A stretch of 64,000 nucleotides of DNA, taken from the NCBI RefSeq assembly GCF_034006445.1, contig NZ_JAVESS010000001.1, positions 248,001-312,000 of the forward strand, in the 5' to 3' direction. The position numbers and the translations under genes were made by a program. The stretch is from Desulfovibrio sp. GTDB lineage: Bacteria; Desulfobacterota; Desulfovibrionia; Desulfovibrionales; Desulfovibrionaceae. Below the pieces are notes generated by a model. That model had not been told where the DNA came from and did not search any database. It saw only the letters and a program-made list of their open reading frames with translations. This document shows positions 1-64,000 of the stretch, in pieces; the stretch's first letter is position 1, and each line of letters opens with the position of its first letter.

Positions 1-1
1 T

Positions 2-1075
2 CTGCGCGACGATCCCACGCCAGACGCAAAAGAGCCGTACTCGCCCTGGTATATCAAGCTGTTGCTGGCCTTGGGCGGTTGGCTGGCGGCCGTTCTTTTT
101 ATGTGCTTTATGGGTTTGTTGCTGTTTCAAACCCTGAATATCAGTTCACACGAAGAATTGACCATTTTCATTGTTTCTGTGCCTGTGCTGCTTTGGGGCC
201 GGGCCATGCTGGCTGGCGACAAGCTGTTTTCACGGCATTTTGGCTTTGCGCTGGCAATCGCAGGCACGTCTGGAATCGCCATTGCGCTGTTTCTCGGCCT
301 CGACAGTGTGATTGCTGCATGCTTTGTGCTTGCTGCGCTGCTTGCCGTCATCAGCGTTTTCATGCGTAACGTCGCGTACACATTTTTGTCGTCCATTGGC
401 ATTGTGGGCTGCGTGGGCCAAGGCATTTCAAATTTGATCTTTACAAGCGCGAGGCAGGGTTTTGCGGACTCCGTGAGGCTTGATATCGCTCTCTTGTTGC
501 CTCCGCTTTGGTGGGCCTTGCTGAGTCTGGGCCTTGCCTGTTTTTGCCTGCAGGAAAAACGCTGGCGCGGCACAATGCGCGGGCAAACCGCTGACGCATG
601 GTTTTTTGGCGCATATACGGGCATGCTTGTGATTCAGATATGGAGCCTTGGTTTGTCCTATGGTCTTGGAGCTATTTTGGATCTGCCGATTTTTGGATCA
701 GGAGGCATGGGCTTGGGGGCAGCCGCAGGCATGACGGTTCTGATCCTGTTTTTAACCAAGAAGCAGAGTTTGACCGCGCGCGTGGCGAGCATGGCCAGCA
801 TTCCCCTGCTTTTTGCGTTTGGCTGGTATTTGCCGGGGGCGGCTTTGGCGCTTTTGGGCCTCGTTATGGCACGGCAGATGGGCAACGCAGTTATGCAGGG
901 AGCCGTGCTGGTGTATTTTTTTGCGTACATGATCTTTTACTATTACAATCTTGCAATACCATTTTCTACCAAGTCCACCTATCTCGTCGCATCCGGGCTT
1001 GTTTTGCTGTTGCTGGCCCTGGTTTTGCGGGTCTGGCAGACAAAATCATCCATAGAGGAGGCGGGCCGTGCGTAA
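2..1075 (+). CDS. DUF4401 integral membrane protein, 5' end outside window
   Basis: The reading frame is open from the first bases of the window, so the gene begins upstream; a TTG at 62 is unlikely to be the start. The product is almost wholly hydrophobic, with about ten membrane segments and a short basic C-terminus. The composition and the following GDYXXLXY gene fit the DUF4401 family, which usually sits between a DUF2157 gene and a GDYXXLXY gene. The DUF2157 partner would lie just outside the window. The stop overlaps the next start by 8 bp, so the two are translationally coupled. Biochemical function is unknown. Confidence 0.8.
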   Translation: MRDDPTPDAKEPYSPWYIKLLLALGGWLAAVLFMCFMGLLLFQTLNISSHEELTIFIVSVPVLLWGRAMLAGDKLFSRHFGFALAIAGTSGIAIALFLGLDSVIAACFVLAALLAVISVFMRNVAYTFLSSIGIVGCVGQGISNLIFTSARQGFADSVRLDIALLLPPLWWALLSLGLACFCLQEKRWRGTMRGQTADAWFFGAYTGMLVIQIWSLGLSYGLGAILDLPIFGSGGMGLGAAAGMTVLILFLTKKQSLTARVASMASIPLLFAFGWYLPGAALALLGLVMARQMGNAVMQGAVLVYFFAYMIFYYYNLAIPFSTKSTYLVASGLVLLLLALVLRVWQTKSSIEEAGRA

Positions 1076-1613
1076 AATCTATATCCTGCTTGTACTGGGG
1101 CTGTTTTTTGCTGGTTACGCCGTTTCTGTACAGCGCATGGAAACAGTGCTTGCTGACGGCAAAACAATCCTGCTGCCTCTTGCTCCCCGTGACCCGCGCG
1201 CCTTGCTCATGGGCGACTATATGGACCTCAGGTATACGGTGAATGATCACATCCGTGACGCGCTGCGTGAGGCGAAAACCGCATCCGGCACGGACGTTGG
1301 GGCTGAAGGGCTCGCCGTGCTGCGGGTGCGCCATGAGCCTGTAGCGCAGGCGGCGGACTTTGTCAGGCTGGACGATGGCAGGCCCTTGCAGAACGATGAA
1401 TTCTATCTGGCCTACAAGCTCCGCGGGCACAGGGTCATAACTGCGGCCACTGCATATTATTTTCAGGAAGGAACCGCGCGGCACTATGAAAGTGCCCGCT
1501 TCGGCCAGTTCAAGGTTGCCGCAAATGGAAAAACGATTCTGGTCGGGCTTTGCAACACTGGGGGAAAACTGATCCAGCCTCAGAAGAATGACGAGAAAAA
1601 AAGTCAATACTGA
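1068..1613 (+). CDS. GDYXXLXY-domain membrane-anchored protein
   Basis: This 181-residue protein has an N-terminal membrane anchor (about residues 4-20) and the diagnostic GDYMDLRY motif at 49-56. The GTG start has an AGGAGG sequence six bases upstream and overlaps the DUF4401 gene. The family is widespread beside DUF2157/DUF4401 genes but has no established activity. The rest looks like a beta-rich extracytoplasmic domain. A role in an envelope complex with the DUF4401 protein is inference from gene linkage. Confidence 0.85.
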   Translation: MRKIYILLVLGLFFAGYAVSVQRMETVLADGKTILLPLAPRDPRALLMGDYMDLRYTVNDHIRDALREAKTASGTDVGAEGLAVLRVRHEPVAQAADFVRLDDGRPLQNDEFYLAYKLRGHRVITAATAYYFQEGTARHYESARFGQFKVAANGKTILVGLCNTGGKLIQPQKNDEKKSQY

Positions 1614-2812
1614 TTGCCAAATAGTGAAAATTACCCACCATGCCTTGGCGCACATGCACATGAATTGCGCCAGATCAGATTCCCTTGAAATGTGAGCATT
1701 TCAAAGCTGCCATTCTGCCGAAAAATGCGTTTTCAACAGAACCCGCGCCATCACGGTCAGTGTCAGCGCGCAGACGGCTGTGCGATTACATCGTAAAAAT
1801 ACCCCCCCTGGCGTTTTTGCAGGGGGGGGCGTTGCGCAGTGTAATTCAATAATACCAGTATATTGACGAACTGCTTGGTGGTGCCGCATGTCGGCCTGAT
1901 TTTGAGCAGGGTGTTTGTCGCAAGGCGCGTGCCTCAAGATGTTTGGTGCGGGGGAGGGGAGGGCGTCCAATCGTGCGTTCCTGCGGTGGTGGGTTTGGTT
2001 GTCTTGAGTGGCGGGCACTGGATTGCGGAAATTTCATATCGTTTTACTTGTCATTAGGTATAATGTGATTATTTGGTGAGCAAGGACGCAATGGATTGAG
2101 AGCGTCTGGTGCACAATAAGGAAGATGGGTGCCTGGCGGGCACAGTGGTGACTGTAAGGCTGATCTTTTGTGTAAGGGTGGCTTGTTGAATTATTTCGAC
2201 CCCAAAAAGATATACTGCGCAAATAGCCTGTTACGTCAGCGGGTTGCTTTTTTTGAGGTAATTGGCCTCTTTTAAAATAATCAATCAACTTGTAAAGTGT
2301 ATCTTACGTCGCATGCCCTGACCGCGCACACAAATAAACCAGTGTGTTGTTTGACATCTGGCAAAATTTGCTGCAACCGCTTCAACACCCAGTGGCGGCC
2401 CCTCATAGTTGCCCGCCAGGAATTTTGCAAGCAGAAGATTTTGCCGAAGGGGCTATCCAGGTTCTATTGAAACCTGATAATGCCTGGCCTGGGCTATGCA
2501 ATATTTATTGATATGGCAGCTTGTTTCGGCCTGCTTGTTGTTTTGGCAACAAGTGTGATGATTAGATTGTTTTAATTCTCATATCTGTAGTATGATATTA
2601 TTGCTTTGTGCGGGGTATTTTGCTCCAGTAGCAGGACGATTTGTATAATGAGCAATCCGTCGTGCTGCGCTTTTTTCCCCGTGCGCGTAGACCTTTGTAG
2701 AAATACCGTCTGCTGGATGTGAAAGGTAATCTGTGCGGATACCGCACATGGTTTCTGTTTTTTACGCAGACCGGTTGCAACGATTAACAGATTGTAAGTG
2801 AGGAATTATCTA
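1614..2812. other. 1.2 kb intergenic region without a convincing gene
   Basis: Short frames here lack ribosome sites and coding character. The region holds a degenerate copy of the 150-bp dispersed repeat (about 1672-1790) and a strong hairpin at 1802-1828 (CCCCCCCTG paired with CAGGGGGGG). The part from 2040 on is AT-rich and probably carries the peroxiredoxin promoter; a TATGAT hexamer at 2591-2596 is a candidate -10 box but no good -35 box is visible. Confidence 0.5.
1672..1790 (+). repeat. Dispersed repeat R1, copy A (degenerate)
   Basis: This copy shares with the copies at 26455, 45747 and 52463 the order of a left end AGATCAGATT, a small stem-loop GAAATG...CATTTC, an AAAAATGCG/TTTTC stem and a CGCGCCA block. 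The right end is poorly preserved. It lies just beyond the GDYXXLXY gene. It appears to be a non-coding, palindrome-rich intergenic element. Confidence 0.6.
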
Positions 2813-3448
2813 ATGCAAGAAGTTAATGAAAACAAAGAGTTGTGTTCAGTTCAGCTGGGACATAAAATTAAAGATTTTTCGTTTTTTACGTATAATCCGG
2901 TAACAGACAGCTTTGAAGAACACAGTTTTTCCGAATATAGCCTGCTGCGCAAATGGATAATTCTTTATTTTTATCCTGCTGACTTTACCTTTGTCTGCCC
3001 CACAGAGCTGGCTGACATTGGTAAATATTGCAAACAGCTTAAAGATATGGATGTTGAGATTATTTCCATCTCCACTGACTCAAAATTTACGCATCTTGCA
3101 TGGTGCAAGGCCGAGCGACTGCTCAGCAGCGTCAATTTTCAAATGGCCTCTGACACAACCGGCGAAATTGCACAATTTTTTGGCGTCTACGACAAAGAAG
3201 CAGGAACTGCCCTGCGCGGCACGTTTATCATAAACCCCGACTCCGTATTGGTTGGCTCAGAGATCAACTTTTACAATGTTGGGAGAAACGCGGCTGAGTT
3301 AATGAGAAAAATGCAGGCCTATGTGTATGTTGAAAAGCATCCCCATCAGGCATGCCCCGCCGCCTGGAAAGAAGGCGAGACGGCTTTGACCCCCTCTGAA
3401 GATATGGTCGGCCGGGTTGCTGATTTTATGACAAATAAGCAGGATTGA
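2813..3448 (+). CDS. 2-Cys peroxiredoxin (AhpC/TSA family)
   Basis: This cytoplasmic thiol peroxidase of 211 residues would reduce H2O2 and organic hydroperoxides. The peroxidatic cysteine is C62 in the FVCPTEL motif and the resolving cysteine is C181 in HQACPAAW, so it is a typical 2-Cys enzyme that forms intersubunit disulfides. I chose the ATG at 2813 because AGTGAGGA lies eight bases upstream; a GTG at 2798 would lie inside that site. No dedicated reductase (AhpF) is adjacent, so thioredoxin is the probable electron donor. The V4R and GGDEF genes follow on the same strand. An oxidative-stress role fits an anaerobe exposed to oxygen. Confidence 0.93.
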   Translation: MQEVNENKELCSVQLGHKIKDFSFFTYNPVTDSFEEHSFSEYSLLRKWIILYFYPADFTFVCPTELADIGKYCKQLKDMDVEIISISTDSKFTHLAWCKAERLLSSVNFQMASDTTGEIAQFFGVYDKEAGTALRGTFIINPDSVLVGSEINFYNVGRNAAELMRKMQAYVYVEKHPHQACPAAWKEGETALTPSEDMVGRVADFMTNKQD

Positions 3449-3493
3449 GCGTGAATGCGTGAAATTCTGTAAATGCTATGGGGATGACAATCA

Positions 3494-4018
3494 ATGACAG
3501 CTGAAAGAAAATATACGTTTTCCTGGAGCACCATAGGCGAAAAATTGGCCATTGCACGGCCAAGCCTTGGTCCGACAACGCGCATTGAGGTTTACAGGTT
3601 GCTTCAATACACGTTGCGTGATGTACTTGAAGAAGAGTTAGGGCATCAGAAGACAGATGATATGTTCCGCAAGGCAGGCGCCATTGCCGGAAGAGAGTTT
3701 TACAACAAATTTTGTCTGGAGTCTGAGGACATTTCCAGCCTGGTAACGACCATTGAAGAGAAGTTTAAAGAACTTGGCATTGGCATCTTTCGGGTTGAAT
3801 CCATCAACCTGGAAGATATGTCCTTTACCTTGAATGTTGAAGAAGACCTTGACTGCTCTGGGCTTCCTGACACAAGCGAACAGATTTGTGTTTATGATGA
3901 AGGATTTATTCAAGGTATTCTTGAAAGTTACACAGGCAAAAAATTTAAGGTTCGTGAAGTTGACTGCTGGTGCACAGGCGCTAGAACTTGCCGGTTCAGT
4001 GCCAATGCTGTTGGTTAA
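3494..4018 (+). CDS. V4R-domain protein
   Basis: This 174-residue soluble protein ends in the cysteine cluster C158, C160 and C166 (CWCTGARTC), the hallmark of the V4R (4-vinyl reductase) fold, a small-molecule-binding domain related to the bacteriochlorophyll protein BchJ and the sensor regions of XylR/DmpR. No output domain is attached. It is followed after 24 bp by a GGDEF protein with no recognised sensor of its own, so it may supply the ligand-sensing part of that signalling pair; this is inference. It may be cotranscribed with the peroxiredoxin 45 bp upstream. Confidence 0.8.
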   Translation: MTAERKYTFSWSTIGEKLAIARPSLGPTTRIEVYRLLQYTLRDVLEEELGHQKTDDMFRKAGAIAGREFYNKFCLESEDISSLVTTIEEKFKELGIGIFRVESINLEDMSFTLNVEEDLDCSGLPDTSEQICVYDEGFIQGILESYTGKKFKVREVDCWCTGARTCRFSANAVG

Positions 4019-4042
4019 AATTTCGCGACTTTTACCGGGATA

Positions 4043-5071
4043 GTGCGTGTTATGAGCGATAGCGATCGCGTCAAAGTTGCCCACATGGTTCTTGCTTATG
4101 CCGCAAAACTGCTTGATGCGATGGAACCTCCGCCAATTCCAGAGGAATTTGCTGGGGATAAAGCGTTTATTCAGTTTCATGAAAAAGCCCTGGCCCTCCG
4201 CGACATAGCGGCTTCATTTGCCAGGGGCGACCTCTCGCAACCTATTGAAATGCGAGGGGTTGTCGCAGGTTCTTGCAAGGCCTTGCAGGCCAATTTGCGG
4301 CATATGGCCTGGAAGGTGCAGCAGGTTGAAAAGGGCGATTACACCCAGCGAATGGATTTTATGGGTGACTTTTCATCATCGTTCAACAATATGGTGGTGC
4401 AGCTTGAAACGACTATCGAGGCTTTGCAGCAAAAAGAAGAAGCTCTGACAAGCCTTGCAGTCTCCCTCCAGGAGGAAGTGAAGCGGCGCAGCGCCACGCT
4501 GCTGAAACTGAAAAAAAGTGAAGCCGAGTTCAAGTATCTTGCGCAGCATGATCCGCTCACTGGCGCTTTTAACCGCCGTTCTTTTTTTGCACTTACACAG
4601 GAAAGTCTGGTCAGTTCAATCGCTTTGAAAAAGGATTGCTGCTTCTGCCTGCTGGATATCGACTATTTTAAGGCCTTCAATGATACCCACGGCCATATAG
4701 AAGGTGACAAAGCCTTGAAATTTGTGGCCGACACCGCTCAAAGCAGTTTGCGGCAAACGGATATTATGGGGCGGTACGGCGGCGAAGAGTTTATCTTTTT
4801 CTTTTCTGATGCCGATCTCGCACAAGGGTATGCCGCCGCAGAGAGAATCAGGTCTGCCATAGAAAGTTCATCCCTGGAGCTGGACGATGGCACAACTGTG
4901 TCTCTGCGTGCCAGTCTGGGGGTTGCCGGTTTGCTCGCCTCATGGGCCGACACGCACAGTTGCAGCGCCTTGCAGGCGCATGTCATCAGGCTTGCGGATG
5001 AGGCATTGTATCAGGCAAAAGGTGAAGGAAGAAACAGGGTATGCACCGCTGAACTCAAGGGGCTTAGCTGA
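4043..5071 (+). CDS. Diguanylate cyclase (GGDEF)
   Basis: This 342-residue protein would make cyclic-di-GMP from two GTP. The GGDEF domain occupies about residues 165-335, with the active-site GGEEF at 246-250 and an RQTD inhibitory I-site (237-240) exactly five residues upstream, so product inhibition is likely. Residues 45-125 resemble a HAMP-like helical region but there is no membrane segment, and residues 125-165 look like a signalling coiled coil. The start is GTG at 4043 or ATG at 4052; both sit close to CGGGA. It probably acts with the upstream V4R protein. Confidence 0.9.
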   Translation: MRVMSDSDRVKVAHMVLAYAAKLLDAMEPPPIPEEFAGDKAFIQFHEKALALRDIAASFARGDLSQPIEMRGVVAGSCKALQANLRHMAWKVQQVEKGDYTQRMDFMGDFSSSFNNMVVQLETTIEALQQKEEALTSLAVSLQEEVKRRSATLLKLKKSEAEFKYLAQHDPLTGAFNRRSFFALTQESLVSSIALKKDCCFCLLDIDYFKAFNDTHGHIEGDKALKFVADTAQSSLRQTDIMGRYGGEEFIFFFSDADLAQGYAAAERIRSAIESSSLELDDGTTVSLRASLGVAGLLASWADTHSCSALQAHVIRLADEALYQAKGEGRNRVCTAELKGLS

Positions 5072-5190
5072 TGCATATGCTTTTCGGGTAGTCCACTGCG
5101 CGCGTGTTCCGGCTGTTGCGCCAGCGTGTTTCGCCTGCTCACCATTCTGTCATTCCACCCGCCTCAACCTCCTTTCCTCAGGGGTCTGCC

Positions 5191-5934
5191 ATGGACCAAG
5201 CTTTCTGGCTGTCAGTCCAGCTCTACGGCAACATTGCTGTCAAGCTTGCCGTGGGGCTTGCCGCCTTTATCTTTGTTTTTCGCACCACAAACCGTTGCCA
5301 GCTTGCGCAAATGACGTCGGTTGACCTTATTGGCAACTTTGTCATGGGCGGAATTATAGGTGGCGTAATATACAATCCAGCCATTGGCATTACACAATTC
5401 GTTCTTGTTCTTGCCATATGGCAAATTCTGATCGTAATAGTAAATTCTTTACGCATGCGAACGGAATCCGGACGCAAGATGATAGTGGGTTCACCCATAC
5501 CCATTGTGATCAAGGGGGAGTTTCTTCAGGACAAATTTAGTGCCGCAGGGCTTGATATCGGTGATTTTGCGACGCTCATAAGAATGCAGGGCATTCATTC
5601 CATGAAAGATATATGGAATGCCCAGATCGAACCCAATGGCCAGCTTACAGTGCAGAAAAAGGAAGATCCCCATATTTCCAATGTGGTGCTCAACAATGGG
5701 GCCGTTCTTGAACCTGCTCTTGAGGTGATTGACAAGGATGAGGCGTGGCTGAAAGCCGAACTGCTCAAGCAGGGGTATGATTCTTACGAAAACATCTTTT
5801 TTGCGGAATGGAATGAACAAAGAGACAAATCCGGAAAACTTGTTGGAAATCTCTATGTTGTGGAGCTTGATGATAAAAAGGAAAGCAAGAACGACAGTGC
5901 GCCCGTTCATGCCTCCGCCAGGGCATCTTTATAA
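5191..5934 (+). CDS. DUF421 membrane protein (YetF/YcaP type)
   Basis: This 247-residue protein has three N-terminal hydrophobic segments (about 10-30, 45-65, 70-90), then a soluble C-terminal domain, the usual DUF421 layout. The ATG at 5191 is chosen because GGGG lies just upstream and the protein then begins directly before the first membrane helix; a longer frame from 5104 adds an implausible leader. The family is linked to envelope and sporulation functions in Bacillus, but no reaction is known. The lysine/serine-rich tail (last 20 residues) is not part of the domain. Confidence 0.85.
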   Translation: MDQAFWLSVQLYGNIAVKLAVGLAAFIFVFRTTNRCQLAQMTSVDLIGNFVMGGIIGGVIYNPAIGITQFVLVLAIWQILIVIVNSLRMRTESGRKMIVGSPIPIVIKGEFLQDKFSAAGLDIGDFATLIRMQGIHSMKDIWNAQIEPNGQLTVQKKEDPHISNVVLNNGAVLEPALEVIDKDEAWLKAELLKQGYDSYENIFFAEWNEQRDKSGKLVGNLYVVELDDKKESKNDSAPVHASARASL

Positions 5935-5944
5935 TGAAAGTGGC

Positions 5945-7519
5945 CTATGTCGCACGATTATCTGAGACGGGCAATTCTTCCACAAGCAATCCCTTATCCG
6001 TCACGGCCACAGGGCGAACAGCCAGCAAGCCAGCGCGGGGCTGCCTGCCATACGAAGGGTGCGCGAGTTCATTCATTGTCTGTGGCGTACGGGGCATAAA
6101 GCAGGTCGCGTAGTATTCATTGACGCCCTTGAGGGGCTTTGCAGCCCCGCCTCTGGCCCTGTTCAGGTCAGGGCCCGCAACATTCGCAACGTCAGCCATA
6201 TTCGCAACATCAGCAACATTCGCAACATCCGCAACGTCCGCAGCCAGCAACATGTGTGGGATCTGTAACTGTGCCTCAAGAAAGGCGCGTTGCTTTTGCG
6301 CGACGGCTTGGCGAATTCTGGCCGCTCGCTCCAGCTTGAGCGCCTGGGGCACCTGCTTGTCAAAGCGTTCTGCAGCAGTGCCAGGACGGCGTGAATAGGG
6401 GAATACATGGGCGTAGGTCAGGGGCAGGCGCTCAATAAGCGCCAGCAGTTCCTGCACGTCCTCTTCGGTTTCACCGGGAAATCCGGCGATAATATCCGCG
6501 CCCAGCCCCATGACAGGCCAATGCGCGCTAAGTGAAGTTACGGCTTTTTCCAGCATGGCGGCGCTGTAATGCCCGCGGCCCATGCGTTTGAGCACCCTCT
6601 GACTGCCGTGCTGCAAAGAAATATGCAGGTGCGGGCAAAGCAGGCCACAGCCGAGCAGGGTGTCCAGCCCGCGTTCGTTAAGCTGCCCCGGCTCCAGGGA
6701 GCTGATACGAAAACGCGCCTGACCGGCAAAGTCGGGCGAAAGCGCTGCGTCCAGCGTGCGCAAAAGATTCCAGAAGTCCCCCAGGTGATCGTTGCCACGG
6801 CCATACTGTCCAAGATTGATGCCGGAAATCATGACTTCAACATGTCCGGCTTCAAGCAGTCGCCGGGCTTCGGCAACAATATCTTCAAGCGGGCGGCTGT
6901 GGGGGCGACCGCGCGTCAGGGGGACGATACAGTAGGTGCATCGGTGGGCACAGCCGTCCTGTACCTTGAGCACGGGACGCGCGCGTTTGAAGGTGGAAAT
7001 GGCAAATGGCGGAAATGCCTCAGGCTGTGCAGGCCTGCTGTCCACGTTCACAGTGACGGGGGCAGGATCTGCAATCGCTCCGGCGGTCTTGGTATCCGCT
7101 TCTGGGGGGGAGATTTGCGTTGGGTGCTCCGCAGGCGGCGTCAGGCTGTGCAGCCCGGCAGGAGCGGTAACCCACGGCCCCTGCAGCAGGACATCTTTAT
7201 GCTCCTGCGCGATGAGAAGGTCAGGGGCCGCCCATGTCGCGCCGGGGCGCGGCTTGTAATCGGCAAACAGTCGCGCCGCACAACCCGTAAGAATGAGGTG
7301 GGCCTTCGGGGCTTCGCGCCGCAGACGAAAAACGGCATTGCGGGCGTCTCTCTCACCCTTGGATGTGATGGCGCAACTGTTGACGCAGACAACGTCAGCC
7401 CCGACCGGGGTGGAGCATTCCACGCCGCCAAGTTTTTGCCATGCTTCACGCAGGGCCTGGGTTTCGTACTGGTTGACCTTGCAGCCGAACGTGACCAAAA
7501 AAAATTTCCAGGTAAGCAT
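5945..7519 (-). CDS. mtaB: tRNA t6A methylthiotransferase MtaB-like radical SAM enzyme
   Basis: This enzyme would convert t6A37 to ms2t6A37 in ANN-decoding tRNAs. The N-terminal UPF0004 cluster cysteines are C13, C49 and C80, and the radical-SAM CxxxCxxC is C190, C194, C197. The VTFGCKVNQYE start fits MtaB better than MiaB or RimO. At 524 residues it is longer than the usual 430-450: a proline/alanine-rich insert (about 118-172) separates the two cluster domains, and near the C-terminus an ADVAN(V/M) hexapeptide is tandemly repeated. The ATG at 7519 is chosen because the longer frame to 7864 runs through the divergent M15 gene. Confidence 0.88.
   Translation of the reverse strand: MLTWKFFLVTFGCKVNQYETQALREAWQKLGGVECSTPVGADVVCVNSCAITSKGERDARNAVFRLRREAPKAHLILTGCAARLFADYKPRPGATWAAPDLLIAQEHKDVLLQGPWVTAPAGLHSLTPPAEHPTQISPPEADTKTAGAIADPAPVTVNVDSRPAQPEAFPPFAISTFKRARPVLKVQDGCAHRCTYCIVPLTRGRPHSRPLEDIVAEARRLLEAGHVEVMISGINLGQYGRGNDHLGDFWNLLRTLDAALSPDFAGQARFRISSLEPGQLNERGLDTLLGCGLLCPHLHISLQHGSQRVLKRMGRGHYSAAMLEKAVTSLSAHWPVMGLGADIIAGFPGETEEDVQELLALIERLPLTYAHVFPYSRRPGTAAERFDKQVPQALKLERAARIRQAVAQKQRAFLEAQLQIPHMLLAADVADVANVADVANMADVANVAGPDLNRARGGAAKPLKGVNEYYATCFMPRTPQTMNELAHPSYGRQPRAGLLAVRPVAVTDKGLLVEELPVSDNRAT
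6183..6254. repeat. 18-bp tandem repeat inside mtaB
   Basis: Three to four imperfect 18-bp units beginning TTCGCAAC lie in register with codons and encode ADVANV/ADVANM on the minus strand. The array lies in the low-complexity segment before the C-terminal region. Because the unit is six codons long, changes in copy number would keep the frame. Confidence 0.85.
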
Positions 7520-7578
7520 GGCGCAGATGTACGCAAAAGCGCTTGCCTTGACAAGCGTGGCGCGAGTAGGTTGTGGGC

Positions 7579-8559
7579 ATGACACGTACTGTAATGCAAA
7601 CCCTGGTCTTTTTTTTGTGCCTGAGCCTGCCTTTGCTTGAAGCTTCGCCTGTTGCCGCTGCCGAGGGCACTGGGAGTCCCGGCCATTATTCCACTCCGCC
7701 CGATGACAGTGCCGCCGCAACACCCGAGGTTGTCGCGCCTGCGTTTGGCAGCCGCGCACTGTGCGACAGTGGCCCTGCCCCGAAAACAGAAACGCCGGAT
7801 GAACTGGAAAATCTGGACGCGAACGCTCGCCTGGACATTCAGTGTCTGAAGGCATCGTATCCACAGATTACCGGGCTGGTCGCCGATGACGAAGGCCTGT
7901 GGCTTCTGGTGGGGGACAAGGGGCGAGTTCTTTACTCCCGGCACGGTTCCCCGAAGGATATGAACATCGGGCCGGAAACGGCTGATGGCTGGGTAGTGGA
8001 TGTGCGCGCCAGCATGGCGGACCCGTACCCCCTTGACCCCAATCGCCCGGACACTCCCCTTGGCGTATCGCCAGGCAGAAAGCGCTCGTATGATCTCTTG
8101 GCTGCCCTCTATGGGAGCACGCCCGCGCAGGTGGGCAAGCAGCTTGCACCAGTAAAACTTCTGGGGCAGCCCCTGCGTCTTTCAGCCCCGGCGGGCAAGG
8201 CTCTGGCTGCGGCGGATCCTGCATTAGCTGAAGCTGTACGTATCGACCCACAGTTGAAGGCTTTTCTTAAAATGGATGGCGGCTTTATGTGGCGGCGCAT
8301 AGCGGGAGAGTCGCGTCTAAGCCCGCATGCGTATGGCATCGCGGTGGATTTGAGTTCGCGTATCGCTCCTTACTGGCGTTGGAGCAAGCTGCACCCGCAT
8401 CCTCTTCAGTTCAGCTATCCTTCAGCCATTGTCAGCCTCATGGAGGATGCGGGATTCATCTGGGGCGGCAAATGGCACGAGTACGACATCATGCATTTTG
8501 AGTATCGGCCTGAAATTATCTGCAAGGCCAGGGCCGTGCGCGACAGGGCGGTTCAATGA
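7579..8559 (+). CDS. Exported M15-family peptidase (D,D/L,D-carboxypeptidase-like)
   Basis: This 326-residue protein has an N-terminal signal peptide (about 1-27) and a low-complexity region to about 75. The C-terminal domain carries the M15 zinc signature: H250 and D257 in SPHAYGIAVD, then D303 and H306 in HEYDIMHFEYRPE. Such enzymes cleave peptidoglycan cross-bridges or stems in the periplasm. The ATG at 7579 sits about nine bases after AGTAGG; a GTG two codons earlier is possible. It is divergent from mtaB. Its stop is followed by a long bidirectional terminator hairpin. Confidence 0.87.
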   Translation: MTRTVMQTLVFFLCLSLPLLEASPVAAAEGTGSPGHYSTPPDDSAAATPEVVAPAFGSRALCDSGPAPKTETPDELENLDANARLDIQCLKASYPQITGLVADDEGLWLLVGDKGRVLYSRHGSPKDMNIGPETADGWVVDVRASMADPYPLDPNRPDTPLGVSPGRKRSYDLLAALYGSTPAQVGKQLAPVKLLGQPLRLSAPAGKALAAADPALAEAVRIDPQLKAFLKMDGGFMWRRIAGESRLSPHAYGIAVDLSSRIAPYWRWSKLHPHPLQFSYPSAIVSLMEDAGFIWGGKWHEYDIMHFEYRPEIICKARAVRDRAVQ

Positions 8560-8612
8560 GGTAGCTTTGCCGATGTGCGAGCACGGCGCGCATGTCTTGC
8601 AGGCGCATATGC

Positions 8613-8675
8613 AACCCCCGGCATGCTGTTGTCCTTCCAGATCGACTGGGGGCAGGCAGCATGCCGGGGGTTTGG
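8613..8675. terminator. Bidirectional terminator hairpin between M15 and universal stress genes
   Basis: AACCCCCGGCATGCTG (8613-8628) pairs perfectly with CAGCATGCCGGGGGTT (8657-8672), with a TTT run on the plus side. It separates the convergent M15 peptidase and universal-stress-protein genes. The 28-nt loop is long for a classical terminator. Confidence 0.75.
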
Positions 8676-8720
8676 CTTTGGGCGCGGCCTCAACGCAAAG
8701 CGGCGGGGCGTGCCTGTAGA

Positions 8721-9173
8721 TCAAATGTCTGCCGGTACCAGCAGTATCCGGCAGGGGGCATGGTCACAGAGCGCGGCAATATTGCCGCGAATCCGCTCAA
8801 GCCCACGTTGCAGGGGGTTGGAGGCTACAAGAAGGTCATAGCCTTTTTCCATTTCGTGCCGAGCCTCGTCCACCACATTGCCGGCCTTGGTGATGCACTG
8901 GATTTCCATCTCTTCGCCAGCGAGGTTTCTTAAGCGGTAAAAGGCTTTTACCGAGCTTCTTTCTTCTTCCTGCTGCACATAGTCGATAAAATCGGCCCGC
9001 GAGCCACTGCCAGAAAGCCAGTCATGCCCGACATAGTCGTTCCAGGTCGCGTCCAGCACAAAAAGGGCGGTCAACCGGGCGGAACTTGCCTTTGCAATAC
9101 GCACGGCTTCAACTGCGGCGGGGCTGTCCTCATCAAGAAGCAGCAGGATGTTTTGAGGGGTTGCTGTCAGCAT
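8721..9173 (-). CDS. Universal stress protein (UspA fold)
   Basis: This 150-residue single-domain protein has the usual UspA ends, NILLLLDED near the N-terminus and ILLVPAD at the C-terminus. The nucleotide-binding glycine pattern (GxxGxxxxS) is not clearly preserved, so ATP binding is uncertain. Its start overlaps the stop of the gene at 9173-9568, so it is the last gene of the exporter operon. Linkage of a stress protein to a transporter is common, and it may regulate the YeiH-type permease; that is inference. Confidence 0.85.
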   Translation of the reverse strand: MLTATPQNILLLLDEDSPAAVEAVRIAKASSARLTALFVLDATWNDYVGHDWLSGSGSRADFIDYVQQEEERSSVKAFYRLRNLAGEEMEIQCITKAGNVVDEARHEMEKGYDLLVASNPLQRGLERIRGNIAALCDHAPCRILLVPADI

Positions 9174-9568
9174 TAAGGTAACGTGCCTTTTTCATGGTCC
9201 AGTACGATGATGGTATCTTTGCCTTTTTTAACCGCTGAGCCAGGCTTGCCCGGCACCTCAAGCACCTTGCCATTGGCTTTAATGCTCACGTCGCGGGTGA
9301 CCACTTTTTCTTCCATCACGTTGTCTTTCCATTTTTTTTCAACAACTTCGAGGGTGTATATGGTATCTCCCTTTTTGACCTGAGCGCCTTTTTCTACCGC
9401 AATGGAAATGAGCTTTCCATCCTGACTGGCTTTCACTTTCACCGTGGGCACAATAAAGGCCATGTAGCCAAGGACGAAAAGTACTACAAGTCCGGCGAAA
9501 ATGATGGAAGCGACATCTTCATGCCGGTCATTTTTAAAGACTGTCATTTTCTGCTTTTCGTTACTCAT
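9173..9568 (-). CDS. Small membrane-anchored biotinyl/lipoyl-like protein
   Basis: This 131-residue protein has a soluble N-terminus, one membrane helix (about 22-42) and an extracytoplasmic barrel-sandwich region (about 45-130) in which two half-motifs, VEKGAQVKKGDTI and PGKPGSAVKKGKDTI, resemble the two halves of a biotinyl/lipoyl hairpin. The modified lysine motif (MKM or DKA) is absent, so covalent carrier function is unlikely. It resembles an isolated membrane-fusion-type adaptor domain. It lies between the exporter and the universal stress protein with overlaps or 15-bp gaps, so all three are one operon. I know no characterised homologue. Confidence 0.75.
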   Translation of the reverse strand: MSNEKQKMTVFKNDRHEDVASIIFAGLVVLFVLGYMAFIVPTVKVKASQDGKLISIAVEKGAQVKKGDTIYTLEVVEKKWKDNVMEEKVVTRDVSIKANGKVLEVPGKPGSAVKKGKDTIIVLDHEKGTLP

Positions 9569-9583
9569 TGTATGTTCCTTTGA

Positions 9584-10693
9584 CTAGAATGCGCCGGTTT
9601 TGGGCATGAACAACAAAATAACGACAAGTGCCAACACATATTTTGCCATACCCGCTGTCAGGCCAAGGCGCAAAGGCTTGCCGCCAGCGGCCTTGATTTC
9701 GCGAAAATCGATGTACGCTCCCTGTCCCACAAGGCCGATACCGAATATCCACTGCATGCAGTCACGCAGAAAATGCAGCGTCTCAGACCCTTCAGCACCG
9801 AGCATTCCCAAGGAAGACAGGGCAGTCATACCGAAAAAGCCCAGAACGAAGATGGGGAACTTGGAGATGAGGATTTCTTTGAGGCTGATGTGCTCGGCCT
9901 CGCCTTCGCCCTTCCAGTACCAGACGGTGATGGCAAACACCACGAAGGGGATGCTGATGACGCGTACCACGTTCCACACTTCGCCGTAGGCAACGGCTGT
10001 TCCCGGGGCGATCACGGGGTTGAAGGCAAGGCATGTGGCAAGCACCTGGCCTGAATTCAGAATGCCTGTACCCACCCATGCGCCGTATTGCAGGTCTGAC
10101 AGGTTAAGAGCTTTGCCGATAAAGGGGCTGATGAACATGGTCACAATGCCGAAACCAAGGATGGTGGCTATGGCAAGCGCCAGATCGACCGGTCGGGCGC
10201 GCACGCCCGGTGCTGCCGCCACGGCGGCGGAAACACCGCACACACCGCAGGCCGCAGCCATAACCGCCGCCACAGAGCGGTCAACTTTCCATAATTTGCT
10301 CAGAAACATGATGAGAAAGACGGTGCCAAACACAAAGGCCATGATCAGCAGCGCGGCACTGACGCCGAGCTTGAGAAGGCTTTGAATGGTGTACAGGGAT
10401 CCCAGCATGATAACGCCTGTTTTGATGAACAGACGGGTTGTGCGAAAGCCCGCATCAGCCCAGGCAGGAATTTGACCTCCAAAAAGCACGTTGCGGAACA
10501 GCATGCCAGCAATGATGGAAAGCAGGATATAGTTAAGGCTCAACACCTGAACGGGCCAGCCCTTAATGCCAAAAAGCGTTATGCCACCCAACCACGGAAC
10601 CGCATACATACGCAGTACAGCCAATGTGCCGACCATCAATGCAAGGCCGGGGATAATGGCTATGATTTTACCCAGCAGTCCTTTGTCTTCCAT
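9584..10693 (-). CDS. YeiH/UPF0324-family putative sulfate exporter
   Basis: This 369-residue polytopic protein has about ten membrane helices. The CGVCGVSAAVAAAPGV segment and the GTGILNSGQV motif mark the UPF0324 family, annotated as putative sulfate exporters though poorly characterised. It is the first gene of a three-gene minus-strand operon with the lipoyl-like membrane protein and a universal stress protein. The ATG has a GGAGG sequence about six bases upstream. In a sulfate reducer, release of a sulfur oxyanion is plausible, but the substrate is not shown by the sequence. Confidence 0.85.
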   Translation of the reverse strand: MEDKGLLGKIIAIIPGLALMVGTLAVLRMYAVPWLGGITLFGIKGWPVQVLSLNYILLSIIAGMLFRNVLFGGQIPAWADAGFRTTRLFIKTGVIMLGSLYTIQSLLKLGVSAALLIMAFVFGTVFLIMFLSKLWKVDRSVAAVMAAACGVCGVSAAVAAAPGVRARPVDLALAIATILGFGIVTMFISPFIGKALNLSDLQYGAWVGTGILNSGQVLATCLAFNPVIAPGTAVAYGEVWNVVRVISIPFVVFAITVWYWKGEGEAEHISLKEILISKFPIFVLGFFGMTALSSLGMLGAEGSETLHFLRDCMQWIFGIGLVGQGAYIDFREIKAAGGKPLRLGLTAGMAKYVLALVVILLFMPKTGAF

Positions 10694-11547
10694 TGTCTTC
10701 CTCCGACATTGTGTAGGTGTTAGGGGATAAACATTTTTTTCACAAACTCTTATGGGTTAGAGGTTTGGATATTTAGAATGCGTAGCATGAGAAAACTGAT
10801 TGCGCAAGTATCTTTGTACTCTTTGAGTGATTACTCAAGATGGTTTCAACCCGTAAAATATTAGTTCTCAGTGTATAGATTATCTGATTTATAATATTAG
10901 ATATTTCTATTTGATATAACATGCTGTGGTATTTGGGCGGGCCGTTTGGAGCCTGCACAAGGGGCTGATTGTGGATAATCACTTGAATATTGGGCTCGAA
11001 TAATTTCGATGCAGAATATACGGGGGCTATGCTCGGAGCCGTCCACTTCAGGGTATAAATATTGTTATTTAAGGTTGTTATGCGTTGTGCTGGACGGGTT
11101 TTCAACTTTGAAAAAAAATAAGATCACAAAGATATTCTGCTTTAAAGGAACGCGATTGCGCTCGTTTGGCTGTCTGCACAGTTTGTTGTGAAAGAATGGA
11201 TAAGATGGGGATATTGTGGCAATGAGGCAAACTGCTTTGCCAGCCAGATGGTTTGGAGCCGGGGTTTTTGTGCGGTAGTTGGGGAGCGCCTTTGTCCGGT
11301 GCAGTTTCTTACGATGTCATTTTTATGAGAATTTGCATCGGGAAGACTTCGGGTAGGGGACATCTGATCTTGGAAATAGAGCTACCAGCCATCGATGTGT
11401 GATGTGCGGCAGATTGCACAGGTGGCTGTGTTTTTTTCGCCCCGCTGAACGGGATTTTCATCAACTGGCGGGTCATGCCGGAAGGGCAGGTGGAGGTATG
11501 CTTACTCACAAAGTAGGCAAGAAAAATTAGCTTTTTAAAATTCTTGC
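10694..11547. other. AT-rich intergenic region upstream of tRNA genes
   Basis: No convincing gene is visible. A 110-codon frame on the minus strand (10773-11105) has no ribosome site and odd composition. The stretch 10770-10920 is very AT-rich and may contain the promoter for the minus-strand exporter operon. Confidence 0.5.
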
Positions 11548-11576
11548 TTGACAGTCGAGCGACCATCACATATACA
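11548..11576 (+). promoter_or_regulatory. Sigma-70 promoter of the tRNA-Gln/tRNA-Glu operon
   Basis: TTGACA (11548-11553) is separated by exactly 17 bp from TATACA (11571-11576), a near-consensus vegetative promoter. Transcription would begin around 11583, a few bases before tRNA-Gln at 11589. Confidence 0.9.
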
Positions 11577-11588
11577 CACTCTTCGTGT

Positions 11589-11663
11589 TGGGCTGTCGTT
11601 CAATTGGCAGGACGACGGATTCTGACTCCGTTAATCAAGGTTCGAGTCCTTGCAGCCCAGCCA
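11589..11663 (+). tRNA. tRNA-Gln (CTG anticodon)
   Basis: A full cloverleaf is visible: acceptor TGGGCTG/CAGCCCA, anticodon stem ACGGA/TCCGT around loop TTCTGAC (anticodon CTG), T-arm CAAGG-TTCGAGT-CCTTG, discriminator G and encoded CCA. It is cotranscribed with tRNA-Glu 11 bp downstream. Confidence 0.95.
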
Positions 11664-11674
11664 ACACACAGTGC

Positions 11675-11751
11675 GTCCCCATCGTCTAGCCGGCCCAGGA
11701 CAACGGCCTTTCACGCCGTCGACAGGGGTTCAAATCCCCTTGGGGACGCCA
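11675..11751 (+). tRNA. tRNA-Glu (TTC anticodon)
   Basis: Acceptor GTCCCCA/TGGGGAC, anticodon stem ACGGC/GCCGT around CTTTCAC (anticodon TTC), T-loop TTCAAAT and encoded CCA are all present. The last 40 bp (11713-11752) are repeated exactly at 13971-14010, so the gene served as an integration site and was left intact. Confidence 0.95.
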
Positions 11752-11752
11752 A
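11713..11752 (+). repeat. Left att-like direct repeat (tRNA-Glu 3' end)
   Basis: These 40 bp run from the anticodon stem through CCA plus one base and are identical to 13971-14010. This is the copy that completes the functional tRNA. Confidence 0.9.
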
Positions 11753-11761
11753 GTAAATTCA

Positions 11762-11790
11762 GGCACCTACAGCAATGTAGGTGCCTTTTC
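11762..11790 (+). terminator. Terminator of the tRNA operon
   Basis: GGCACCTAC (11762-11770) pairs with GTAGGTGCC (11777-11785), followed by TTTTC. It lies 10 bp after tRNA-Glu, just inside the island. Confidence 0.92.
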
Positions 11791-11827
11791 TTGTTTTGGT
11801 TACATGATGCTGGTTACATTTTATTGA

Positions 11828-11868
11828 GATGAAAGGCCGAAGTCCTGGGCCGGCTAAACGCTGGGGAC
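11828..11868 (-). pseudogene. Inverted fragment of tRNA-Glu 5' half
   Basis: Read on the minus strand, this segment matches the first 38 bases of tRNA-Glu at 34 positions: the acceptor strand, the AGCCGGCCCAGGAC D-arm and CGGCCTTTC up to the anticodon. The 3' half is missing. It lies 76 bp inside the left island border in opposite orientation to the intact gene, so it may be a relic of an earlier integration or of the element's own tRNA fragment. Confidence 0.75.
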
Positions 11869-11967
11869 GCCTTGCCCATGCGGAAAAAGTTTGCATGAAG
11901 GACTCGGAATAAGTTTTGGGTCGGCTTAAAAATAGGGAAAACACTTCCAGCACAAGGAGTTATCCCT

Positions 11968-12201
11968 ATGGCACGCGAACCCTTACTGAAACAAAGATTA
12001 AATCGCTTAAACCCAGAAACAAACCCTATAAAGTCAGCGACGGTACCATCGGCGGGTTGCATATTGCCGTGTCGGTTGACTAAGGATGAAGCGATTGAAC
12101 ATCTGCTAAAAGAAACATACCAGCAAGCATATAAAGCTGGCTACATTGATGGTCACAAGGACGGCACATTAAAAACTATACCAACACCAGAGCAAGCCTG
12201 A
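11968..12201 (+). CDS. Small hypothetical protein of the island
   Basis: This 77-residue product is preceded by AAGGAG seven bases before the ATG, so it is probably expressed. I do not recognise it. The N-terminus is basic and the C-terminal half, rich in Lys, Glu and Tyr (DEAIEHLLKE, YQQAYKAGYIDG), looks helical. No membrane segment or metal motif is seen. It lies first after the tRNA terminator and is separated from the SIR2 gene by another small gene. It could be a DNA-binding or regulatory protein of the island, but nothing in the sequence proves this. Confidence 0.6.
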   Translation: MAREPLLKQRLNRLNPETNPIKSATVPSAGCILPCRLTKDEAIEHLLKETYQQAYKAGYIDGHKDGTLKTIPTPEQA

Positions 12202-12303
12202 GCAAAAGCTTTTGGTGCAGCCGCCGAACTTTATGAGCGTAACGGTATATTAATTTTTCAGATGTGTACGCACAACGGCGACCAACTGAGATAACACATT
12301 AAT

Positions 12304-12600
12304 ATGCACATGAAGAACCGCTTACTTCCCACTGAACCCCAAAAAAACTCTGCGCTTAACATACTTAAAAGCATAGGCAAAAATATCGCTATATTTTGCG
12401 CGATGATACTTGCTATTTCAGGGGTTATGTTTGGGTATATGTTTTGGAAAGACCACAGAACGCCACCGGAAACGCAGCAGCAAAAATTGGACAGGCTTTG
12501 CCAAGAAGCAGAACGGGACATGCAGCGCGAATACCACTCGCCTGAAGGACAAAAGTATTTGGAAGAATTGCGGCTAAATTACGAAATGAATTGTAAATAG
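12304..12600 (+). CDS. Small single-pass membrane protein of the island
   Basis: This 98-residue product has one clear membrane helix (about residues 29-48) flanked by a basic N-terminus and a charged C-terminal tail with possible coiled-coil character (residues 55-95). Starts at 12304 or 12310 are both possible and no strong ribosome site is present. It is convergent with the SIR2-like gene, 35 bp from that gene's stop. I do not recognise the family. A membrane partner for the SIR2 protein is conceivable but unsupported beyond linkage. Confidence 0.5.
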   Translation: MHMKNRLLPTEPQKNSALNILKSIGKNIAIFCAMILAISGVMFGYMFWKDHRTPPETQQQKLDRLCQEAERDMQREYHSPEGQKYLEELRLNYEMNCK

Positions 12601-12635
12601 CGCCAAAGTCAACATTTTTGCTATGATGGCATAGC

Positions 12636-13697
12636 TCAAAGCTCTATCTTTTCATTCGGCGCAATTGGGTCGCCAGAAAACGCAACACGCTTTGTGTCGT
12701 ATTGCTCTTCTTCGGCGATAAGTGGCGCGACCCACTCTTGCAGTTCGCGCAAAGTCTTAAACTTGGGGAATGGGTTATCGTCCCATGGGGCACACATTAA
12801 GGTGGCGGCAGCAAAAGCATCACAGCTCCTACGCGGATGTGTGAATAAATAGCTCTGATATATATTTTCTGAGATCATATAGTGTTGCCGAATAAAAAAA
12901 TCTTGCCATGTGTTCTCAAGGTCATTGCGCGAACGTATATCTATGATTTCGACTTCCGCCAGCTCCAAAGCTGGGTTAGTGCTCCAATCTCCAAGCATTA
13001 GCGAACGAGCTTCAACGTCTGTGACTGGCGCGCTATAGCCAAAAATTGTCAAAAAATAAGCGTGATTAAGATAGCGGCGCAACGTATCCCATTCTCCCAT
13101 AATGTATGGATCGCTGTTGTAATTCTTGTGCTTAACAGGGTAGAGAAGTTTTGATGGGGCTAAGACTTCTTTACAACGGGGACAACGACGACCATTGACT
13201 CCAGCTACATTACACGAATAGCAGGTGCCAATTTTTACATTTCCATGCAAAAATGCAATTCTAGGACGATGTTTTTCTGTCACAACTTCATTACGCGTGT
13301 ATGCTTCAACAAGAAAGGGATCCCAATTGAATGTAGCAATTATATCTTTTTTTCGGAGGCTTAAGATAAGGTGATCATAAATCGTTGGTTCGTTAGGCAA
13401 GGCAAGTGAGCTAAAAAATTCATATACCCTAGATTCGATGATCGCCTTTAAGTTCTCATTAGCCCCAGATGAGCATAATTCGTCATAAAAAGCCTCAAAA
13501 TTTAAGTTCGTTGTACTGTAACCAGCGTCTTTTATCACCACACGCAGAGAAAGAACATCGAGCAAGTCTTGCATCGAAGGAAGTCGTGCTCCCTTTTTTC
13601 CCCAATCAAGATAAGCGGCAATACTTGCTCCGGCACCAAGTAGCACGACATGTGGAGCATGGTTAACATTGTTATTCATGGGTGGTAATTTTGGCAT
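12636..13697 (-). CDS. Standalone SIR2-like protein, probable anti-phage effector
   Basis: This 353-residue protein has a Rossmann-type GAGAS at 21-25, TFNWD with N124 and D126, and LHG with H151, in the order found in SIR2-family NAD-binding enzymes. C159, C162, C172 and C175 form a CxxC...CxxC zinc ribbon, followed by a conserved GYS segment near 220. Related SIR2 domains in defence systems such as Thoeris, DSR and pAgo-linked SIR2 hydrolyse NAD after phage sensing. No second defence gene is adjacent. The ATG at 13697 is chosen because AAGGA lies nine bases upstream. NADase activity and defence role are inference. Confidence 0.78.
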   Translation of the reverse strand: MPKLPPMNNNVNHAPHVVLLGAGASIAAYLDWGKKGARLPSMQDLLDVLSLRVVIKDAGYSTTNLNFEAFYDELCSSGANENLKAIIESRVYEFFSSLALPNEPTIYDHLILSLRKKDIIATFNWDPFLVEAYTRNEVVTEKHRPRIAFLHGNVKIGTCYSCNVAGVNGRRCPRCKEVLAPSKLLYPVKHKNYNSDPYIMGEWDTLRRYLNHAYFLTIFGYSAPVTDVEARSLMLGDWSTNPALELAEVEIIDIRSRNDLENTWQDFFIRQHYMISENIYQSYLFTHPRRSCDAFAAATLMCAPWDDNPFPKFKTLRELQEWVAPLIAEEEQYDTKRVAFSGDPIAPNEKIEL

Positions 13698-13876
13698 TCG
13701 CAACTGTCCTTTTTGAGTAGCAATCGGAGCTTTTTGGCAATATTTGCACGAGGAAAGAGAAGCATCGATATTACGCTGGAAAGCACTCGAATGCCACCCA
13801 TGGATAGACTCGACCCCAAACCCGTGATTCTATTTTCTATTCTGTGAATGGCATTCGCAGTCCATTAAGGGAACTA

Positions 13877-13901
13877 TTCAAATCCCCCCGGCGACGCCAA
13901 G
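13877..13901 (+). repeat. Diverged third att-like copy of a tRNA 3' end
   Basis: TTCAAATCCCC-CCGG-CGACGCCAAG matches the tRNA-Glu T-loop and 3' acceptor at 22 of 25 bases. It lies 70 bp before the perfect right repeat, which suggests two successive insertions or a displaced older att site. Confidence 0.65.
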
Positions 13902-13970
13902 CGTTGATTTTTCAGTCGGGAAAAGTTTAGGGAAAAATATTTAGCGAATAAATTCATCCTAATGGATACA

Positions 13971-14010
13971 ACGCCGTCGACAGGGGTTCAAATCCCCTTG
14001 GGGACGCCAA
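13971..14010 (+). repeat. Right att-like direct repeat (tRNA-Glu 3' end)
   Basis: It is identical over 40 bp to 11713-11752. It marks the distal boundary of the island. Confidence 0.9.
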
Positions 14011-14084
14011 ATGATTCCATGAGGTTATAATAAAAACCTCACCAGATACCCACAGGGGGTTAGTCCCGGGGGTTAGTTTTGAAA

Positions 14085-14114
14085 AAAGGCTGCATGAGAG
14101 TGCAGCCTTTTTTC
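14085..14114 (+). terminator. Rho-independent terminator-like hairpin
   Basis: GGCTGCA pairs with TGCAGCC around TGAGAG, followed by TTTTTTCG. It lies about 75 bp beyond the right att repeat. It may originally have ended the tRNA transcript before insertion of the island. Confidence 0.8.
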
Positions 14115-14146
14115 GTTTTCAAAAACGAAGTCTGAAGCATGTTCTT

Positions 14147-14400
14147 CTACTCCGTACCTGTTGGGATGAGTTTAGCGGATGTTCGCCCGCAATTGCGGCG
14201 AACCACAACTGCCTTTGCCTCTCCCCCCTGCTTCTCTTCCTTTTTGCCTGCAAAGGATTCCTTTTTTGATAAAGGCGAAGAAGGAGCAGGAAAGAGGATG
14301 TGACGATTTGCAGGACCACGACTTGCCAGTGCATAAACCGCCACAAGGTACAGGAAACCGCGCCGCAAAAGAGGAGGCGCATGGAAGCATTAGGCCGACA
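14147..14400 (-). pseudogene. Probable IS3-family transposase fragment
   Basis: On the minus strand the segment RRGFLYLVAVYALASR (beginning at 14368) resembles the start of the rve integrase core of IS3-family transposases, and a RPN triplet occurs upstream in a shifted frame as expected for that region. Stops and frameshifts occur on both sides and no terminal repeats were found. The assignment rests on this short match only, so it is tentative. Confidence 0.35.
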
Positions 14401-14643
14401 CATATTGAAATTGAGGAAGCCGGAGATCTATCTGCGCACAACCATACGATGCATATCTGCCAAGCAAAATGGAAGATGATGATATCTCGAAAGAAAAAGA
14501 TATCATCACCTCTTTGCAATTTTTAACCTATGTCTACTCTGGCATACCTAAATTTTATTCTTTACTATCAGCTTATTAATCTAAAAAAATCTGGCGCGGT
14601 AGTTGCTAATGATGCGGCAACATTATGTATTTGGAGCGTATGC

Positions 14644-15387
14644 ATGTTTATTCTTCTAGCCTTGGTAGCCATTCTCGTGGGCGCGCTTATTGGCACGGTC
14701 GGTGTAGGTGGTATCCTGCTCATTCCCGCCCTAAACGAACTCGCCAACCTTCCCATTCAGGTGGCCATGGGAACGGCCTTGTTCAGCTTCATTTTCACCG
14801 GAGTGCTGGGCACATGGCTATACCAGCGCCACGGGAGCATCGACTGGGGCATTACGGTTCCCGTCTGCCTCGGGGCGCTCCTGTCAGGCTATGTTGGGGC
14901 TCTGTGCAATGGCTACGCCACGCCGCGCCTACTGGAGATCCTGCTGGGCAGCGTCATCATTTTTGCCGGTGTCTACGCGCTGTTACCTGCCTGCAAAAAA
15001 TCCGCAGAACATCATCCTCGGCGGCGGCTCCCTCTGTTGCTGGGTATAGGCGCATTGGTGGGCTTCGGTTCAGGGCTCACTGGTGTGGGCGGCCCCGTTC
15101 TTTCAGTACCACTTATGGTCATACTGGGGTTCGCCCCATTGACGGCTATCGCCACAAGTCAGGTCATTCAGATCACGGCGGCGCTTTCCGGCACACTGGG
15201 CAATGTTTCCAACGGAGCCATCAATTTTACAGTCGCGGCATGGGTGACGGTGCTGGAACTCGTGGGCGTAATTCTAGGCGCAGGTATGGCTCATACCGTG
15301 TCTACTGCAACCTTAAAAAAGACGGTTTCGGTGGTGTGCATACTCGTCGGTGGTTTCATCCTGACGAGGGCATTAATACAATCTTAA
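14644..15387 (+). CDS. TauE/SafE-family permease (short type)
   Basis: This 247-residue protein has seven to eight membrane helices and the repeated glycine motifs of the TauE/SafE family: GTVGVGG near the N-terminus and GLTGVGGPV in the second half. The family moves sulfite, sulfoacetate or other small anions. I chose the ATG at 14644, with GGAG seven bases upstream; the longer frame from 14530 adds a non-family leader. It stands alone between accessory scraps, next to a sulfotransferase relic, so the substrate might be a sulfonate or sulfite; that is speculation. Confidence 0.85.
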   Translation: MFILLALVAILVGALIGTVGVGGILLIPALNELANLPIQVAMGTALFSFIFTGVLGTWLYQRHGSIDWGITVPVCLGALLSGYVGALCNGYATPRLLEILLGSVIIFAGVYALLPACKKSAEHHPRRRLPLLLGIGALVGFGSGLTGVGGPVLSVPLMVILGFAPLTAIATSQVIQITAALSGTLGNVSNGAINFTVAAWVTVLELVGVILGAGMAHTVSTATLKKTVSVVCILVGGFILTRALIQS

Positions 15388-15416
15388 TTGAACAAGGGGT
15401 ATTGCAAGTCCATTAC

Positions 15417-15545
15417 ACGTAACGAACGCCCATATTCATGATTGGTGCGGAACGTTCTGGACCAACACTGGTTATGGCGCTTCTCGGTTGCCACTCACGT
15501 ATCGCCGTGCCGGAAGTCGTGTGGTACTATTATACTGCCCCGGAA
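15417..15545 (+). pseudogene. N-terminal relic of a sulfotransferase
   Basis: Read in the frame of the ATG at 15438, the sequence gives TPIFMIGAERSGPTLVMALL and then a HSRIAVPEVVWYY segment, which is the 5'-phosphosulfate-binding start of PAPS-dependent sulfotransferases (usually GxxRSGTT). The T in RSGTT is P here. After about 40 residues the similarity ends and the frame runs on without family features into antisense of the LysR gene. The rest of the gene has been lost. Confidence 0.6.
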
Positions 15546-15851
15546 GCATCAACCACGCAGGCGTGCAGGTATTCCCATTCTAACCTTTTTTGCTCCAACT
15601 ATTCTAGATTGAAGTGCTTCTTGTTCTCGCTTTCATCATGTGGAAGGGAACAGAATTGTGTGGCTGGAGCAAAATCTCGAAAAAGATCGGAGCAAAAAAC
15701 CGCAAACCATAGAGCGGTAACTATCTCTGCGTTTTTTTACGACTGGATCGAGCTATTGCTCTGGCAACAAATCGCAGGACGGTGCACGACAATGACGTAT
15801 CATTGGACAGTCGCGTGCGGGTTCGCCAATGAAAGGAAACGCCTCACGGAT

Positions 15852-16739
15852 TCAACTAGTATTAGCTTCACCCAAAATCCATCGTGCAAACGCTTGTACA
15901 GGTTCCCCGCTCAGCTCAATGGACTCAGGGAGGATGAGGCAAAATGTTTTGGAGATGGTTTTTCCCTCTGGCCAAGGAGCGACCAACCGACCTTGTGCAA
16001 GTTCATTTTCAACGTAGAGACGCGGAACCAGGGCTACACCAAGGCCAGCCAATGCAGCTTCGATCAACATCGAATGAAGGTCATAACACGCGCCAATTGC
16101 AGGATTGCTCAGCGGGATTCCTGTCTCCTGGGCATAGCGTTGCCACGCATCGGGATTCTGCCGTCGGTGCAAACGCGGTATGCTATCCAGCGTGGCCCCT
16201 CCAGGGCTTTCTTTTAGAAGATCAGGACAGCACACCGGGACTAATACCTCACTCAGCAGGCGGTGCGTCCGCATTCCCGTCCAAGCTGGGTGCTCGAAAT
16301 GGATGGCCGCATCGAATCCGCTTCCGGCAAGGACAAAGGGTTCCATGCGCTCGGCAAGATGCACAGTGATGTTTGGGTGTTTCTGCTGAAATCGTGACAG
16401 ACGGGGAATAAGCCACCTCATCGCAAACGTCGGGATGGTGGCAATATCCAAGTTGGCGCCATCATGGGGCTGCCCCATCAGATACAAGCTGTCCCGATCT
16501 AATCGATCGAGTACTTCACGAACTTGTTTCGCGTAGCGCTCCCCGCTGGGAAGGAGTCGGACGCGATTTCCGATTCGTTGGAATAACGTGACCCCAAGAA
16601 ATGCTTCCAAACGACCAATCTGACGACTGATTGCTCCTTCGGTTAGAAATAGTTCATCTGCTGCACGAGCGAAGCTGCCATGACGCGCAGCAGCCTCGAA
16701 TGCCATGAGTGAAGTGGTGCTAGGAATCTTCCGGCGCAT
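15852..16739 (-). CDS. LysR-family transcriptional regulator (GcvA-like)
   Basis: This 295-residue protein has a winged helix-turn-helix at residues 5-60 (SFARAADELFLTEGAISRQIGRLE) and a two-lobe effector-binding domain after about 90. The FARAADEL and IPTFAMRWLIPRL segments fit the GcvA/AmpR branch. The ATG at 16739 has AGGA six bases upstream; a longer start at 16802 would overlap the divergent gene's leader. It is divergent from the dimeric-barrel/tautomerase pair (16892-17771), which it probably controls from the shared 150-bp region. Confidence 0.9.
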   Translation of the reverse strand: MRRKIPSTTSLMAFEAAARHGSFARAADELFLTEGAISRQIGRLEAFLGVTLFQRIGNRVRLLPSGERYAKQVREVLDRLDRDSLYLMGQPHDGANLDIATIPTFAMRWLIPRLSRFQQKHPNITVHLAERMEPFVLAGSGFDAAIHFEHPAWTGMRTHRLLSEVLVPVCCPDLLKESPGGATLDSIPRLHRRQNPDAWQRYAQETGIPLSNPAIGACYDLHSMLIEAALAGLGVALVPRLYVENELAQGRLVAPWPEGKTISKTFCLILPESIELSGEPVQAFARWILGEANTS

Positions 16740-16891
16740 AAGAGATCCTATTTGTGCCTCGATTATGATTAACCTTGACTTTTTGTCACTAACGTATGCC
16801 AAAACTTCGATTTACAGGCTTATTTCAAAGCTCTACCTTGAAAATATATCAACACAAAGACAGGCACAAGTCTTCTGATTGCGAGGAATCT

Positions 16892-17443
16892 ATGATTTAT
16901 ACAGTTGAATGCAGCTTCGCCAATCCAGCCATTGAATCAGCGTGGAATGATTTTTATACTCTGGAAAAACTGCCAGCACTCATTTCAGTGAGCGGGTTCT
17001 ATACCTCACAGCGCTTTAAGGCGTTGAGTGCCGCTTGCCCTGCCTATCTTGCCATTCATTCAATAGACAATTTAACTATTCTTCAAGGGGATGAATATCG
17101 TCACAAAGGCGGCGGTAATTTTGCCCGCTGGCAAGAGTACATCACTGATTGGCGCCGCAATCTTTATGATGGTCTTAATCGCGCTCCTGCCATCGGTGAA
17201 GACGAACATCTAGTTGTGAGCGAAATCGGCCCTGAACCGCTCATCAAGATGGGCCTCACTCCATATCACATATATGCTGTTGCATTGGAGAGGTTCCCTG
17301 AACATAGATGGTTGGCGAAGCGGACTCACTCGACTGACCTCGATGTGGAGCTCCTTCCGAAAGGTGTTTTTCTTTATTCACCGATGGCAGTGCAATTAAC
17401 CAGTAACAGAGGCGCTATCCTGCAAGCGTCACAACAGAGCTGA
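16892..17443 (+). CDS. Dimeric alpha/beta-barrel (DUF4286/EthD-like) protein
   Basis: This 183-residue protein has a first half (MIYTVEC..., then a TLEKLPALISVSGFYTSQRF segment) that resembles small ferredoxin-like dimeric alpha/beta-barrel proteins whose members degrade or bind small organic acids. The second half is unassigned. The ATG at 16892 follows GAGGAA by five bases. Its stop lies 1 bp before the tautomerase start, so they are one transcript. Both are probably targets of the divergent LysR regulator. The substrate is unknown. Confidence 0.6.
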   Translation: MIYTVECSFANPAIESAWNDFYTLEKLPALISVSGFYTSQRFKALSAACPAYLAIHSIDNLTILQGDEYRHKGGGNFARWQEYITDWRRNLYDGLNRAPAIGEDEHLVVSEIGPEPLIKMGLTPYHIYAVALERFPEHRWLAKRTHSTDLDVELLPKGVFLYSPMAVQLTSNRGAILQASQQS

Positions 17444-17444
17444 A

Positions 17445-17771
17445 ATGCCTAACGTCACATTTTTTATCCCTGCGGAAAAGATGCCGTCAGACGAAAACCT
17501 CTCGGAACTTACCGAGCAATGTACCCGGCTTTGCACAGAAATTCTTAAGGCGAAGCTAGAAAACGTACATGTCATCTATGTTGCCGTTTACCACGGGCGA
17601 GGGCACCCAGCATTTGCAGAAATCAAATACCGCCTTGAACCGTTCAGGACGAAACATGTTATGGATTCTTTTATGAAAAAACTGGATGAAGTTATAAAAT
17701 GCAATGCTGGCATAACTGCGCGCATTCGTTGCTTTGGTTATGGGCCTACGGAAATTCATGCGCTGAACTAA
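17445..17771 (+). CDS. Tautomerase-superfamily protein
   Basis: This 108-residue protein starts MPNVTFFIP, giving the N-terminal proline that acts as catalytic base in 4-oxalocrotonate tautomerase/MIF-type enzymes once Met is removed. It is longer than 4-OT (62 residues) and nearer to CHMI/MIF-sized members. It is translationally linked to the preceding dimeric-barrel gene. A broken metallo-beta-lactamase gene follows, so this was probably a three-gene catabolic operon. Confidence 0.7.
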   Translation: MPNVTFFIPAEKMPSDENLSELTEQCTRLCTEILKAKLENVHVIYVAVYHGRGHPAFAEIKYRLEPFRTKHVMDSFMKKLDEVIKCNAGITARIRCFGYGPTEIHALN

Positions 17772-17792
17772 TTATCTGTCAAGGAATAAAAC

Positions 17793-17932
17793 CATGCGTC
17801 GCATACAATTCAAAACAGCAGGCTGGTGATTTTCCCATCACGGCCATAAGTGATGGATACCTTGCTGCAAATCTGAATTTACTTTCCAATATCAACAAAA
17901 TTTATGCATTCATATTGCAGCAAGAAGTATGA
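17793..17932 (+). pseudogene. Broken metallo-beta-lactamase-fold gene (N-terminus)
   Basis: An ATG with AAGGAA upstream starts MRRIQFKT; after a frameshift near 17820 the next frame reads GDFPITAISDGYLAANLNLL, the conserved opening of MBL-fold hydrolases. The frame ends at 17932. A further scrap around 17988 (ILTHVCNVEG) stands where the HxHxDH motif would be expected but the metal ligands are lost. It follows the tautomerase by 21 bp. Confidence 0.5.
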
Positions 17933-18541
17933 GTAATGAAGTATCTGCTCTTGTGGATCACTATCAGCTACTCCCGTCGATTAACGTATGGTAATTCTCA
18001 CCCACGTTTGCAATGTGGAAGGCTTTCCACCGAGATGCCGTAAATTACATACGGTCATGACTACCCGCCAAATCGGAACACGTGGGAGCGATACAGCGTG
18101 GCCGGAGGGGTTTCAGACGTCCAGTGCCTGCTGCTCACAGCCACAGGTGCGCGGCAAAAAGCGTAATCAGACAGGCGGCGGCATCCGGCAGTTGCAGGAG
18201 AAAATTGACCAGATCCAGACCGAGCAAGCCGAATCAGCGCGGCACTTAACTCTTGAACTACATACACGCGAATTTGGAACCGCTCTTGTCGCGCTTGAGG
18301 GCCTTGTTGAACGGCGATATGACGGACGCGTGAACAGCAACGTCAGCGGAGCAGAGGGCCAGTATGAATGAGGTAGTGCTGTAGGTGGAAATACTGGCAT
18401 CATGAGAGTATACAGTTTGTTGCCTTTTTACTGTTAAATGGTTATCAAAAATAAGACAGCCCCCATTCCTTTTGAGTTAAACTCATCGGATACAACGCAG
18501 TCAGCAATATAATGTCATTCCACATCAAGGAGTTAACTCAA
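17933..18541. other. Degraded region before the FMN-binding protein gene
   Basis: No intact gene is visible. A 127-codon frame at 17988-18371 contains a coiled-coil-like segment (LQEKIDQIQTEQAES) but has no ribosome site and begins in the decayed MBL region. It may be a composite of relics. Confidence 0.4.
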
Positions 18542-18913
18542 ATGTTTACAGAGAATTTTTGGGAAACATTGCATAAGGAGGGGGTTGCCCCCATCGTTAC
18601 CTGGAGTGGTGCCGAGCCGCACCTGGCCGCTACCTGGAACAGTTATATTCATAAGACCGAAGACAACAGGCTGCTTATCCCTGTGATGGGCATGAAGACG
18701 ACCCAGGATAATATTGCGGCCAACAATCGTGTTAAGATGGTCATAGGCAGCAAGGAAGTGATGGGAAAATACGGCCCGGGTGCGGGCTTTCTGCTGGAAG
18801 GCACTGCCCGGGTAATTCGGGAAGGAAAAGAGCTTGCCATGATGCAGGAGCGCTTTAATTGGGCAAACTGCATTTTGGAAATTACTGTTTCTCAAGTAAC
18901 GCAGACAGTTTGA
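18542..18913 (+). CDS. FMN-binding protein (pyridoxamine-5'-phosphate-oxidase-like split barrel)
   Basis: This 123-residue protein aligns in my memory along its whole length with the small FMN-binding protein of Desulfovibrio vulgaris (about 122 residues): the EGV...PHL(A/V)xTWNSY start, the NRLL(I/V)PVMGM block and the GPGxGFLLEG block are all present. It is a dimeric split-barrel flavoprotein with a presumed redox role. The ATG at 18542 is chosen because AAGGAG lies nine bases upstream; an in-frame ATG at 18512 has none. It supports assignment of the window to Desulfovibrio. Confidence 0.88.
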   Translation: MFTENFWETLHKEGVAPIVTWSGAEPHLAATWNSYIHKTEDNRLLIPVMGMKTTQDNIAANNRVKMVIGSKEVMGKYGPGAGFLLEGTARVIREGKELAMMQERFNWANCILEITVSQVTQTV

Positions 18914-18930
18914 AGCCTTTTTTGCTGCAC

Positions 18931-18985
18931 CGTGATCGCGCCGTGATCGCGCCGTGATCGCGCCTTGATAGCGCCTTGATTGCGC
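18931..18985. repeat. Five-copy 11-bp tandem repeat
   Basis: Three perfect CGTGATCGCGC units are followed by two variants (CTTGATAGCGC and CTTGATTGCGC). The array lies 17 bp after the FMN-binding protein stop. Each unit contains GATCGC-type palindromic sequence. Confidence 0.9.
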
Positions 18986-19002
18986 GGAAACTCATGAAGG
19001 CT

Positions 19003-19036
19003 AAAGCCCTTGGCAACCGAGGTTGCCAAGGGCTTT
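19003..19036. terminator. Perfect 16-bp hairpin, probable terminator
   Basis: AAAGCCCTTGGCAACC (19003-19018) pairs perfectly with GGTTGCCAAGGGCTTT (19021-19036) around a 2-nt spacer. A-rich and T-rich ends make it plausible in both directions for the FMN-binding protein gene. Confidence 0.7.
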
Positions 19037-19311
19037 ATAGTCTATGCGGCGATCGCTTATGCCGGGACGGTTGTTTTCTGCACCAGTTCACAATCTGCCA
19101 GTGGGAGCAGGGTGAATTGAGCAAGACCAAGGATCGCGACAGGTTTTCGCCTGTCAGGTGCAGCTCAAAGCCGGAAATGTCCGTGCTGTCATCAAGATGG
19201 CGCATGTTTATGTGAGGGGAGCAGAGCAGCTACGTTCCACTTAAGAAAAAGCCTTACTGCTTATTCCTTGAACGCAGGTGAATATGTAGTCTTCTTACCA
19301 TCGGGCATAAA

Positions 19312-19378
19312 AGACCCCCATCATGTTTTCAAAGTTTAAACATCGGGGCGTTCTTACTTTGTCTACCTGATGGGGGTC
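19312..19378. repeat. Inverted-repeat mini-element
   Basis: The ends GACCCCCATCA (19312-19322) and TGATGGGGGTC (19368-19378) are perfect inverse complements, and the similarity continues inward to a CAAAGT block on both sides. Only about 20 bp remain between them. It may be a MITE or two transposon ends left after internal loss. No clear target duplication is seen. Confidence 0.6.
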
Positions 19379-19426
19379 ATAGCAATTGCGAAGAGTTTTG
19401 GTGTCCCGGTTGACTGGTTCAACCGT

Positions 19427-19455
19427 CAGAGCATTTTAGCTTTGAAAAACGTAAC
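19427..19455 (-). repeat. Dispersed repeat R1, isolated right end
   Basis: On the minus strand it reads TTTTTCAAAGCTAAAATGCTCT, matching the right terminal repeat of the complete copy at 26455-26605. It lies four bases from the adhesin stop codon. Confidence 0.6.
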
Positions 19456-19459
19456 TACC

Positions 19460-22400
19460 CTATAAGGACTCTGCATGCCGTGCAGCGGCATCTATCATTT
19501 CCTGTGCAGTGTCTGCAATTGTGCTTATCAGCCCAACTTCTATATGGGTGCTTTCCGCCCCGTTGCCTGTCGGAGCCGGGGACGCCTTGTCCAGAAGCAG
19601 GTTATCAAGACTTCCGTCACCACTGCTAAGGCCCACATGGGCATACGGATCATCTGTTAAACTGCTTTCATCTGCCGACGGGCCTGCCTGTACTCCGTTA
19701 TCAGGCCAGTTCGACAAAACAGCGGCGTTTAATGCTCCGTGCTGCCCCTGGATACCTGAATCCGCCACAAGACTGTCGCCCAAACCGTCATGCTCATGCC
19801 CAGGATAGCCCTGATCGCTCTCGGCATGGTTTGTTCCGTGCCCCTGAGCCTGATGGTCGTGTGCGGGATCAAACAGAATCCCGTCATGCTCCACGCCAAA
19901 ATCGGCAAAGGCCGAAGGTGCGAAGTCATGTTCGTGTATGACGACCTCAATAGGCGGCTGCACGCCGTCAACGTAAGCAAAGAAGCTGTTCAGCCCCGGC
20001 CGGAGGTCATTCAGGTCGTCTATACCACCGAATTCTATCTTCTCCACACCCTTGAGGATGGAGTTGTTCAGCCCATTGAGCCATGAGCCGTATCGGGCGA
20101 TAAACTCGCTGAGGTCCGCAGCCTGAAGTATCAGGGTGTCGGCTCCCGCGCCGCCGTCAATATTCAGCGCGCCGGCACCGCTGATTGCGCCATCGATAAT
20201 GATGGTGTCATTGCCTGCGCCTGTAACTATCTGGTTACTTCCGCTGCCGCTGCGATAAATATCACCGTTAAGATGGATAACATCGCCTTCGCCGCCACTG
20301 ACGCTGTGCCCCAGAATGACGTTTTTTCCGGCTGTGGCATACATTGCATAATCAGCATTGATCTCCAGATTCAGGCCTTGCCCGCTGCCGGACTGTACTG
20401 TATTCGTGCCGCCACCAGCATTGTACATGCCGTAGGCCGTGCCGTGGGCACTTTCAGCGTTCAGATTGATGGTGGATCCGGTTACCGTGGCCTTGCCATC
20501 AAGAACTATGGCTGAAAGGTCGCCCTTGATAGTCATTGTGACGCTGTCGCCCGTAATGCTTGCCCCGCCCAAAACGCCATACGCCTTTCCGGCAGTGGAG
20601 GTGACATTCATGTCCACATCGCCGCCTGCGGTAAGTGTCTGCTTGCCGTTGCCAGTGGAGTAAAAACCCGCCGCCAAAGCGGCCTGGCCCTGGGCGGTAA
20701 CATCAATGGTGGCATCATGACCAACATTGATGATGTTGTCCCCGCCCCCCGAACCACTACTGGGTCTTGCAGTACTTTCCACACCTGTTGCCCGGCTGCC
20801 TGCGATCTCTCCCGTATTGGTTACGTTAAGGCTGAACGTATCAGAATTTATGGTGTTTGAAGCAATAGTCGAACTTCGGCCCTGAGCAAGCACGCCACTG
20901 GTATTGCTATTTCCACGCACAGTTATATCAACGTCTCCAGTAGCATTAATTATATTTTGCCCACTATATCTTCCGTCGTACGATGCCTCTATTCCCGAAG
21001 CATTAATAGTACCATCAGAACTGTATCCGCCATCTAACGTCACATTCACGCTCATGTCAGACACATCAATATTGTTTTTTCCATAACCACTGGCAATAAT
21101 GCCCTTTACATCATAGGCAGCGCCAGTTCCGGCCACATTAACGTTAAGAGCACCTTCTTTGGCGGAGATGTTGGCAACACCGCTGCCCGCTGCATCATAT
21201 CCACTAGTTATGATGCCTATGGCAGAGCTGGTTGAGGAATCTACATCAACATTGATATCCCCGTACTTCGCCGTGACGTTATTAACGCCTCCGTGAGTCC
21301 AGCCCACTTCAATCCCGGTAGCGCCATAGCTTACGCTACTGCCCTTCTCGGCGTGCACCTTGATGTTTATATCGTTTTCAGCTTCAACATTGGTAGTCCC
21401 TCTGGACCATGTGTTGATGCCAGCAGTCTGGTAGGTGCCCTTATCAACAATAAGGTTGATGTCACCTCCGCTCTTTAACGTAGTCACGCCTGTCAAGGTC
21501 ATGACCGCAGCGCTGGACTGACTGGCATTGGTCAGACGGACGTTCAGTTCGTCTTCAGCCGTTACGTTGATGGTGCCGTTGTACCAATTGTCCACAGTTC
21601 TGCCACTGGCCGACGTAAGATCAACGGTATTACCTTCTATATCGACCGTACCCTTGTCCGTCACATGAACTGCGCCGGATGAGCCTTTAATGCTCACGTC
21701 ACCGCCCTTAACATTAACAAGAGAATTTTCGCCTTCGGCATTAACACCGTAATAGGAACCGCCCTGAATGGTCACCTTGCCGTCATCTCCGGCATCAATG
21801 TAATTCTTGCCGCCAGCTAGGGAATCAACAGCATTTCTGTAGCTGGTAACAGTAATATCAGAGCCGTCCACACGGTTGACACCACCAGTCCCGGCAGACA
21901 TACCGGCTCCGTTGTTACCTGAGACGGTAATTTTTCCATCTTCTGCAGTAACAGTATTGCTGCCATTGGTAGCATACAGGCCATACTGATAGCCAGTGGC
22001 GCTGACAGTGGTGCTGCCCGTCGCGTTAATGGTATTACTACCGCCATTCACGGCGCTGGCTCCGGCATTGGGGCTGCTACTGCTACCGTAAACTGATATG
22101 CTGCCATTGTTTACACTGACAGTGTTTTCGCCACCGTCAGCCAACAGGCCGCTTGTTCCCTGTATGTTCACTGCGCCATCATTGCCAGTAACAGTGTTTT
22201 TTCCACTGCCCGTGGCAACGGCGCCAGCTCCCCCATTGCCTGTGATATCAATATGTTTGCCTGAAATGCTGTTAAGGCCGTCATCCGCGGCGCGCATGCC
22301 CGCGCCAGAACGCCCCAGAACCGTGATCTTTCCGTCTTCAGCGCTGACAGTGTTGCTGCCGCCGTCAGCCAGCATTCCCTCGCCGTTGTAGCTGTTAACG

Positions 22401-23989
22401 GTAACAGTGGCATTGCCCCGGCCTTCAAGAGTATTTTGTCCGCCTCCTGTGGCCTTGACCCCGACGAGACCATACGTTTGAGCCTTCAGACTGCCGTCTT
22501 CAGCAATAACATGATTCTTGCCGCCGCTTTCAGCCAGCAGGGCATAACCTCCGCCTTGAGTGGTCGTCAGAGTAACGTTGCCGCCCTTGCCATGAATGGT
22601 ATTGCTGCCGCCGCTTGAGGCAGTTACGAGGTTTTTGGCGCCCGAGATGGAGATGTCGTGGCCGCTGATACTGTTCTGGCCCTCATCTGCCATGACGGCG
22701 GTGGTGTTTCCCGCATTGGCAATACTTACAGCCCCCTTGCCCATATCAAGAATGTTGCCGCCGCCCTGCGCGGTGGCTGCAACGCCCTGGGCAATGGTGA
22801 GCTTGCCGTCGGATGACGTAATATGCGTCGTTTGGCCCGGTTGAGACGCCAGAACTCCCTGATTCAAATTGATGGTATTATAGTCATCGGCCATCTGTTG
22901 AGGATCGGCGGAACCGCTGGCATGAATGGAACTGCCGCCGATAACCGTGTCATTCAGGATTATTTCATCATTTCTGTCAGAAGATACTATTGAGTATGCG
23001 CCAGTTTCTCCCTTGCCCTGATGAAATTCACCTATGCCTTCCAGATTGGCGTGATCGCCGTAAAGGCTGTCGTGAGCAGAAGAATTAAAATCCTGGTTGT
23101 CTGTCGCGACGAGCTCAACATTGTATTCAAACTCATTGCCGGTATAACGGTCAGTCACCGTAACCTGAATAAAATCTATAAGTGGCTTGCCATCAGCACC
23201 CATGCGCTGCATCTCGGCAATGCCATCGGCTGTGAGGCGAAACTCCAGGCGTCCCGTGCTGTAGTCAAACGCTACGTCCACCCAGGTATTTTGCCAGCCG
23301 TCAGGCAAAGATATGGCAATGCCGTACTGCACCCAGGGAGCGGCCCCAGTAAAATCCAGGCTGCCAGCAGGAATTGCCAATGGAGGCTGCCCGTCTTCAG
23401 CAAAAAACACACTGGTGGTTACAGGATCATTGGTATTTCCGGGGTTGTACAGCACCGCACGCACAAAGGGGCCATCTGGGCGAGGCAAAGGGTCTGGCCC
23501 CGGGGCAGGAGGCACCGGCCCGGGGGGAGTGATGCCCCCGGAACTGGAACCGCCAGCCGCGGCAAGAGCAGAATCAAAAGCCAAATCGCTGGCTTGTGCC
23601 GTTGTTCCCTGTAAAGTCATATCAAGACCATCCAGGTGGTCAATGCCGTCAGAGAGATCAGCAGTGCCGTGCTCGGCATAATGGGAGCTTCGCTCCGCAG
23701 CCGAGGGGCCAGCCGCAGGAGCAAGGTCGGGAGCAAAAGTCGTAAAAAACTCCGCACTGGAAATAAGTTGTCCATCCACTTCAAATCCAGGGGCGTTTTC
23801 ACTGGAGTAAGCTGTATAAAAATCCGTGATGCTGACACTTGCACCATCATCAAACCGAAAAGTAAGGGTATTGCCTGCGCGCTCCAAGGTGGCTTGGCCG
23901 GAAGGAAAACCCAAAGTAATCTGGGAATTTTCGCCAGAAATTAGCGTGACATGCTGCCCGGCCGCAGGGCGGAGTATGGAAGTGCTCAT
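19460..23989 (-). CDS. Giant repetitive adhesin, probable type I secretion substrate
   Basis: This 1509-residue protein has an N-terminal module (about 1-110, ILRPAAGQ...FDDGASVSITDFY) that resembles the start of Desulfovibrio VCBS/T1SS giant proteins and has no Sec signal. A Pro/Gly linker (about 140-165), a beta-sandwich-like domain (170-290) and nearly 1000 residues of degenerate repeats follow, alternating GG-x-NT(I/V) with DGKITV strands, as in a right-handed beta-helix. Around 1280 a GAGNDTI...GGAGADTL pair resembles RTX calcium repeats. The tail is rich in His, Gly and Asp. The ATG at 23989 follows AGGAG by five bases. No secretion genes are adjacent. Confidence 0.82.
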   Translation of the reverse strand: MSTSILRPAAGQHVTLISGENSQITLGFPSGQATLERAGNTLTFRFDDGASVSITDFYTAYSSENAPGFEVDGQLISSAEFFTTFAPDLAPAAGPSAAERSSHYAEHGTADLSDGIDHLDGLDMTLQGTTAQASDLAFDSALAAAGGSSSGGITPPGPVPPAPGPDPLPRPDGPFVRAVLYNPGNTNDPVTTSVFFAEDGQPPLAIPAGSLDFTGAAPWVQYGIAISLPDGWQNTWVDVAFDYSTGRLEFRLTADGIAEMQRMGADGKPLIDFIQVTVTDRYTGNEFEYNVELVATDNQDFNSSAHDSLYGDHANLEGIGEFHQGKGETGAYSIVSSDRNDEIILNDTVIGGSSIHASGSADPQQMADDYNTINLNQGVLASQPGQTTHITSSDGKLTIAQGVAATAQGGGNILDMGKGAVSIANAGNTTAVMADEGQNSISGHDISISGAKNLVTASSGGSNTIHGKGGNVTLTTTQGGGYALLAESGGKNHVIAEDGSLKAQTYGLVGVKATGGGQNTLEGRGNATVTVNSYNGEGMLADGGSNTVSAEDGKITVLGRSGAGMRAADDGLNSISGKHIDITGNGGAGAVATGSGKNTVTGNDGAVNIQGTSGLLADGGENTVSVNNGSISVYGSSSSPNAGASAVNGGSNTINATGSTTVSATGYQYGLYATNGSNTVTAEDGKITVSGNNGAGMSAGTGGVNRVDGSDITVTSYRNAVDSLAGGKNYIDAGDDGKVTIQGGSYYGVNAEGENSLVNVKGGDVSIKGSSGAVHVTDKGTVDIEGNTVDLTSASGRTVDNWYNGTINVTAEDELNVRLTNASQSSAAVMTLTGVTTLKSGGDINLIVDKGTYQTAGINTWSRGTTNVEAENDINIKVHAEKGSSVSYGATGIEVGWTHGGVNNVTAKYGDINVDVDSSTSSAIGIITSGYDAAGSGVANISAKEGALNVNVAGTGAAYDVKGIIASGYGKNNIDVSDMSVNVTLDGGYSSDGTINASGIEASYDGRYSGQNIINATGDVDITVRGNSNTSGVLAQGRSSTIASNTINSDTFSLNVTNTGEIAGSRATGVESTARPSSGSGGGDNIINVGHDATIDVTAQGQAALAAGFYSTGNGKQTLTAGGDVDMNVTSTAGKAYGVLGGASITGDSVTMTIKGDLSAIVLDGKATVTGSTINLNAESAHGTAYGMYNAGGGTNTVQSGSGQGLNLEINADYAMYATAGKNVILGHSVSGGEGDVIHLNGDIYRSGSGSNQIVTGAGNDTIIIDGAISGAGALNIDGGAGADTLILQAADLSEFIARYGSWLNGLNNSILKGVEKIEFGGIDDLNDLRPGLNSFFAYVDGVQPPIEVVIHEHDFAPSAFADFGVEHDGILFDPAHDHQAQGHGTNHAESDQGYPGHEHDGLGDSLVADSGIQGQHGALNAAVLSNWPDNGVQAGPSADESSLTDDPYAHVGLSSGDGSLDNLLLDKASPAPTGNGAESTHIEVGLISTIADTAQEMIDAAARHAESL

Positions 23990-24579
23990 AAAAGCTCCTA
24001 GACTTCTGTTTCGTTCCATCAAACCGCATAGGAATTATGGAACGGGTTGCGATAATGTCTGGCACGCCGACATTATCATTCAGCCCGAATATTTCAGGTA
24101 TGGGTGATTTTTATCAGGATACAGAGAATGGTCTCTGTACGAGGAGAAACATGAATAAGGTATGTTCTCCCCAGATCTGCCATGCAAAAAGGACAGCACG
24201 GCGATCCATTAAATCGAATCAATTTACTAAGAATAAATCATAAAAATTATCAATACCCATTAGAGAATAACGCACAAAAAATATTTGTCAATTTTTGCAT
24301 CAAATTAGGCAATACTATGCACGGTCCCAAGCTTTGTTATTCTGGAGTTGATAAATCATCCCGAAAATTCTTCTGTTTTGCAACTATAATAGTTATATGA
24401 TTTTTTTCGGCATGAACGATAATGATAATGGAACAATTTATACGGACTTCGCCAATCACAGTGCGCTAAGCGCAATACCAGTTCATGCCCGGATTATTTC
24501 TGGCCATGAATCCCTTGCCAATCATGGCAAGGATATGATTGGCAAGGATTGCATGGTGTCGACGAATGCGGGTGGCCGA

Positions 24580-24775
24580 TTGTATACGTCATTATACTGC
24601 CCCTCATTGAGCACCTGGCCAACTCGCTTTCTGACTGCATAGAACGTTTCAACACATGTATCTGAACTCGACGCCTGGCTGAAAGACGCCGCAATGCGTG
24701 CATCTGCTGGCTGGTAAAAACCGGAAGGATTCTCCCTTAAAGGCGCTTGATTCATGGGGAGCATTACAGACACAA
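24580..24775 (+). repeat. Dispersed repeat R2, copy a (coding-tail relic)
   Basis: It shares with 35798-35895 and 45835-45902 the core AATGCGTGCATC(T/A)GC(T/A)GGCT, then AAAAA and a TTCTCCCT-AAAGGC block. The plus-strand frame reads LDAWLKDAAMRASAGW followed by a stop. The same peptide occurs in copy c, so it is probably the eroded C-terminus of a once-coding repeat such as a transposase. Confidence 0.55.
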
Positions 24776-24821
24776 GTTTGCAAGTGATATGTTTGGTGAA
24801 GTAAGGCATTAAGACAAGCTA

Positions 24822-24858
24822 AGACGGCAAAACTGTTGAAAAAAACAGCTTTGCCGTC
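24822..24858 (-). terminator. Terminator of the MFS transporter gene
   Basis: GACGGCAAA pairs with TTTGCCGTC, and ACTGTT with AACAGC, around a run of A (T on the minus strand). It lies about 25 bp beyond the MFS stop codon. Confidence 0.7.
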
Positions 24859-24881
24859 AAACTATTTTGCTTAATACTTGT

Positions 24882-26240
24882 CTATGCCCGGGTAACGCTG
24901 GGGGGAATGCATGTATCAACCTGTACTGCCTTAGCCAATGAAAGTTCCTTTGTTTCCGGTGCCCAAAGCCATGAGACTATTGTTCCTATAAGGGTCACCG
25001 CGGCAAGAAGAATCATGGTCGATGAAACTCCCAGATGATACATACTCACAGGGAGGCAGAAGGTTGAAAGTGCCGAGCCAAAACGGCTTACGGCTGTGGC
25101 AAGGCCAATGCCGCTGGAGCGAACTTCAGTGGGGAAGCTTTCCGCCGGAAAAACGCCAACCAGGTTGCTTACGGCTGAAAGGGTAAGAGTGAAGGCCGCG
25201 AAAATGATTATCATCAGAACCGTCTGGTTGACGGGCAAGATGGCAAGACCGAGCAGGCCAACGGTCAGAATTATAAAAGAGTTAATTAAAAAGCCGCGCC
25301 TGGTGAATTGTATTGTGCACCAAATGCCAATAAGCGCCCCGACAATAAGCATGCAGTTAAGCAGCAAGCCAGTTACAAAGCCCTCCGCAATGTTCATCTG
25401 CTCCAAAATTTTCGGCAGGAACGTGTAGATAGCAAAGTAGGGCATCACAATACACACAAAGAAAATGCAGTTGAACAATGTGCGTTTGATGTACTTTCTG
25501 TCAAAAAGAACTTTATAACCCGTTGATTGATGGTGGTTAACAATTTCATCACCCAAAATAACATTGGGGCCAAAAACTTTGGTAAGCACGGCCTGGGCCT
25601 GTTCCGGGCGGCCCTGGTTTGCCAGCCAGCGCGGAGATTCCGGCGTGCCAATTCGGGCCAGACAGATAAGGATTGCAGGCACGCAGGGAGAAGCCAGAAC
25701 CCAACGCCATGCGTCATCACCCAGCATGCTGGATGAGAGCAGGGCCGTACCCACAAAGGTGGCTGCAACATAGCCCATGGTCCAGATAACGCTGAAGGAA
25801 CCAAGAATCGGCCCGCGGTGTTTTTTGGGGCAGAATTCTGCCAGGAGGGCATGCCCAACGCTGTAATCTCCACCAAGGCCGATACCCAGGAAAATTCGAC
25901 AAAGCGCCAGCTCTAGTGGTGTATTTACATAAAATTGAAATAAGGAACCCAGGGAAATAACAACAAAGCTGACGGAAAATATTTTTTGCCTGCCCAGCCT
26001 GTCGGAAATCCTGCCAAAAAAGAGGCTGCCGAGAAAAAGCCCTATCAAAGCAGAACTGCCAATAAAACCGCTCCAAAACGGGTCATTGCTGCCCATGTGT
26101 GCCGGGAGGCGGGTCATGGTAATTCCAATAAGGCCAAGAATGTATCCATCTACCAGGTGCGCCCCAAAAGTAAGCGCGGTAATTTTTAAATGAAATTTTG
26201 AAAGCGGCAGATCATCAAGAAGAACTTTTCCTGAACTCAT
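24882..26240 (-). CDS. MFS transporter (metabolite:H+ symporter type)
   Basis: This 452-residue protein has 12 membrane helices. GRISDRLGRQK in the loop between helices 2 and 3, a R-x3-G-x-GxGG block in helix 4, and PAESFPTEVRSSG in the second half are signatures of the sugar/aromatic-acid/organic-acid symporters. The ATG at 26240 has GGAG six bases upstream, which includes an alternative ATG at 26252. It is the distal gene of the catabolic block with malic enzyme, LysR, aldehyde dehydrogenase and aldo/keto reductase, and is a likely uptake system for its substrate, perhaps an organic acid. Confidence 0.9.
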   Translation of the reverse strand: MSSGKVLLDDLPLSKFHLKITALTFGAHLVDGYILGLIGITMTRLPAHMGSNDPFWSGFIGSSALIGLFLGSLFFGRISDRLGRQKIFSVSFVVISLGSLFQFYVNTPLELALCRIFLGIGLGGDYSVGHALLAEFCPKKHRGPILGSFSVIWTMGYVAATFVGTALLSSSMLGDDAWRWVLASPCVPAILICLARIGTPESPRWLANQGRPEQAQAVLTKVFGPNVILGDEIVNHHQSTGYKVLFDRKYIKRTLFNCIFFVCIVMPYFAIYTFLPKILEQMNIAEGFVTGLLLNCMLIVGALIGIWCTIQFTRRGFLINSFIILTVGLLGLAILPVNQTVLMIIIFAAFTLTLSAVSNLVGVFPAESFPTEVRSSGIGLATAVSRFGSALSTFCLPVSMYHLGVSSTMILLAAVTLIGTIVSWLWAPETKELSLAKAVQVDTCIPPSVTRA

Positions 26241-26454
26241 GATAAACTCCATAAAATTATGAGGGTAGGTACAATTTACACAGCCTTGGTATCCATTATT
26301 ACGTTTATTGGTTAATATTTGCGCTGCCTACGTGAATCTGGGCTATTGGATCACTGCAGTTTGCTACTTTTTCAGGCAGTCTTCAGCCTGCTTTCAGGTC
26401 AGTTTTGTCTGACCTTCATGCTGCGCGTTACTTGCCATCAATTGTGTCAGCTTC

Positions 26455-26605
26455 TAGAGCAGATTGACTTTGAAATGTGTAGCATTTCAAAGTGTTCATT
26501 CAGTTGAAAAATGTGATTTTCAGCTGAACCCACGCCACGTTGTGGCGCGCTGCACTTCCGTGCAGCCTTAGAGCATTGACACTTTTTCAAAGTTAAAATG
26601 CTCTA
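26455..26605 (+). repeat. Dispersed repeat R1, complete copy B with terminal inverted repeats
   Basis: The left end TAGAGCAGATTGACTTTGAAA is matched, inverted, by TTTCAAAGTTAAAATGCTCTA at the right end. Inside are stem-loops GAAATG/CATTTC, TTGAAAAATGTGATTTTCAG and CTGCAC/GTGCAG. At 151 bp it has MITE-like structure and carries no coding sequence. It lies between the malic enzyme and MFS genes. Confidence 0.75.
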
Positions 26606-26633
26606 AAACAGCCTTAAGCCCCGATCTTCGCTG

Positions 26634-27953
26634 TTACTTCGTATAAGAAGACACAACGCTGCCAATACGTTCATGGGCCGCACAAATCCTTTCTTGAAGT
26701 GAGGCCGCGTACGCCCTCATGTCAGAAATCGGATTGCGTGCAACCCCAGAATCCATCGCTGCTCTGGCAACCGCTGGGGCGACAACCGCCAGCAAGCGTG
26801 GGTCAAGAGGTTTGGGGATTACGTAGTCCAACCCATACTGAAAGGATTCATTGCCGTAGAGGTTCTTGAGCTCTGCTGGCACTGGCTCTTTTGCCAGGGC
26901 AGCCAGGGCGAAAACTGCGGCCATTTTCATTTCTTCGTTAATCTGGGTTGCTGCGGTGTCGAGCGCGCCACGAAAAATGAAGGGAAAGCCGGAAACGTTG
27001 TTCACCTGATTGGGATAATCTGAGCGGCCCGTTCCCATGATGCAGTCCGGCCGGGCTTCTTTGGCAAGTTCGTAGCTGATTTCAGGATCCGGATTGGCAC
27101 AGGCCAACACAACCGGAGTGTTGGGGTGCATGTTTTTGACCATTTCCGGAGTAAGCAGGTCTTTTGAAGAAAGCCCCAGAAACATATCTGCGCCTTTTAA
27201 TACTTCCTCCAGGCTGCCAGCATTCTTTTCCTGTGCGAATTCGGTCTTGTAGCGATTCAAATCGCTACGTTGTTTGTGGATGAGACCTTTGGAATCAAAC
27301 ATAAAAAGGTTCTCAACCGTTACGCCAAGGGCTGTGTAGAGCTTTGCACAAGCAATACCTGCAGCCCCTGCCCCCACAATAACCACCTTCATATCCGCCA
27401 GCTTCTTTCCGGCAATATCAGCAGCATTAATAAGGGCTGCACCCGAAATAACCGCTGTACCGTGTTGGTCATCATGAAAAACCGGTATTTTCATTCTGGC
27501 CTTGAGCTGTTCCTCAATATAAAAGCATTCCGGAGCCTTTATATCTTCAAGGTTAATGCCGCCGAAGGTGGGCTCCAGCAGAGTGACGGATTGAATAAAT
27601 GCATCTGCATCTGTGGTATCAAGCTCCAGGTCAAAAACATCAATGTCTGCAAAGGCTTTAAAGAGCACTCCTTTGCCTTCCATTACGGGCTTGCTTGCAC
27701 TGGGGCCAATATTGCCCAGCCCAAGAACCGCCGTGCCGTTGGTAATAACGCCAACCAAATTGGCTTTGTTGGTGTAGGTTCCACTAAGGGAAGCATCCGC
27801 ATAAATAGCTCGACAGGCTTCTGCAACGCCGGGGGAATAGGCAAGGGCCAGGTCATTCGGAGTTGAACAGCTTTTTGAGGGTAATACTTCAAGCTTACCC
27901 GGCCTCGGCCTTGCGTGGTAGAGAAGTGCATCCTGAGAAGAAGTCTTTTTCAT
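26634..27953 (-). CDS. NADP-type malic enzyme (single-domain)
   Basis: This 439-residue enzyme would decarboxylate malate to pyruvate with reduction of NAD(P). Catalytic Y39 (LAYSPGV) and K94 (EGKGVLFK), metal ligands E136 and D137 (EDIKAPEC) and D162 (HDDQHGT), and the nucleotide fold GAGAAG (194-199) are present. Unlike MaeB it lacks the C-terminal phosphotransacetylase domain. The start has GGAGG nine bases upstream. It would act downstream of the divergent fumarase/aspartase-like lyase, feeding fumarate-derived malate to pyruvate; that link is inference. Confidence 0.93.
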
Positions 27954-28018
27954 TGCTACCTCCGGAGTTGTGCCAGGTGGCAGAAGTGATGAACTATTGT
28001 TAGGATTGTTAAAATAAT

Positions 28019-28052
28019 AAAAGCACTACATATAACAAAGCAGTGCTTCTTT
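28019..28052 (-). terminator. Terminator overlapping the LysR gene end
   Basis: On the minus strand AAGCACTGC pairs with GTAGTGCTT, followed by TTATTATTTT. The hairpin includes the last codons of the LysR gene, which ends at 28026. Confidence 0.65.
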
Positions 28053-28931
28053 TGAAATCCACTCGCAAAAGGCTTTGGCCATCTCGGACTGCCCCGGAGA
28101 AGTTTCTTCAAACCAGTATTTAAAGGGAGTGGTCACTGGCTCGCCCAGCGTAATAAGAAGCTTCTTTTTGAGCGCCAGTGAACCTAGGTTGGTATCGAGC
28201 ATAACCACGCCCAGCCCTTCAATGGCTGCGTTCATAGCCTGCTCCTGCGTGCTGAACTCCATTCCACTATTCAAGGCTGTAAGGCTTGGCACATACGAAC
28301 TGTCTGGGGATCTTTGCATCCAGTATTCCCAGTAAGGCAGCGGAGTTATGCCAGAAAGGGTATGAAGAATCGGGACGCTGTTTATGCCTTCTTTGCGGAT
28401 TTTATCCAGCAAAACCGGCGCGCAGACTGGCTGGATAAGTTCTTCAAAAAGCAGCTTGCCGTTAAGTGCAGCCATGCCACTGTGACCAAAGAAGACTTCA
28501 CAGTCGTACCCCCCAAAAGCCGTGGAGCCAGAAGTCGCAGGGGATGAGCCGTCCGTGTAGAGTGAGACAGCGCATTTTGTCTGCTCATAAAAGGTGACCA
28601 GGCGCGGGGCCAGCCAGCGTGTTGCAAATGAAGGAGGGGTCTTTACCGTAACTCTGTATCGCGGTCCGGCTTGCAGATGCTCAATACAGTCGTTAATTTC
28701 GGACAGTTTTTTGTGTAAAACCTGATGGAGCTCTCGCCCTGCTTCTGTCAGGCATAATCTGTTTTTCTGCCTGACAAAAAATTTTACATCCAACAGGATT
28801 TCAAGAGACTTAAGCTGGCGGCTTAATGCGCTTTGGGTGATGCAAAGCTCCCTGGCAGCAACTGTTACGCTGCCATGCCTTGCGATGGCTTCAAAGGCCT
28901 GTAAAAGCTTTGTATTCGGAAACATTAGCAT
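28026..28931 (-). CDS. LysR-family transcriptional regulator
   Basis: This 301-residue protein has an N-terminal winged HTH (residues 5-62: SVTVAARELCITQSALSRQLKSLE) and a substrate-binding-like effector domain. It sits in line between malic enzyme and aldehyde dehydrogenase in the catabolic block rather than divergent from it. A second ATG at 28925 is equally possible; the ribosome site is weak. It probably regulates the surrounding genes and the divergent lyase. Confidence 0.9.
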   Translation of the reverse strand: MLMFPNTKLLQAFEAIARHGSVTVAARELCITQSALSRQLKSLEILLDVKFFVRQKNRLCLTEAGRELHQVLHKKLSEINDCIEHLQAGPRYRVTVKTPPSFATRWLAPRLVTFYEQTKCAVSLYTDGSSPATSGSTAFGGYDCEVFFGHSGMAALNGKLLFEELIQPVCAPVLLDKIRKEGINSVPILHTLSGITPLPYWEYWMQRSPDSSYVPSLTALNSGMEFSTQEQAMNAAIEGLGVVMLDTNLGSLALKKKLLITLGEPVTTPFKYWFEETSPGQSEMAKAFCEWISKEALLCYM

Positions 28932-28989
28932 GGCGCTAAGCCCCTTTGATACATAAAGTGATCCGTTAGTGCAGCGAGAGTATTTGCAG

Positions 28990-29026
28990 GCCAGCCAGCC
29001 TTTATAAACGCGGCGGGCTGGCTGGC
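28990..29026. terminator. Inverted repeat between aldehyde dehydrogenase and LysR genes
   Basis: GCCAGCCAGCC (28990-29000) pairs with GGCTGGCTGGC (29016-29026). There is no T run, so it may be an attenuator or mRNA-stabilising hairpin rather than a true terminator. It begins 12 bp after the dehydrogenase stop. Confidence 0.5.
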
Positions 29027-29037
29027 ACTGCCTACAC

Positions 29038-30534
29038 CTAGAATGAAGTCAAAATACTTTTCACCTGCGTGAAGGCTTCCATGGAATGAATACCCATTTC
29101 ACGGCCCAAACCGCTTTGTTTCACGCCGCCAAAGGGAGCTGAAAAGTCATACTGCCCGTATTTATTGATAAAGATTTGCCCGGCCTGCAGTTCTCTTGCC
29201 ACCGTGTGGGCGCGGGCAAGGTTGGCGGTATAAAACCCTGCTGCCAGGCCGTATTCGGAGTTATTGGCAATTTCAATTGCCTGTTCGTCAGTCTTGAAGG
29301 GGAAGAGGCAAAGCAGCGGGCCAAAGATTTCTTCCTGGGCCAGCCTGCAGTTCGGGTCAACATCGCCATAAATGGTTGGCAGAACATAAAGCCCTTTGGC
29401 GATTTCACCTTTTTTCTCAGGCATTCCACCACAAAGCTTGTTCAGGCCAATGCGCTCGGCCTCTTCAAGGTAGCCGACAATAGATTCAAAATGGGCGCGG
29501 TGGCATTGGGCGCCCTGCTGGGTTTCAGGCTTGAGCGGATCACCCAGGCGGTAAGCCTTGGCCTTGGCAACGAGCTTTTCTGAAACTTCCTTGTAGATGG
29601 ACTCATGAATCAAGAACCGGGTCGGTTCCGTGCACTTTTCACCTTTTTGTGAAAACATTACATGGAAAGAACGGTTGATGGCTTCATCAAGGTTCGGGGT
29701 GTCTTCAAAGAAGATGCAAGGAGATTTTCCGCCAAGCTCAAGAGAAAGAGAGCGCAGGTGATTCTTCCCGGAATTTTCCATGATTTTTTTGCCGACCACG
29801 GTACTGCCGGTAAAGGAAATCTTGTTGACCTTTTTGGAAGTAGTCAGCGCATCACCAACGGCACGGCCCTGGCCCAAAACCATGTTAATAAGGCCGGCAG
29901 GAAGTTTTACCCTTTCAACCATCAGTTCCATAAAGCGGATAAAGCTCAGCGGGGTATAACTGCTTGGCTTTATAAGAACGGTGTTGTTGGCAGTAATGGC
30001 CGGGGCGAGTTTCCACATGGTCATAAGCAGGGGGAAGTTCCAAGGAACAATCAGCCCGCAAACGCCAAGCGGCTCGCGCACTATGTAGTTTAACGAGCCA
30101 TACCCCACCGGGCCAAGCTCGCCGTAAAATTTATCTGTCCATCCCGCGTAATAGTCGAAAACATCGGCAGAATCCGGCAAGTCGTCATTAAGAGACTCCA
30201 GGAATGTTTTGCCGTTTTGCAAGGTTTCGATCAGCGCGAGTTCTTCGGTATTTTCACGAACAACCTCGCCCAGTTGGCGCAAAAGACGGGCGCGCTCACG
30301 CGCGGGAAGCTTGCCCCAGGTTTGCTTTTTAAATTCGTCCTCAGCGCTGTCAATGGCGCACTCGAGCTGCTTCTGGCTAAGCGCAGCGTATTCACAGATT
30401 TTTTCTTCAGTGGCAGGGTTATAGAGGGTTATTGCTTCCCCTTCACCAGAAACCCATTGACCGTTAAAGTAACTTTTCTTTTCCTGTTTAAGCCATTTTG
30501 ATACACGCTCGAATAGAGCTGGTGAAACCTGCAT
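29038..30534 (-). CDS. NAD(P)-dependent aldehyde dehydrogenase
   Basis: This 498-residue member of the ALDH superfamily oxidises an aldehyde to its acid. N166 (PWNFP), the general base E266 (LELGGKSP) and the nucleophile C301 (KGEKCTEP) are in place, as is FTGST in the cofactor fold. The residues around C301 differ from the usual GQCC context, so the substrate class is unclear. ATG at 30534 follows AGGAG by five bases. It lies 170 bp downstream of an aldo/keto reductase gene on the same strand. Confidence 0.93.
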   Translation of the reverse strand: MQVSPALFERVSKWLKQEKKSYFNGQWVSGEGEAITLYNPATEEKICEYAALSQKQLECAIDSAEDEFKKQTWGKLPARERARLLRQLGEVVRENTEELALIETLQNGKTFLESLNDDLPDSADVFDYYAGWTDKFYGELGPVGYGSLNYIVREPLGVCGLIVPWNFPLLMTMWKLAPAITANNTVLIKPSSYTPLSFIRFMELMVERVKLPAGLINMVLGQGRAVGDALTTSKKVNKISFTGSTVVGKKIMENSGKNHLRSLSLELGGKSPCIFFEDTPNLDEAINRSFHVMFSQKGEKCTEPTRFLIHESIYKEVSEKLVAKAKAYRLGDPLKPETQQGAQCHRAHFESIVGYLEEAERIGLNKLCGGMPEKKGEIAKGLYVLPTIYGDVDPNCRLAQEEIFGPLLCLFPFKTDEQAIEIANNSEYGLAAGFYTANLARAHTVARELQAGQIFINKYGQYDFSAPFGGVKQSGLGREMGIHSMEAFTQVKSILTSF

Positions 30535-30704
30535 AACAACTCCTGATAACGGTTAATTCCGTAAAAGTAACACAACGTGTAGAGTTGTGTGCAAACTGGA
30601 GACTTTTGCACCAGCCTGCGGGTTTTGTTGTATGACGTTTTTAAAGAGTTTTTACTCTTTATTAATGGGCCATGTAGGAAACAATCGGAAAAGACGCTTG
30701 AGTT

Positions 30705-31724
30705 TTATACGTAAGGCGTTTTTGCCGGGCGTACTTCACGCGGGATGCGGCACTCAGCGTTGTAGTCATTAATGTGGTCACGGGGTGTGTAGTTGCGACT
30801 GATTTCGTAAAGGTCTTCATCGCTCAGCAAGGGCATATCCAATGCGTTCAAAGCCGAATCAAACTGTTCGGTTTTGTCTGCGCCAACAAGCATTACATCA
30901 ATGCCGGAATGTTGCAGTACCCATGCCTGTGCAATCTGGGCTGGCGGTACCCCGTGACGTTTGGCAACACGGTTTACTGACAGGGCAATTTCCTTGGAGA
31001 TGCCATCGCCAAACATTTCGTGGGTGAAAAAATCCGTTGTGTTGCGATTGGAGGAAAAGTCGCAGGAGAGAATGCCCCGGGCAAGCGGGCTGAAAGCAGA
31101 AACGCCGACCCCAGCATCCTGGCAGAACGGGATCATTTCCCGTTCTTCTTCACGGTATGCGGCGCTCAGTTGTAACTGCATGTTGACAGGTTTGTGCCAA
31201 CCGTTTTTTTCAGCTGTGTAATAGATCTTTGCAAACTGCCAGGACATCATGGTGGAGCAGGCCAGATAGCGCACCTTGCCGCTACGCACGAAGCTGTCCA
31301 TTGTTTCCCAGAATTCTTCAACAGGTGTGCTGGTGTCATAATAATGGAGCATGTATATATCAACATAGTCCATTTTAAGGCGCTTAAGGCTGCCGTTAAG
31401 GGCATTTTCAAGGTGAACACGAGAGTGCCCGCCGTTATTCACTCCGCCGCCAATGGGGTATCCAACCTTGGTGGCTACAACCACTTCATCGCGCGCCGTC
31501 ATGCGACGCAAAATGTTGCCGCAAACTTCTTCATTGGCCCCTGTTGAGTAAAAGTCAGCAAGGTCAATAAAGTTTACACCTTTTTCAAAGGCATACCTGA
31601 CAATCAGTTCACTTTCCTTTTCATCATAAATCCATGGCTTCCATTGTTTACTGCCCATGTTCATGGTGCCAAGGCACAATCTTGAAACATTTAATCCTGA
31701 TCTGCCAAGTTTGGTATACTTCAT
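30705..31724 (-). CDS. Aldo/keto reductase
   Basis: This 339-residue TIM-barrel oxidoreductase has the complete catalytic tetrad D54, Y59, K86 and H126 (IDLADFY, ATKVGY, MLHYYD). It would interconvert a carbonyl and an alcohol with NADPH. The start has AGGAG eight bases upstream. It is the first gene of the minus-strand catabolic block and is divergent from the lyase-fusion gene 1 kb away. A weak AAAGAG/CTCTTT hairpin with a T run follows it. Confidence 0.92.
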   Translation of the reverse strand: MKYTKLGRSGLNVSRLCLGTMNMGSKQWKPWIYDEKESELIVRYAFEKGVNFIDLADFYSTGANEEVCGNILRRMTARDEVVVATKVGYPIGGGVNNGGHSRVHLENALNGSLKRLKMDYVDIYMLHYYDTSTPVEEFWETMDSFVRSGKVRYLACSTMMSWQFAKIYYTAEKNGWHKPVNMQLQLSAAYREEEREMIPFCQDAGVGVSAFSPLARGILSCDFSSNRNTTDFFTHEMFGDGISKEIALSVNRVAKRHGVPPAQIAQAWVLQHSGIDVMLVGADKTEQFDSALNALDMPLLSDEDLYEISRNYTPRDHINDYNAECRIPREVRPAKTPYV

Positions 31725-32737
31725 AACTTAAACTCCTGAAGTAAGGTGGTTAAAATGGTTACCAAAAATGTTAGGTGCAGAATGTCGGGGCAATGCCCCT
31801 GTATACCTCCCCCTCAGCAAGTTTAGTAGCTTGCCAAACCCGCGTCGGGGGTATCTGTTGGCTAACCGAATGGGCGCTTCGACAGCATTGCTGTCGTCTC
31901 ACGGGCCGCTCGACTGATGCGTATGCTGGCACATGCCTTGTACACCCCAGCCCGAACGCATCGCGAGCAAACCTTGCAACCTCCCGCTTTTCGGCTGGCC
32001 GTAGACGTAATTGCAATAATCTCCTTCAAGACCTCATGCTTAGAGCCTAGGCGAACATGCGGTTGGCCCTGGGGTCTTTCCCCGTAAATTCCGGCCTTGA
32101 CTCTTCCGTGCCTGGATTTTTCATTTGCCAAACAGATTCTGGACTCATCGCATTCCCGCCACTCGTACGGTTCACCCGCCATTTGCGATTTTCAGTATTG
32201 AACGGTCAGGTTTTCAGTGAACTGAGATTCCTGCGATCTTTTCTGATGGGCTGTTTCCCTGAAATATCCGACAATTACTGAGCCTGTTTTTGTGGTGATT
32301 AATTGCCACAGAGTCAGGCGAATAACGGGTAAAGTGATACCGAGATATGCGCACAAAAAAAAAGGTGTTTCGATTGATAGCACTATATGGAGTTTTAAAC
32401 GGATGTATATTGCTTTTTTGGAACGCCATCTATTCCGTAGGGGAATAGATGGGAGGTTTGATTATTTTGTACCCATAAGCCAAAAAGTATGTTAGGATTA
32501 CACATTCTGTATCGTTCAATTATGAGGCTGTATATTTACCTGTAGTTAGGTGTTAGACGTTTGCCTTGTAACGCACGAGTTCTACCCACTAGTACAACCA
32601 TCTGGTTGTGGGTAGTTGTGATCAGGCATTTTACGTGTTTAGGCATAAAATTGGTGAGCATTGCTTAAGCCCTCTCGGCTACATACTTCTCTGGGCACCG
32701 CATAGCCACCCAGTCACCCGCCTGTAGGGAGGAAAGA
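31725..32737. other. 1 kb intergenic region, nothing recognised
   Basis: It divides the catabolic block from the lyase-fusion gene. Frames of up to 106 codons exist on the minus strand (31862-32182) and 91 codons on the plus strand (31775-32050), but they are mutually antisense, without ribosome sites. The 31780-32200 part is GC-rich with a CGACAGCATTGCTGTCG palindrome at 31875-31891, unlike the AT-rich 32200-32600 part, so it may be a relic insertion. Confidence 0.4.
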
Positions 32738-35584
32738 ATGTCAGTTTTGCATACCGTGGGGTTACGCAGGGAAAGTCTTCAGGATCGCATCTTTCACAGC
32801 TATTTTATTGGCAGCAATTTGTTGGCTGCACAACATACGCAAAGGCCAGGCCAGCATCAAAGTCCGGTTGGGGCCGACCCGTTTGCAAGCTCATTCCAGA
32901 TTGACAAATATTTTATTGCCTTTTGCGATAGCTCATTAAGAGAAGGCAGCAAATCTGAAATGCTGCTTCAGTTCCCGCTGCCTGCGTTTCAAATCTCCCC
33001 GCCAGCATCGCTTGTAAGGAGCTTCCCCAAGCTTCCAGGCATGTTCATTTCAAAGCTTGAGGTTTCCAAACTGACGGTTGAGGAGGTTGTTTATCATTCT
33101 CCGCTGCTGTTGGAGCTTTCCATACCAGCAATAAAGGCCAAAGCCTGGCTGGCTGTTGCTGCACCACATGTTGTCGGTGGGCTTAACAGCACTAGAGTCG
33201 CTGTGCCGTCTGGGAGTGTTTCCTGGTTTGCTGATGTTTCTGATAAGGTTTGCGCCGCTAAAGCACTGGCGCAGGCCCAGTTGCTTATTGCTGCTGCCCA
33301 CTTTTCAAGCCTGCCGCCTGTGGGGAGTGCCGTTGTTGTTTCCTGCCCCCTGGAGAATAAAATGAACGCGTTGGGGCAGGTTGCGCAGGCACTTGGCTAT
33401 CTGGGTTGCGGCCCGTTTGCCCCACTGCACGGGATCGCCCCGGATGAGATGAACGAAGCTTTTTTGGCCGAGGCTGCACTATGCAGCATTTATAGTCAGG
33501 ATTTTTGCAATGCTTTTGAACTTGGCAGGCAGCAAGAAAATATAGATGCCCTTTATGGTGATGATTTGGCTGCTGTTTCAGACCTTTCTTCGTGTATAAA
33601 CATAGCAACAGCCACGCATGCCGCCCTTGCCTTTATTGCCAGGGGCAGTGCGCCGGATTTGAGCTTTGGGGTAAGAAACGCGGGCAGCTTTATTGCCCGC
33701 GTGAAGCTTTGGGCTAAAGAATACGGACTTTCACAGGCGTTGCTGCTCCATGCCGCAGCACAGGCAGCTCTGTTTTCGCAGGAATCTGTTCTCGCCGTGG
33801 AGCGGTTTGAATACGAGTTGGAGTGTTTTTGCCGCATGGGTGAGGATATCGGCAGTCACCATAGCAGGCCTGAATCTTCTGATAGTCCCGATTGTTATGG
33901 CGAGGCAGGTAGTTCTGGCGGGGGCAACGCTTGTGGCAGGTCTGAGCGCTCAAATCAATCTGACGATTCAAACTGGTCTGATGATTCTGGCGTGAGCGAT
34001 GACTCTGCCTGTCCTGACAGCTCAAACCGGGCCGACAGCCTGATATGCCCTGATATTGGCCTTACAGCCCTCAACCTTCCGGCTGGCGGCATTCGGCTCG
34101 AAACTGACTCCGTAGGAAGTATTCCTGTTCCGGCGCATGCCGCTTATGGCTCACAAACTGAACGCAGCATTCATAACTTTGCAGTTGGCAGCGCCCCCAT
34201 TGGGCAGAACAGAAAATTTGTAAGGGCAATGGCACTGGTGAAGCTGTGTGCGGCAGAAGCCAACATGCAAACCGGAATGCTTGACGAAGTCAAAGGCAAG
34301 GCCATTACGCAGGCTGCGCGAGAGGTTATGGCAGGTTTGTGGGATGACTCCTTCCCTGTGGATACCCTCCAGGGTGGCGGCGGGGTTGGCATGAATATGA
34401 ACATAAACGAGGTTGTTGCGTACCGGGCATCTTCCATTATGCATGGTGTTTTGTCTGGAAAGGCAGATCTTGCCCTGGTCCATCCAAATGATGACGTCAA
34501 TATGTGCCACTCAACAAATGACCTGGTGCATACAGCCATGCATATTGCTTTTTTGCAATGGACTGATGAGCTGCTAGAAAAAATGCGCAATCTTGAAGGA
34601 GTTTTCAATCGCCTGGCCACACAATTTTCTGAAACAGTAAAGCTTGGTAGAACCTGCCTTATGGATGCATTGCCCATTACAATGGGACAGCAGTTTTCAG
34701 GCTATGCAGCCTTTGTCAGCAGGCGCAAAAAGTCGCTTGAAGCCATGAAGGAAGAGTGCCTCCACTTGGCAATGGGGGCAGGGGGGATTGGCACTGGCAT
34801 TGGCGTCTCCCCTGGTTTTCTGAAAAGTTTTTTTGAGGTGCTGTCGCAGCATGAGGGCGTTGCCTTTAAACCCGCAGCCAATTATTTTGACGCGCTACAA
34901 CACACAGATTTTTATATTGAACTGTCTGCGCAACTCAAGGCTTACGCCACCGGGCTTTCAAACATTGCCCGGGATTTGCGATTGATGGGTTCCGGGCCGC
35001 GAGCGGGCTTTGGTGAGCTTGTTTTGCCCGCTGTTCAGCCAGGCTCGTCCATTATGCCAGGCAAGATAAATCCTTTAATACCAGAGCTGATAAATCAGAT
35101 TGCTTACGTTGTATGCGGAAATGACACGGCCGTCAGTTTTGCTTCAGAGGGAAGTGACGTTGATCTTAATGTGTGGGAAGCTGTTTTTTTGCAGGGCATA
35201 AGCAGCTCTTTCCAGCTTTTATGCAATGGGACTGCAATATTCACCGACAAATGCCTGGAAGGGCTGAATGTCAATGCTCAAAAATGCAGACAGCACGCTG
35301 AAACTTCCCTTGCCTTGGCCACTGTTATATCGGAAGTTTTTGGATATAAAAAAGGTGTTGAAATTGCGGGTATTGCCGTGCGTGAAAACTGCAGTATCAA
35401 GGAGGCAGCCGTTAACAGCGGGCTTGTAACGACTGACGCCGCAGAGCTTTTGCTTGATCCGGCCCTGCTTACAGAAAGAGATAAATACGCTGAGATAATT
35501 GACGCTTTTAGAAGGGGTAGAAGTACTCCTCCAAATTCGGAAAGGCTTGATTGCCATACCACCACGCAAGAAGTGCATAAATGA
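32738..35584 (+). CDS. Fumarase/aspartase-superfamily lyase fused to an unknown N-terminal domain
   Basis: This 948-residue protein has an unrecognised region at residues 50-370, then a Ser/Asp-rich linker (375-435). Residues 450-930 form a complete aspartase/class II fumarase-type lyase, with STND (592-595), the GxSSxMPxKxNP signature GSSIMPGKINP (769-779) and a catalytic loop serine. In the GRTxLQDA motif the position held by His in fumarases and Gln or His in aspartases is Cys (GRTCLMDA, C640). GGGAGGAAAGA immediately before the ATG is a very strong ribosome site. Ordinary family members are 460-480 residues. Lyase substrate is uncertain: aspartate, fumarate or an adduct. Confidence 0.82.
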   Translation: MSVLHTVGLRRESLQDRIFHSYFIGSNLLAAQHTQRPGQHQSPVGADPFASSFQIDKYFIAFCDSSLREGSKSEMLLQFPLPAFQISPPASLVRSFPKLPGMFISKLEVSKLTVEEVVYHSPLLLELSIPAIKAKAWLAVAAPHVVGGLNSTRVAVPSGSVSWFADVSDKVCAAKALAQAQLLIAAAHFSSLPPVGSAVVVSCPLENKMNALGQVAQALGYLGCGPFAPLHGIAPDEMNEAFLAEAALCSIYSQDFCNAFELGRQQENIDALYGDDLAAVSDLSSCINIATATHAALAFIARGSAPDLSFGVRNAGSFIARVKLWAKEYGLSQALLLHAAAQAALFSQESVLAVERFEYELECFCRMGEDIGSHHSRPESSDSPDCYGEAGSSGGGNACGRSERSNQSDDSNWSDDSGVSDDSACPDSSNRADSLICPDIGLTALNLPAGGIRLETDSVGSIPVPAHAAYGSQTERSIHNFAVGSAPIGQNRKFVRAMALVKLCAAEANMQTGMLDEVKGKAITQAAREVMAGLWDDSFPVDTLQGGGGVGMNMNINEVVAYRASSIMHGVLSGKADLALVHPNDDVNMCHSTNDLVHTAMHIAFLQWTDELLEKMRNLEGVFNRLATQFSETVKLGRTCLMDALPITMGQQFSGYAAFVSRRKKSLEAMKEECLHLAMGAGGIGTGIGVSPGFLKSFFEVLSQHEGVAFKPAANYFDALQHTDFYIELSAQLKAYATGLSNIARDLRLMGSGPRAGFGELVLPAVQPGSSIMPGKINPLIPELINQIAYVVCGNDTAVSFASEGSDVDLNVWEAVFLQGISSSFQLLCNGTAIFTDKCLEGLNVNAQKCRQHAETSLALATVISEVFGYKKGVEIAGIAVRENCSIKEAAVNSGLVTTDAAELLLDPALLTERDKYAEIIDAFRRGRSTPPNSERLDCHTTTQEVHK

Positions 35585-35797
35585 GCAAAGGCACTAGGCT
35601 CGCCCGGCGTAAAGGCCAAGGTGCCTTGCGGCTTTTTCTGGAGAAAGTGGGTGAGCGTGGAGTGGCGTATACTGCCCCCCATTATCAAGGCTGCGCTGTT
35701 ACGGTTGTTTTTTTCCAATACTGGAGGAAACATGAAACGACGTATCTGGGACTATACAAGTAACGTCACATTGTATTTGAAGAATTGTAAGGGGAAC

Positions 35798-35895
35798 GCT
35801 GTGACAATGCGTGCATCAGCAGGCTCGTAAAAAAATGGGAGACTTCTCCCTCAAAGGCTGCCTGGTTCATGGTAGGGCATTACAAATAGAATCGC
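35798..35895 (+). repeat. Dispersed repeat R2, copy b
   Basis: AATGCGTGCATCAGCAGGCT, a run of A, GGGAG, TTCTCCCTCAAAGGC, GGTTCATGG and GGGCATTACA match copy a in the same order over about 95 bp. The frame reads TMRASAGS followed by a stop. Confidence 0.6.
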
Positions 35896-35989
35896 TAGTG
35901 GCCCTATATAAATGGTACTTATAAAAATCCGATGGGACCAGAACCCGTACAAAAATTTGATTGTTGTTCACGCGTCTTTGTTCATCTTC

Positions 35990-36035
35990 AGGTGATGGGA
36001 GCAGAGTAGGGCATTGCTCCCATCACCTGGTTTTT
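35990..36035 (+). terminator. Strong rho-independent terminator
   Basis: AGGTGATGGGAGCA (35990-36003) pairs perfectly with TGCTCCCATCACCT (36015-36028), followed by GGTTTTTG. It could end the lyase-fusion transcript; on the minus strand it lacks a T run. Confidence 0.85.
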
Positions 36036-36288
36036 GCTTTAGTTAATCAGCACATCTTCACATATGGTTTTCACGGCTTTAAGCACAGCAAAGACAATGA
36101 TGTGCATGCTGTAGCATCAAGGCCGCAATCTGCTTTGCATATTTTTCCCTCTTTTCAGCAAAGCCCGTTGCAGCTGGCCAGGCATGGCAGGCGCCAGATC
36201 CGGCAGTTCATTAGAATATCTATGTTGATGTCATATCACGTAACTATTTATACTGTTCCTGGTCTGGAAATAATGCTGTTGTACGTGC

Positions 36289-36942
36289 TTAGTCCTGTTT
36301 GTGTTGCGGTGTTCTGTCGAGAATGAAAATGATGCTTATCAGAAAGACGGTACCAAAAATCATGAACTGCGCGCCAAAAATCCAGAAAACAAGCGGTACA
36401 GTAAAGTAGAAAGCGCGCATGCCCAGATAAAAATGGTTTGCGCCCATATTCAGATATTTTTCCGCCATGCCGCCAAGCTGGGCGTTGTTGGTCTGTCCGC
36501 TTTCCGCGCCGAGCATAAAGCCCACATGCGTGTACAGCCTGAGCGATGAGGCAAAGCAGAAAAAAGCCAGAAAGAAGTTCAGCAGCAGGGCAAGAATCTT
36601 GAAGGCAAACATGCCCGGTTCAACTGAACCGAAGAAGTTCAGCGAATGCCAGGTGTGCCGCACATTTTCTCCATTGCCGGTGAGCGACAGCACGCCCACA
36701 GCCAGCAAAACGCTTGTGGAGGCCATGAAGGTCGAGGCCATCGTGGCGTTGCGCAGGGTTTGCACGGCAAGGATGCCATTCTTTTTTTCAAGAATGGACG
36801 CCACCCACTGACTCCTTGCCGTTCGCGATATGCCGTGGATTGTATAGTCAGGATTGGCTGTTTCCCTGATGCGGATATAGATGTTGTAGGCAGTGTATAA
36901 GGTTACGGAAAGGCAGAAACACAGCAGGTCAAAAGTGTACAT
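36289..36942 (-). CDS. DUF599 membrane protein
   Basis: This 218-residue protein has four to five membrane helices and the DUF599 pattern: a N-terminal helix, RTARSQWV loop, then FMASTSVLLAVGVL, and a conserved FF.ASS.R.YTHVGFML region. No function is known for the family. The ATG at 36942 follows GGGGG by five bases. It is the distal gene of the minus-strand operon that begins at the sigma-54 promoter at 42210. Confidence 0.82.
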   Translation of the reverse strand: MYTFDLLCFCLSVTLYTAYNIYIRIRETANPDYTIHGISRTARSQWVASILEKKNGILAVQTLRNATMASTFMASTSVLLAVGVLSLTGNGENVRHTWHSLNFFGSVEPGMFAFKILALLLNFFLAFFCFASSLRLYTHVGFMLGAESGQTNNAQLGGMAEKYLNMGANHFYLGMRAFYFTVPLVFWIFGAQFMIFGTVFLISIIFILDRTPQHKQD

Positions 36943-37032
36943 GCAGACCCCCGAAGGCAAAAAAAGCGGATACGGCTGCGCCTTCGCTACCTGTATACCC
37001 CTGTAGGCTCTTCGGAGGCAACCATGCCGGGT

Positions 37033-37419
37033 TCAGCGGTTCGTGGAAGTTTGTTTTATGTCTTCTTCAAGACGCCGCACGCATTCAATAATGCCGCCCA
37101 GTTTAAACGGTTTTGCCACAAAATCAAAAGCCCCCTTGCGGAACGACTCCTTGGCGCTATCCAGCGTTGCAAAGCCGGTAATGACCACAATGCGCGCCTG
37201 CGGCAACAATTCCCGCGCACGCTCCAGAACCTGAAAGCCATCGGCTCCTTCCATCTTGAGGTCTGTAATAATCACATCAAAAGTCGTTTGCGTCATGCGG
37301 TCCAGAGCCGCGGCACTGTCGGTGAACGTTTCCACATAATAGCCGGATTTCTGAAATGCCGGCTTAAGCCGCTTGCAGACAATGGGTTCGTCATCAAGCA
37401 CCAAAATGCGCAGCGTCAT
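37033..37419 (-). CDS. Single-domain response regulator
   Basis: This 128-residue protein is a bare receiver domain: acidic pair in LDDE, phospho-acceptor Asp in IITDLKM, and Lys in AKPF. There is no output domain. AGGAGGGGAGCACA precedes the ATG at 37419; the start lies within the end of the pyruvate-dikinase-like gene (26-bp overlap). Its first residues, DDEP-VCKRL, are shared with the NtrC-type regulator at 43911, which suggests common ancestry and perhaps a common kinase. Confidence 0.92.
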   Translation of the reverse strand: MTLRILVLDDEPIVCKRLKPAFQKSGYYVETFTDSAAALDRMTQTTFDVIITDLKMEGADGFQVLERARELLPQARIVVITGFATLDSAKESFRKGAFDFVAKPFKLGGIIECVRRLEEDIKQTSTNR

Positions 37420-40018
37420 TGTGCTCCCCTCCTGTATGCCCGGTGTGTCTTGCCGGAAGTGTGGGTGTGATGGCCTCCATAAAGGCCTGCACGTGCTCGG
37501 CAATCAGTTCGTCGCTGTTCATGCGTGCATCAAGCTGGCGGGCGTAGCCCACAAGGCCGCCAAGCATGTGCAGACGCACCCGCATGCGCGGTACGGAGAG
37601 TTTTTTTATTCTGCCCACTACCAGGTCGCCGTGCACTTCTACACGAAAGTCAAACCTGTCCAGCACGTCCGCCACAAACCGGGCCCGCCGCGAGCGCCGC
37701 ACCAACTCCGTAACGCCGCCGAGAAAGCGAAAGTAGATGTAGTTGTCGTTAATCTGCTCGGAAACATAGGCGTCGATGGTATTGTAATGGTAGCCAAGGC
37801 GCATGTTGACGTTCATGTAGTCGCGCAGCGCCACGGCTAGATTGCGGCCTACGGAGTCCGGCCCGGCCATGGAGGCCGTGAAGGTGCGGGTAAAGCTGGA
37901 CATAAAGCTGCCAAGGTCTACCGGCACGGGAGCTGTGTCCCACATGCCAGAGGTTGTCATTCCCTGCAGAAAGGTCAGCAGGGGGACTGAGGTAATTTCT
38001 TGCATGTTCAGGGCTGTCGCTTCGGGCGCGCAACTGGTGCCGCCGCCGGCATCTATGATGGTGAGGCCCAAGGGTGGGCCGTCTACCAGCCGACGGGCCG
38101 GGGCTTGGTGCAGGGCGTCGTGCCGCTGGCTGAGCGCCACCAGCGCCTCAACGGCTTTTTCGTGAATATAGCGGGCGATGTCGTGGTAGGTTTTGCACGC
38201 CTGTGGCTTGAAATCGTCCGAATGCGGGTCCACAAGGTTGAGTGGCGCTATGTGCTTGAGCAGCCTGCGCAGCAGCCGATATTCATAGGATTCCTCAAAC
38301 ATGTCCGGCTCTGCGCGCTCAAACCTGTCCAACTCAGCGACGCGCCCCCGGTAAACCACGTTCTGCGTTGCATCAAGGGTGATTTCATCACCGTTGCGCA
38401 GCAGACTGGTGGCGTCTTCCGTATTGACCACGGCGGGAACGCGCTGCTCGCGGGCAATGGTTGCCATGTGGCCGGTGGGCGAACCCACATCGGTGATGAT
38501 GCCGCAGGCGCGGCGCATTACCCGTGCGTAGCGGGGTGAAGTGAACTTGGAAACAAGAATGCCGCCCTCAGGGAACTGGTCGAGATCCGTATTGTGGTCA
38601 ACCAGCACAACCTTGCCCACCGCAACGCCGCGCTGCGCCACAAGCCCCTTGCCGGCAAAAATAACTTCCGCCTTGCTGGTGGCGTCCTGAACCGGCACGG
38701 ACAGCCCCGCATCGCCGCCAGACCATAATGGGCGCGACTGCAAGATGTATAGTTCGCCCTGGGCGTCGAATGTCCACTCCACATCTTGCGGGCGTTTGTA
38801 ATAACGCTCAAGCGACATGCCCACCCGGGCAAGCTGTTCCAGTTGCTCGTCGGTAAGGCAGGGAATGGTTTGTAACTGTTCTGGAACATCCTCCCACATA
38901 AGGTCGCCTCTGGGGGCGGGCGCAAGCCTGCGCGTTTTGCGGGCCACGGCGCGCGTCAGCGGCGGATAGGGGGGAGTGCGGCTTAAAAATATGGTGTCAG
39001 TGGCGGTTTCGCCGGAAACAACGGCAGCGCCTCCGCCCCAGGCGGAGCTGACCACCATGGACTCGCACCCCGTGCCGGACTGTTGCGTGCAGGTAAAAAG
39101 CACGCCGCTGACGCGGCTTTCCGCCATAACCTGACAGCCAACAGCCATGGCCACTTCGTTCTCGTGGTACCCCCGGTCAAGGCGGTAGCGCCATGCTTCC
39201 ATGGAGTAGGTACTGGCGATAACGGTTTTATATGCTTCAACCACCCGATCTGGCGGAACATTCAGCTCTGTGGCGTACTGCCCGGCAAAACTGGAATCGC
39301 CATCTTCGCCCCAGGCGCTGCTGCGCAGGGCAAGGCGCAGGGGAGACTGGGGGCGGCGCACGCTCAGCGCGTTCACCATGGCGTCTATCCGCGCTACAAG
39401 CCGCCAGGGAAGGGGAGAATCCATGATGCGCGTCTGCATGAGGTCGGCCAGTTCGTGCAGGCTCTGATCTGTGCCGTCCCATTCCTCAATACTATTTTGG
39501 GCCAGTTCCAGCAGGCCGTTGCGCGACATGAAGGTAAAAAAGGCCGTGGTGGTGATAGCAAAGCCGTTGGGCGTCTGCAGGTGCAGACGGTTTGAAAGGT
39601 CGCCAAGCTGCGAAATCTTGCCGCCCACTTCATCCTCGGCCTCTATGCCAATATCCTGAAAAGGCAGTACCATGGGGCCGTCTTTTGTATGGCGGCGACC
39701 GGCGAGTTCCTCCTGCAAACGGTGCTGAATGCGCTCAAAAGCCAGAAACAGAGCCGTATTTTTATTCTGCGTGAGTACGCTCATGTCAGAGATGAGCTTG
39801 AAAACCTGGTCGTCGAGCTGAGAGGTCGCGTCTTCAATATATTTGCTGTCAAAGATATACTCGCCGCCAAGCTTGTCGCCCATGTCGGCCATAAGCTCAA
39901 GAATGCGGTTATTGCGCTCAAGAATGTTCTTGAACTTTTTGAACAGCAGGGCAAAGGTCACGCCTTGCTCGTTGCGCCAGCCTGTCAGCATGCTGGCCAT
40001 GCGCGCCAGAATTCCCAC
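37394..40018 (-). CDS. PEP synthase/pyruvate-phosphate-dikinase-like protein without the TIM barrel
   Basis: This 874-residue protein has a helical N-terminus (1-120), an ATP-grasp PPDK_N domain (about 130-435, with RSSAWGEDGDSSFAGQY near 232-248) and the swivelling phosphohistidine domain (455-560) with catalytic H517 in SPTGHMA. The expected pyruvate-binding TIM barrel with its C-terminal Cys is absent; instead there are 300 residues of unknown fold. So it can probably autophosphorylate but may pass phosphate to another partner. GTG at 40018 follows GGAGG by five bases. It is followed by the response regulator in the same operon. Confidence 0.85.
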   Translation of the reverse strand: MGILARMASMLTGWRNEQGVTFALLFKKFKNILERNNRILELMADMGDKLGGEYIFDSKYIEDATSQLDDQVFKLISDMSVLTQNKNTALFLAFERIQHRLQEELAGRRHTKDGPMVLPFQDIGIEAEDEVGGKISQLGDLSNRLHLQTPNGFAITTTAFFTFMSRNGLLELAQNSIEEWDGTDQSLHELADLMQTRIMDSPLPWRLVARIDAMVNALSVRRPQSPLRLALRSSAWGEDGDSSFAGQYATELNVPPDRVVEAYKTVIASTYSMEAWRYRLDRGYHENEVAMAVGCQVMAESRVSGVLFTCTQQSGTGCESMVVSSAWGGGAAVVSGETATDTIFLSRTPPYPPLTRAVARKTRRLAPAPRGDLMWEDVPEQLQTIPCLTDEQLEQLARVGMSLERYYKRPQDVEWTFDAQGELYILQSRPLWSGGDAGLSVPVQDATSKAEVIFAGKGLVAQRGVAVGKVVLVDHNTDLDQFPEGGILVSKFTSPRYARVMRRACGIITDVGSPTGHMATIAREQRVPAVVNTEDATSLLRNGDEITLDATQNVVYRGRVAELDRFERAEPDMFEESYEYRLLRRLLKHIAPLNLVDPHSDDFKPQACKTYHDIARYIHEKAVEALVALSQRHDALHQAPARRLVDGPPLGLTIIDAGGGTSCAPEATALNMQEITSVPLLTFLQGMTTSGMWDTAPVPVDLGSFMSSFTRTFTASMAGPDSVGRNLAVALRDYMNVNMRLGYHYNTIDAYVSEQINDNYIYFRFLGGVTELVRRSRRARFVADVLDRFDFRVEVHGDLVVGRIKKLSVPRMRVRLHMLGGLVGYARQLDARMNSDELIAEHVQAFMEAITPTLPARHTGHTGGEHNDAAHFGA

Positions 40019-40030
40019 AATTGCCTCCGC

Positions 40031-40055
40031 CGGGGGAGCGTTGCTGCTCCCCCCG
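40031..40055 (-). other. Intercistronic hairpin before the dikinase-like gene
   Basis: GGGGGAGC pairs with GCTCCCCC around GTTGCT. It lies in the 77-bp gap between the TIGR02186 and dikinase-like genes, just upstream of the latter's ribosome site. It may mark an mRNA processing or partial termination point. Confidence 0.55.
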
Positions 40056-40095
40056 TTGCCCGTTCGCGCGTTGGAGCACGTTCGCTGAGGATGCG

Positions 40096-40854
40096 TCAGT
40101 GCGCTCCGCCCTTGCTCTGGAATATCATACCGATTGCCAGACCGCCAAAAATGGCTACCAGGGTGGACAATATGCCATAGAGCAGGCTGTTGTCCCTGGC
40201 CATGTGGTCTATCCAGGCGGGCATGCCCACAAGTCTGACTGTTACCGGGGCCGAAGCGCTGCCAGAAATGCTGCCGTTGTGCAGGGCAAATATCTCGACC
40301 CTGTACTCTCCCGGAGACATCCGCGAAGGAATGGCTATGTCTGCGCGGAAACTGCCGTTGTCAGCCACGGTAATGCCGCGTGTTTCTTCCCGGTACAGAC
40401 CGTCCTGTTGCTTCAGCTTTATAAGTTCGGCGGGGATATCAAGGCTGTCGGATTTGTCTTCTTCTACTGTTACCGCCTTGCGCACAGCTTCGAGCCCCAG
40501 CACCGCGCCGCCCATATCCGCAAGCGGTCGTGACGCCTCCACCAGAAAGACCGAAGGCACATTGTGCAGATGTACAGTGCCAAGGTTCATCCACAGCAGG
40601 CCGAAAACCTTGCCCTTCTGACGCAGAGCAAGATCGGTGCTGGTGCCGACAAACCGTGCCACAATGGCGCTGCCCTGTGGAGCCAGCCCTTCCACATGCA
40701 GCACAGTTCCCCTGTACGAGGCGGAAATATCAATGTCGGACGGCTTGACCGCAAGCGCCACGGCTTCGTCGGCATGCGCCGGAAAGCTTGCACAGCACAA
40801 GGCCATGGTCAGCGCGGCAACTGTCATATAGTGCGAAAGTTTCAGGCCGCTCAT
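40096..40854 (-). CDS. TIGR02186-family exported protein with C-terminal membrane anchor
   Basis: This 252-residue protein has a signal peptide (1-28), a beta-rich periplasmic domain and one C-terminal membrane helix (about 222-245). The LAVKPSDIDISASYRGTVLHVEG opening and the FALHNG segment near the end fit TIGR02186, whose genes are repeatedly found next to TauE/SafE permeases, as here (2 bp from the TauE stop). It is probably a periplasmic partner of that permease. Function is not established. Confidence 0.85.
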   Translation of the reverse strand: MSGLKLSHYMTVAALTMALCCASFPAHADEAVALAVKPSDIDISASYRGTVLHVEGLAPQGSAIVARFVGTSTDLALRQKGKVFGLLWMNLGTVHLHNVPSVFLVEASRPLADMGGAVLGLEAVRKAVTVEEDKSDSLDIPAELIKLKQQDGLYREETRGITVADNGSFRADIAIPSRMSPGEYRVEIFALHNGSISGSASAPVTVRLVGMPAWIDHMARDNSLLYGILSTLVAIFGGLAIGMIFQSKGGAH

Positions 40855-40856
40855 GG

Positions 40857-41795
40857 TTAATGCCCCCCTGCATACGCCAGCAGTACATCCGGCCGGGCCA
40901 ACAGGTCGTAAAGAATCTTGCCCATAACCACCAGAACAAGCGTTGCCAGCAGAATTTTGAGTTGATCGGCCTGAAGTTTTTTGCCGATGCGCGTGCCAAG
41001 CTGTGCGCCGATGGATGAGCCGATGAGCAGCAAAAGGGCCAGAATGAAATCAACCGTATGATTTTCGATGGACTGCATGATGGTGACGTTGACGCACGTG
41101 AACAGAATCTGGAACAGACTCGTGCCGACCACGACATGCATGGGCATGCGCAGCAGGTACACCATGACGGGCACCATGATAAAACCACCGCCCACGCCCA
41201 TTATGGCGGCAAGTATGCCTACCAGCGTTCCAAGCCCCAGGGGCATGAGCAGGGAAAGACGCACTCCCGATCGCGCAAAATCCATCTGCCAGGGCATGGA
41301 ACTCAAACCGCGCCTGTAAGAGGATTCCGGATGTGCTTTTTTAGGGGCGCTTGTTGGCGTGCCGGACGAACGCATGGATTGCAGGCTTTCATAAAACATG
41401 TAGCCGCCCACAAGGCCAAGCATAAGCACGTAGGTGACGTTGATGAGAAAGTCGGCATTGCCGAGCGCGCGCAGCAACTTGATGACGCGCACCCCCACGC
41501 AGCCTCCTGCCACGCCGCCCGCCAGCAGCAGGAATCCCATTTTGAAATCCACATTGCCCAGACGAAAATGCGCCAGTGTGCCGGAGGTGGAAGCGCCGAT
41601 AATCTGATTGGAATCCGAGGCGGCGGCAACCGTTGGGGGGATGCCCAGCATGATGAGCAGCGGCGTCATAAAAAAACCGCCGCCCACGCCAAAAATGCCC
41701 GAGAGCAGCCCAACCGTGCCGCCCAGGCCCAGAATCGCGGCCATGTTCACGCTGTTGCCTGCAATGGGCAGATACATATACAGCGGTATGTTCAT
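40857..41795 (-). CDS. TauE/SafE-family sulfite/sulfonate exporter (long type)
   Basis: This 312-residue protein has eight membrane helices, with the repeat motifs GIFGVGGGF-TPLLI and IMGVGGGF-VPVMVYLL in the two halves, and a soluble loop near residue 150. The family exports sulfite, sulfoacetate or related anions. GAGG lies eight bases before the ATG. It is the second gene after the sigma-54 promoter and is coupled to TIGR02186. Confidence 0.9.
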   Translation of the reverse strand: MNIPLYMYLPIAGNSVNMAAILGLGGTVGLLSGIFGVGGGFFMTPLLIMLGIPPTVAAASDSNQIIGASTSGTLAHFRLGNVDFKMGFLLLAGGVAGGCVGVRVIKLLRALGNADFLINVTYVLMLGLVGGYMFYESLQSMRSSGTPTSAPKKAHPESSYRRGLSSMPWQMDFARSGVRLSLLMPLGLGTLVGILAAIMGVGGGFIMVPVMVYLLRMPMHVVVGTSLFQILFTCVNVTIMQSIENHTVDFILALLLLIGSSIGAQLGTRIGKKLQADQLKILLATLVLVVMGKILYDLLARPDVLLAYAGGH

Positions 41796-41817
41796 ACGTC
41801 AGCCTCGCTGTGTTGCG

Positions 41818-42186
41818 TCAACGTTTTTGTGGAGTTACTATTTCAACCCTGCATGAAACCCGGTGTCGGACAGACTGCATTGCAGATATTCCGGCATGCT
41901 CCTGTTCGTGAATGAGCAGGGTTATTCCATGATTTTGAACAAATGAAACAATGGATTCCTCGTAGCCTCCTTCTGCAACAAAGTATTCGATATTGATTCC
42001 ATCAGCCTTTGCGTATCCTACAAGCAGCTCAAGTCTCTGACGCGCGGGATGTGCATTCTGGAACGCCCCGGTTTGCACAAAAAGAACATATAGCCTGGCC
42101 TGAATGCGCTTTGCCAGCGAACATCCATGCGTCAGGGCTTCCTGTTGGGGGTGCTGTTGATCAATGGTCACCAATATGCGTTCCAT
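41818..42186 (-). CDS. Universal stress protein, first gene of the sigma-54 operon
   Basis: This 122-residue protein has a UspA fold, starting MERILVTIDQQ and ending with a IVTP strand. It is shorter than most and the ATP-binding GxxG motif is not evident. The ATG at 42186 follows AGG by six bases; a slightly longer start at 42198 would fall at or ahead of the predicted transcription start. It leads the operon under the sigma-54 promoter at 42210-42226. Confidence 0.75.
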   Translation of the reverse strand: MERILVTIDQQHPQQEALTHGCSLAKRIQARLYVLFVQTGAFQNAHPARQRLELLVGYAKADGINIEYFVAEGGYEESIVSFVQNHGITLLIHEQEHAGISAMQSVRHRVSCRVEIVTPQKR

Positions 42187-42209
42187 GCGCGACCTCATGG
42201 GGCGGCATA

Positions 42210-42226
42210 GGCAAATGTGATGCCAA
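42210..42226 (-). promoter_or_regulatory. Sigma-54 promoter of the TauE/dikinase operon
   Basis: On the minus strand TTGGCATCACATTTGCC carries the -24 TTGGCA and -12 TTGC elements with exactly the required spacing; it differs from the consensus YTGGCACGRNNNTTGCW only at three of the less critical positions. The predicted start near 42199 leaves a short leader to the ATG at 42186. The activator gene at 43911 is divergent and close. Confidence 0.85.
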
Positions 42227-42281
42227 GTGTTATTATAAATAATATTTTGTTATTTCAGGATATTGGAAAGGTGTGGAGTTA

Positions 42282-42294
42282 ACATCCCTGATGT
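42282..42294. promoter_or_regulatory. Candidate activator-binding inverted repeat
   Basis: ACATC-CCT-GATGT is a perfect 5-bp inverted repeat about 85 bp upstream of the predicted sigma-54 start, a suitable position for binding of the NtrC-type activator. Short palindromes arise by chance, so this is tentative. Confidence 0.35.
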
Positions 42295-42416
42295 GTTGTG
42301 TTCATTTTGAAAAGCATGTAAAAAATTGCTAGTGAAAAATGTTTCAAAATGAACTGATACGCCAGTTGCGTGCAGGCGGTGGAGATCATGTGCTGATATC
42401 TGGCAGGGAGGCGGCA

Positions 42417-43907
42417 ATGGGAAGCATGGATATAAAAGACAGCGCGGACATGCGGGGTCTTGAGCGCATGTTCGCGTATTCCGGGGATTTTTTTCACTCC
42501 ATCAAGGGCAAAATGTTTATCCTTTTTGCCGTTACCTTTCTGTCCATAGGCGTTTTGGCGGGCCTGAACTACTGGAGTCTGTCCACGGTGAGCCAGCGGC
42601 TGCTGCTTGGTGAAAAATATGACGACCTGCTGAACGACATTCTTGAAGTGCGCAGGTATGAAAAAAATTACTTCTTCTACAGCGATGCCAAAAGTCTGAG
42701 CGAGGGCATTGTGTACCTTGAGCGCATAGACGCCCTTGCCGGGGAGCTGGCCGGGGATATGGCCGTGCTGGTCGGTGATGCGCAGCAAAAAAACTTCATG
42801 GCTTTGCTCTCCCGTTACGGTCAGGCCATGCGCGCACTTGCAAAAGGCGGCACCACGGGGCAGGAGGCGTTGCGCAATCTGGGTAAATCCCTCACCGAGG
42901 GCGCGGATGATATCCGCAGGCAGAAGCGCGAACGCGCACACAAGGCCCTCAAGCAGACCCACATCATGCCGGTGGCCTTTTTGTCGGTGTTTCTGTTGCT
43001 CATGGCCCTGGTCATCAAGCTGATCTCGCAGGGGGTATTGCGTCCGTTGGGCATGGTGGCGGCGGGTACGGCCAGGGTCGGGCGCGGCGATTTCAGCCCC
43101 ATCGCTACCGGCGCAGAGCAACTCAGCGAAATTGCCGACTTTATCCGGGCATTCAACAGAATGTCGCACGAACTGGCCGTGAATCAGGAGCATCTTTTGC
43201 AAGCCCGCAAAATGGCCGCCCTCGGCACCTTCACGGCAGGCATCGCGCACGAGCTGAACAATCCCATCAACAACGTGCTGCTGAGCGCCGAAGGCCTGCG
43301 CGAAGACTACAGGGAAGCCATCGATGCCGACGGTCAGGAAATGATCGACGACATCATGCAGCAGGCGGAACGCGCATCGGATATCGTGCGTAATCTGCTT
43401 GATTTTTCCCGCACCGGACACCCAGCCTCAGAGGGGCTGTGTCCGGCAAAGGTTGTGGGTTCGACACTGAACCTGCTGAAAAATCAGGTGATGCTGGCAG
43501 GGGTAACGCTGCATGTGGAGGTGCCGGAACGGTTGCCCGATGTGTGCGGCGATCTGCGCAGTCTGCAGCAGGTGTTCATGAACCTGCTGCTCAACGCCAT
43601 TCAGGCCACGCCCAAGGGCGGAACCGTAGGCATCAGCGCGCGCGAGGCGGATGCGGACATGGTGGCCTTTGATGTCAGCGATACCGGCCCCGGCATACCG
43701 GAATCCATTCAAGAGCACATTTTTGAGCCTTTTTTTTCCACCAAGGAGGTCGGCAAGGGTACCGGCCTTGGCCTTGCCGTAACCTACGCCCTGGTGCACC
43801 GCTACGAGGGGCAGATCAGCGTGCGGAGCAAAGAAGGGCAGGGGGCCGTGTTTACGGTTTTGCTGCCGCGTGTGGACAGCGTATCTCAGCCGGATGAAAA
43901 GGAGTGA
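42417..43907 (+). CDS. Membrane sensor histidine kinase
   Basis: This 496-residue protein has two membrane helices (about 33-52 and 185-205) enclosing a helical periplasmic sensor, then HAMP (about 210-260), a HisKA domain with the phospho-acceptor in IAHELNNPINN, and a HATPase domain with DTGPGIP and GKGTGLGLAV. The ATG at 42417 has GGGAGG five bases upstream; the longer frame from 42339 has no site. It is followed 3 bp later by its NtrC-type partner. The signal sensed is unknown. Confidence 0.93.
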   Translation: MGSMDIKDSADMRGLERMFAYSGDFFHSIKGKMFILFAVTFLSIGVLAGLNYWSLSTVSQRLLLGEKYDDLLNDILEVRRYEKNYFFYSDAKSLSEGIVYLERIDALAGELAGDMAVLVGDAQQKNFMALLSRYGQAMRALAKGGTTGQEALRNLGKSLTEGADDIRRQKRERAHKALKQTHIMPVAFLSVFLLLMALVIKLISQGVLRPLGMVAAGTARVGRGDFSPIATGAEQLSEIADFIRAFNRMSHELAVNQEHLLQARKMAALGTFTAGIAHELNNPINNVLLSAEGLREDYREAIDADGQEMIDDIMQQAERASDIVRNLLDFSRTGHPASEGLCPAKVVGSTLNLLKNQVMLAGVTLHVEVPERLPDVCGDLRSLQQVFMNLLLNAIQATPKGGTVGISAREADADMVAFDVSDTGPGIPESIQEHIFEPFFSTKEVGKGTGLGLAVTYALVHRYEGQISVRSKEGQGAVFTVLLPRVDSVSQPDEKE

Positions 43908-43910
43908 CAA

Positions 43911-45254
43911 ATGCCTCTGCGTGTCGCCATTGTTGACGACGAGCCCGTTGTCTGCAAACGCCTGAGTCAGGCTCTCGCCAAGGAAGGATATGCGGTCGAG
44001 GCCTTTGTGAGCGCCCGTTCCTTTCTGGAAGCAATGATCGAGCAGCCCTTCGACGTGGTTTTTTCAGACATGTTGCTGCCGGATATGAACGGTCTTGAGC
44101 TGCTGCCCAAAATCAAGGGGTTGAGGCCCGAAACCGAGGTCATCATTGTTACCGGGCACGGTACTATTTCCACCGCCATTGAGGCCATGCGCGACGGCGC
44201 CTTTCACTACCTTACCAAGCCGGTGAACTTTACCGAAATACGCACTCTCGCCCGCCATGCGCAGGAAAAAATAGCCATGCGTATGGAAAATACCCGCCTG
44301 CGCGAGGCTTTGCTGGGCTCCTCCGGCCTGTCGTCCATAGTGGGCAACAGCCCGGCCATTCAGGAGCTTTTTTCGCTTATTCGCAAGGTTGCGCCTGTGG
44401 ATTGCAATGTGCTCATTCAGGGCGACAGCGGCACAGGCAAGGCCCTTGTGGCCCTTGCCCTGCACCATCTGAGCCCGCGCCGCAACCAGCCCTTTGTTAC
44501 CTTCAACTGCGGCGGCTTTACGGAAGAGCTCATCAGCAGTGAGCTTTTCGGCTATGAAAAAGGCGCGTTCACCGGGGCCGCAACAAGCAGGGTCGGCTTG
44601 CTGGAGGCCGCTTCGGGCGGTACGGTATTTCTGGACGAGGTGGGAGAAATGCCGCTTTCCATGCAGGTGCGTCTGCTGCATGTGCTTCAGGAACGACGCA
44701 TCCTGCGGGTCGGCGGCACGCGCCCCATTGACCTGGATATCCGGGTTATTGCGGCCACAAACCGAGATCTCAAGACAGAAGTGGAAAAAGGGACTTTCCG
44801 CGAGGATCTGTTCTTTCGGCTCAACGTGGTCAGCACCACCTTGCCCCGGTTGGCGGATCGGCGTGAGGATATTCCGCTCTTGGTGCGGCATTTTATCGAG
44901 AAATACCGATTGGCCTTTCGCAAACAGGTTTATGATCTGGACGATCAGGCCCTGGCTGCACTTATGGGGTACAGCTTTCCCGGCAACGTGCGCGAGCTGG
45001 AAAACATCATCGAGCGGGCCGTGGCCCTTACCGACAGCGAAACCATCACTTCAGCAGACCTGCCTGAAGATATCCGGCGGCTGGAGTTTGATACACTTGA
45101 AGGGGATGGCCTGCCCACTCTCGCAGAGATGGAACGCCGTTATGTAATCAAGATACTGGAAAAGACCGGCTATAATAAAAAACTTGCGGCAGAGGTGCTG
45201 GGCATGCCCCGCACCACGCTGTGGCGCAAGCTCAAGGAATATGGAGTGGAGTAG
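43911..45254 (+). CDS. NtrC-family sigma-54-dependent response regulator
   Basis: This 447-residue protein has a receiver domain (1-120, phospho-acceptor Asp in FSDMLLPD), an AAA+ sigma-54 activation domain (about 140-375) with GAFTGA and Walker B FLDEVGE, and a C-terminal Fis-type HTH (about 410-445). Walker A is GDSGTGKA rather than the usual GESGTGKE, a mild deviation. It pairs with the preceding kinase and should drive the divergent sigma-54 promoter at 42210. Confidence 0.95.
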
Positions 45255-45694
45255 GGAACGGTAAACCCCGCAGCGGTCATAGCAACGTGCAGCCCGCGCA
45301 TGCAGCCCGAATTTATGGGGCCGTAGGCATAATGGTGATTATCTTGCCCAGACTGAAGTGTCTTCAAACACAGAAGTGCAGCCTACAAGCCATGATGGAC
45401 AGACGGAAGGCGAAAGAGAATCCGATACCGGAGCTTCCGCGCATGGTAGCGCTCCGGCCAGTCAGGACGAATCGAATGGAACTTCCGGTTCTGGAGCCTC
45501 TCAGGGCGTAGAGACTGGCCCTCAACATGACTCCGGATCATCCCATGACGGCGAAAATAGCGATGACCGCAACGAGGAACCTCAGCGCTAAAATTGCCAT
45601 CATGAGATAGGTAAATCGTTGCCAAGGATTAAGACATTCTGGTGCTGTTGACCGCTTCAACGTTATGGGAGCATTCTGTCAGAGGCATATTGTT

Positions 45695-45741
45695 CAAAAT
45701 CAAAACCACCTGCTATTGATATGCGGGTGGTTTTGATTTTG
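45695..45741. terminator. Long hairpin, probable bidirectional terminator
   Basis: CAAAATCAAAACCACC (45695-45710) pairs perfectly with GGTGGTTTTGATTTTG (45726-45741) around a 15-nt loop. The distal arm is T-rich in either direction. Confidence 0.7.
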
Positions 45742-45746
45742 GAATA

Positions 45747-45828
45747 GGTTAACTTTGAAATGCTTCACATTTCAAAGTTGTCATTCAGCCGAAGAACGCG
45801 ATTTTTCGGCTGAATCCAAGCCACATAC
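45747..45828 (+). repeat. Dispersed repeat R1, copy C (left half)
   Basis: AACTTTGAAATG...CATTTCAAAGTTGTCATTC and the following GAA-GCGATTTTTC-GGCTGAA stem and AAGCCAC block match copy B. The right half of R1 is missing and R2 sequence follows at once. Confidence 0.65.
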
Positions 45829-45834
45829 CAGCAC

Positions 45835-45902
45835 TCGGCGCTTGGCTGGAAGACCCCACAATACGTGCATCAGCAGGTTGGCAAAAAACGGGAGGCTCTT
45901 AC
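45835..45902 (+). repeat. Dispersed repeat R2, copy c
   Basis: ATACGTGCATCAGCAGGTTGG, AAAAAACGGGAGG and TCTTAC match copies a and b. The plus frame reads LGAWLEDPTIRASAGWQK, the same peptide as copy a (LDAWLKDAAMRASAGW), which shows that the repeat derives from protein-coding DNA. Confidence 0.6.
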
Positions 45903-46591
45903 TTATAGCATTTTCGCATTGAAAATATCCCTTTTCAATGCTTCCAAGACGTCCGCTTCGGCGCGTATGGCCTCGCCGGACATGAAGCGCACCCCGTGCC
46001 GATCGAGATAGTTAAAGGCCCGTATCGTCACCACCGTCGTTGGTGTTTTTAGTGGCCACAAAACGGAACATGGGGTGCGGCGGGATGATCTCACCCCCAT
46101 TTTCCGCTATGTACAGTGGGGATCCGTCCAATACGCTGTTCAGACCAGCGGCGATCTCGGGTGAGGTCAGGTCAATTTCGTTGAGCAAAAGTATCGCCCC
46201 ATACCGCATGGCCAGCGCAAGCGGGCCGTGCTCAAAGGCCATATTGCCGTCCTTGATCGTCAGATGGCCCACCAGATCGGCAAATTCCAGCCTTCCGTGC
46301 CCTGTCACCTCAAACACGGGATAGTTGAGCCTGGTTGCCAGCTGCTTGATGCAACTGGTCTTGCCGCAGCCCGTAGTACCAAAGACATAGAGCAGTTCCT
46401 TTGACAAACCAAACTACGATATCACGGCTGGACTCGTGGAATATATAGCCAGGATCAATAGCTGGAGTATAAGCCGATGAAATGGCGTAACCCCTTACCG
46501 TGGTGCCCGAGGGCTTGCCGCTAAAAACCCGTTCGGCGTCAAGATCGGCGGACTGGAGGGTGTCGAGTTCAGAGGTTGGTGTTGCGTGCAT
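45903..46591 (-). pseudogene. Broken AAA+ ATPase (CobS/MoxR-like) of an integrated element
   Basis: The N-terminal frame starts at 46591 (MHATPTSELDTL, GAGGAAAAG upstream) and runs to about 46400. A frameshift follows, then YVFGTTGCGKTS (Walker A), LLLNEIDLT (Walker B) and FRFVATKNT (sensor 1) are in a second frame to about 46015. After an apparent internal loss the C-terminus (FNYLDRHGVRFMSGEAIRAE) is in a third frame. At least two lesions make it non-functional. AAA_5 proteins of this kind are common in phages. Confidence 0.75.
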
Positions 46592-46659
46592 CTTTTCCTC
46601 AATGTGTCTGCTTGACACGTTTAATTTGAATGTACACAATAAAGACATAGGAGGCTCCC

Positions 46660-46899
46660 ATGTCCACAGTTACAGCTAGATTGGATACGGATACGCAGGC
46701 GCGACTTGAAAAGCTTGCCGCAGCTACTTCACGCTCTCGCTCTTGGCTGGTAGCGGAAGCGGTGAGGCAGTATGTTGCTGAGCAATCTTGGCAGGTAGAG
46801 GCTATTCAGGAGGGTGTTCGCCAGGCAGATGAGGGGAAATTTGCTTCAGACCATCAAGTGACGGAAGCCTTTGCTCATTGGGGCGTTCATGCAAAGTAG
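46660..46899 (+). CDS. Ribbon-helix-helix antitoxin (CopG/RelB type)
   Basis: This 79-residue protein has an N-terminal RHH DNA-binding motif (TVTARLDTDTQARLEKLAAATSRS) and a C-terminal toxin-binding tail. AGGAGG lies seven bases before the ATG. Its end overlaps the toxin start by 11 bp. It would repress its own operon and neutralise the ParE-type toxin. Confidence 0.9.
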   Translation: MSTVTARLDTDTQARLEKLAAATSRSRSWLVAEAVRQYVAEQSWQVEAIQEGVRQADEGKFASDHQVTEAFAHWGVHAK

Positions 46900-47176
46900 G
46901 GCGGTGCGCTGGCTCACTCTGGCCCTTGAGGATTTGCATGACATTGCGGCCTATCTGGCTGAAAGGCACTTGGATGCCGCAAAGGAAGTTGCCCAATGCA
47001 TATGGAATGCTGGACAAAGTCTTGCCGTGCTTTCTTCGCGGGGAAGGGCTGGCAGGGTCGCAGGTACTCGTGAGCTTGTACTGACTGGTTTTTCGTATTT
47101 TATTGCATACCGTGTTGTTAAATCCGAAGTGCAGATCCTTCGTGTCCTGCACACCGCACGACGCTACCCATCCTGA
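46889..47176 (+). CDS. RelE/ParE-family toxin
   Basis: This 95-residue toxin has the ParE/RelE pattern: WLTLALEDLHDIAAYLAE helical hairpin, GRAGRVAGTRELVL, YFIAYRV and ILRVLHTARRYP at the C-terminus. I chose the ATG at 46889, which overlaps the antitoxin stop by 11 bp as in most such pairs. By resemblance it is closer to ParE (gyrase poison) than to RelE. It appears intact within otherwise decayed phage-like DNA. Confidence 0.88.
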   Translation: MQSRAVRWLTLALEDLHDIAAYLAERHLDAAKEVAQCIWNAGQSLAVLSSRGRAGRVAGTRELVLTGFSYFIAYRVVKSEVQILRVLHTARRYPS

Positions 47177-47306
47177 ACAGTCAACTGCAATCGCCACAGA
47201 AGGCACACACTGCAAGTTGTCCCAAAAGCGCCGACAATTCCTCCGTATCTGTTTGGTCAGACACAAGGCATGTCAAATAACGTCTCAATGCAATTCCGCT
47301 TTGGGT

Positions 47307-47783
47307 TCATTTAATTGGCGAAACAAACAAGCGTTCTAAAGGCACAGCCATGCGTTCACACCTGGCCAACAAAGCGTCCACATCAATGTCTGCAAAGCCT
47401 TCAAAGTGGAATATTTCCGTCAACTCTTCTTGCAAGGCTTCCTTATCCAACGTGGTTCGGCCTGCAGCCACCGACCTACGGAAGCGGTAGTTCCCGGCGT
47501 TCACCCAGTCCCGTGTGCCAGCTTGCCGATGCACCAGTTTGAGCACGGCTTCTATTTCTTTGATTTCCACATCCAAAACTGAGCGCTGGCTTTTGAGAAA
47601 GGTCAGCTTGTCCAGAGCAGGTTCCCATTGTGGCATTTGCACGCCCTGCGGAAACTTGGGGCAATCGTCATTGTCGCAGTAAGAACAGAGCGGATAAAAA
47701 CCTTGAGCGCAGTCCACCTGCGAAAGGGACAAGTTCCCGGCACGGTAGACCGTGAGGTCCCCAAAGCTGTGTCGCATGGTCAA
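47307..47783 (-). pseudogene. C-terminal fragment of a phage PD-(D/E)XK-type nuclease
   Basis: The frame gives VYRAGNLSLSQVDC, a cysteine cluster (CSYCDNDDCPKF), a coiled coil (LKSQRSVLDVEIKEIEAVLK), then WVNAGNYRFRRSVAAGRTTLDKEAL. This order resembles the tail of YqaJ/RecB-like nucleases of prophages. The N-terminal nuclease domain is missing; the frame fuses into the integrase relic upstream. The assignment is from general resemblance. Confidence 0.5.
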
Positions 47784-48111
47784 GAACCGTGTCCATCATG
47801 GCCTGACTGAAGCCATAAGGGCCGAATGTCTTTACCTCCTTCATGGAAAGACAGAGCAGCCAGGCTTCCATGCTCGCCGCGTCAGCATATGCAGGCAGTT
47901 GCAGGCCAAGTTGGGCATGACAAAGCTGAGGAAACTTCAGTCTCTCGTGCAGAAGCGCACCGTCCTCCACTCGCAGGCTGATACGAATTTCAGAATGATA
48001 CATGCGTTGCCGCAATGGTTCTGGGAATCTGTAGCGATAGTAAAAGATTCCCTGTTTTAAGGTAAAGGAAGGTGGGAGTTTTCCCTTGGCAGGTAGCGTT
48101 AGGGGAAGCAA
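47784..48111 (-). pseudogene. N-terminal fragment of a tyrosine-recombinase (phage integrase)
   Basis: The minus frame begins LPLTLPAKGKLPPSF and continues with GIFYYRYRFPEPLRQRM and SEIRISLR, the opening arm-binding region typical of tRNA-targeting integrases of Desulfovibrio phages. No catalytic R-H-R-Y region remains; the frame runs into the nuclease fragment around 47780. It lies 155 bp from tRNA-Leu, the usual place for an integrase gene. Confidence 0.55.
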
Positions 48112-48218
48112 TCTGCGCCATAAATCGACTCGCTTGTGACCCCGTTTGTGACCCTTTTGGGGAGGGGACGTATTTGGGGAGTCAAAAGGCCGGAAAGGCG
48201 CATTTCAAGCTATGGGAA

Positions 48219-48254
48219 AACAAAAAAGGATTACAACTAGCTAGCTGTAATCCT
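48219..48254 (-). terminator. Terminator of tRNA-Leu
   Basis: On the minus strand GGATTACA pairs with TGTAATCC (imperfect centre) followed by TTTTTTG. It lies 11 bp beyond the tRNA 3' end. Confidence 0.85.
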
Positions 48255-48265
48255 TAATGTTTTCA

Positions 48266-48350
48266 TGGTGCCGAGGGCGGGACTCGAACCCGCACGAGAA
48301 TCCTCACTACCCCCTCAAGATAGCGTGTCTACCAGTTCCACCACCTCGGC
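48266..48350 (-). tRNA. tRNA-Leu (GAG anticodon)
   Basis: Acceptor GCCGAGG/CCTCGGC, anticodon stem CTATC/GGTAG around TTGAGGG (anticodon GAG), a long variable arm, T-loop TTCGAGT and encoded CCA make a class II leucine tRNA. Confidence 0.95.
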
Positions 48351-48469
48351 GCGAAGCAATGAACTATCGCATTGGCCTGCTCTTGGCAAGTGTTTTTTTA
48401 AATAAAATTTCCGGGACTTGCGCTTGCCGGGTGTTGCGGGTAACTTCTGGCCCTTACTGGAGACAACTA

Positions 48470-49525
48470 ATGGACGAATTTGTACACAAGTTTTTGAAGC
48501 GTACAGGGCCTGTCCTGTGCCTTGATATAGGCAGCGGTACGCAGGATGTCCTTTTGGCCCGTCCAGGGCTTGAATGTGAAAACTGGCCGCGTTTCGTGCT
48601 TCCCACCCCTGCCCGCATGGTGGCGCAGCGTATACGTGAACTGACGTTGCTACGCCGCGACATCTGGCTTTATGGTGGAAATATGGGTGGCGGTTTCAGT
48701 CAGGCCCTCAAGGAGCACCTGGCCGCAGGCTTTAAGGTCGGGTCAACTCCCGCCGCATCGCGTGGAATTCACGACAGTGAAGACGTGGTGCGCGCGATGG
48801 GGGTTGAATTTTTTGCCAACTGCCCTGAAGGCAGCGTGCCCATTTTTCTTACAGACTATGCGCCGGATTTTTGGGCTGGCCTGCTGCGTATGGCCGGTCT
48901 GCCGCAGCCCCACATGGTTCTGGCCGCAGCCCAGGATCACGGCTATCACGTGGGGGGCAACCGTCAGGCCAGGATGCGCATGTGGAGCCAGCTTTTGGCG
49001 TCCTCCGCTGATCCGGCCGAATGGATATATTCCGTACCGCCTCCGGCCCTGACACGCCTGGCGCCGCTGCACGAAAAAACGGGCGGGGCTGTAGCCGATA
49101 CAGGCACCAGCGCACTTCTTGGAGCGCTGTGTGACAGCGAGGTCATGGATCGCAGTTTCCGTGAGGGAATAACCGTGATAAACGTGGGTAACGGACACAC
49201 TGTGGCGGCCCTTGTTTACAGGGGGCAGGTGCGCGGCATCTACGAACACCACACGGGCATGCGTGATCTGGAGCAGTTGTTGCACGATCTGGAACAATTC
49301 CGTAAACACTGGTTGCCTGCCGAAGAGGTGCAATCCACCGGTGGCCACGGAACCGCTTTCGGGCCTTATTGCGAAGAGGCCGGGGGTTACGCCCCCACCT
49401 ATATTACTGGCCCCAAACGGGCCATGTTGCAGGGCCATGGGCGCTTTTTGGCACCGCATGGCGACATGATGCTGGCTGGCAGCCTGGGGCTCATCTGGGG
49501 CTGGGCGCGACTGCATACCAACTGA
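48470..49525 (+). CDS. DUF1786 protein
   Basis: This 351-residue protein starts with an actin/sugar-kinase-like phosphate motif, LCLDIGSGTQDVLLA, and has GGAVADTGTSALLG and VINVGNGHTVAALV later, suggesting an ASKHA-type ATPase fold. The family is DUF1786, sometimes labelled as related to pyruvate-formate-lyase activating enzyme, without direct proof. The ATG at 48470 follows GGAG by eight bases; the frame continues upstream through the tRNA and is not used there. It is followed by paaK. Confidence 0.82.
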   Translation: MDEFVHKFLKRTGPVLCLDIGSGTQDVLLARPGLECENWPRFVLPTPARMVAQRIRELTLLRRDIWLYGGNMGGGFSQALKEHLAAGFKVGSTPAASRGIHDSEDVVRAMGVEFFANCPEGSVPIFLTDYAPDFWAGLLRMAGLPQPHMVLAAAQDHGYHVGGNRQARMRMWSQLLASSADPAEWIYSVPPPALTRLAPLHEKTGGAVADTGTSALLGALCDSEVMDRSFREGITVINVGNGHTVAALVYRGQVRGIYEHHTGMRDLEQLLHDLEQFRKHWLPAEEVQSTGGHGTAFGPYCEEAGGYAPTYITGPKRAMLQGHGRFLAPHGDMMLAGSLGLIWGWARLHTN

Positions 49526-49599
49526 TTCTGAGGCCTCCGGGTTATAGCTGGAGATCCCCCAATGTGGCGATGTTACTGCTTGTTAAGGTGAGGGAAGGC

Positions 49600-50898
49600 A
49601 TGGAAGTTTTTGATCCTGCAGAATTGTGGAGCCGGGAACGCATTGAGGAAACGCAGCTTGTCAGGCTGAAAAACACGGTAGGGCAGGCCCGCAAGTGCGA
49701 ATTCTACCGACAGCGGCTGGACGAAGCCGGGATCGGGCCGGATTCATTGCGCAGCCTGGATGATTTGCGTCGCATCCCCTTCACCACCAAGGAAGATCTG
49801 CGCGCGCAGTATCCCACGGGTATGCTCTGCGTGCCCCAGGCGGAAATCGTTCGCATGCATTGTTCCAGTGGAACCACAGGGTCGCCAGTGGCCATTTGCC
49901 ATACGCAGAACGACATCAATTCCTGGGCTGACCTTATGGCCAGGTGCATGCACATGGTCGGCGTGCGTCGCGAAGACGTGTTCCAAAACATGTCCGGGTA
50001 CGGTCTGTTCACGGGCGGCCTTGGCATCCACTTTGGCGCTGAACGACTGGGCTGTCTGACCATCCCCGCAGGCGCGGGCAACTCCCGCCGTCAGATCAAG
50101 CTGGCCAAGGATTTCCGCACCACGGTGGCCCACATCCTGCCGTCCTACGCGCTCATTCTTGGCGAGCATCTGCGCAATATGGGTGAAGACCCGCGCGAAT
50201 TTCCCCTGCGCATTGCCCTTGTGGGCGCTGAGCCGTATACCGAGGAATTCCGCCGCCGCATCGAAGCCCTTTTCGAGATGAAGGCATACAATTCCTACGG
50301 GCTTTCAGAAATGAACGGCCCCGGAGTGGCCTTTGAATGCCTTGAGCAGAGCGGTATGCATCTTTGGGAAGACGCCTATATTCCGGAAATTGTCGACCCC
50401 GAAACCGGACAGCCCATGCCTGATGGCGAAGTGGGCGAACTGGTCATGACCTGCCTTTGCCGCCAGGGCATGCCGATTTTGCGGTACCGCACCCGTGATC
50501 TCACACGTTTCATACCGGGCGAATGCGGCTGTGGCCGTAAGCACCGTCGTATGGATCGCATCCTTGGCCGTTCGGACGACATGTTTATCATCAAGGGAGT
50601 AAACATCTATCCCATGCAGGTGGAACAGGTTATCATGACCTTCCCCGAAGTGGGGCAGAGCTACCTCATCCTGCTTGAGAATGACGGCATTGGCGATGTC
50701 ATGCGCGTGCAGATTGAAGTACGTGACGAGTTCTTTGTTGAAGACATGCGTGTGCTGCAAAACCTGCAGAAAAACATTGCCCAGCGTTTGCGTGATGAAA
50801 TTCTTATCACCCCCAGGGTAGAAATCGTGCAGAGCAACAGCCTGCCGCGCACCGAGGGCAAGGCTGTGCGCTTGCAGGATTTGCGCTCCAAAAAATAG
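49600..50898 (+). CDS. paaK: Phenylacetate-CoA ligase (AMP-forming)
   Basis: This 432-residue member of the adenylate-forming family would activate phenylacetate or a similar aryl acid with ATP and CoA. The P-loop SSGTTGSPVA is at 89-98, followed by YNSYGLSEMNGPG, RTRDLTRF and a C-terminal domain ending with catalytic-Lys context RTEGKAVRL. The length is right for PaaK. AGGGAAGGC precedes the ATG at 49600. In sulfate reducers it may salvage aromatic acids made from amino acids; no indolepyruvate oxidoreductase gene is visible nearby. Confidence 0.9.
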   Translation: MEVFDPAELWSRERIEETQLVRLKNTVGQARKCEFYRQRLDEAGIGPDSLRSLDDLRRIPFTTKEDLRAQYPTGMLCVPQAEIVRMHCSSGTTGSPVAICHTQNDINSWADLMARCMHMVGVRREDVFQNMSGYGLFTGGLGIHFGAERLGCLTIPAGAGNSRRQIKLAKDFRTTVAHILPSYALILGEHLRNMGEDPREFPLRIALVGAEPYTEEFRRRIEALFEMKAYNSYGLSEMNGPGVAFECLEQSGMHLWEDAYIPEIVDPETGQPMPDGEVGELVMTCLCRQGMPILRYRTRDLTRFIPGECGCGRKHRRMDRILGRSDDMFIIKGVNIYPMQVEQVIMTFPEVGQSYLILLENDGIGDVMRVQIEVRDEFFVEDMRVLQNLQKNIAQRLRDEILITPRVEIVQSNSLPRTEGKAVRLQDLRSKK

Positions 50899-50910
50899 GT
50901 CGAGATCTGT

Positions 50911-51513
50911 ATGGACTTTCTGCCCTTTCCCTTGGCGAGCCTGTTGGCGGGCGCGTTTATCACACTGCTGTGCTTTGTGCTCGTGCTCAATGTTTTCGGC
51001 CTGCCCGCCAACTGGGTGATGCTGGGGCTGGTGGCGCTTTGGAAGATGGCGCATCCAGCTTCGGAGTCCATGACGGTCTGGTTCTGGGTCATGATGGTGG
51101 GCCTGGCTCTTGTGGGCGAGGCGCTGGAACTGGGCATGCAGATCATCAAGGCCAAACGCTACGGGTCAAGTTCATCGGGGACTTTTGCGGGCATGATTGG
51201 GGCCATTGCCGGAGCCATTTTGCTGGCGCCGCTTTTTTTCGGCCTGGGGGCGCTTATCGGTGCAGTGGCTGGCGCGTGGACAGGCTGTTTTGTGATGGAG
51301 ATGGCCAAGGGCCGCCCGCTTCGGGAATCACTGGATGCCGCGTTTGGGGCTATGGTGGGGCGCTTTTTGGGAACGGTCTGCAAATGCGGTATTGGCGGAG
51401 CCATGCTGGCATTGGCTGCCAGCCGCATCTGGCCGAAGCCCCCGGTAGGGGGTGGCCTGACGCCTGACGAACCGCTTCAACTGGTTATGGCTCTGGTCAA
51501 AGGATTGTGCTGA
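50911..51513 (+). CDS. DUF456 membrane protein
   Basis: This 200-residue protein has about five hydrophobic segments with the glycine-zipper stretch GTFAGMIGAIAGAILLAP typical of DUF456. Its ATG lies 12 bp after paaK and its stop 1 bp before trmJ, so the three are cotranscribed. No function is known for the family. Confidence 0.85.
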   Translation: MDFLPFPLASLLAGAFITLLCFVLVLNVFGLPANWVMLGLVALWKMAHPASESMTVWFWVMMVGLALVGEALELGMQIIKAKRYGSSSSGTFAGMIGAIAGAILLAPLFFGLGALIGAVAGAWTGCFVMEMAKGRPLRESLDAAFGAMVGRFLGTVCKCGIGGAMLALAASRIWPKPPVGGGLTPDEPLQLVMALVKGLC

Positions 51514-51514
51514 C

Positions 51515-52264
51515 ATGGCTTCTTTGCTTGATGGTCTTGATGTCGTTCTGGTCAAGACCCGTTTTCCCGAAAATATTGGTATGGCCGCAAGGGCTTGCGT
51601 GAATATGGGCTGTTCCTCTCTGCGTCTGGTCGACCCGGAGCATTGGGACAGGGAAAAAGCGCGTCCGCTGGCCACGCCCAAGGGGCAGGATTTGCTGGAC
51701 GGCGTGACAGTCAGCCCAGATTTGTCAGAAGCTGTGGCGCCCACAGCCCTGGTGGTTGGCACGACCGCCCGTGTGGGCGGCTGGCGGCAGTCATTGCTTG
51801 CTCCCACGCAGGCTGCGGCAGCGGTGGCCGAGGTGCTGGCGCGGGGCGAACGGGTTGCTCTGGTTTTTGGCCCTGAAGACAGGGGGCTTAATAATGAAGA
51901 AATTACCCATTGTCATAAACTGACAACCATACCTACCGACCCGGCTGCAAGCTCGCTCAATCTGGCTCAGGCCGTTTTGCTGCTTTTGTATGAATGCGCC
52001 AATGCCGTACGTAATTGCCAAAAGAAAGAAGGCGGACGTGCGCCGGGCGAGAGTGGAGGGGGCAAACTGGTCACAGCGGCGGAACAGGAACGCCTGATGG
52101 AATCCGTGAAGGATATGCTGCTGCGACTCGACTATCTGCACGGTGATAACCCGGACTACTTTCTTATGCCCTGGCGACGCCTTTTCACCAGGGCCGGGCT
52201 GCGCAGGCATGAGTATGACGCCCTGATGGGACTTTGCAGGCAGGTTCGCCACAAATTGGGCTGA
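51515..52264 (+). CDS. trmJ: TrmJ-like tRNA/rRNA 2'-O-methyltransferase (SPOUT)
   Basis: This 249-residue protein carries the three SPOUT motifs: RFPENIGMAARACVNMG, ALVFGPEDRGLNNEEI and the knot segment SLNLAQAVLLLLYE. TrmJ methylates the 2'-O of nucleotide 32 in certain tRNAs with S-adenosylmethionine. The C-terminal helical extension (about 170-245) fits TrmJ rather than the shorter TrmL. It is the last gene of the paaK operon; a tandem repeat begins 10-15 bp after the stop. Confidence 0.85.
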   Translation: MASLLDGLDVVLVKTRFPENIGMAARACVNMGCSSLRLVDPEHWDREKARPLATPKGQDLLDGVTVSPDLSEAVAPTALVVGTTARVGGWRQSLLAPTQAAAAVAEVLARGERVALVFGPEDRGLNNEEITHCHKLTTIPTDPAASSLNLAQAVLLLLYECANAVRNCQKKEGGRAPGESGGGKLVTAAEQERLMESVKDMLLRLDYLHGDNPDYFLMPWRRLFTRAGLRRHEYDALMGLCRQVRHKLG

Positions 52265-52271
52265 GTTACGG

Positions 52272-52425
52272 CAAGCGGCCTGTGCGAAGTAGCCCGGCGA
52301 AATGGCCCGGCAAGCGTCCTGTGCGAAGTAGCCCGGCAAAGCAGCCTGTGCGAAGTAGCCCGGCGAAGCGGCCAACGTATCGCTGCCTGTGCAAAGCGGC
52401 CAGCGCAAGGTGGCCCGTGTAGGGC
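52272..52425. repeat. Imperfect tandem repeat after trmJ
   Basis: The unit CCTGTGCGAAGTAGCCCGGC occurs at about 52279, 52318 and 52346, separated by (G)AAGCG- and AAATGGCCCGG-type spacers, with decayed units to 52425. Spacing is about 27-38 bp. It is non-coding. Confidence 0.85.
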
Positions 52426-52462
52426 CTTGTCCTGCACATCATGAAACCCCTGCAGACCTGGA

Positions 52463-52606
52463 CCAGAGCAGCCTGAAATGCTGCACATTTCAAATTCGTC
52501 ATTCTGCCTACCCGTGCGATTTTTTCAGAATCAACGCCATGTTGCGGCGCGTTGCACTCTTGTGCAGCCCTGGTGCATGTGAGTAGTTCAACGTAACCAT
52601 GCTCCA
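52463..52606 (+). repeat. Dispersed repeat R1, near-complete copy D
   Basis: ACCAGAGCAGCCTGAAATG at the left and CAACGTAACCATGCTCCAG at the right are the degenerate terminal repeats. The inner stem GAAATG/CATTTC, the GTGCGATTTTTTCAGAA block, GCCATGTTGCGGCGCG and TGCAC-TCTT-GTGCAG match copy B in order. Confidence 0.7.
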
Positions 52607-53321
52607 GTTTGGGAGAGGTTCCCCCAACAGGGCTGCGTGGCGGCCTGTTGCAGCATAATCGCTGCTGCAATTCTACCCTGATCAGCAGTGCCATCCGTAC
52701 CCACATTGCTTGATGCTCAAGCAGCCATCTTTGATAATTAAGAAATTATTCACAATTGGCACTGTGCCCTGACGCCAAGTGAATTGCGAAATTGTTTAAC
52801 TTAATTATATTATTAAAGTTATTAATATTGTGTTTTCATAGGACATGCGTCCGGCTGTCGAGCTACGACCCATCATCGCAACATGCCGTTTTTCCAATAA
52901 TATTCAAAATACCAACCAGACAGGAACAAATCATCTATGTGTAATTGTTTGTCATTACTGATTTGGCGAAATATCTTGAAATAATATATTTCTTAAGTTG
53001 TTTTTTATTTTAATATACTGAAATTGTTATGTTAATGCGAATTGAATACCTTGAACGTTTCAAAATTGTGAAAACTTGGTTTGCATTCAAGTCTATTTAT
53101 TTTTAAGTTTACACCGAAGAATACTATAGAGCACAAGTTCTGTCTGCTTTAGTCGGCATCAGGTGACTGGCGACAGGGTATCGGAAGACACACGAACGAT
53201 CATAAGGCGGGGGCCTTTGTGTCGTTTGCCATATATATGCGGCAGTAACCTACCTTTTTTGAGTAGATTTACTACTGGTAGTATATGTTGGGACTGTAAC
53301 TTTTTGTTTTAAGGAGGGAGC

Positions 53322-55349
53322 ATGCGCATAACGCTCACGCACAAATATGTGGGTTCGCTCTTTGCTGCGCTGATCACCTGCTGTGGAGTAGTGCTTTTTG
53401 TTTCCATCTACTTCATGAAGGTGCCGATTGAAGTTGAGCTGGACACGGGCATACGCCGCATGCAGAACGTCATCACGGAGGCTACCGAGATAACTCGCAG
53501 CCAGTTTATCCATAGCGCGGCCCTGCTTGCCGAGGATGGCGACTTTGCCCGGGCCATTGCCGAAAAAGATCATGTTCAATCCAGAGAAATCGGGCAAAAG
53601 CTCATGAAAATGGCCGAGTCTGATTTCATGACCATTACGGACGAAACCGGCAAGGTCATCGCCCGCGGCCATTCCGACAAATACAACGACAGCGTCATCA
53701 ACCAGGAAACCGTGGTGCTGGCCCTCAAGGGGCAACCCGCTGCGGCCATGGTTGAAGGTACCATAGTGCCTTTTACCATTCGGGCAAGCCAGCCCATACT
53801 GTATGAAGGCAAGCTGGTGGGTTCCGTCTCCATCGGCAAGTCCCTTGTAACGCCTGCCTATCTTGATTGGCTCAAGCAGCTGTCCGGCCTCAATGTCACC
53901 ATTTTCAGGGGCGACACACGGGTAATGACCACCATTATGACCAATGGTCAGCGAGCCGTGGGTACAAAACTTCAATCTCCAGAGATTGTTGAGGCCGTGC
54001 TGAATAAAGGTGAAACACGTTTTACCCATAACAATATTTTGGGCGTGGAGTACAATTCCGCGTACTGGCCCGTCAGGGATGTGAACGACAAGATTATCGG
54101 CATGTGGTTTGTGGGCATGCCCATAGACGTGCTGCATGAGCTTGAGCGTGAGGCCATTAACAAGGCCATTATGGTTGGCATTGCCCTGCTGGTTGTGCAG
54201 CTTACCATGTCAGTCATTATTGGGCTCAGGGTCAGCGCGCCTGTGGGTAAGATCACCCGGTACGCCCTTGGGGTGGCTGAAGGGCAGCAGGATTTGACGC
54301 TTGATGTGTACAGCAAGGATGACATGGGGCAGCTGGCCGACGCGCTGCGGCACATGGAAGAGAACTTGCGTAAGCTGGTTCAGGACGCAGGCAGGCAGGC
54401 CGAGCAGGCCCGTTTGATGGGCGAAGAGGCGCAGCGCGCAATGGAAGAAGCCAAACAGGCCCAGGCTCAGGCCGAAATTGCCAAGCGTGATGGCATGATA
54501 AGCGCCGCCGCCCAAATTGAGGGCGTGGTTGAACAACTTAATTCCTCCATCAACGATATTGCCGAACAGGTGGACAATACCGGCGGCGCGTTGAATCACG
54601 CTGTGTCCCGACTGGCCGAAACTGCCACAGCTATGGAAGAAATGAATTCCACAGTGCTTGAGGTGGCCCGAAATGCCGGTGGAGCGGCGGACGTTTCCGC
54701 TTCTGCCAAAGTTAAGGCTCAAACTGGTTCCGAGGTCGTGTCCAAGGCTGTAGGCGGCATTCAGGAAGTGCAGCGGCAGTCAATGGCGCTCAAGGACGGT
54801 ATGACGAAGCTTGATGAGCACGCAAAGGCCATCAGCCAGATTATGGGCGTCATTTCTGACATTGCTGACCAGACCAACCTGCTGGCGCTGAACGCGGCCA
54901 TTGAAGCCGCCAGAGCCGGCGACGCAGGGCGTGGCTTTGCTGTCGTGGCAGACGAGGTGCGCAAGCTGGCCGAAAAAACCATGACCTCCACCACTGACGT
55001 GGGTAATGCCATTAAGGCCATCCAGCAGAGCGCCTCGCAGAGCATCCATGAAGTGGAGATGGCTGTGCGCAATATCGCCTCTGCGACGGATTTTTCCAAC
55101 AAGTCCGGTGAAGCGCTGCAGGAAATCGTGGTGATGGTGGATCAGACAGCCGATGAAGTGCGCGCCATTGCCACGGCCAGTGAGCAGCAGTCGGCCACCA
55201 GCGAAGAGATCAACAAATCCATCGCTGAAGTGAACCACATTGCCGCCACCACAGCCGAGTCCATGCAGTTGGCCATGACCGAACTGGAGGCGCTGCGCAA
55301 GCAGGCCCATAGCCTTATTGAACTCATAGAGCACATGAAGAAAGCGTAG
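53322..55349 (+). CDS. Methyl-accepting chemotaxis protein with Cache sensor
   Basis: This 675-residue receptor has a first membrane helix (about 11-33), a periplasmic Cache-type domain (40-285; [14 protein letters not shown]), a second helix (about 287-307), HAMP (310-360), a coiled coil and the signalling domain with the conserved hairpin tip [20 protein letters not shown] near residue 520. There is no C-terminal CheR/B-binding pentapeptide. AAGGAGGGAGC precedes the ATG. A terminator follows directly. Its ligand is probably a small organic acid as for many Cache receptors. Confidence 0.95.
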
Positions 55350-55372
55350 TTCCCATAAAGACCTGAACACGA

Positions 55373-55407
55373 AAAAGGCCCTCCCGGTTCAGCGGGAGGG
55401 CCTTTTG
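55373..55407. terminator. Bidirectional terminator between the chemoreceptor and ychF
   Basis: AAGGCCCTCCCG pairs with CGGGAGGGCCTT around GTTCAG, with A run before and TTTT after. It serves the convergent genes on both sides. Confidence 0.93.
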
Positions 55408-55465
55408 GCGTTGTGTGGATTCGATTGAAAAAAACGTTTTTCAGGCAGAATGACAGTAAAATGCG

Positions 55466-56569
55466 TTACACATTGAACAGGAAGTGCATCACATCCCCGT
55501 CCTTGACCACATATTCCTTGCCTTCCACGCGCAGTACGCCGCTGGCGCGGCAGGCCGCCTCATTGTCATGGCTCATGTAGTCATTGTAGGAAATGACCTC
55601 GGCGCGAATAAAGCCGCGCTCAAAGTCCGTGTGTATGACCCCGGCCGCCTGAGGGGCCTTCCAGCCCTTGTGTATGGTCCAGGCGCGCACTTCCTGCGGG
55701 CCTACGGTGAAGTAGCTGCACAGGCCGAGCGTTTCGTAGCCCGTGCGAATGATGCGCACAAGGCCGCTTTCATCAATGCCATACGAAGACAGCATTTCCG
55801 CCTGTTCCGCGTCGGACAGGCCTTGCAGCTCTTCTTCCAGTTTGGCGCAAATGCAGGCAAAGCCCGATTGGCGCTCGGCGGCAAAAGTTTTGAGGGTTTC
55901 CACAAAGGCATTGCCCCCGGCCACTGCGGCTTCGTCCACATTGGCGCAGTAAATGACGGGCTTGGCCGTCAGCAGGCCCAGTTCGCGCCATGAAGTCATG
56001 AAGGCTTCATTGGTTTCGGGCAGGGGGAAATCACGGGCGGCCTTGCCGTCATTGAGGTGGGCCAGCAGGGTCTGCATGATGTCGGCCACTGCCTTGGCGT
56101 CCTTGTTGGTCTTGGCCATCTTTTGCAGACGTTCCAGGCGCTTTTCAACGCCCTGCAGATCGGCCAGCAGCAGTTCGGTCTCAATGGTGTCCACATCGCG
56201 CAGAGGGTCTACACCGCCGTCCACATGCGTGATATTTTCGTCTTCAAAACAGCGCACCACGTGCACAATGGCCGCGCATTCGCGGATGTTGCCCAAAAAC
56301 TGGTTGCCCAGCCCTTCACCCTTGCTGGCGCCGCGCACAAGACCGGCAATGTCGATAAAATCCACGCTGGCGTTGATGGTTTTTTGCGGCTTGGCCTTGT
56401 TTGTCAGTTCCTGCAAGCGCTTGTCAGGCACGGCAACAGTGGCCTTGTTGGGCTCAATGGTGCAGAAGGGATAGTTGGCGGCCTGGGCGTTCTGGGCCTT
56501 GGTAAGGGCGTTGAAAAGGGTAGACTTGCCCACGTTGGGCAGACCGACGATACCTATACTGAGGGCCAT
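55466..56569 (-). CDS. ychF: YchF/OLA1 ribosome-associated ATPase
   Basis: This 367-residue Obg-family protein has the P-loop GLPNVGKST (residues 9-17), the family-specific G4 NVDE-type motif that favours ATP, a coiled-coil insertion and a C-terminal TGS domain (about 280-365; FTVGPQEVRAWTIHKG). It binds ribosomes and is tied to stress responses. Length and ends are normal. No operon partners are evident; the next gene upstream is 160 bp away. Confidence 0.95.
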   Translation of the reverse strand: MALSIGIVGLPNVGKSTLFNALTKAQNAQAANYPFCTIEPNKATVAVPDKRLQELTNKAKPQKTINASVDFIDIAGLVRGASKGEGLGNQFLGNIRECAAIVHVVRCFEDENITHVDGGVDPLRDVDTIETELLLADLQGVEKRLERLQKMAKTNKDAKAVADIMQTLLAHLNDGKAARDFPLPETNEAFMTSWRELGLLTAKPVIYCANVDEAAVAGGNAFVETLKTFAAERQSGFACICAKLEEELQGLSDAEQAEMLSSYGIDESGLVRIIRTGYETLGLCSYFTVGPQEVRAWTIHKGWKAPQAAGVIHTDFERGFIRAEVISYNDYMSHDNEAACRASGVLRVEGKEYVVKDGDVMHFLFNV

Positions 56570-56670
56570 GCTTTCTCCTGAATCGCGGCAAGCGCTCTTG
56601 CATTGAAAGGAATAACGAAGCCGCGCGGGCTGTTGCAGACCCGCGCAGCGAAAAGTTTTCAGGTTTGAAG

Positions 56671-56697
56671 GCCCGGCACATGTACCGGGCCGGGCCT
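56671..56697 (-). terminator. Hairpin after the FlgO-like gene
   Basis: GGCCCGG pairs with CCGGGCC around CACATGTA. It lies 40 bp after the FlgO-like stop; the T run is weak. Confidence 0.5.
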
Positions 56698-56732
56698 GTT
56701 ATAGACAGAAAGTGTGGCGGAAGCAAGAAAAC

Positions 56733-57347
56733 TTACTGCAAGCGCGTATTCACTGTGGGCGTAACGCCCCCCTTGCCCCCCGGAGAAGGATCGCGCAGGA
56801 GCGGCATGAGGTCGTCGGTGATGGGCACCGTGCCCGACCCCATGGCCAGCACTTCGTTGCTGTTGGTGTGGATCAGCCGGATGTTGAAGCGTACCTGTTC
56901 CCCACTGACAACGTAGGTTCCCGCCATGATGGCCTGACTGGTGCCGACCCTGCTGGCCAGACGCTTGACGTCGCGGGTAAGGATGAACTCGCCCTTTTTT
57001 TTGTCAAAATAGATGTCGCTCCCCTTGCGCAGTTCCTGAAAGCGGTATCCCGCGTTCATGAGCCAGCGTGTGACCTCTTCCATCATCTGGCGGGCCAGCG
57101 GTGAAGCCTCATTGAGGTCATTGAGGTTGGCGGGGGTGGTGCCCATGATAATGATATGGGCGCGCGCCAGGGCCTGCTGCTCCTTTTTGCTGACCTCGGG
57201 GTCGGAGCCAGCGTAGCGCATCATCAGTTGCTCATCCAACTGGCGCGCTATGGTGGTGGCTGCGGAGGGCACATTGCCTGCGGCTGCGGCCGTGAGGGGC
57301 AGAAGCAGGGCCGCCAGCAGGAGTATAACGGCAATATAACGGCTCAT
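56733..57347 (-). CDS. FlgO-family outer-membrane protein
   Basis: This 204-residue protein has a signal peptide (about 1-23) and a FlgO domain (about 30-190, TIARQLDEQLMMRY near the start, IMAGTYVVSGEQVRFNIRLIHTNSNEVLA late). FlgO is a Vibrio outer-membrane protein needed for flagellar stability, but the fold is also found in other envelope lipoproteins. The ATG at 57347 follows GAGGATTATC. It is the third of three linked envelope genes and no flagellar gene is near. Confidence 0.8.
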   Translation of the reverse strand: MSRYIAVILLLAALLLPLTAAAAGNVPSAATTIARQLDEQLMMRYAGSDPEVSKKEQQALARAHIIIMGTTPANLNDLNEASPLARQMMEEVTRWLMNAGYRFQELRKGSDIYFDKKKGEFILTRDVKRLASRVGTSQAIMAGTYVVSGEQVRFNIRLIHTNSNEVLAMGSGTVPITDDLMPLLRDPSPGGKGGVTPTVNTRLQ

Positions 57348-57355
57348 GATAATCC

Positions 57356-57712
57356 TCAACGCATGGTGCGCAGCAAAAGTTCAATGCCGCCCAGTTCTTT
57401 TTCAATAATCGCCAGATCCTCGGCGGATCGGCAGGTGGAAAGCGCTTGTGTGTATGACTGACGGGCCAGTTCATAGCGGCCCTGATCCCGGTACTGCCGG
57501 GCCTGCTTCAGATATTTGGCGCTGATGTTCGGCCCCTGGCCCGCCGACCCGCCAGCGCGTGTCGTTTGGGGTTGTCCTGTGTCATAGGCCGAAAGGTTCT
57601 GACCTGTTGCCTGTGGGCCGTCCAGGCTTACGGTCAGAACCGGTCCCGCCGCAAGGGCGAGAAAGATGATTGTAATGATGCGTGGGATGAGGCGCATGGC
57701 TGCTTCCGGCAT
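57356..57712 (-). CDS. Exported protein with a TPR-like segment
   Basis: This 118-residue protein has an N-terminal signal or anchor (about residues 6-30), a Gln/Gly-rich spacer, then one TPR-like helix pair (AKYLKQARQYRDQGRYELARQSYTQAL). Its ATG overlaps the stop of the upstream lipoprotein gene (TAATG), indicating translational coupling; an ATG at 57697 with GGAAG is an alternative. I do not recognise a specific family. Probably it forms a complex with the two FlgO-like neighbours. Confidence 0.7.
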   Translation of the reverse strand: MPEAAMRLIPRIITIIFLALAAGPVLTVSLDGPQATGQNLSAYDTGQPQTTRAGGSAGQGPNISAKYLKQARQYRDQGRYELARQSYTQALSTCRSAEDLAIIEKELGGIELLLRTMR

Positions 57713-58413
57713 TATTTGCCCTGTTTGATGTTAATGCTGCCGCTGGTGATGGAGCTGGCCGGGGTGTAGAGCGAAGGGTACAAACCGCCACGCTGGCCGG
57801 AGGTTTTTGACGCTGAGGCCACACTTGAACTGCCGGACTGCGCGGGCGCGGGCTTGACGGCAGGGGGGTCAGTTTTGCCCATGCGGGCCACAATGGGGGT
57901 GTTCACAAGCACAAGCTGCCCCGTGCGCATGACCAGACCGTCCGTGGCGCGAACCAGACGCGCGTTGACGAAGGTGGCGTCCTTGTCCACATAATAGGTA
58001 CCCACGACCAGGGCAGCCCATTTTTGCCCGGCCGGGATGACGGCGTTTTCAATGAGGGCCAGATCGTCGCGGCCGCCCACTACGGCGATATTGCCGGTCA
58101 GGCGGTATTCGCGCGCGGGAAAGCCGCGCTGGTTGAACTCGTAAAACATGGCTTCGCCCATAAGTCTACCCAGAGGTGAACTGCGTGACGTGTTGTTTTC
58201 GTCCACAAAGGATGTGGGCATGGCCACGACCCCTTGCAGGGCGTCATTGGGCATGGTGGCAAGCATCTGATCCGTCAGTTCGCGAAATTTCAGTTTCAGT
58301 TCAACGGCATCTATGTAGCCAGGATCATTGGCAGTAGCCGGAGCTTTAGAGCAGCCCGGCATCAAGGACAGCGCAAGGGTACAAATAAGGATAAGGCGTA
58401 ACAAGTTGTGCAT
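57712..58413 (-). CDS. FlgO-like lipoprotein
   Basis: This 233-residue protein has a lipobox LMPGC (Cys at 21), so it is lipid-modified. The body contains a FlgO-type domain (PLGRLMGEAMFYEFNQRGF...VVGTYYVDKDATFVNARLVRATDG). The C-terminal third is Ser/Pro-rich and ends without known motif. It is first in the three-gene envelope operon and divergent from ispG. Confidence 0.8.
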   Translation of the reverse strand: MHNLLRLILICTLALSLMPGCSKAPATANDPGYIDAVELKLKFRELTDQMLATMPNDALQGVVAMPTSFVDENNTSRSSPLGRLMGEAMFYEFNQRGFPAREYRLTGNIAVVGGRDDLALIENAVIPAGQKWAALVVGTYYVDKDATFVNARLVRATDGLVMRTGQLVLVNTPIVARMGKTDPPAVKPAPAQSGSSSVASASKTSGQRGGLYPSLYTPASSITSGSINIKQGK

Positions 58414-58641
58414 GGCAACCTCAATAGTGTTCTGTTGTACTTATCGGCCCCTGCGCGATAAACTTCAGTGCCGGGATAAAACAGGCATCAGATCGAGTCT
58501 GTTTTTTTCTAAAAACATGCAAAACATGTTCCAGCGGCATAATTGGCTTCATGCTTGGCTTGCGGCCGGAAATAGCATACAAGACGCCATTAACAGGATA
58601 TGGCGACACAGTGTCGCCAGGTTTTTTATTGGAGAAAAGGC

Positions 58642-59712
58642 ATGCGCAAATGCACCAGGGCCATACGCCTCGGCAACGTGACTGTAGGCGGGGGCGCGCC
58701 CGTTGTGGTTCAAAGCATGACCAACACAGACACCCGCGACCCCGAGGCCACGCTGGCGCAGATAGCCAGGCTGGCGGAACGGGGCTGCGAGGTGGTGCGT
58801 CTGGCTGTGCCCGATGAAGCCGCCGTGGCGGCGCTGCCTGCCATTCGCGCAGGCACATCCCTGCCCCTCATTGCCGACATCCATTTTGATCACCGTCTTG
58901 CCATGGGCGCTTTGGAGGCGGGCTTTGAGGGCCTGCGCATCAACCCCGGCAACATAGGCCCCAAGGCCCATGTGGACAGTGTGGTTGATGCGGCCAAGGC
59001 GCATGGCGCGGTCATTCGCGTGGGCGTCAATTCAGGTTCCGTGGAAAAAGACCTGTTGCGCAAGTACGGCGGCCCCTGCCCCGAAGCTCTGGTGGAAAGC
59101 GCCCTAGGGCATGTGCGCCTGCTGGAAGCGCGCGGATTTTACGATACCAAGATTTCCCTCAAGTCCTCATCCGTGATGGACACCATCACGGCCTACCGCC
59201 TGCTTGCCGAGGCCTGTGATTATCCCGCCCATATCGGCATTACCGAAGCCGGGGGCCTCATGCGCGGCACTGTCAAATCCGCAGTGGGGCTGGGCATATT
59301 GCTGCACGAAGGCATTGGCGACACGCTGCGCGTGTCCCTCACGGCCGATCCCGCCGAAGAGGTCACCGTGGCCTGGGAGATTCTGCGCGCCCTTGGTCTG
59401 CGCTCGCGTGGGCCGGAAATCATTTCCTGCCCGACCTGCGGACGGACAGAAATTGACCTTTTTTCACTGGCGCGCGCGGTTGAAGATCGATTGGCAACCT
59501 CCACCGCCGATGTAAAGGTGGCGGTTATGGGCTGCGTGGTCAATGGCCCCGGTGAGGCCCGCGAGGCCGATCTGGGCGTGGCCGGAGGGCGCGACAAGGG
59601 CATTATTTTCCGCAAGGGCGAGATCGTTCGCTCCGTCAAGGGGCAGGAAGCCCTGCTGGCTGCGTTTATGGAAGAACTGCAATCACTGCTTAACGAAAAG
59701 GAAAACATCTAA
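58642..59712 (+). CDS. ispG: 4-hydroxy-3-methylbut-2-enyl-diphosphate synthase (flavodoxin/ferredoxin)
   Basis: This 356-residue enzyme of the MEP isoprenoid pathway reduces MEcPP to HMBPP with a [4Fe-4S] cluster. The TIM barrel begins VQSMTNTDT; the cluster cysteines are in SCPTCGR and GCVVNGPGE near the C-terminus. ATG at 58642 follows GGAG; a longer frame from 58600 has no site. Its stop overlaps the proS start (TAATG), so the two are coupled. Confidence 0.97.
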
Positions 59713-61436
59713 TGCGCTTCAGCTCCTGCTATATTCCCACACTCAAGGAATCCCCGGCCGATGCGGAAGTGGTCAGCCACAAGCTTTTGTTGCGGGCGGG
59801 CATGGTTCGTCGGCTTACATCGGGGCTGTATATCTACCTGCCCCTTGGCTTGAGGGTCATAGAAAAAATCGGCCGCATCGTGCGTGAAGAAATGGAAAAG
59901 GCCGATTTTCGTGAACTGCTCATGCCCATGGTGCAGCCCGCCGACCTGTGGAAAGAAACAGGCCGCTGGGAGCATTACGGCAAGGAGCTTCTGCGCTTCA
60001 AAGACCGCAATGAGCGCGAGTATTGCCTCGGCCCCACGCATGAAGAAGTCATTACCGACCTTGTGCGCGGCGAGGTGCGCTCCTACCGCCAGCTGCCTGT
60101 GCGTCTGTACCAGATACAGACCAAGTTTCGCGACGAAATACGCCCCCGTTTCGGGCTCATGCGCGGGCGCGAATTTGTCATGAAGGACGGCTATTCCTTT
60201 GACGCCACCACCGAGGGCGCGGAAAAAAGCTACAAGGCCATGTACGACGCCTATATGCGCGTCTTCAGGCGCCTGGGCTTGCGCTTCCGCGCTGTTGAGG
60301 CGGACACAGGCTCCATCGGCGGTAACTTCTCCCATGAATTCACGGTGCTGGCCGATACTGGCGAAGACACCATCGCGTTCTGTCATGACTGCGAGTATGC
60401 CGCCAACGTGGAAAGAGCGGAAGTCGTCTGGAAGGGCCAGCCTGCCACCGCAGCCTGCCCGGACAAGGAAATCGTCGCCACGCCCGGAGCACACAGCGTG
60501 GAAGAAGTGGCTGCCATGCTTGACGTGCCCGCAAGCAGTATTGCCAAAACCATGCTGTTCAAGGTTGACGGCCAGACTGTGGCCGTGCTGGTGCGCGGTG
60601 ACCGTGAAGTGAACGACATCAAGCTCAAGAATCTGATGAAGGCGCAGGAAGTGGAACTGGCCGACGCTGCTACAGTGCAGGCGGTAACAGGCGCGCCCGT
60701 CGGCTTTGCCGGCCCTGTGGGGCTCGGCGTGCCCGTTTATGCCGACGCTGAGCTTCAGGGCGGCACGGACTATGTGGTTGGAGCCAACGCGGCCGATGCC
60801 CATATCAGGCATATTGACCTCAAGCGTGATGCCTCTGTGATCGCCTGGGGCGACTTGCGCACCATCACCCCCGAAGACCAGTGCCCGCGCTGCGGTGGTC
60901 GCATGGAGCTGACCAGGGGCATCGAGGTGGGGCACATCTTCATGTTGGGCCTGAAGTATAGCCAAGCCATGCATGCCGTGTTCCTGGACGAAAACGGCAA
61001 GGAGCAGATCATGATCATGGGCTGCTATGGCATCGGCGTGTCCCGCGTGGCCGCTGCCGCCATTGAGCAGAATCACGACGAGCATGGCATTGTCTTTCCC
61101 CCGCCGGTGGCTCCTTTTGAGTGCATGTTGCTCAACCTGGATCCCCGCAGTGAAGAAGTTAATGCAAAGGTTGAAGAAATATATGCCCTGTTGCAGGGCA
61201 TGGGCGTGGAAGTGCTGATGGATGACCGCGAAGAGCGCCCCGGCGTCAAGTTCAAGGACGCCGACCTGCTTGGCATCCCCGCGCAGCTTGTGGTTGGCGG
61301 CAAGGGTCTTGCCCGTGGCATCGTTGAGTGCAAAGACCGCCGTACGGGCGAAAAGGGCGAGCTTTCCGTTGACAGCCTTGAGCAGGATTTTACCGCCTGG
61401 ATTGAAAAAGTCCGGCAGGGTTGGGCCAGCCGCTAG
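59712..61436 (+). CDS. proS: Prolyl-tRNA synthetase (bacterial type, with editing insertion)
   Basis: This 574-residue class II synthetase has the N-terminal catalytic core (motif 2 near [17 protein letters not shown]; motif 3 in GCYGIGVSR), a YbaK-like editing insertion (about 230-380) that removes Ala from tRNA-Pro, and a C-terminal anticodon-binding domain (470-570). Length is standard. It is coupled to ispG by a 1-base overlap. Confidence 0.97.
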
Positions 61437-61452
61437 GCATTTGTGCTTTACT

Positions 61453-61497
61453 GTGGCTGCCTGATGCGGTTTTTCTGAAACCGTGCCGGGCAGCCAC
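61453..61497. terminator. Hairpin between proS and xseA
   Basis: GTGGCTGCC pairs with GGCAGCCAC, and inside it CGGTTT pairs with AAACCG around TTCTG. It starts 16 bp after the proS stop. There is no T run after it, so termination may be incomplete. Confidence 0.6.
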
Positions 61498-61580
61498 ATC
61501 GCAGTGTACGGGCGGCTCATGGCGCAGTTCGTCAGTGAGCCGCTTTCTTTTCTTCGCCGCGCAAGGGGCCACGGGGTACC

Positions 61581-63059
61581 ATGCAGGAAACCATACTGAC
61601 AGTCCGCGAGCTTACGGAGCAATTGCGCAAGAGCCTTGAGGGGCGCTTTCCCTTTGTCTGGGTGCGGGGCGAGGTGACCAATTTTTCCCGCCCCGGTTCC
61701 GGGCATGTCTATTTCAGCCTCAAAGATCAGGATGCGCAGTTGCAGTGCGTCTGGTTCCGGCACATGCAGCGGCAGGCTGATCAGCCCTTTGATCCGCTTA
61801 CGGGCGAGGTTTTCGACAAACCAAGGCCGTCCCCTCTTGAACTTTTGCGTAATGGCCTGGACGTGCTTTGCGCGGGGCGCATCAGCGTATACGCTCCACG
61901 CGGGCAATATCAGCTTGCCGTGGAACTGGTACAGCCTGCGGGCGAGGGGCTGCTGGCCCTGGCATTTGAAGAAAGCAAGCGCAAGCTGGCGGCCCTGGGG
62001 TATTTCAGCAGCCAGCGCAAGCGCCCGCTCCCTCGTGATCCGCAACGCATCGCGCTCATCACATCTCCTACTGGAGCGGCCATTCACGATTTTCTTGAAC
62101 TGGCGCGCACACGCGGCAGCGGTTCGCGCATCCGCCTGTTTCCGGCTCTGGTGCAGGGGGCGGAGGCCGCTCCGGCCATTGTGCGGGCGCTGGCCGAGGC
62201 CAATGCCCAGGATTGGGCGCAGGCCATCGTGCTCGTGCGCGGCGGCGGCTCTCTGGAAGACCTGTGGGCCTTCAATGAAGAGTCTGTGGCCCAGGCCATA
62301 TTTGAGTCCCGCCTGCCCGTTCTGGCTGGCATTGGGCATGAGGTGGACGTTACCCTGGCGGACATGACTGCCGACATGCGCGCGGCAACGCCAAGCCACG
62401 CGGCCCAGTTGCTCTGGCCTTTGCGGATGGAACTGCACCAGCGTGTGGATGAAACCTGGGCAGCCCTGCGCCGCGCCATGGAGCGCCGTCTTGAAGGGGC
62501 AGGGCAGGCCCTGCGCGAATGCGAAAAAGCCTTGTCCTGGTTTTCGCCGCAGCGTCACCACGAACGCCTTTATGAACGCCTTGCCAGCCTGGAGGCGGGG
62601 TTGGTGCGCTCTGGTCGGTACTGGCTGGATGACAAGGCGCGGAAAGCCGATTTTCTGGAACGTGCCCTGCGCAGCGCCCTTGGTACAGAAAAATTGGATA
62701 CCCTTGATGCGCGGCTGGAACAGCTTGCCGCCCGGCTGCATGCGGCTTTGCCGCGACTTGTGGCCGACAAGGAGCGGGCGCTGCAACACGGCATACAGCA
62801 CTGGCAAAGCACGGCTCGGGGCTATGTCACAGAGCAGTTGCGGCGCCTTGAAACCCTGACCATGGCTCTTGAGGCGCGCGATCCCCTGATGCCGCTCACG
62901 CGGGGCTATGCTCTGGTCAGCACGCCTGAGGGCCTTGTGCGCTCGGTTGATCAGGTTCCTTCCGGAACCAGTATAGAAGTGCGTCTGGCCGACGGCAGCC
63001 TGTCTGCCGTGGTGAACGGCGTGCGACGCCGCCAAAGTCGCAATGTGGAGGAATCATGA
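61581..63059 (+). CDS. xseA: Exodeoxyribonuclease VII large subunit
   Basis: This 492-residue protein has an N-terminal OB-fold (about 8-105, WVRGEVTNF and GHVYFSLKD) and the exonuclease VII catalytic region (about 130-340) with RGGGSLEDLWAFN and GHEVDVTLAD, then a long coiled-coil region and a C-terminal ERGYALV-type tail. It forms the ssDNA exonuclease with XseB. Its stop overlaps the next ATG (ATGA). The small-subunit gene is not adjacent within the window. Confidence 0.95.
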   Translation: MQETILTVRELTEQLRKSLEGRFPFVWVRGEVTNFSRPGSGHVYFSLKDQDAQLQCVWFRHMQRQADQPFDPLTGEVFDKPRPSPLELLRNGLDVLCAGRISVYAPRGQYQLAVELVQPAGEGLLALAFEESKRKLAALGYFSSQRKRPLPRDPQRIALITSPTGAAIHDFLELARTRGSGSRIRLFPALVQGAEAAPAIVRALAEANAQDWAQAIVLVRGGGSLEDLWAFNEESVAQAIFESRLPVLAGIGHEVDVTLADMTADMRAATPSHAAQLLWPLRMELHQRVDETWAALRRAMERRLEGAGQALRECEKALSWFSPQRHHERLYERLASLEAGLVRSGRYWLDDKARKADFLERALRSALGTEKLDTLDARLEQLAARLHAALPRLVADKERALQHGIQHWQSTARGYVTEQLRRLETLTMALEARDPLMPLTRGYALVSTPEGLVRSVDQVPSGTSIEVRLADGSLSAVVNGVRRRQSRNVEES

Positions 63060-64000
63060 TACAGCGGTTGCATACTATACCACGACGTCAGGACAGACGT
63101 GCGACAGAATCCGTGCAGAGGTCGGCCTTCATGCCGGTGTTGATTCTGGCTTTTTTCTCATTGCTGCTCTTGTATCCGCTTGGGAATATTTCTGCTTTTG
63201 CCGCCCCTCAAGTAAAGCTTGAAGCACCCGCCACAGTGGCCAGAGGCGACGCTTTCGTGGCTCTGGCTGTCAGTGAAGAACCTGTGACGGCCTTCAACTT
63301 CAAGTGGATGGGCAAGAGTTACGCCGCCACGGCCGTTGCCGCCGCGCAGGCTCCCGGCGGGCCGCAAAAATGGCAGGCCGTCATGCTGCTGCCTGTGCCT
63401 CTTGATGCCAAGGAAAATGAGTTCACACTCTCGGTGACCCCCATTGCAGGCCATGTAGGCAGCAAAAAGCCTGCTGCTGACCAGCAGGCGGCGACACTTG
63501 GCATTGGCGTGTATGATAAAGAGCGCCCGGTTCAGAAGCTCACTGTGGACAAAAAGTATGTTGATCCGCCAGCGGCGCAAATGGAGCGCATCAAGGCCGA
63601 CAGGGAGCTTGTGCGCAAAACCCTTGCCGCATACTTGCCCGAACGTCTCTGGACGCTGCCTTTTGATCGGCCCGTTCCCGGTGACGTTTCGAGCCTTTTC
63701 GGCCTCAAGCGGGTATTCAACGGCCAACCGCGCGGTTTGCACCGTGGACTGGACCTGCGCGGCACAGAGGGAACGCCCATTGTGGCCTGCGCGGATGGCA
63801 GGGTGGCCCTGACGGGTGATTTGTACTTCTCGGGCAATGTGGTGTACATCAATCACGGCGAAGGGGTCTTTACGGCATACCTGCATATGTCCAAAATTCT
63901 GGTCGCAAAGGACCAGATGGTGCGCAAGGGCGAGGTCATAGGTCTTGTGGGGGCCACGGGCCGCGTCACAGGGCCACATTTGCACCTCTCGCTTCTGGTG
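63056..64000 (+). CDS. M23 (LytM-type) peptidase, 3' end outside window
   Basis: The frame runs off the end of the window after 315 codons. A signal/anchor segment lies at about residues 26-50, a beta-rich domain follows, and from about 215 the LytM domain starts (SSLFGLKR), with HRGLDLRG and the HLHLS zinc motif at the very end. Such proteins cleave peptidoglycan bridges or, if inactive, activate amidases. GGAGGAATC precedes the ATG, which overlaps the xseA stop. Confidence 0.9.
   Translation, partial: MIQRLHTIPRRQDRRATESVQRSAFMPVLILAFFSLLLLYPLGNISAFAAPQVKLEAPATVARGDAFVALAVSEEPVTAFNFKWMGKSYAATAVAAAQAPGGPQKWQAVMLLPVPLDAKENEFTLSVTPIAGHVGSKKPAADQQAATLGIGVYDKERPVQKLTVDKKYVDPPAAQMERIKADRELVRKTLAAYLPERLWTLPFDRPVPGDVSSLFGLKRVFNGQPRGLHRGLDLRGTEGTPIVACADGRVALTGDLYFSGNVVYINHGEGVFTAYLHMSKILVAKDQMVRKGEVIGLVGATGRVTGPHLHLSLLV

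Follow-up and report, generated by a model that had tools for sequence, protein, structure and literature searches.

The window (the whole 64,000-nucleotide stretch analysed here) carries on its forward strand an open reading frame encoding 948 aa (32738..35584), which runs from an ATG without internal stop and has a good ribosome-binding site (GGGAGG, 32727-32732) 5 bases ahead of this ATG. Pfam assigned Lyase_1 to residues 461-794 (1.3e-78) and FumaraseC_C to residues 860-912 (3.9e-9), with zero matches before residue 461. The translation is composed of an N-terminal region without recognised domain (residues 1-371; 32738..33850, +), a Ser/Asp-rich linker (residues about 372-439; 33851..34054, +) and an aspartase/fumarase-fold lyase domain delimited by Pfam, NCBIfam and PDB alignment (residues 452-912; 34091..35473, +); the source genome has three Lyase_1 genes in total. 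Divergent from this gene, on the reverse strand, family scans and sequence comparisons identified an aldo-keto reductase (AKR, 30705..31724), an aldehyde dehydrogenase (ALDH, 29038..30534) with the signature KGEKCTEPTR found by pattern search, a GcvA-like LysR-type regulator (28026..28931), a malic enzyme (26634..27953) and an MFS transporter 52% identical to E. coli YgcS (24882..26252). The intergenic region between the two arms (31725-32737) is about 1 kb long, compared with roughly 0.2 kb (estimated from ORF starts) in the related genome G178; it has neither Rfam nor plasmid match, and a 451-base part of it is single-copy in the genome. Further out on the reverse strand, a PEP-synthase-like protein (37394-40018) contains PPDK_N and a mobile PEP-utilizers domain without match to the C-terminal PEP-binding domain, near a response-regulator ORF, and a 1520-aa frame with a TTG start (19460-24022), which matches neither Pfam nor NCBIfam, could be a large protein or a spurious frame.

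A fused gene with a fast-evolving N-terminal region

The same architecture was found in G178, a genome of the same family and of a different genus, whose fusion protein (P0002, 917 aa) is encoded in a single continuous frame with an aligned start and with neighbours collinear with those of the window; among the 347 other genomes of the order it is the only other carrier. Since this architecture is shared at 28% identity in the N-terminal part and 60% in the lyase part, the fusion is genuine and old enough to have diverged, its front half being fast-evolving, and the ORF is neither a chance frame nor a joining artefact. A frameshift joining two genes, envisaged in the initial annotation, is thus not borne out, given the continuous fused frame of G178; the Ser/Asp-rich linker described at the same time is present in the window and absent from G178.

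The N-terminal region is restricted to this pair in all collections searched. With the single protein as query, 348 genomes of the order yielded G178 as the sole credible homologue (E 4.6e-14), the matches in 27 other genomes all being at 0.0098 or weaker, and a profile built from the two sequences recovered the same two genomes out of 348 and, in a 247-genome sample of the phylum, the source genome only. No homologue was found among all ORFs of the fetched loci beyond the source genome and G178, and plasmid searches gave zero matches. Searched at E up to 10, Pfam gave nothing for this half (MAAL_N, 0.1 over 28 residues, is below cut-off) and the PDB profiles gave at best a viral glycoprotein H at 0.027, which is not credible. 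Two candidate identities were rejected: AllH (PF11392), for which the profile match failed and of which G178 carries a separate copy elsewhere, and MmgE/PrpD, for which profile comparison was negative; comparison with the lyase also revealed no similarity (probability 0.2%). The view that this half is unlike known domains therefore stands after the Pfam, PDB and lyase/AllH/PrpD comparisons, and the profile search proposed along with it has been run without finding a known domain. The fold prediction proposed at the same time was run by AlphaFold on residues 1-388 alone, as a single sequence, and reached a pLDDT of 35, too poor to judge the fold. This half constitutes a new protein family, possessed by just two of the searched genomes; it diverges far more quickly than the lyase, which in its unfused forms manages without it, hence our guess of an accessory or assembly role.

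A conserved catabolic cassette

The lyase gene belongs to a conserved catabolic cassette (AKR, KGEKC-type ALDH, malic enzyme and MFS or BCCT transporter). All five divergent genes of the window are collinear in G178; the AKR is 62-84% identical to other cassette AKRs (G178 84%, Ensifer 66%, Vibrio 62%) and the MFS transporter is 69% identical to that of G178 and 58% to that of Priestia. G238 has an unfused version with lyases A (476 aa) and B (405 aa), ALDH, Zn-alcohol dehydrogenase, BCCT transporter, malic enzyme and IclR regulator, most of these genes being identified by eye from the sequences; its malic enzyme extends over two overlapping frames (L154:7934-9183), possibly by frameshift or assembly error. 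On plasmids, the cassette comprises lyase, ALDH, Zn-alcohol dehydrogenase, MFS and IclR in Priestia; lyase, ALDH, AKR, ABC transporter and LysR in Ensifer, with DhaKL and an SDR nearby; and ALDH, lyase, AKR, LysR and BCCT in Vibrio pelagius. A Peribacillus plasmid has a partial cassette, with a nearby ALDH devoid of the KGEKC signature. In this last case (Peribacillus sp. R9-11 plasmid pA, L162:8914-11472), one annotated CDS contains both a B-type lyase and a BCCT transporter; this CDS is a fusion or truncation join and a direct physical link between lyase and betaine-type transporter. These plasmid lyases come from the best 12-15 of about 360 records in each search, some of which were opened, Vibrio being reached via its ALDH; scans of genome and viral contigs gave ordinary lyases or nothing among the matches listed.

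The signature KGEKC[ST][EA]PT is present in 6/6 cassette ALDHs and in neither of the two other ALDHs compared, and a stricter DNA pattern for KGEKCxEPT occurs in three of 327 genomes of the order, exactly the three that have this lyase. G238, Vibrio and Peribacillus have BCCT (betaine-type) transporters in their clusters, the window and G178 having an MFS transporter instead. An MmgE/PrpD epimerase partner is neither annotated in the Ensifer and Vibrio loci nor visible by eye among the ORFs of G178 and G238, and the scanned neighbours in the window belong to other families.

Part of the cassette also exists on its own. In Caballeronia, homologues of the AKR and MFS transporter adjoin an ALDH scoring above the cut-off for succinate-semialdehyde dehydrogenase (699 for 646), at a locus with zero annotated lyases, and Burkholderia multivorans has the same AKR-ALDH-MFS order without lyase (further Caballeronia and Burkholderia records were seen as search matches only). 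In Caballeronia grimmiae (L188:5847-10305), a formaldehyde-activating-enzyme homologue is clustered with the AKR, the succinate-semialdehyde-type ALDH and the YgcS-like MFS transporter.

Amine-side positions of the lyase domain

Consistent with the initial assignment of the C-terminal half to the aspartase/fumarase family, FumaraseC_C is accompanied by a Lyase_1 score of 265 bits (curated cut-off 27) and by the catalytic loop GSSxMPxKxN, as GSSIMPGKIN. The nearest NCBIfam models are those of aspartases and fumarases, every curated cut-off being above the score obtained: 487.6 bits for 510 with NF008909 (aspartate ammonia-lyase), 420.8 for 681.2 with TIGR00839 (aspA) and 423.6 for 664.75 with TIGR00979 (class II fumarase, fumC_II). 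The closest solved structures in the PDB search are aspartases, and all matches fall in the aspartase/fumarase superfamily, none having a HAL/PAL-like fold.

In AspB numbering, taken from the alignment to 1j3u with positions counted by hand off the printed alignment and completed by our motif table, V550 (34385..34387, +) and C640 (34655..34657, +) are equivalent to the amine-side Thr101 and His188, T639 to Thr187 and S592/T593/N594 to Ser140/Thr141/Asn142, and the SS loop QPGSSIMPGKINPLIPELI (35036..35092, +) contains the catalytic Ser770 (Ser318) together with Lys776 (Lys324) and Asn778 (Asn326). Two amine-side residues of aspartase, Thr101 and His/Gln188, are therefore both replaced, Asn142 being retained as Asn594. 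Compared with aspartate ammonia-lyases (AspA/AspB), with which it has the fold, the dicarboxylate-side residues and the SS loop in common, the window lyase thus differs by its scores below cut-off, by Val and Cys at these two positions, by its N-terminal fusion and by its catabolic cassette; with class II fumarate hydratase it shares the fold and the catalytic loop but not His188 or Thr101. In AspB, Thr101 has an amine-side role and the retained dicarboxylate-side residues have carboxylate roles. For the other two amine-side residues, an AspB redesign study describes His188 and Asn142 as interacting with the amine group (PMC11744663).

The motif table gathers distinct lyase ORFs from the fetched loci, leaving out the frameshifted Leisingera lyase and 5 further rows dropped for gaps. 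The eight lyases picked as cassette members by their neighbourhood (Peribacillus being the partial case) all combine Val/Ile at 101 with Cys at 188; Asn142 is replaced by Ser or Ala in 5/8 and retained in the window, G178 and G238 lyase A. Thr101 and Asn142 are kept in 123/123 other distinct aligned ORFs, which may include a few shortened copies of one gene as do other rows (8 VSTNTCSKN rows represent 3 proteins), and position 188 is occupied in these 123 by His (73), Gln (45), Cys (4) or Glu (1). Dicarboxylate-side and catalytic positions are kept throughout, except for one Ala at 141 and one Phe at 318 in non-cassette rows.

It had initially been proposed that a Cys in a GRTxLQDA motif suggests an altered substrate. 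The Cys is confirmed, in a motif that reads GRTCLMDA, the Gln being also replaced by Met; taken by itself, it would be a weak argument, because four related lyases without cassette carry the Cys and yet keep Thr101. We consider the joint loss of Thr101 and His/Gln188, with which the gene neighbourhood agrees, as a stronger sign of an altered substrate, so that the proposal is upheld on broader grounds. Indeed, a dicarboxylate machinery kept intact, with Val/Ile and Cys in place of the residues that hold the amino group, fits a substituted succinate whose leaving group would not be ammonia; the retention of Asn142 in A-type lyases makes a partly amine-like leaving group possible.

In a tree of 28 rows, twelve Cys188 lyases lie on one side of a branch (97/93) and sixteen aspartases and fumarases on the other. 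The cassette members split into an A and a B group, some branches being long, and these groups together are not one clade excluding the Photobacterium, Shinella and Rhizobium lyases. Against the fusion profile, G238 lyase A scores 499 bits and the next-ranking lyase among the genomes of the order 427. A GRTC-type DNA pattern was found in two of 299 genomes in the phylum of a Lachnospiraceae genome; one match (G778) is an otherwise normal aspartase and the other, according to the ORF listing, is not a lyase. Cys188 alone was dropped as a diagnostic since the G778 aspartase has it without cassette; this lyase (L159:9506-10939) has a normal Thr101 with GRTCLQDA and adjoins amino-acid ABC transporter genes.

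Candidate pathway and competing explanations

We propose, with a probability of roughly 0.4, that this aspartase/fumarase-fold carbon-heteroatom lyase ends a short catabolic pathway by expelling a group X other than ammonia, the leading candidate for X being trimethylamine. Briefly, the transporter would import a 4-hydroxybutyrate bearing X on C2; the AKR (the Zn-alcohol dehydrogenase in other genomes) and the ALDH would oxidise C4 to a carboxylate, giving a substituted succinate whose C3 proton is acidic because C4 has become a carboxylate; the lyase would remove this proton and expel X by its SS-loop serine chemistry to give fumarate, which would reach pyruvate through malate and malic enzyme. 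A C4 omega-hydroxy-acid substrate is supported by the pairing of AKR and MFS transporter with a succinate-semialdehyde-type ALDH in Caballeronia, and the presence of BCCT transporters in three of the cassettes suggests a betaine-like compound, which the AKR/MFS pair does not require, as it occurs without lyase in Caballeronia and Burkholderia multivorans. The leading candidate would be N,N,N-trimethylhomoserine (homoserine betaine), converted to N,N,N-trimethylaspartate and then to fumarate and trimethylamine; this specific substrate is a guess from the anatomy of the clusters, made because a glycerol-linked C4 betaine alcohol is what a betaine-lipid headgroup would be. No paper on such a pathway, with trimethylamine released by the lyase, was found among the matches listed in the open-licence literature searched.

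Known systems offer partial precedents. Ergothionase releases trimethylamine from a betaine (ergothioneine) by non-oxidative elimination; it is a HAL/PAL-like protein and not an aspartase/fumarase (PMC13405746). The Acinetobacter carnitine cluster (CntA/CntB, MSA-DH, MDH, BCCT, LysR) releases trimethylamine and takes the C4 unit to pyruvate (PMC11353897); it differs from the window cassette in cleaving the C-N bond by an oxygenase, without lyase and without AKR.

A somewhat unlikely alternative is a C-N lyase for N-substituted aspartates, of iminodisuccinate/EDDS type, from which a secondary amine would leave while AKR and ALDH degrade the other half. Iminodisuccinate and EDDS C-N lyases belong to the same superfamily, their leaving group being expected to be a larger amine than ammonia, and the iminodisuccinate epimerase is an MmgE/PrpD protein. 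Cys188 is shared by the nearest non-cassette relatives (Photobacterium, Shinella, Rhizobium ACO-34A and G778), which cluster with the window lyase (99/99 for 6 rows, G778 being left out), and the Photobacterium lyase adjoins an ORF that we take, from its sequence, to be MmgE/PrpD. These relatives keep Thr101, however; no PrpD-like gene is visible beside the cassette members, and a quaternary or sulfonium compound is suggested by the BCCT transporters of three cassettes. In Photobacterium sp. DA100 itself (L164:10001-14142), the Cys188 lyase is followed by MmgE/PrpD-like and permease-like ORFs, read by eye, and perhaps belongs to an iminodisuccinate-type system.

Ordinary catabolism of a C4 hydroxy acid, with water leaving (2,4- or 3,4-dihydroxybutyrate to malate, the lyase being a fumarase), would suit the malic enzyme, the YgcS-type MFS transporter and the stand-alone AKR and succinate-semialdehyde-type ALDH of Caballeronia, but is improbable: malate would reach malic enzyme directly, making the lyase unneeded, and fumarases keep Thr101, Asn142 and His188 (62 TSSNTHSKN rows), which are changed here. 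Carbon-sulfur cleavage, in which the lyase would act on a sulfur-substituted succinate and release a thiol or dimethyl sulfide, seems quite improbable; a hydrophobic/Cys pocket would agree with it, as would BCCT transporters, which also carry sulfonium compounds such as DMSP, but sulfur genes were not seen in the cassettes read and we know of no natural C2-sulfonium 4-hydroxybutyrate. Finally, the N-terminal half is very improbably a degenerate second lyase replacing lyase B, despite its similar length and the lyases A and B of G238 where the window has N-terminal region and A, as it resembles the lyase in neither profile comparison nor catalytic motif.

Returning to trimethylamine as the candidate leaving group, its release would give a textbook enzyme fold a new reaction and would add to the microbial sources of a disease-linked amine, which here would derive from the betaine lipids of algae and fungi and not from choline or carnitine; whatever X, the cassette is a testable pathway in Pseudomonadota, Bacillota and the family of the window. 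In betaine lipids, trimethylhomoserine is ether-linked to glycerol (glyceryl-trimethylhomoserine headgroup). In Vibrio and Priestia the cassette adjoins an FAD oxidoreductase (52-57% identical to YgcU of E. coli), an SDR (60-68% to YgcW) and an FGGY kinase (38-44% to YgcE). We raise, as an unlikely extension, an oxygen-independent stripping of the headgroup, in which YgcU/W/E-like enzymes would cleave the glycerol ether and release N,N,N-trimethylhomoserine before AKR, ALDH and a trimethylamine lyase of aspartase fold act on it. The Vibrio FAD enzyme has as best PDB match an enzyme of ether lipids, alkyl-DHAP synthase (1e-46), and as best NCBIfam match GlcD, below cut-off; the former likeness is ambiguous, since ETF genes adjoin the module in Enterococcus and Ilyobacter, which suggests an ordinary dehydrogenase. 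In Enterococcus the module is also found with a glycerol-3-phosphate-responsive antiterminator and an osmoprotectant ABC transporter, and in Streptomyces clavuligerus with the antiterminator. A close YgcU homologue is absent from the window genome, G178 and G238, where the pathway would start at the free alcohol. If true, this route would be an undescribed pathway with a new class of aspartase-fold trimethylamine lyase, and would point to a function for the E. coli ygcQRSUW-yqcE-ygcE cluster, to which the cassette is linked and whose functions are putative. In E. coli K-12 (ygcP to ygcE, L192:8197-17375), the ygc cluster corresponds to the module that adjoins the cassette in Priestia and Vibrio but has no lyase/ALDH/AKR cassette next to it; ygcS, taken by itself, occurs in 5048 of 5426 E. 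coli genomes.
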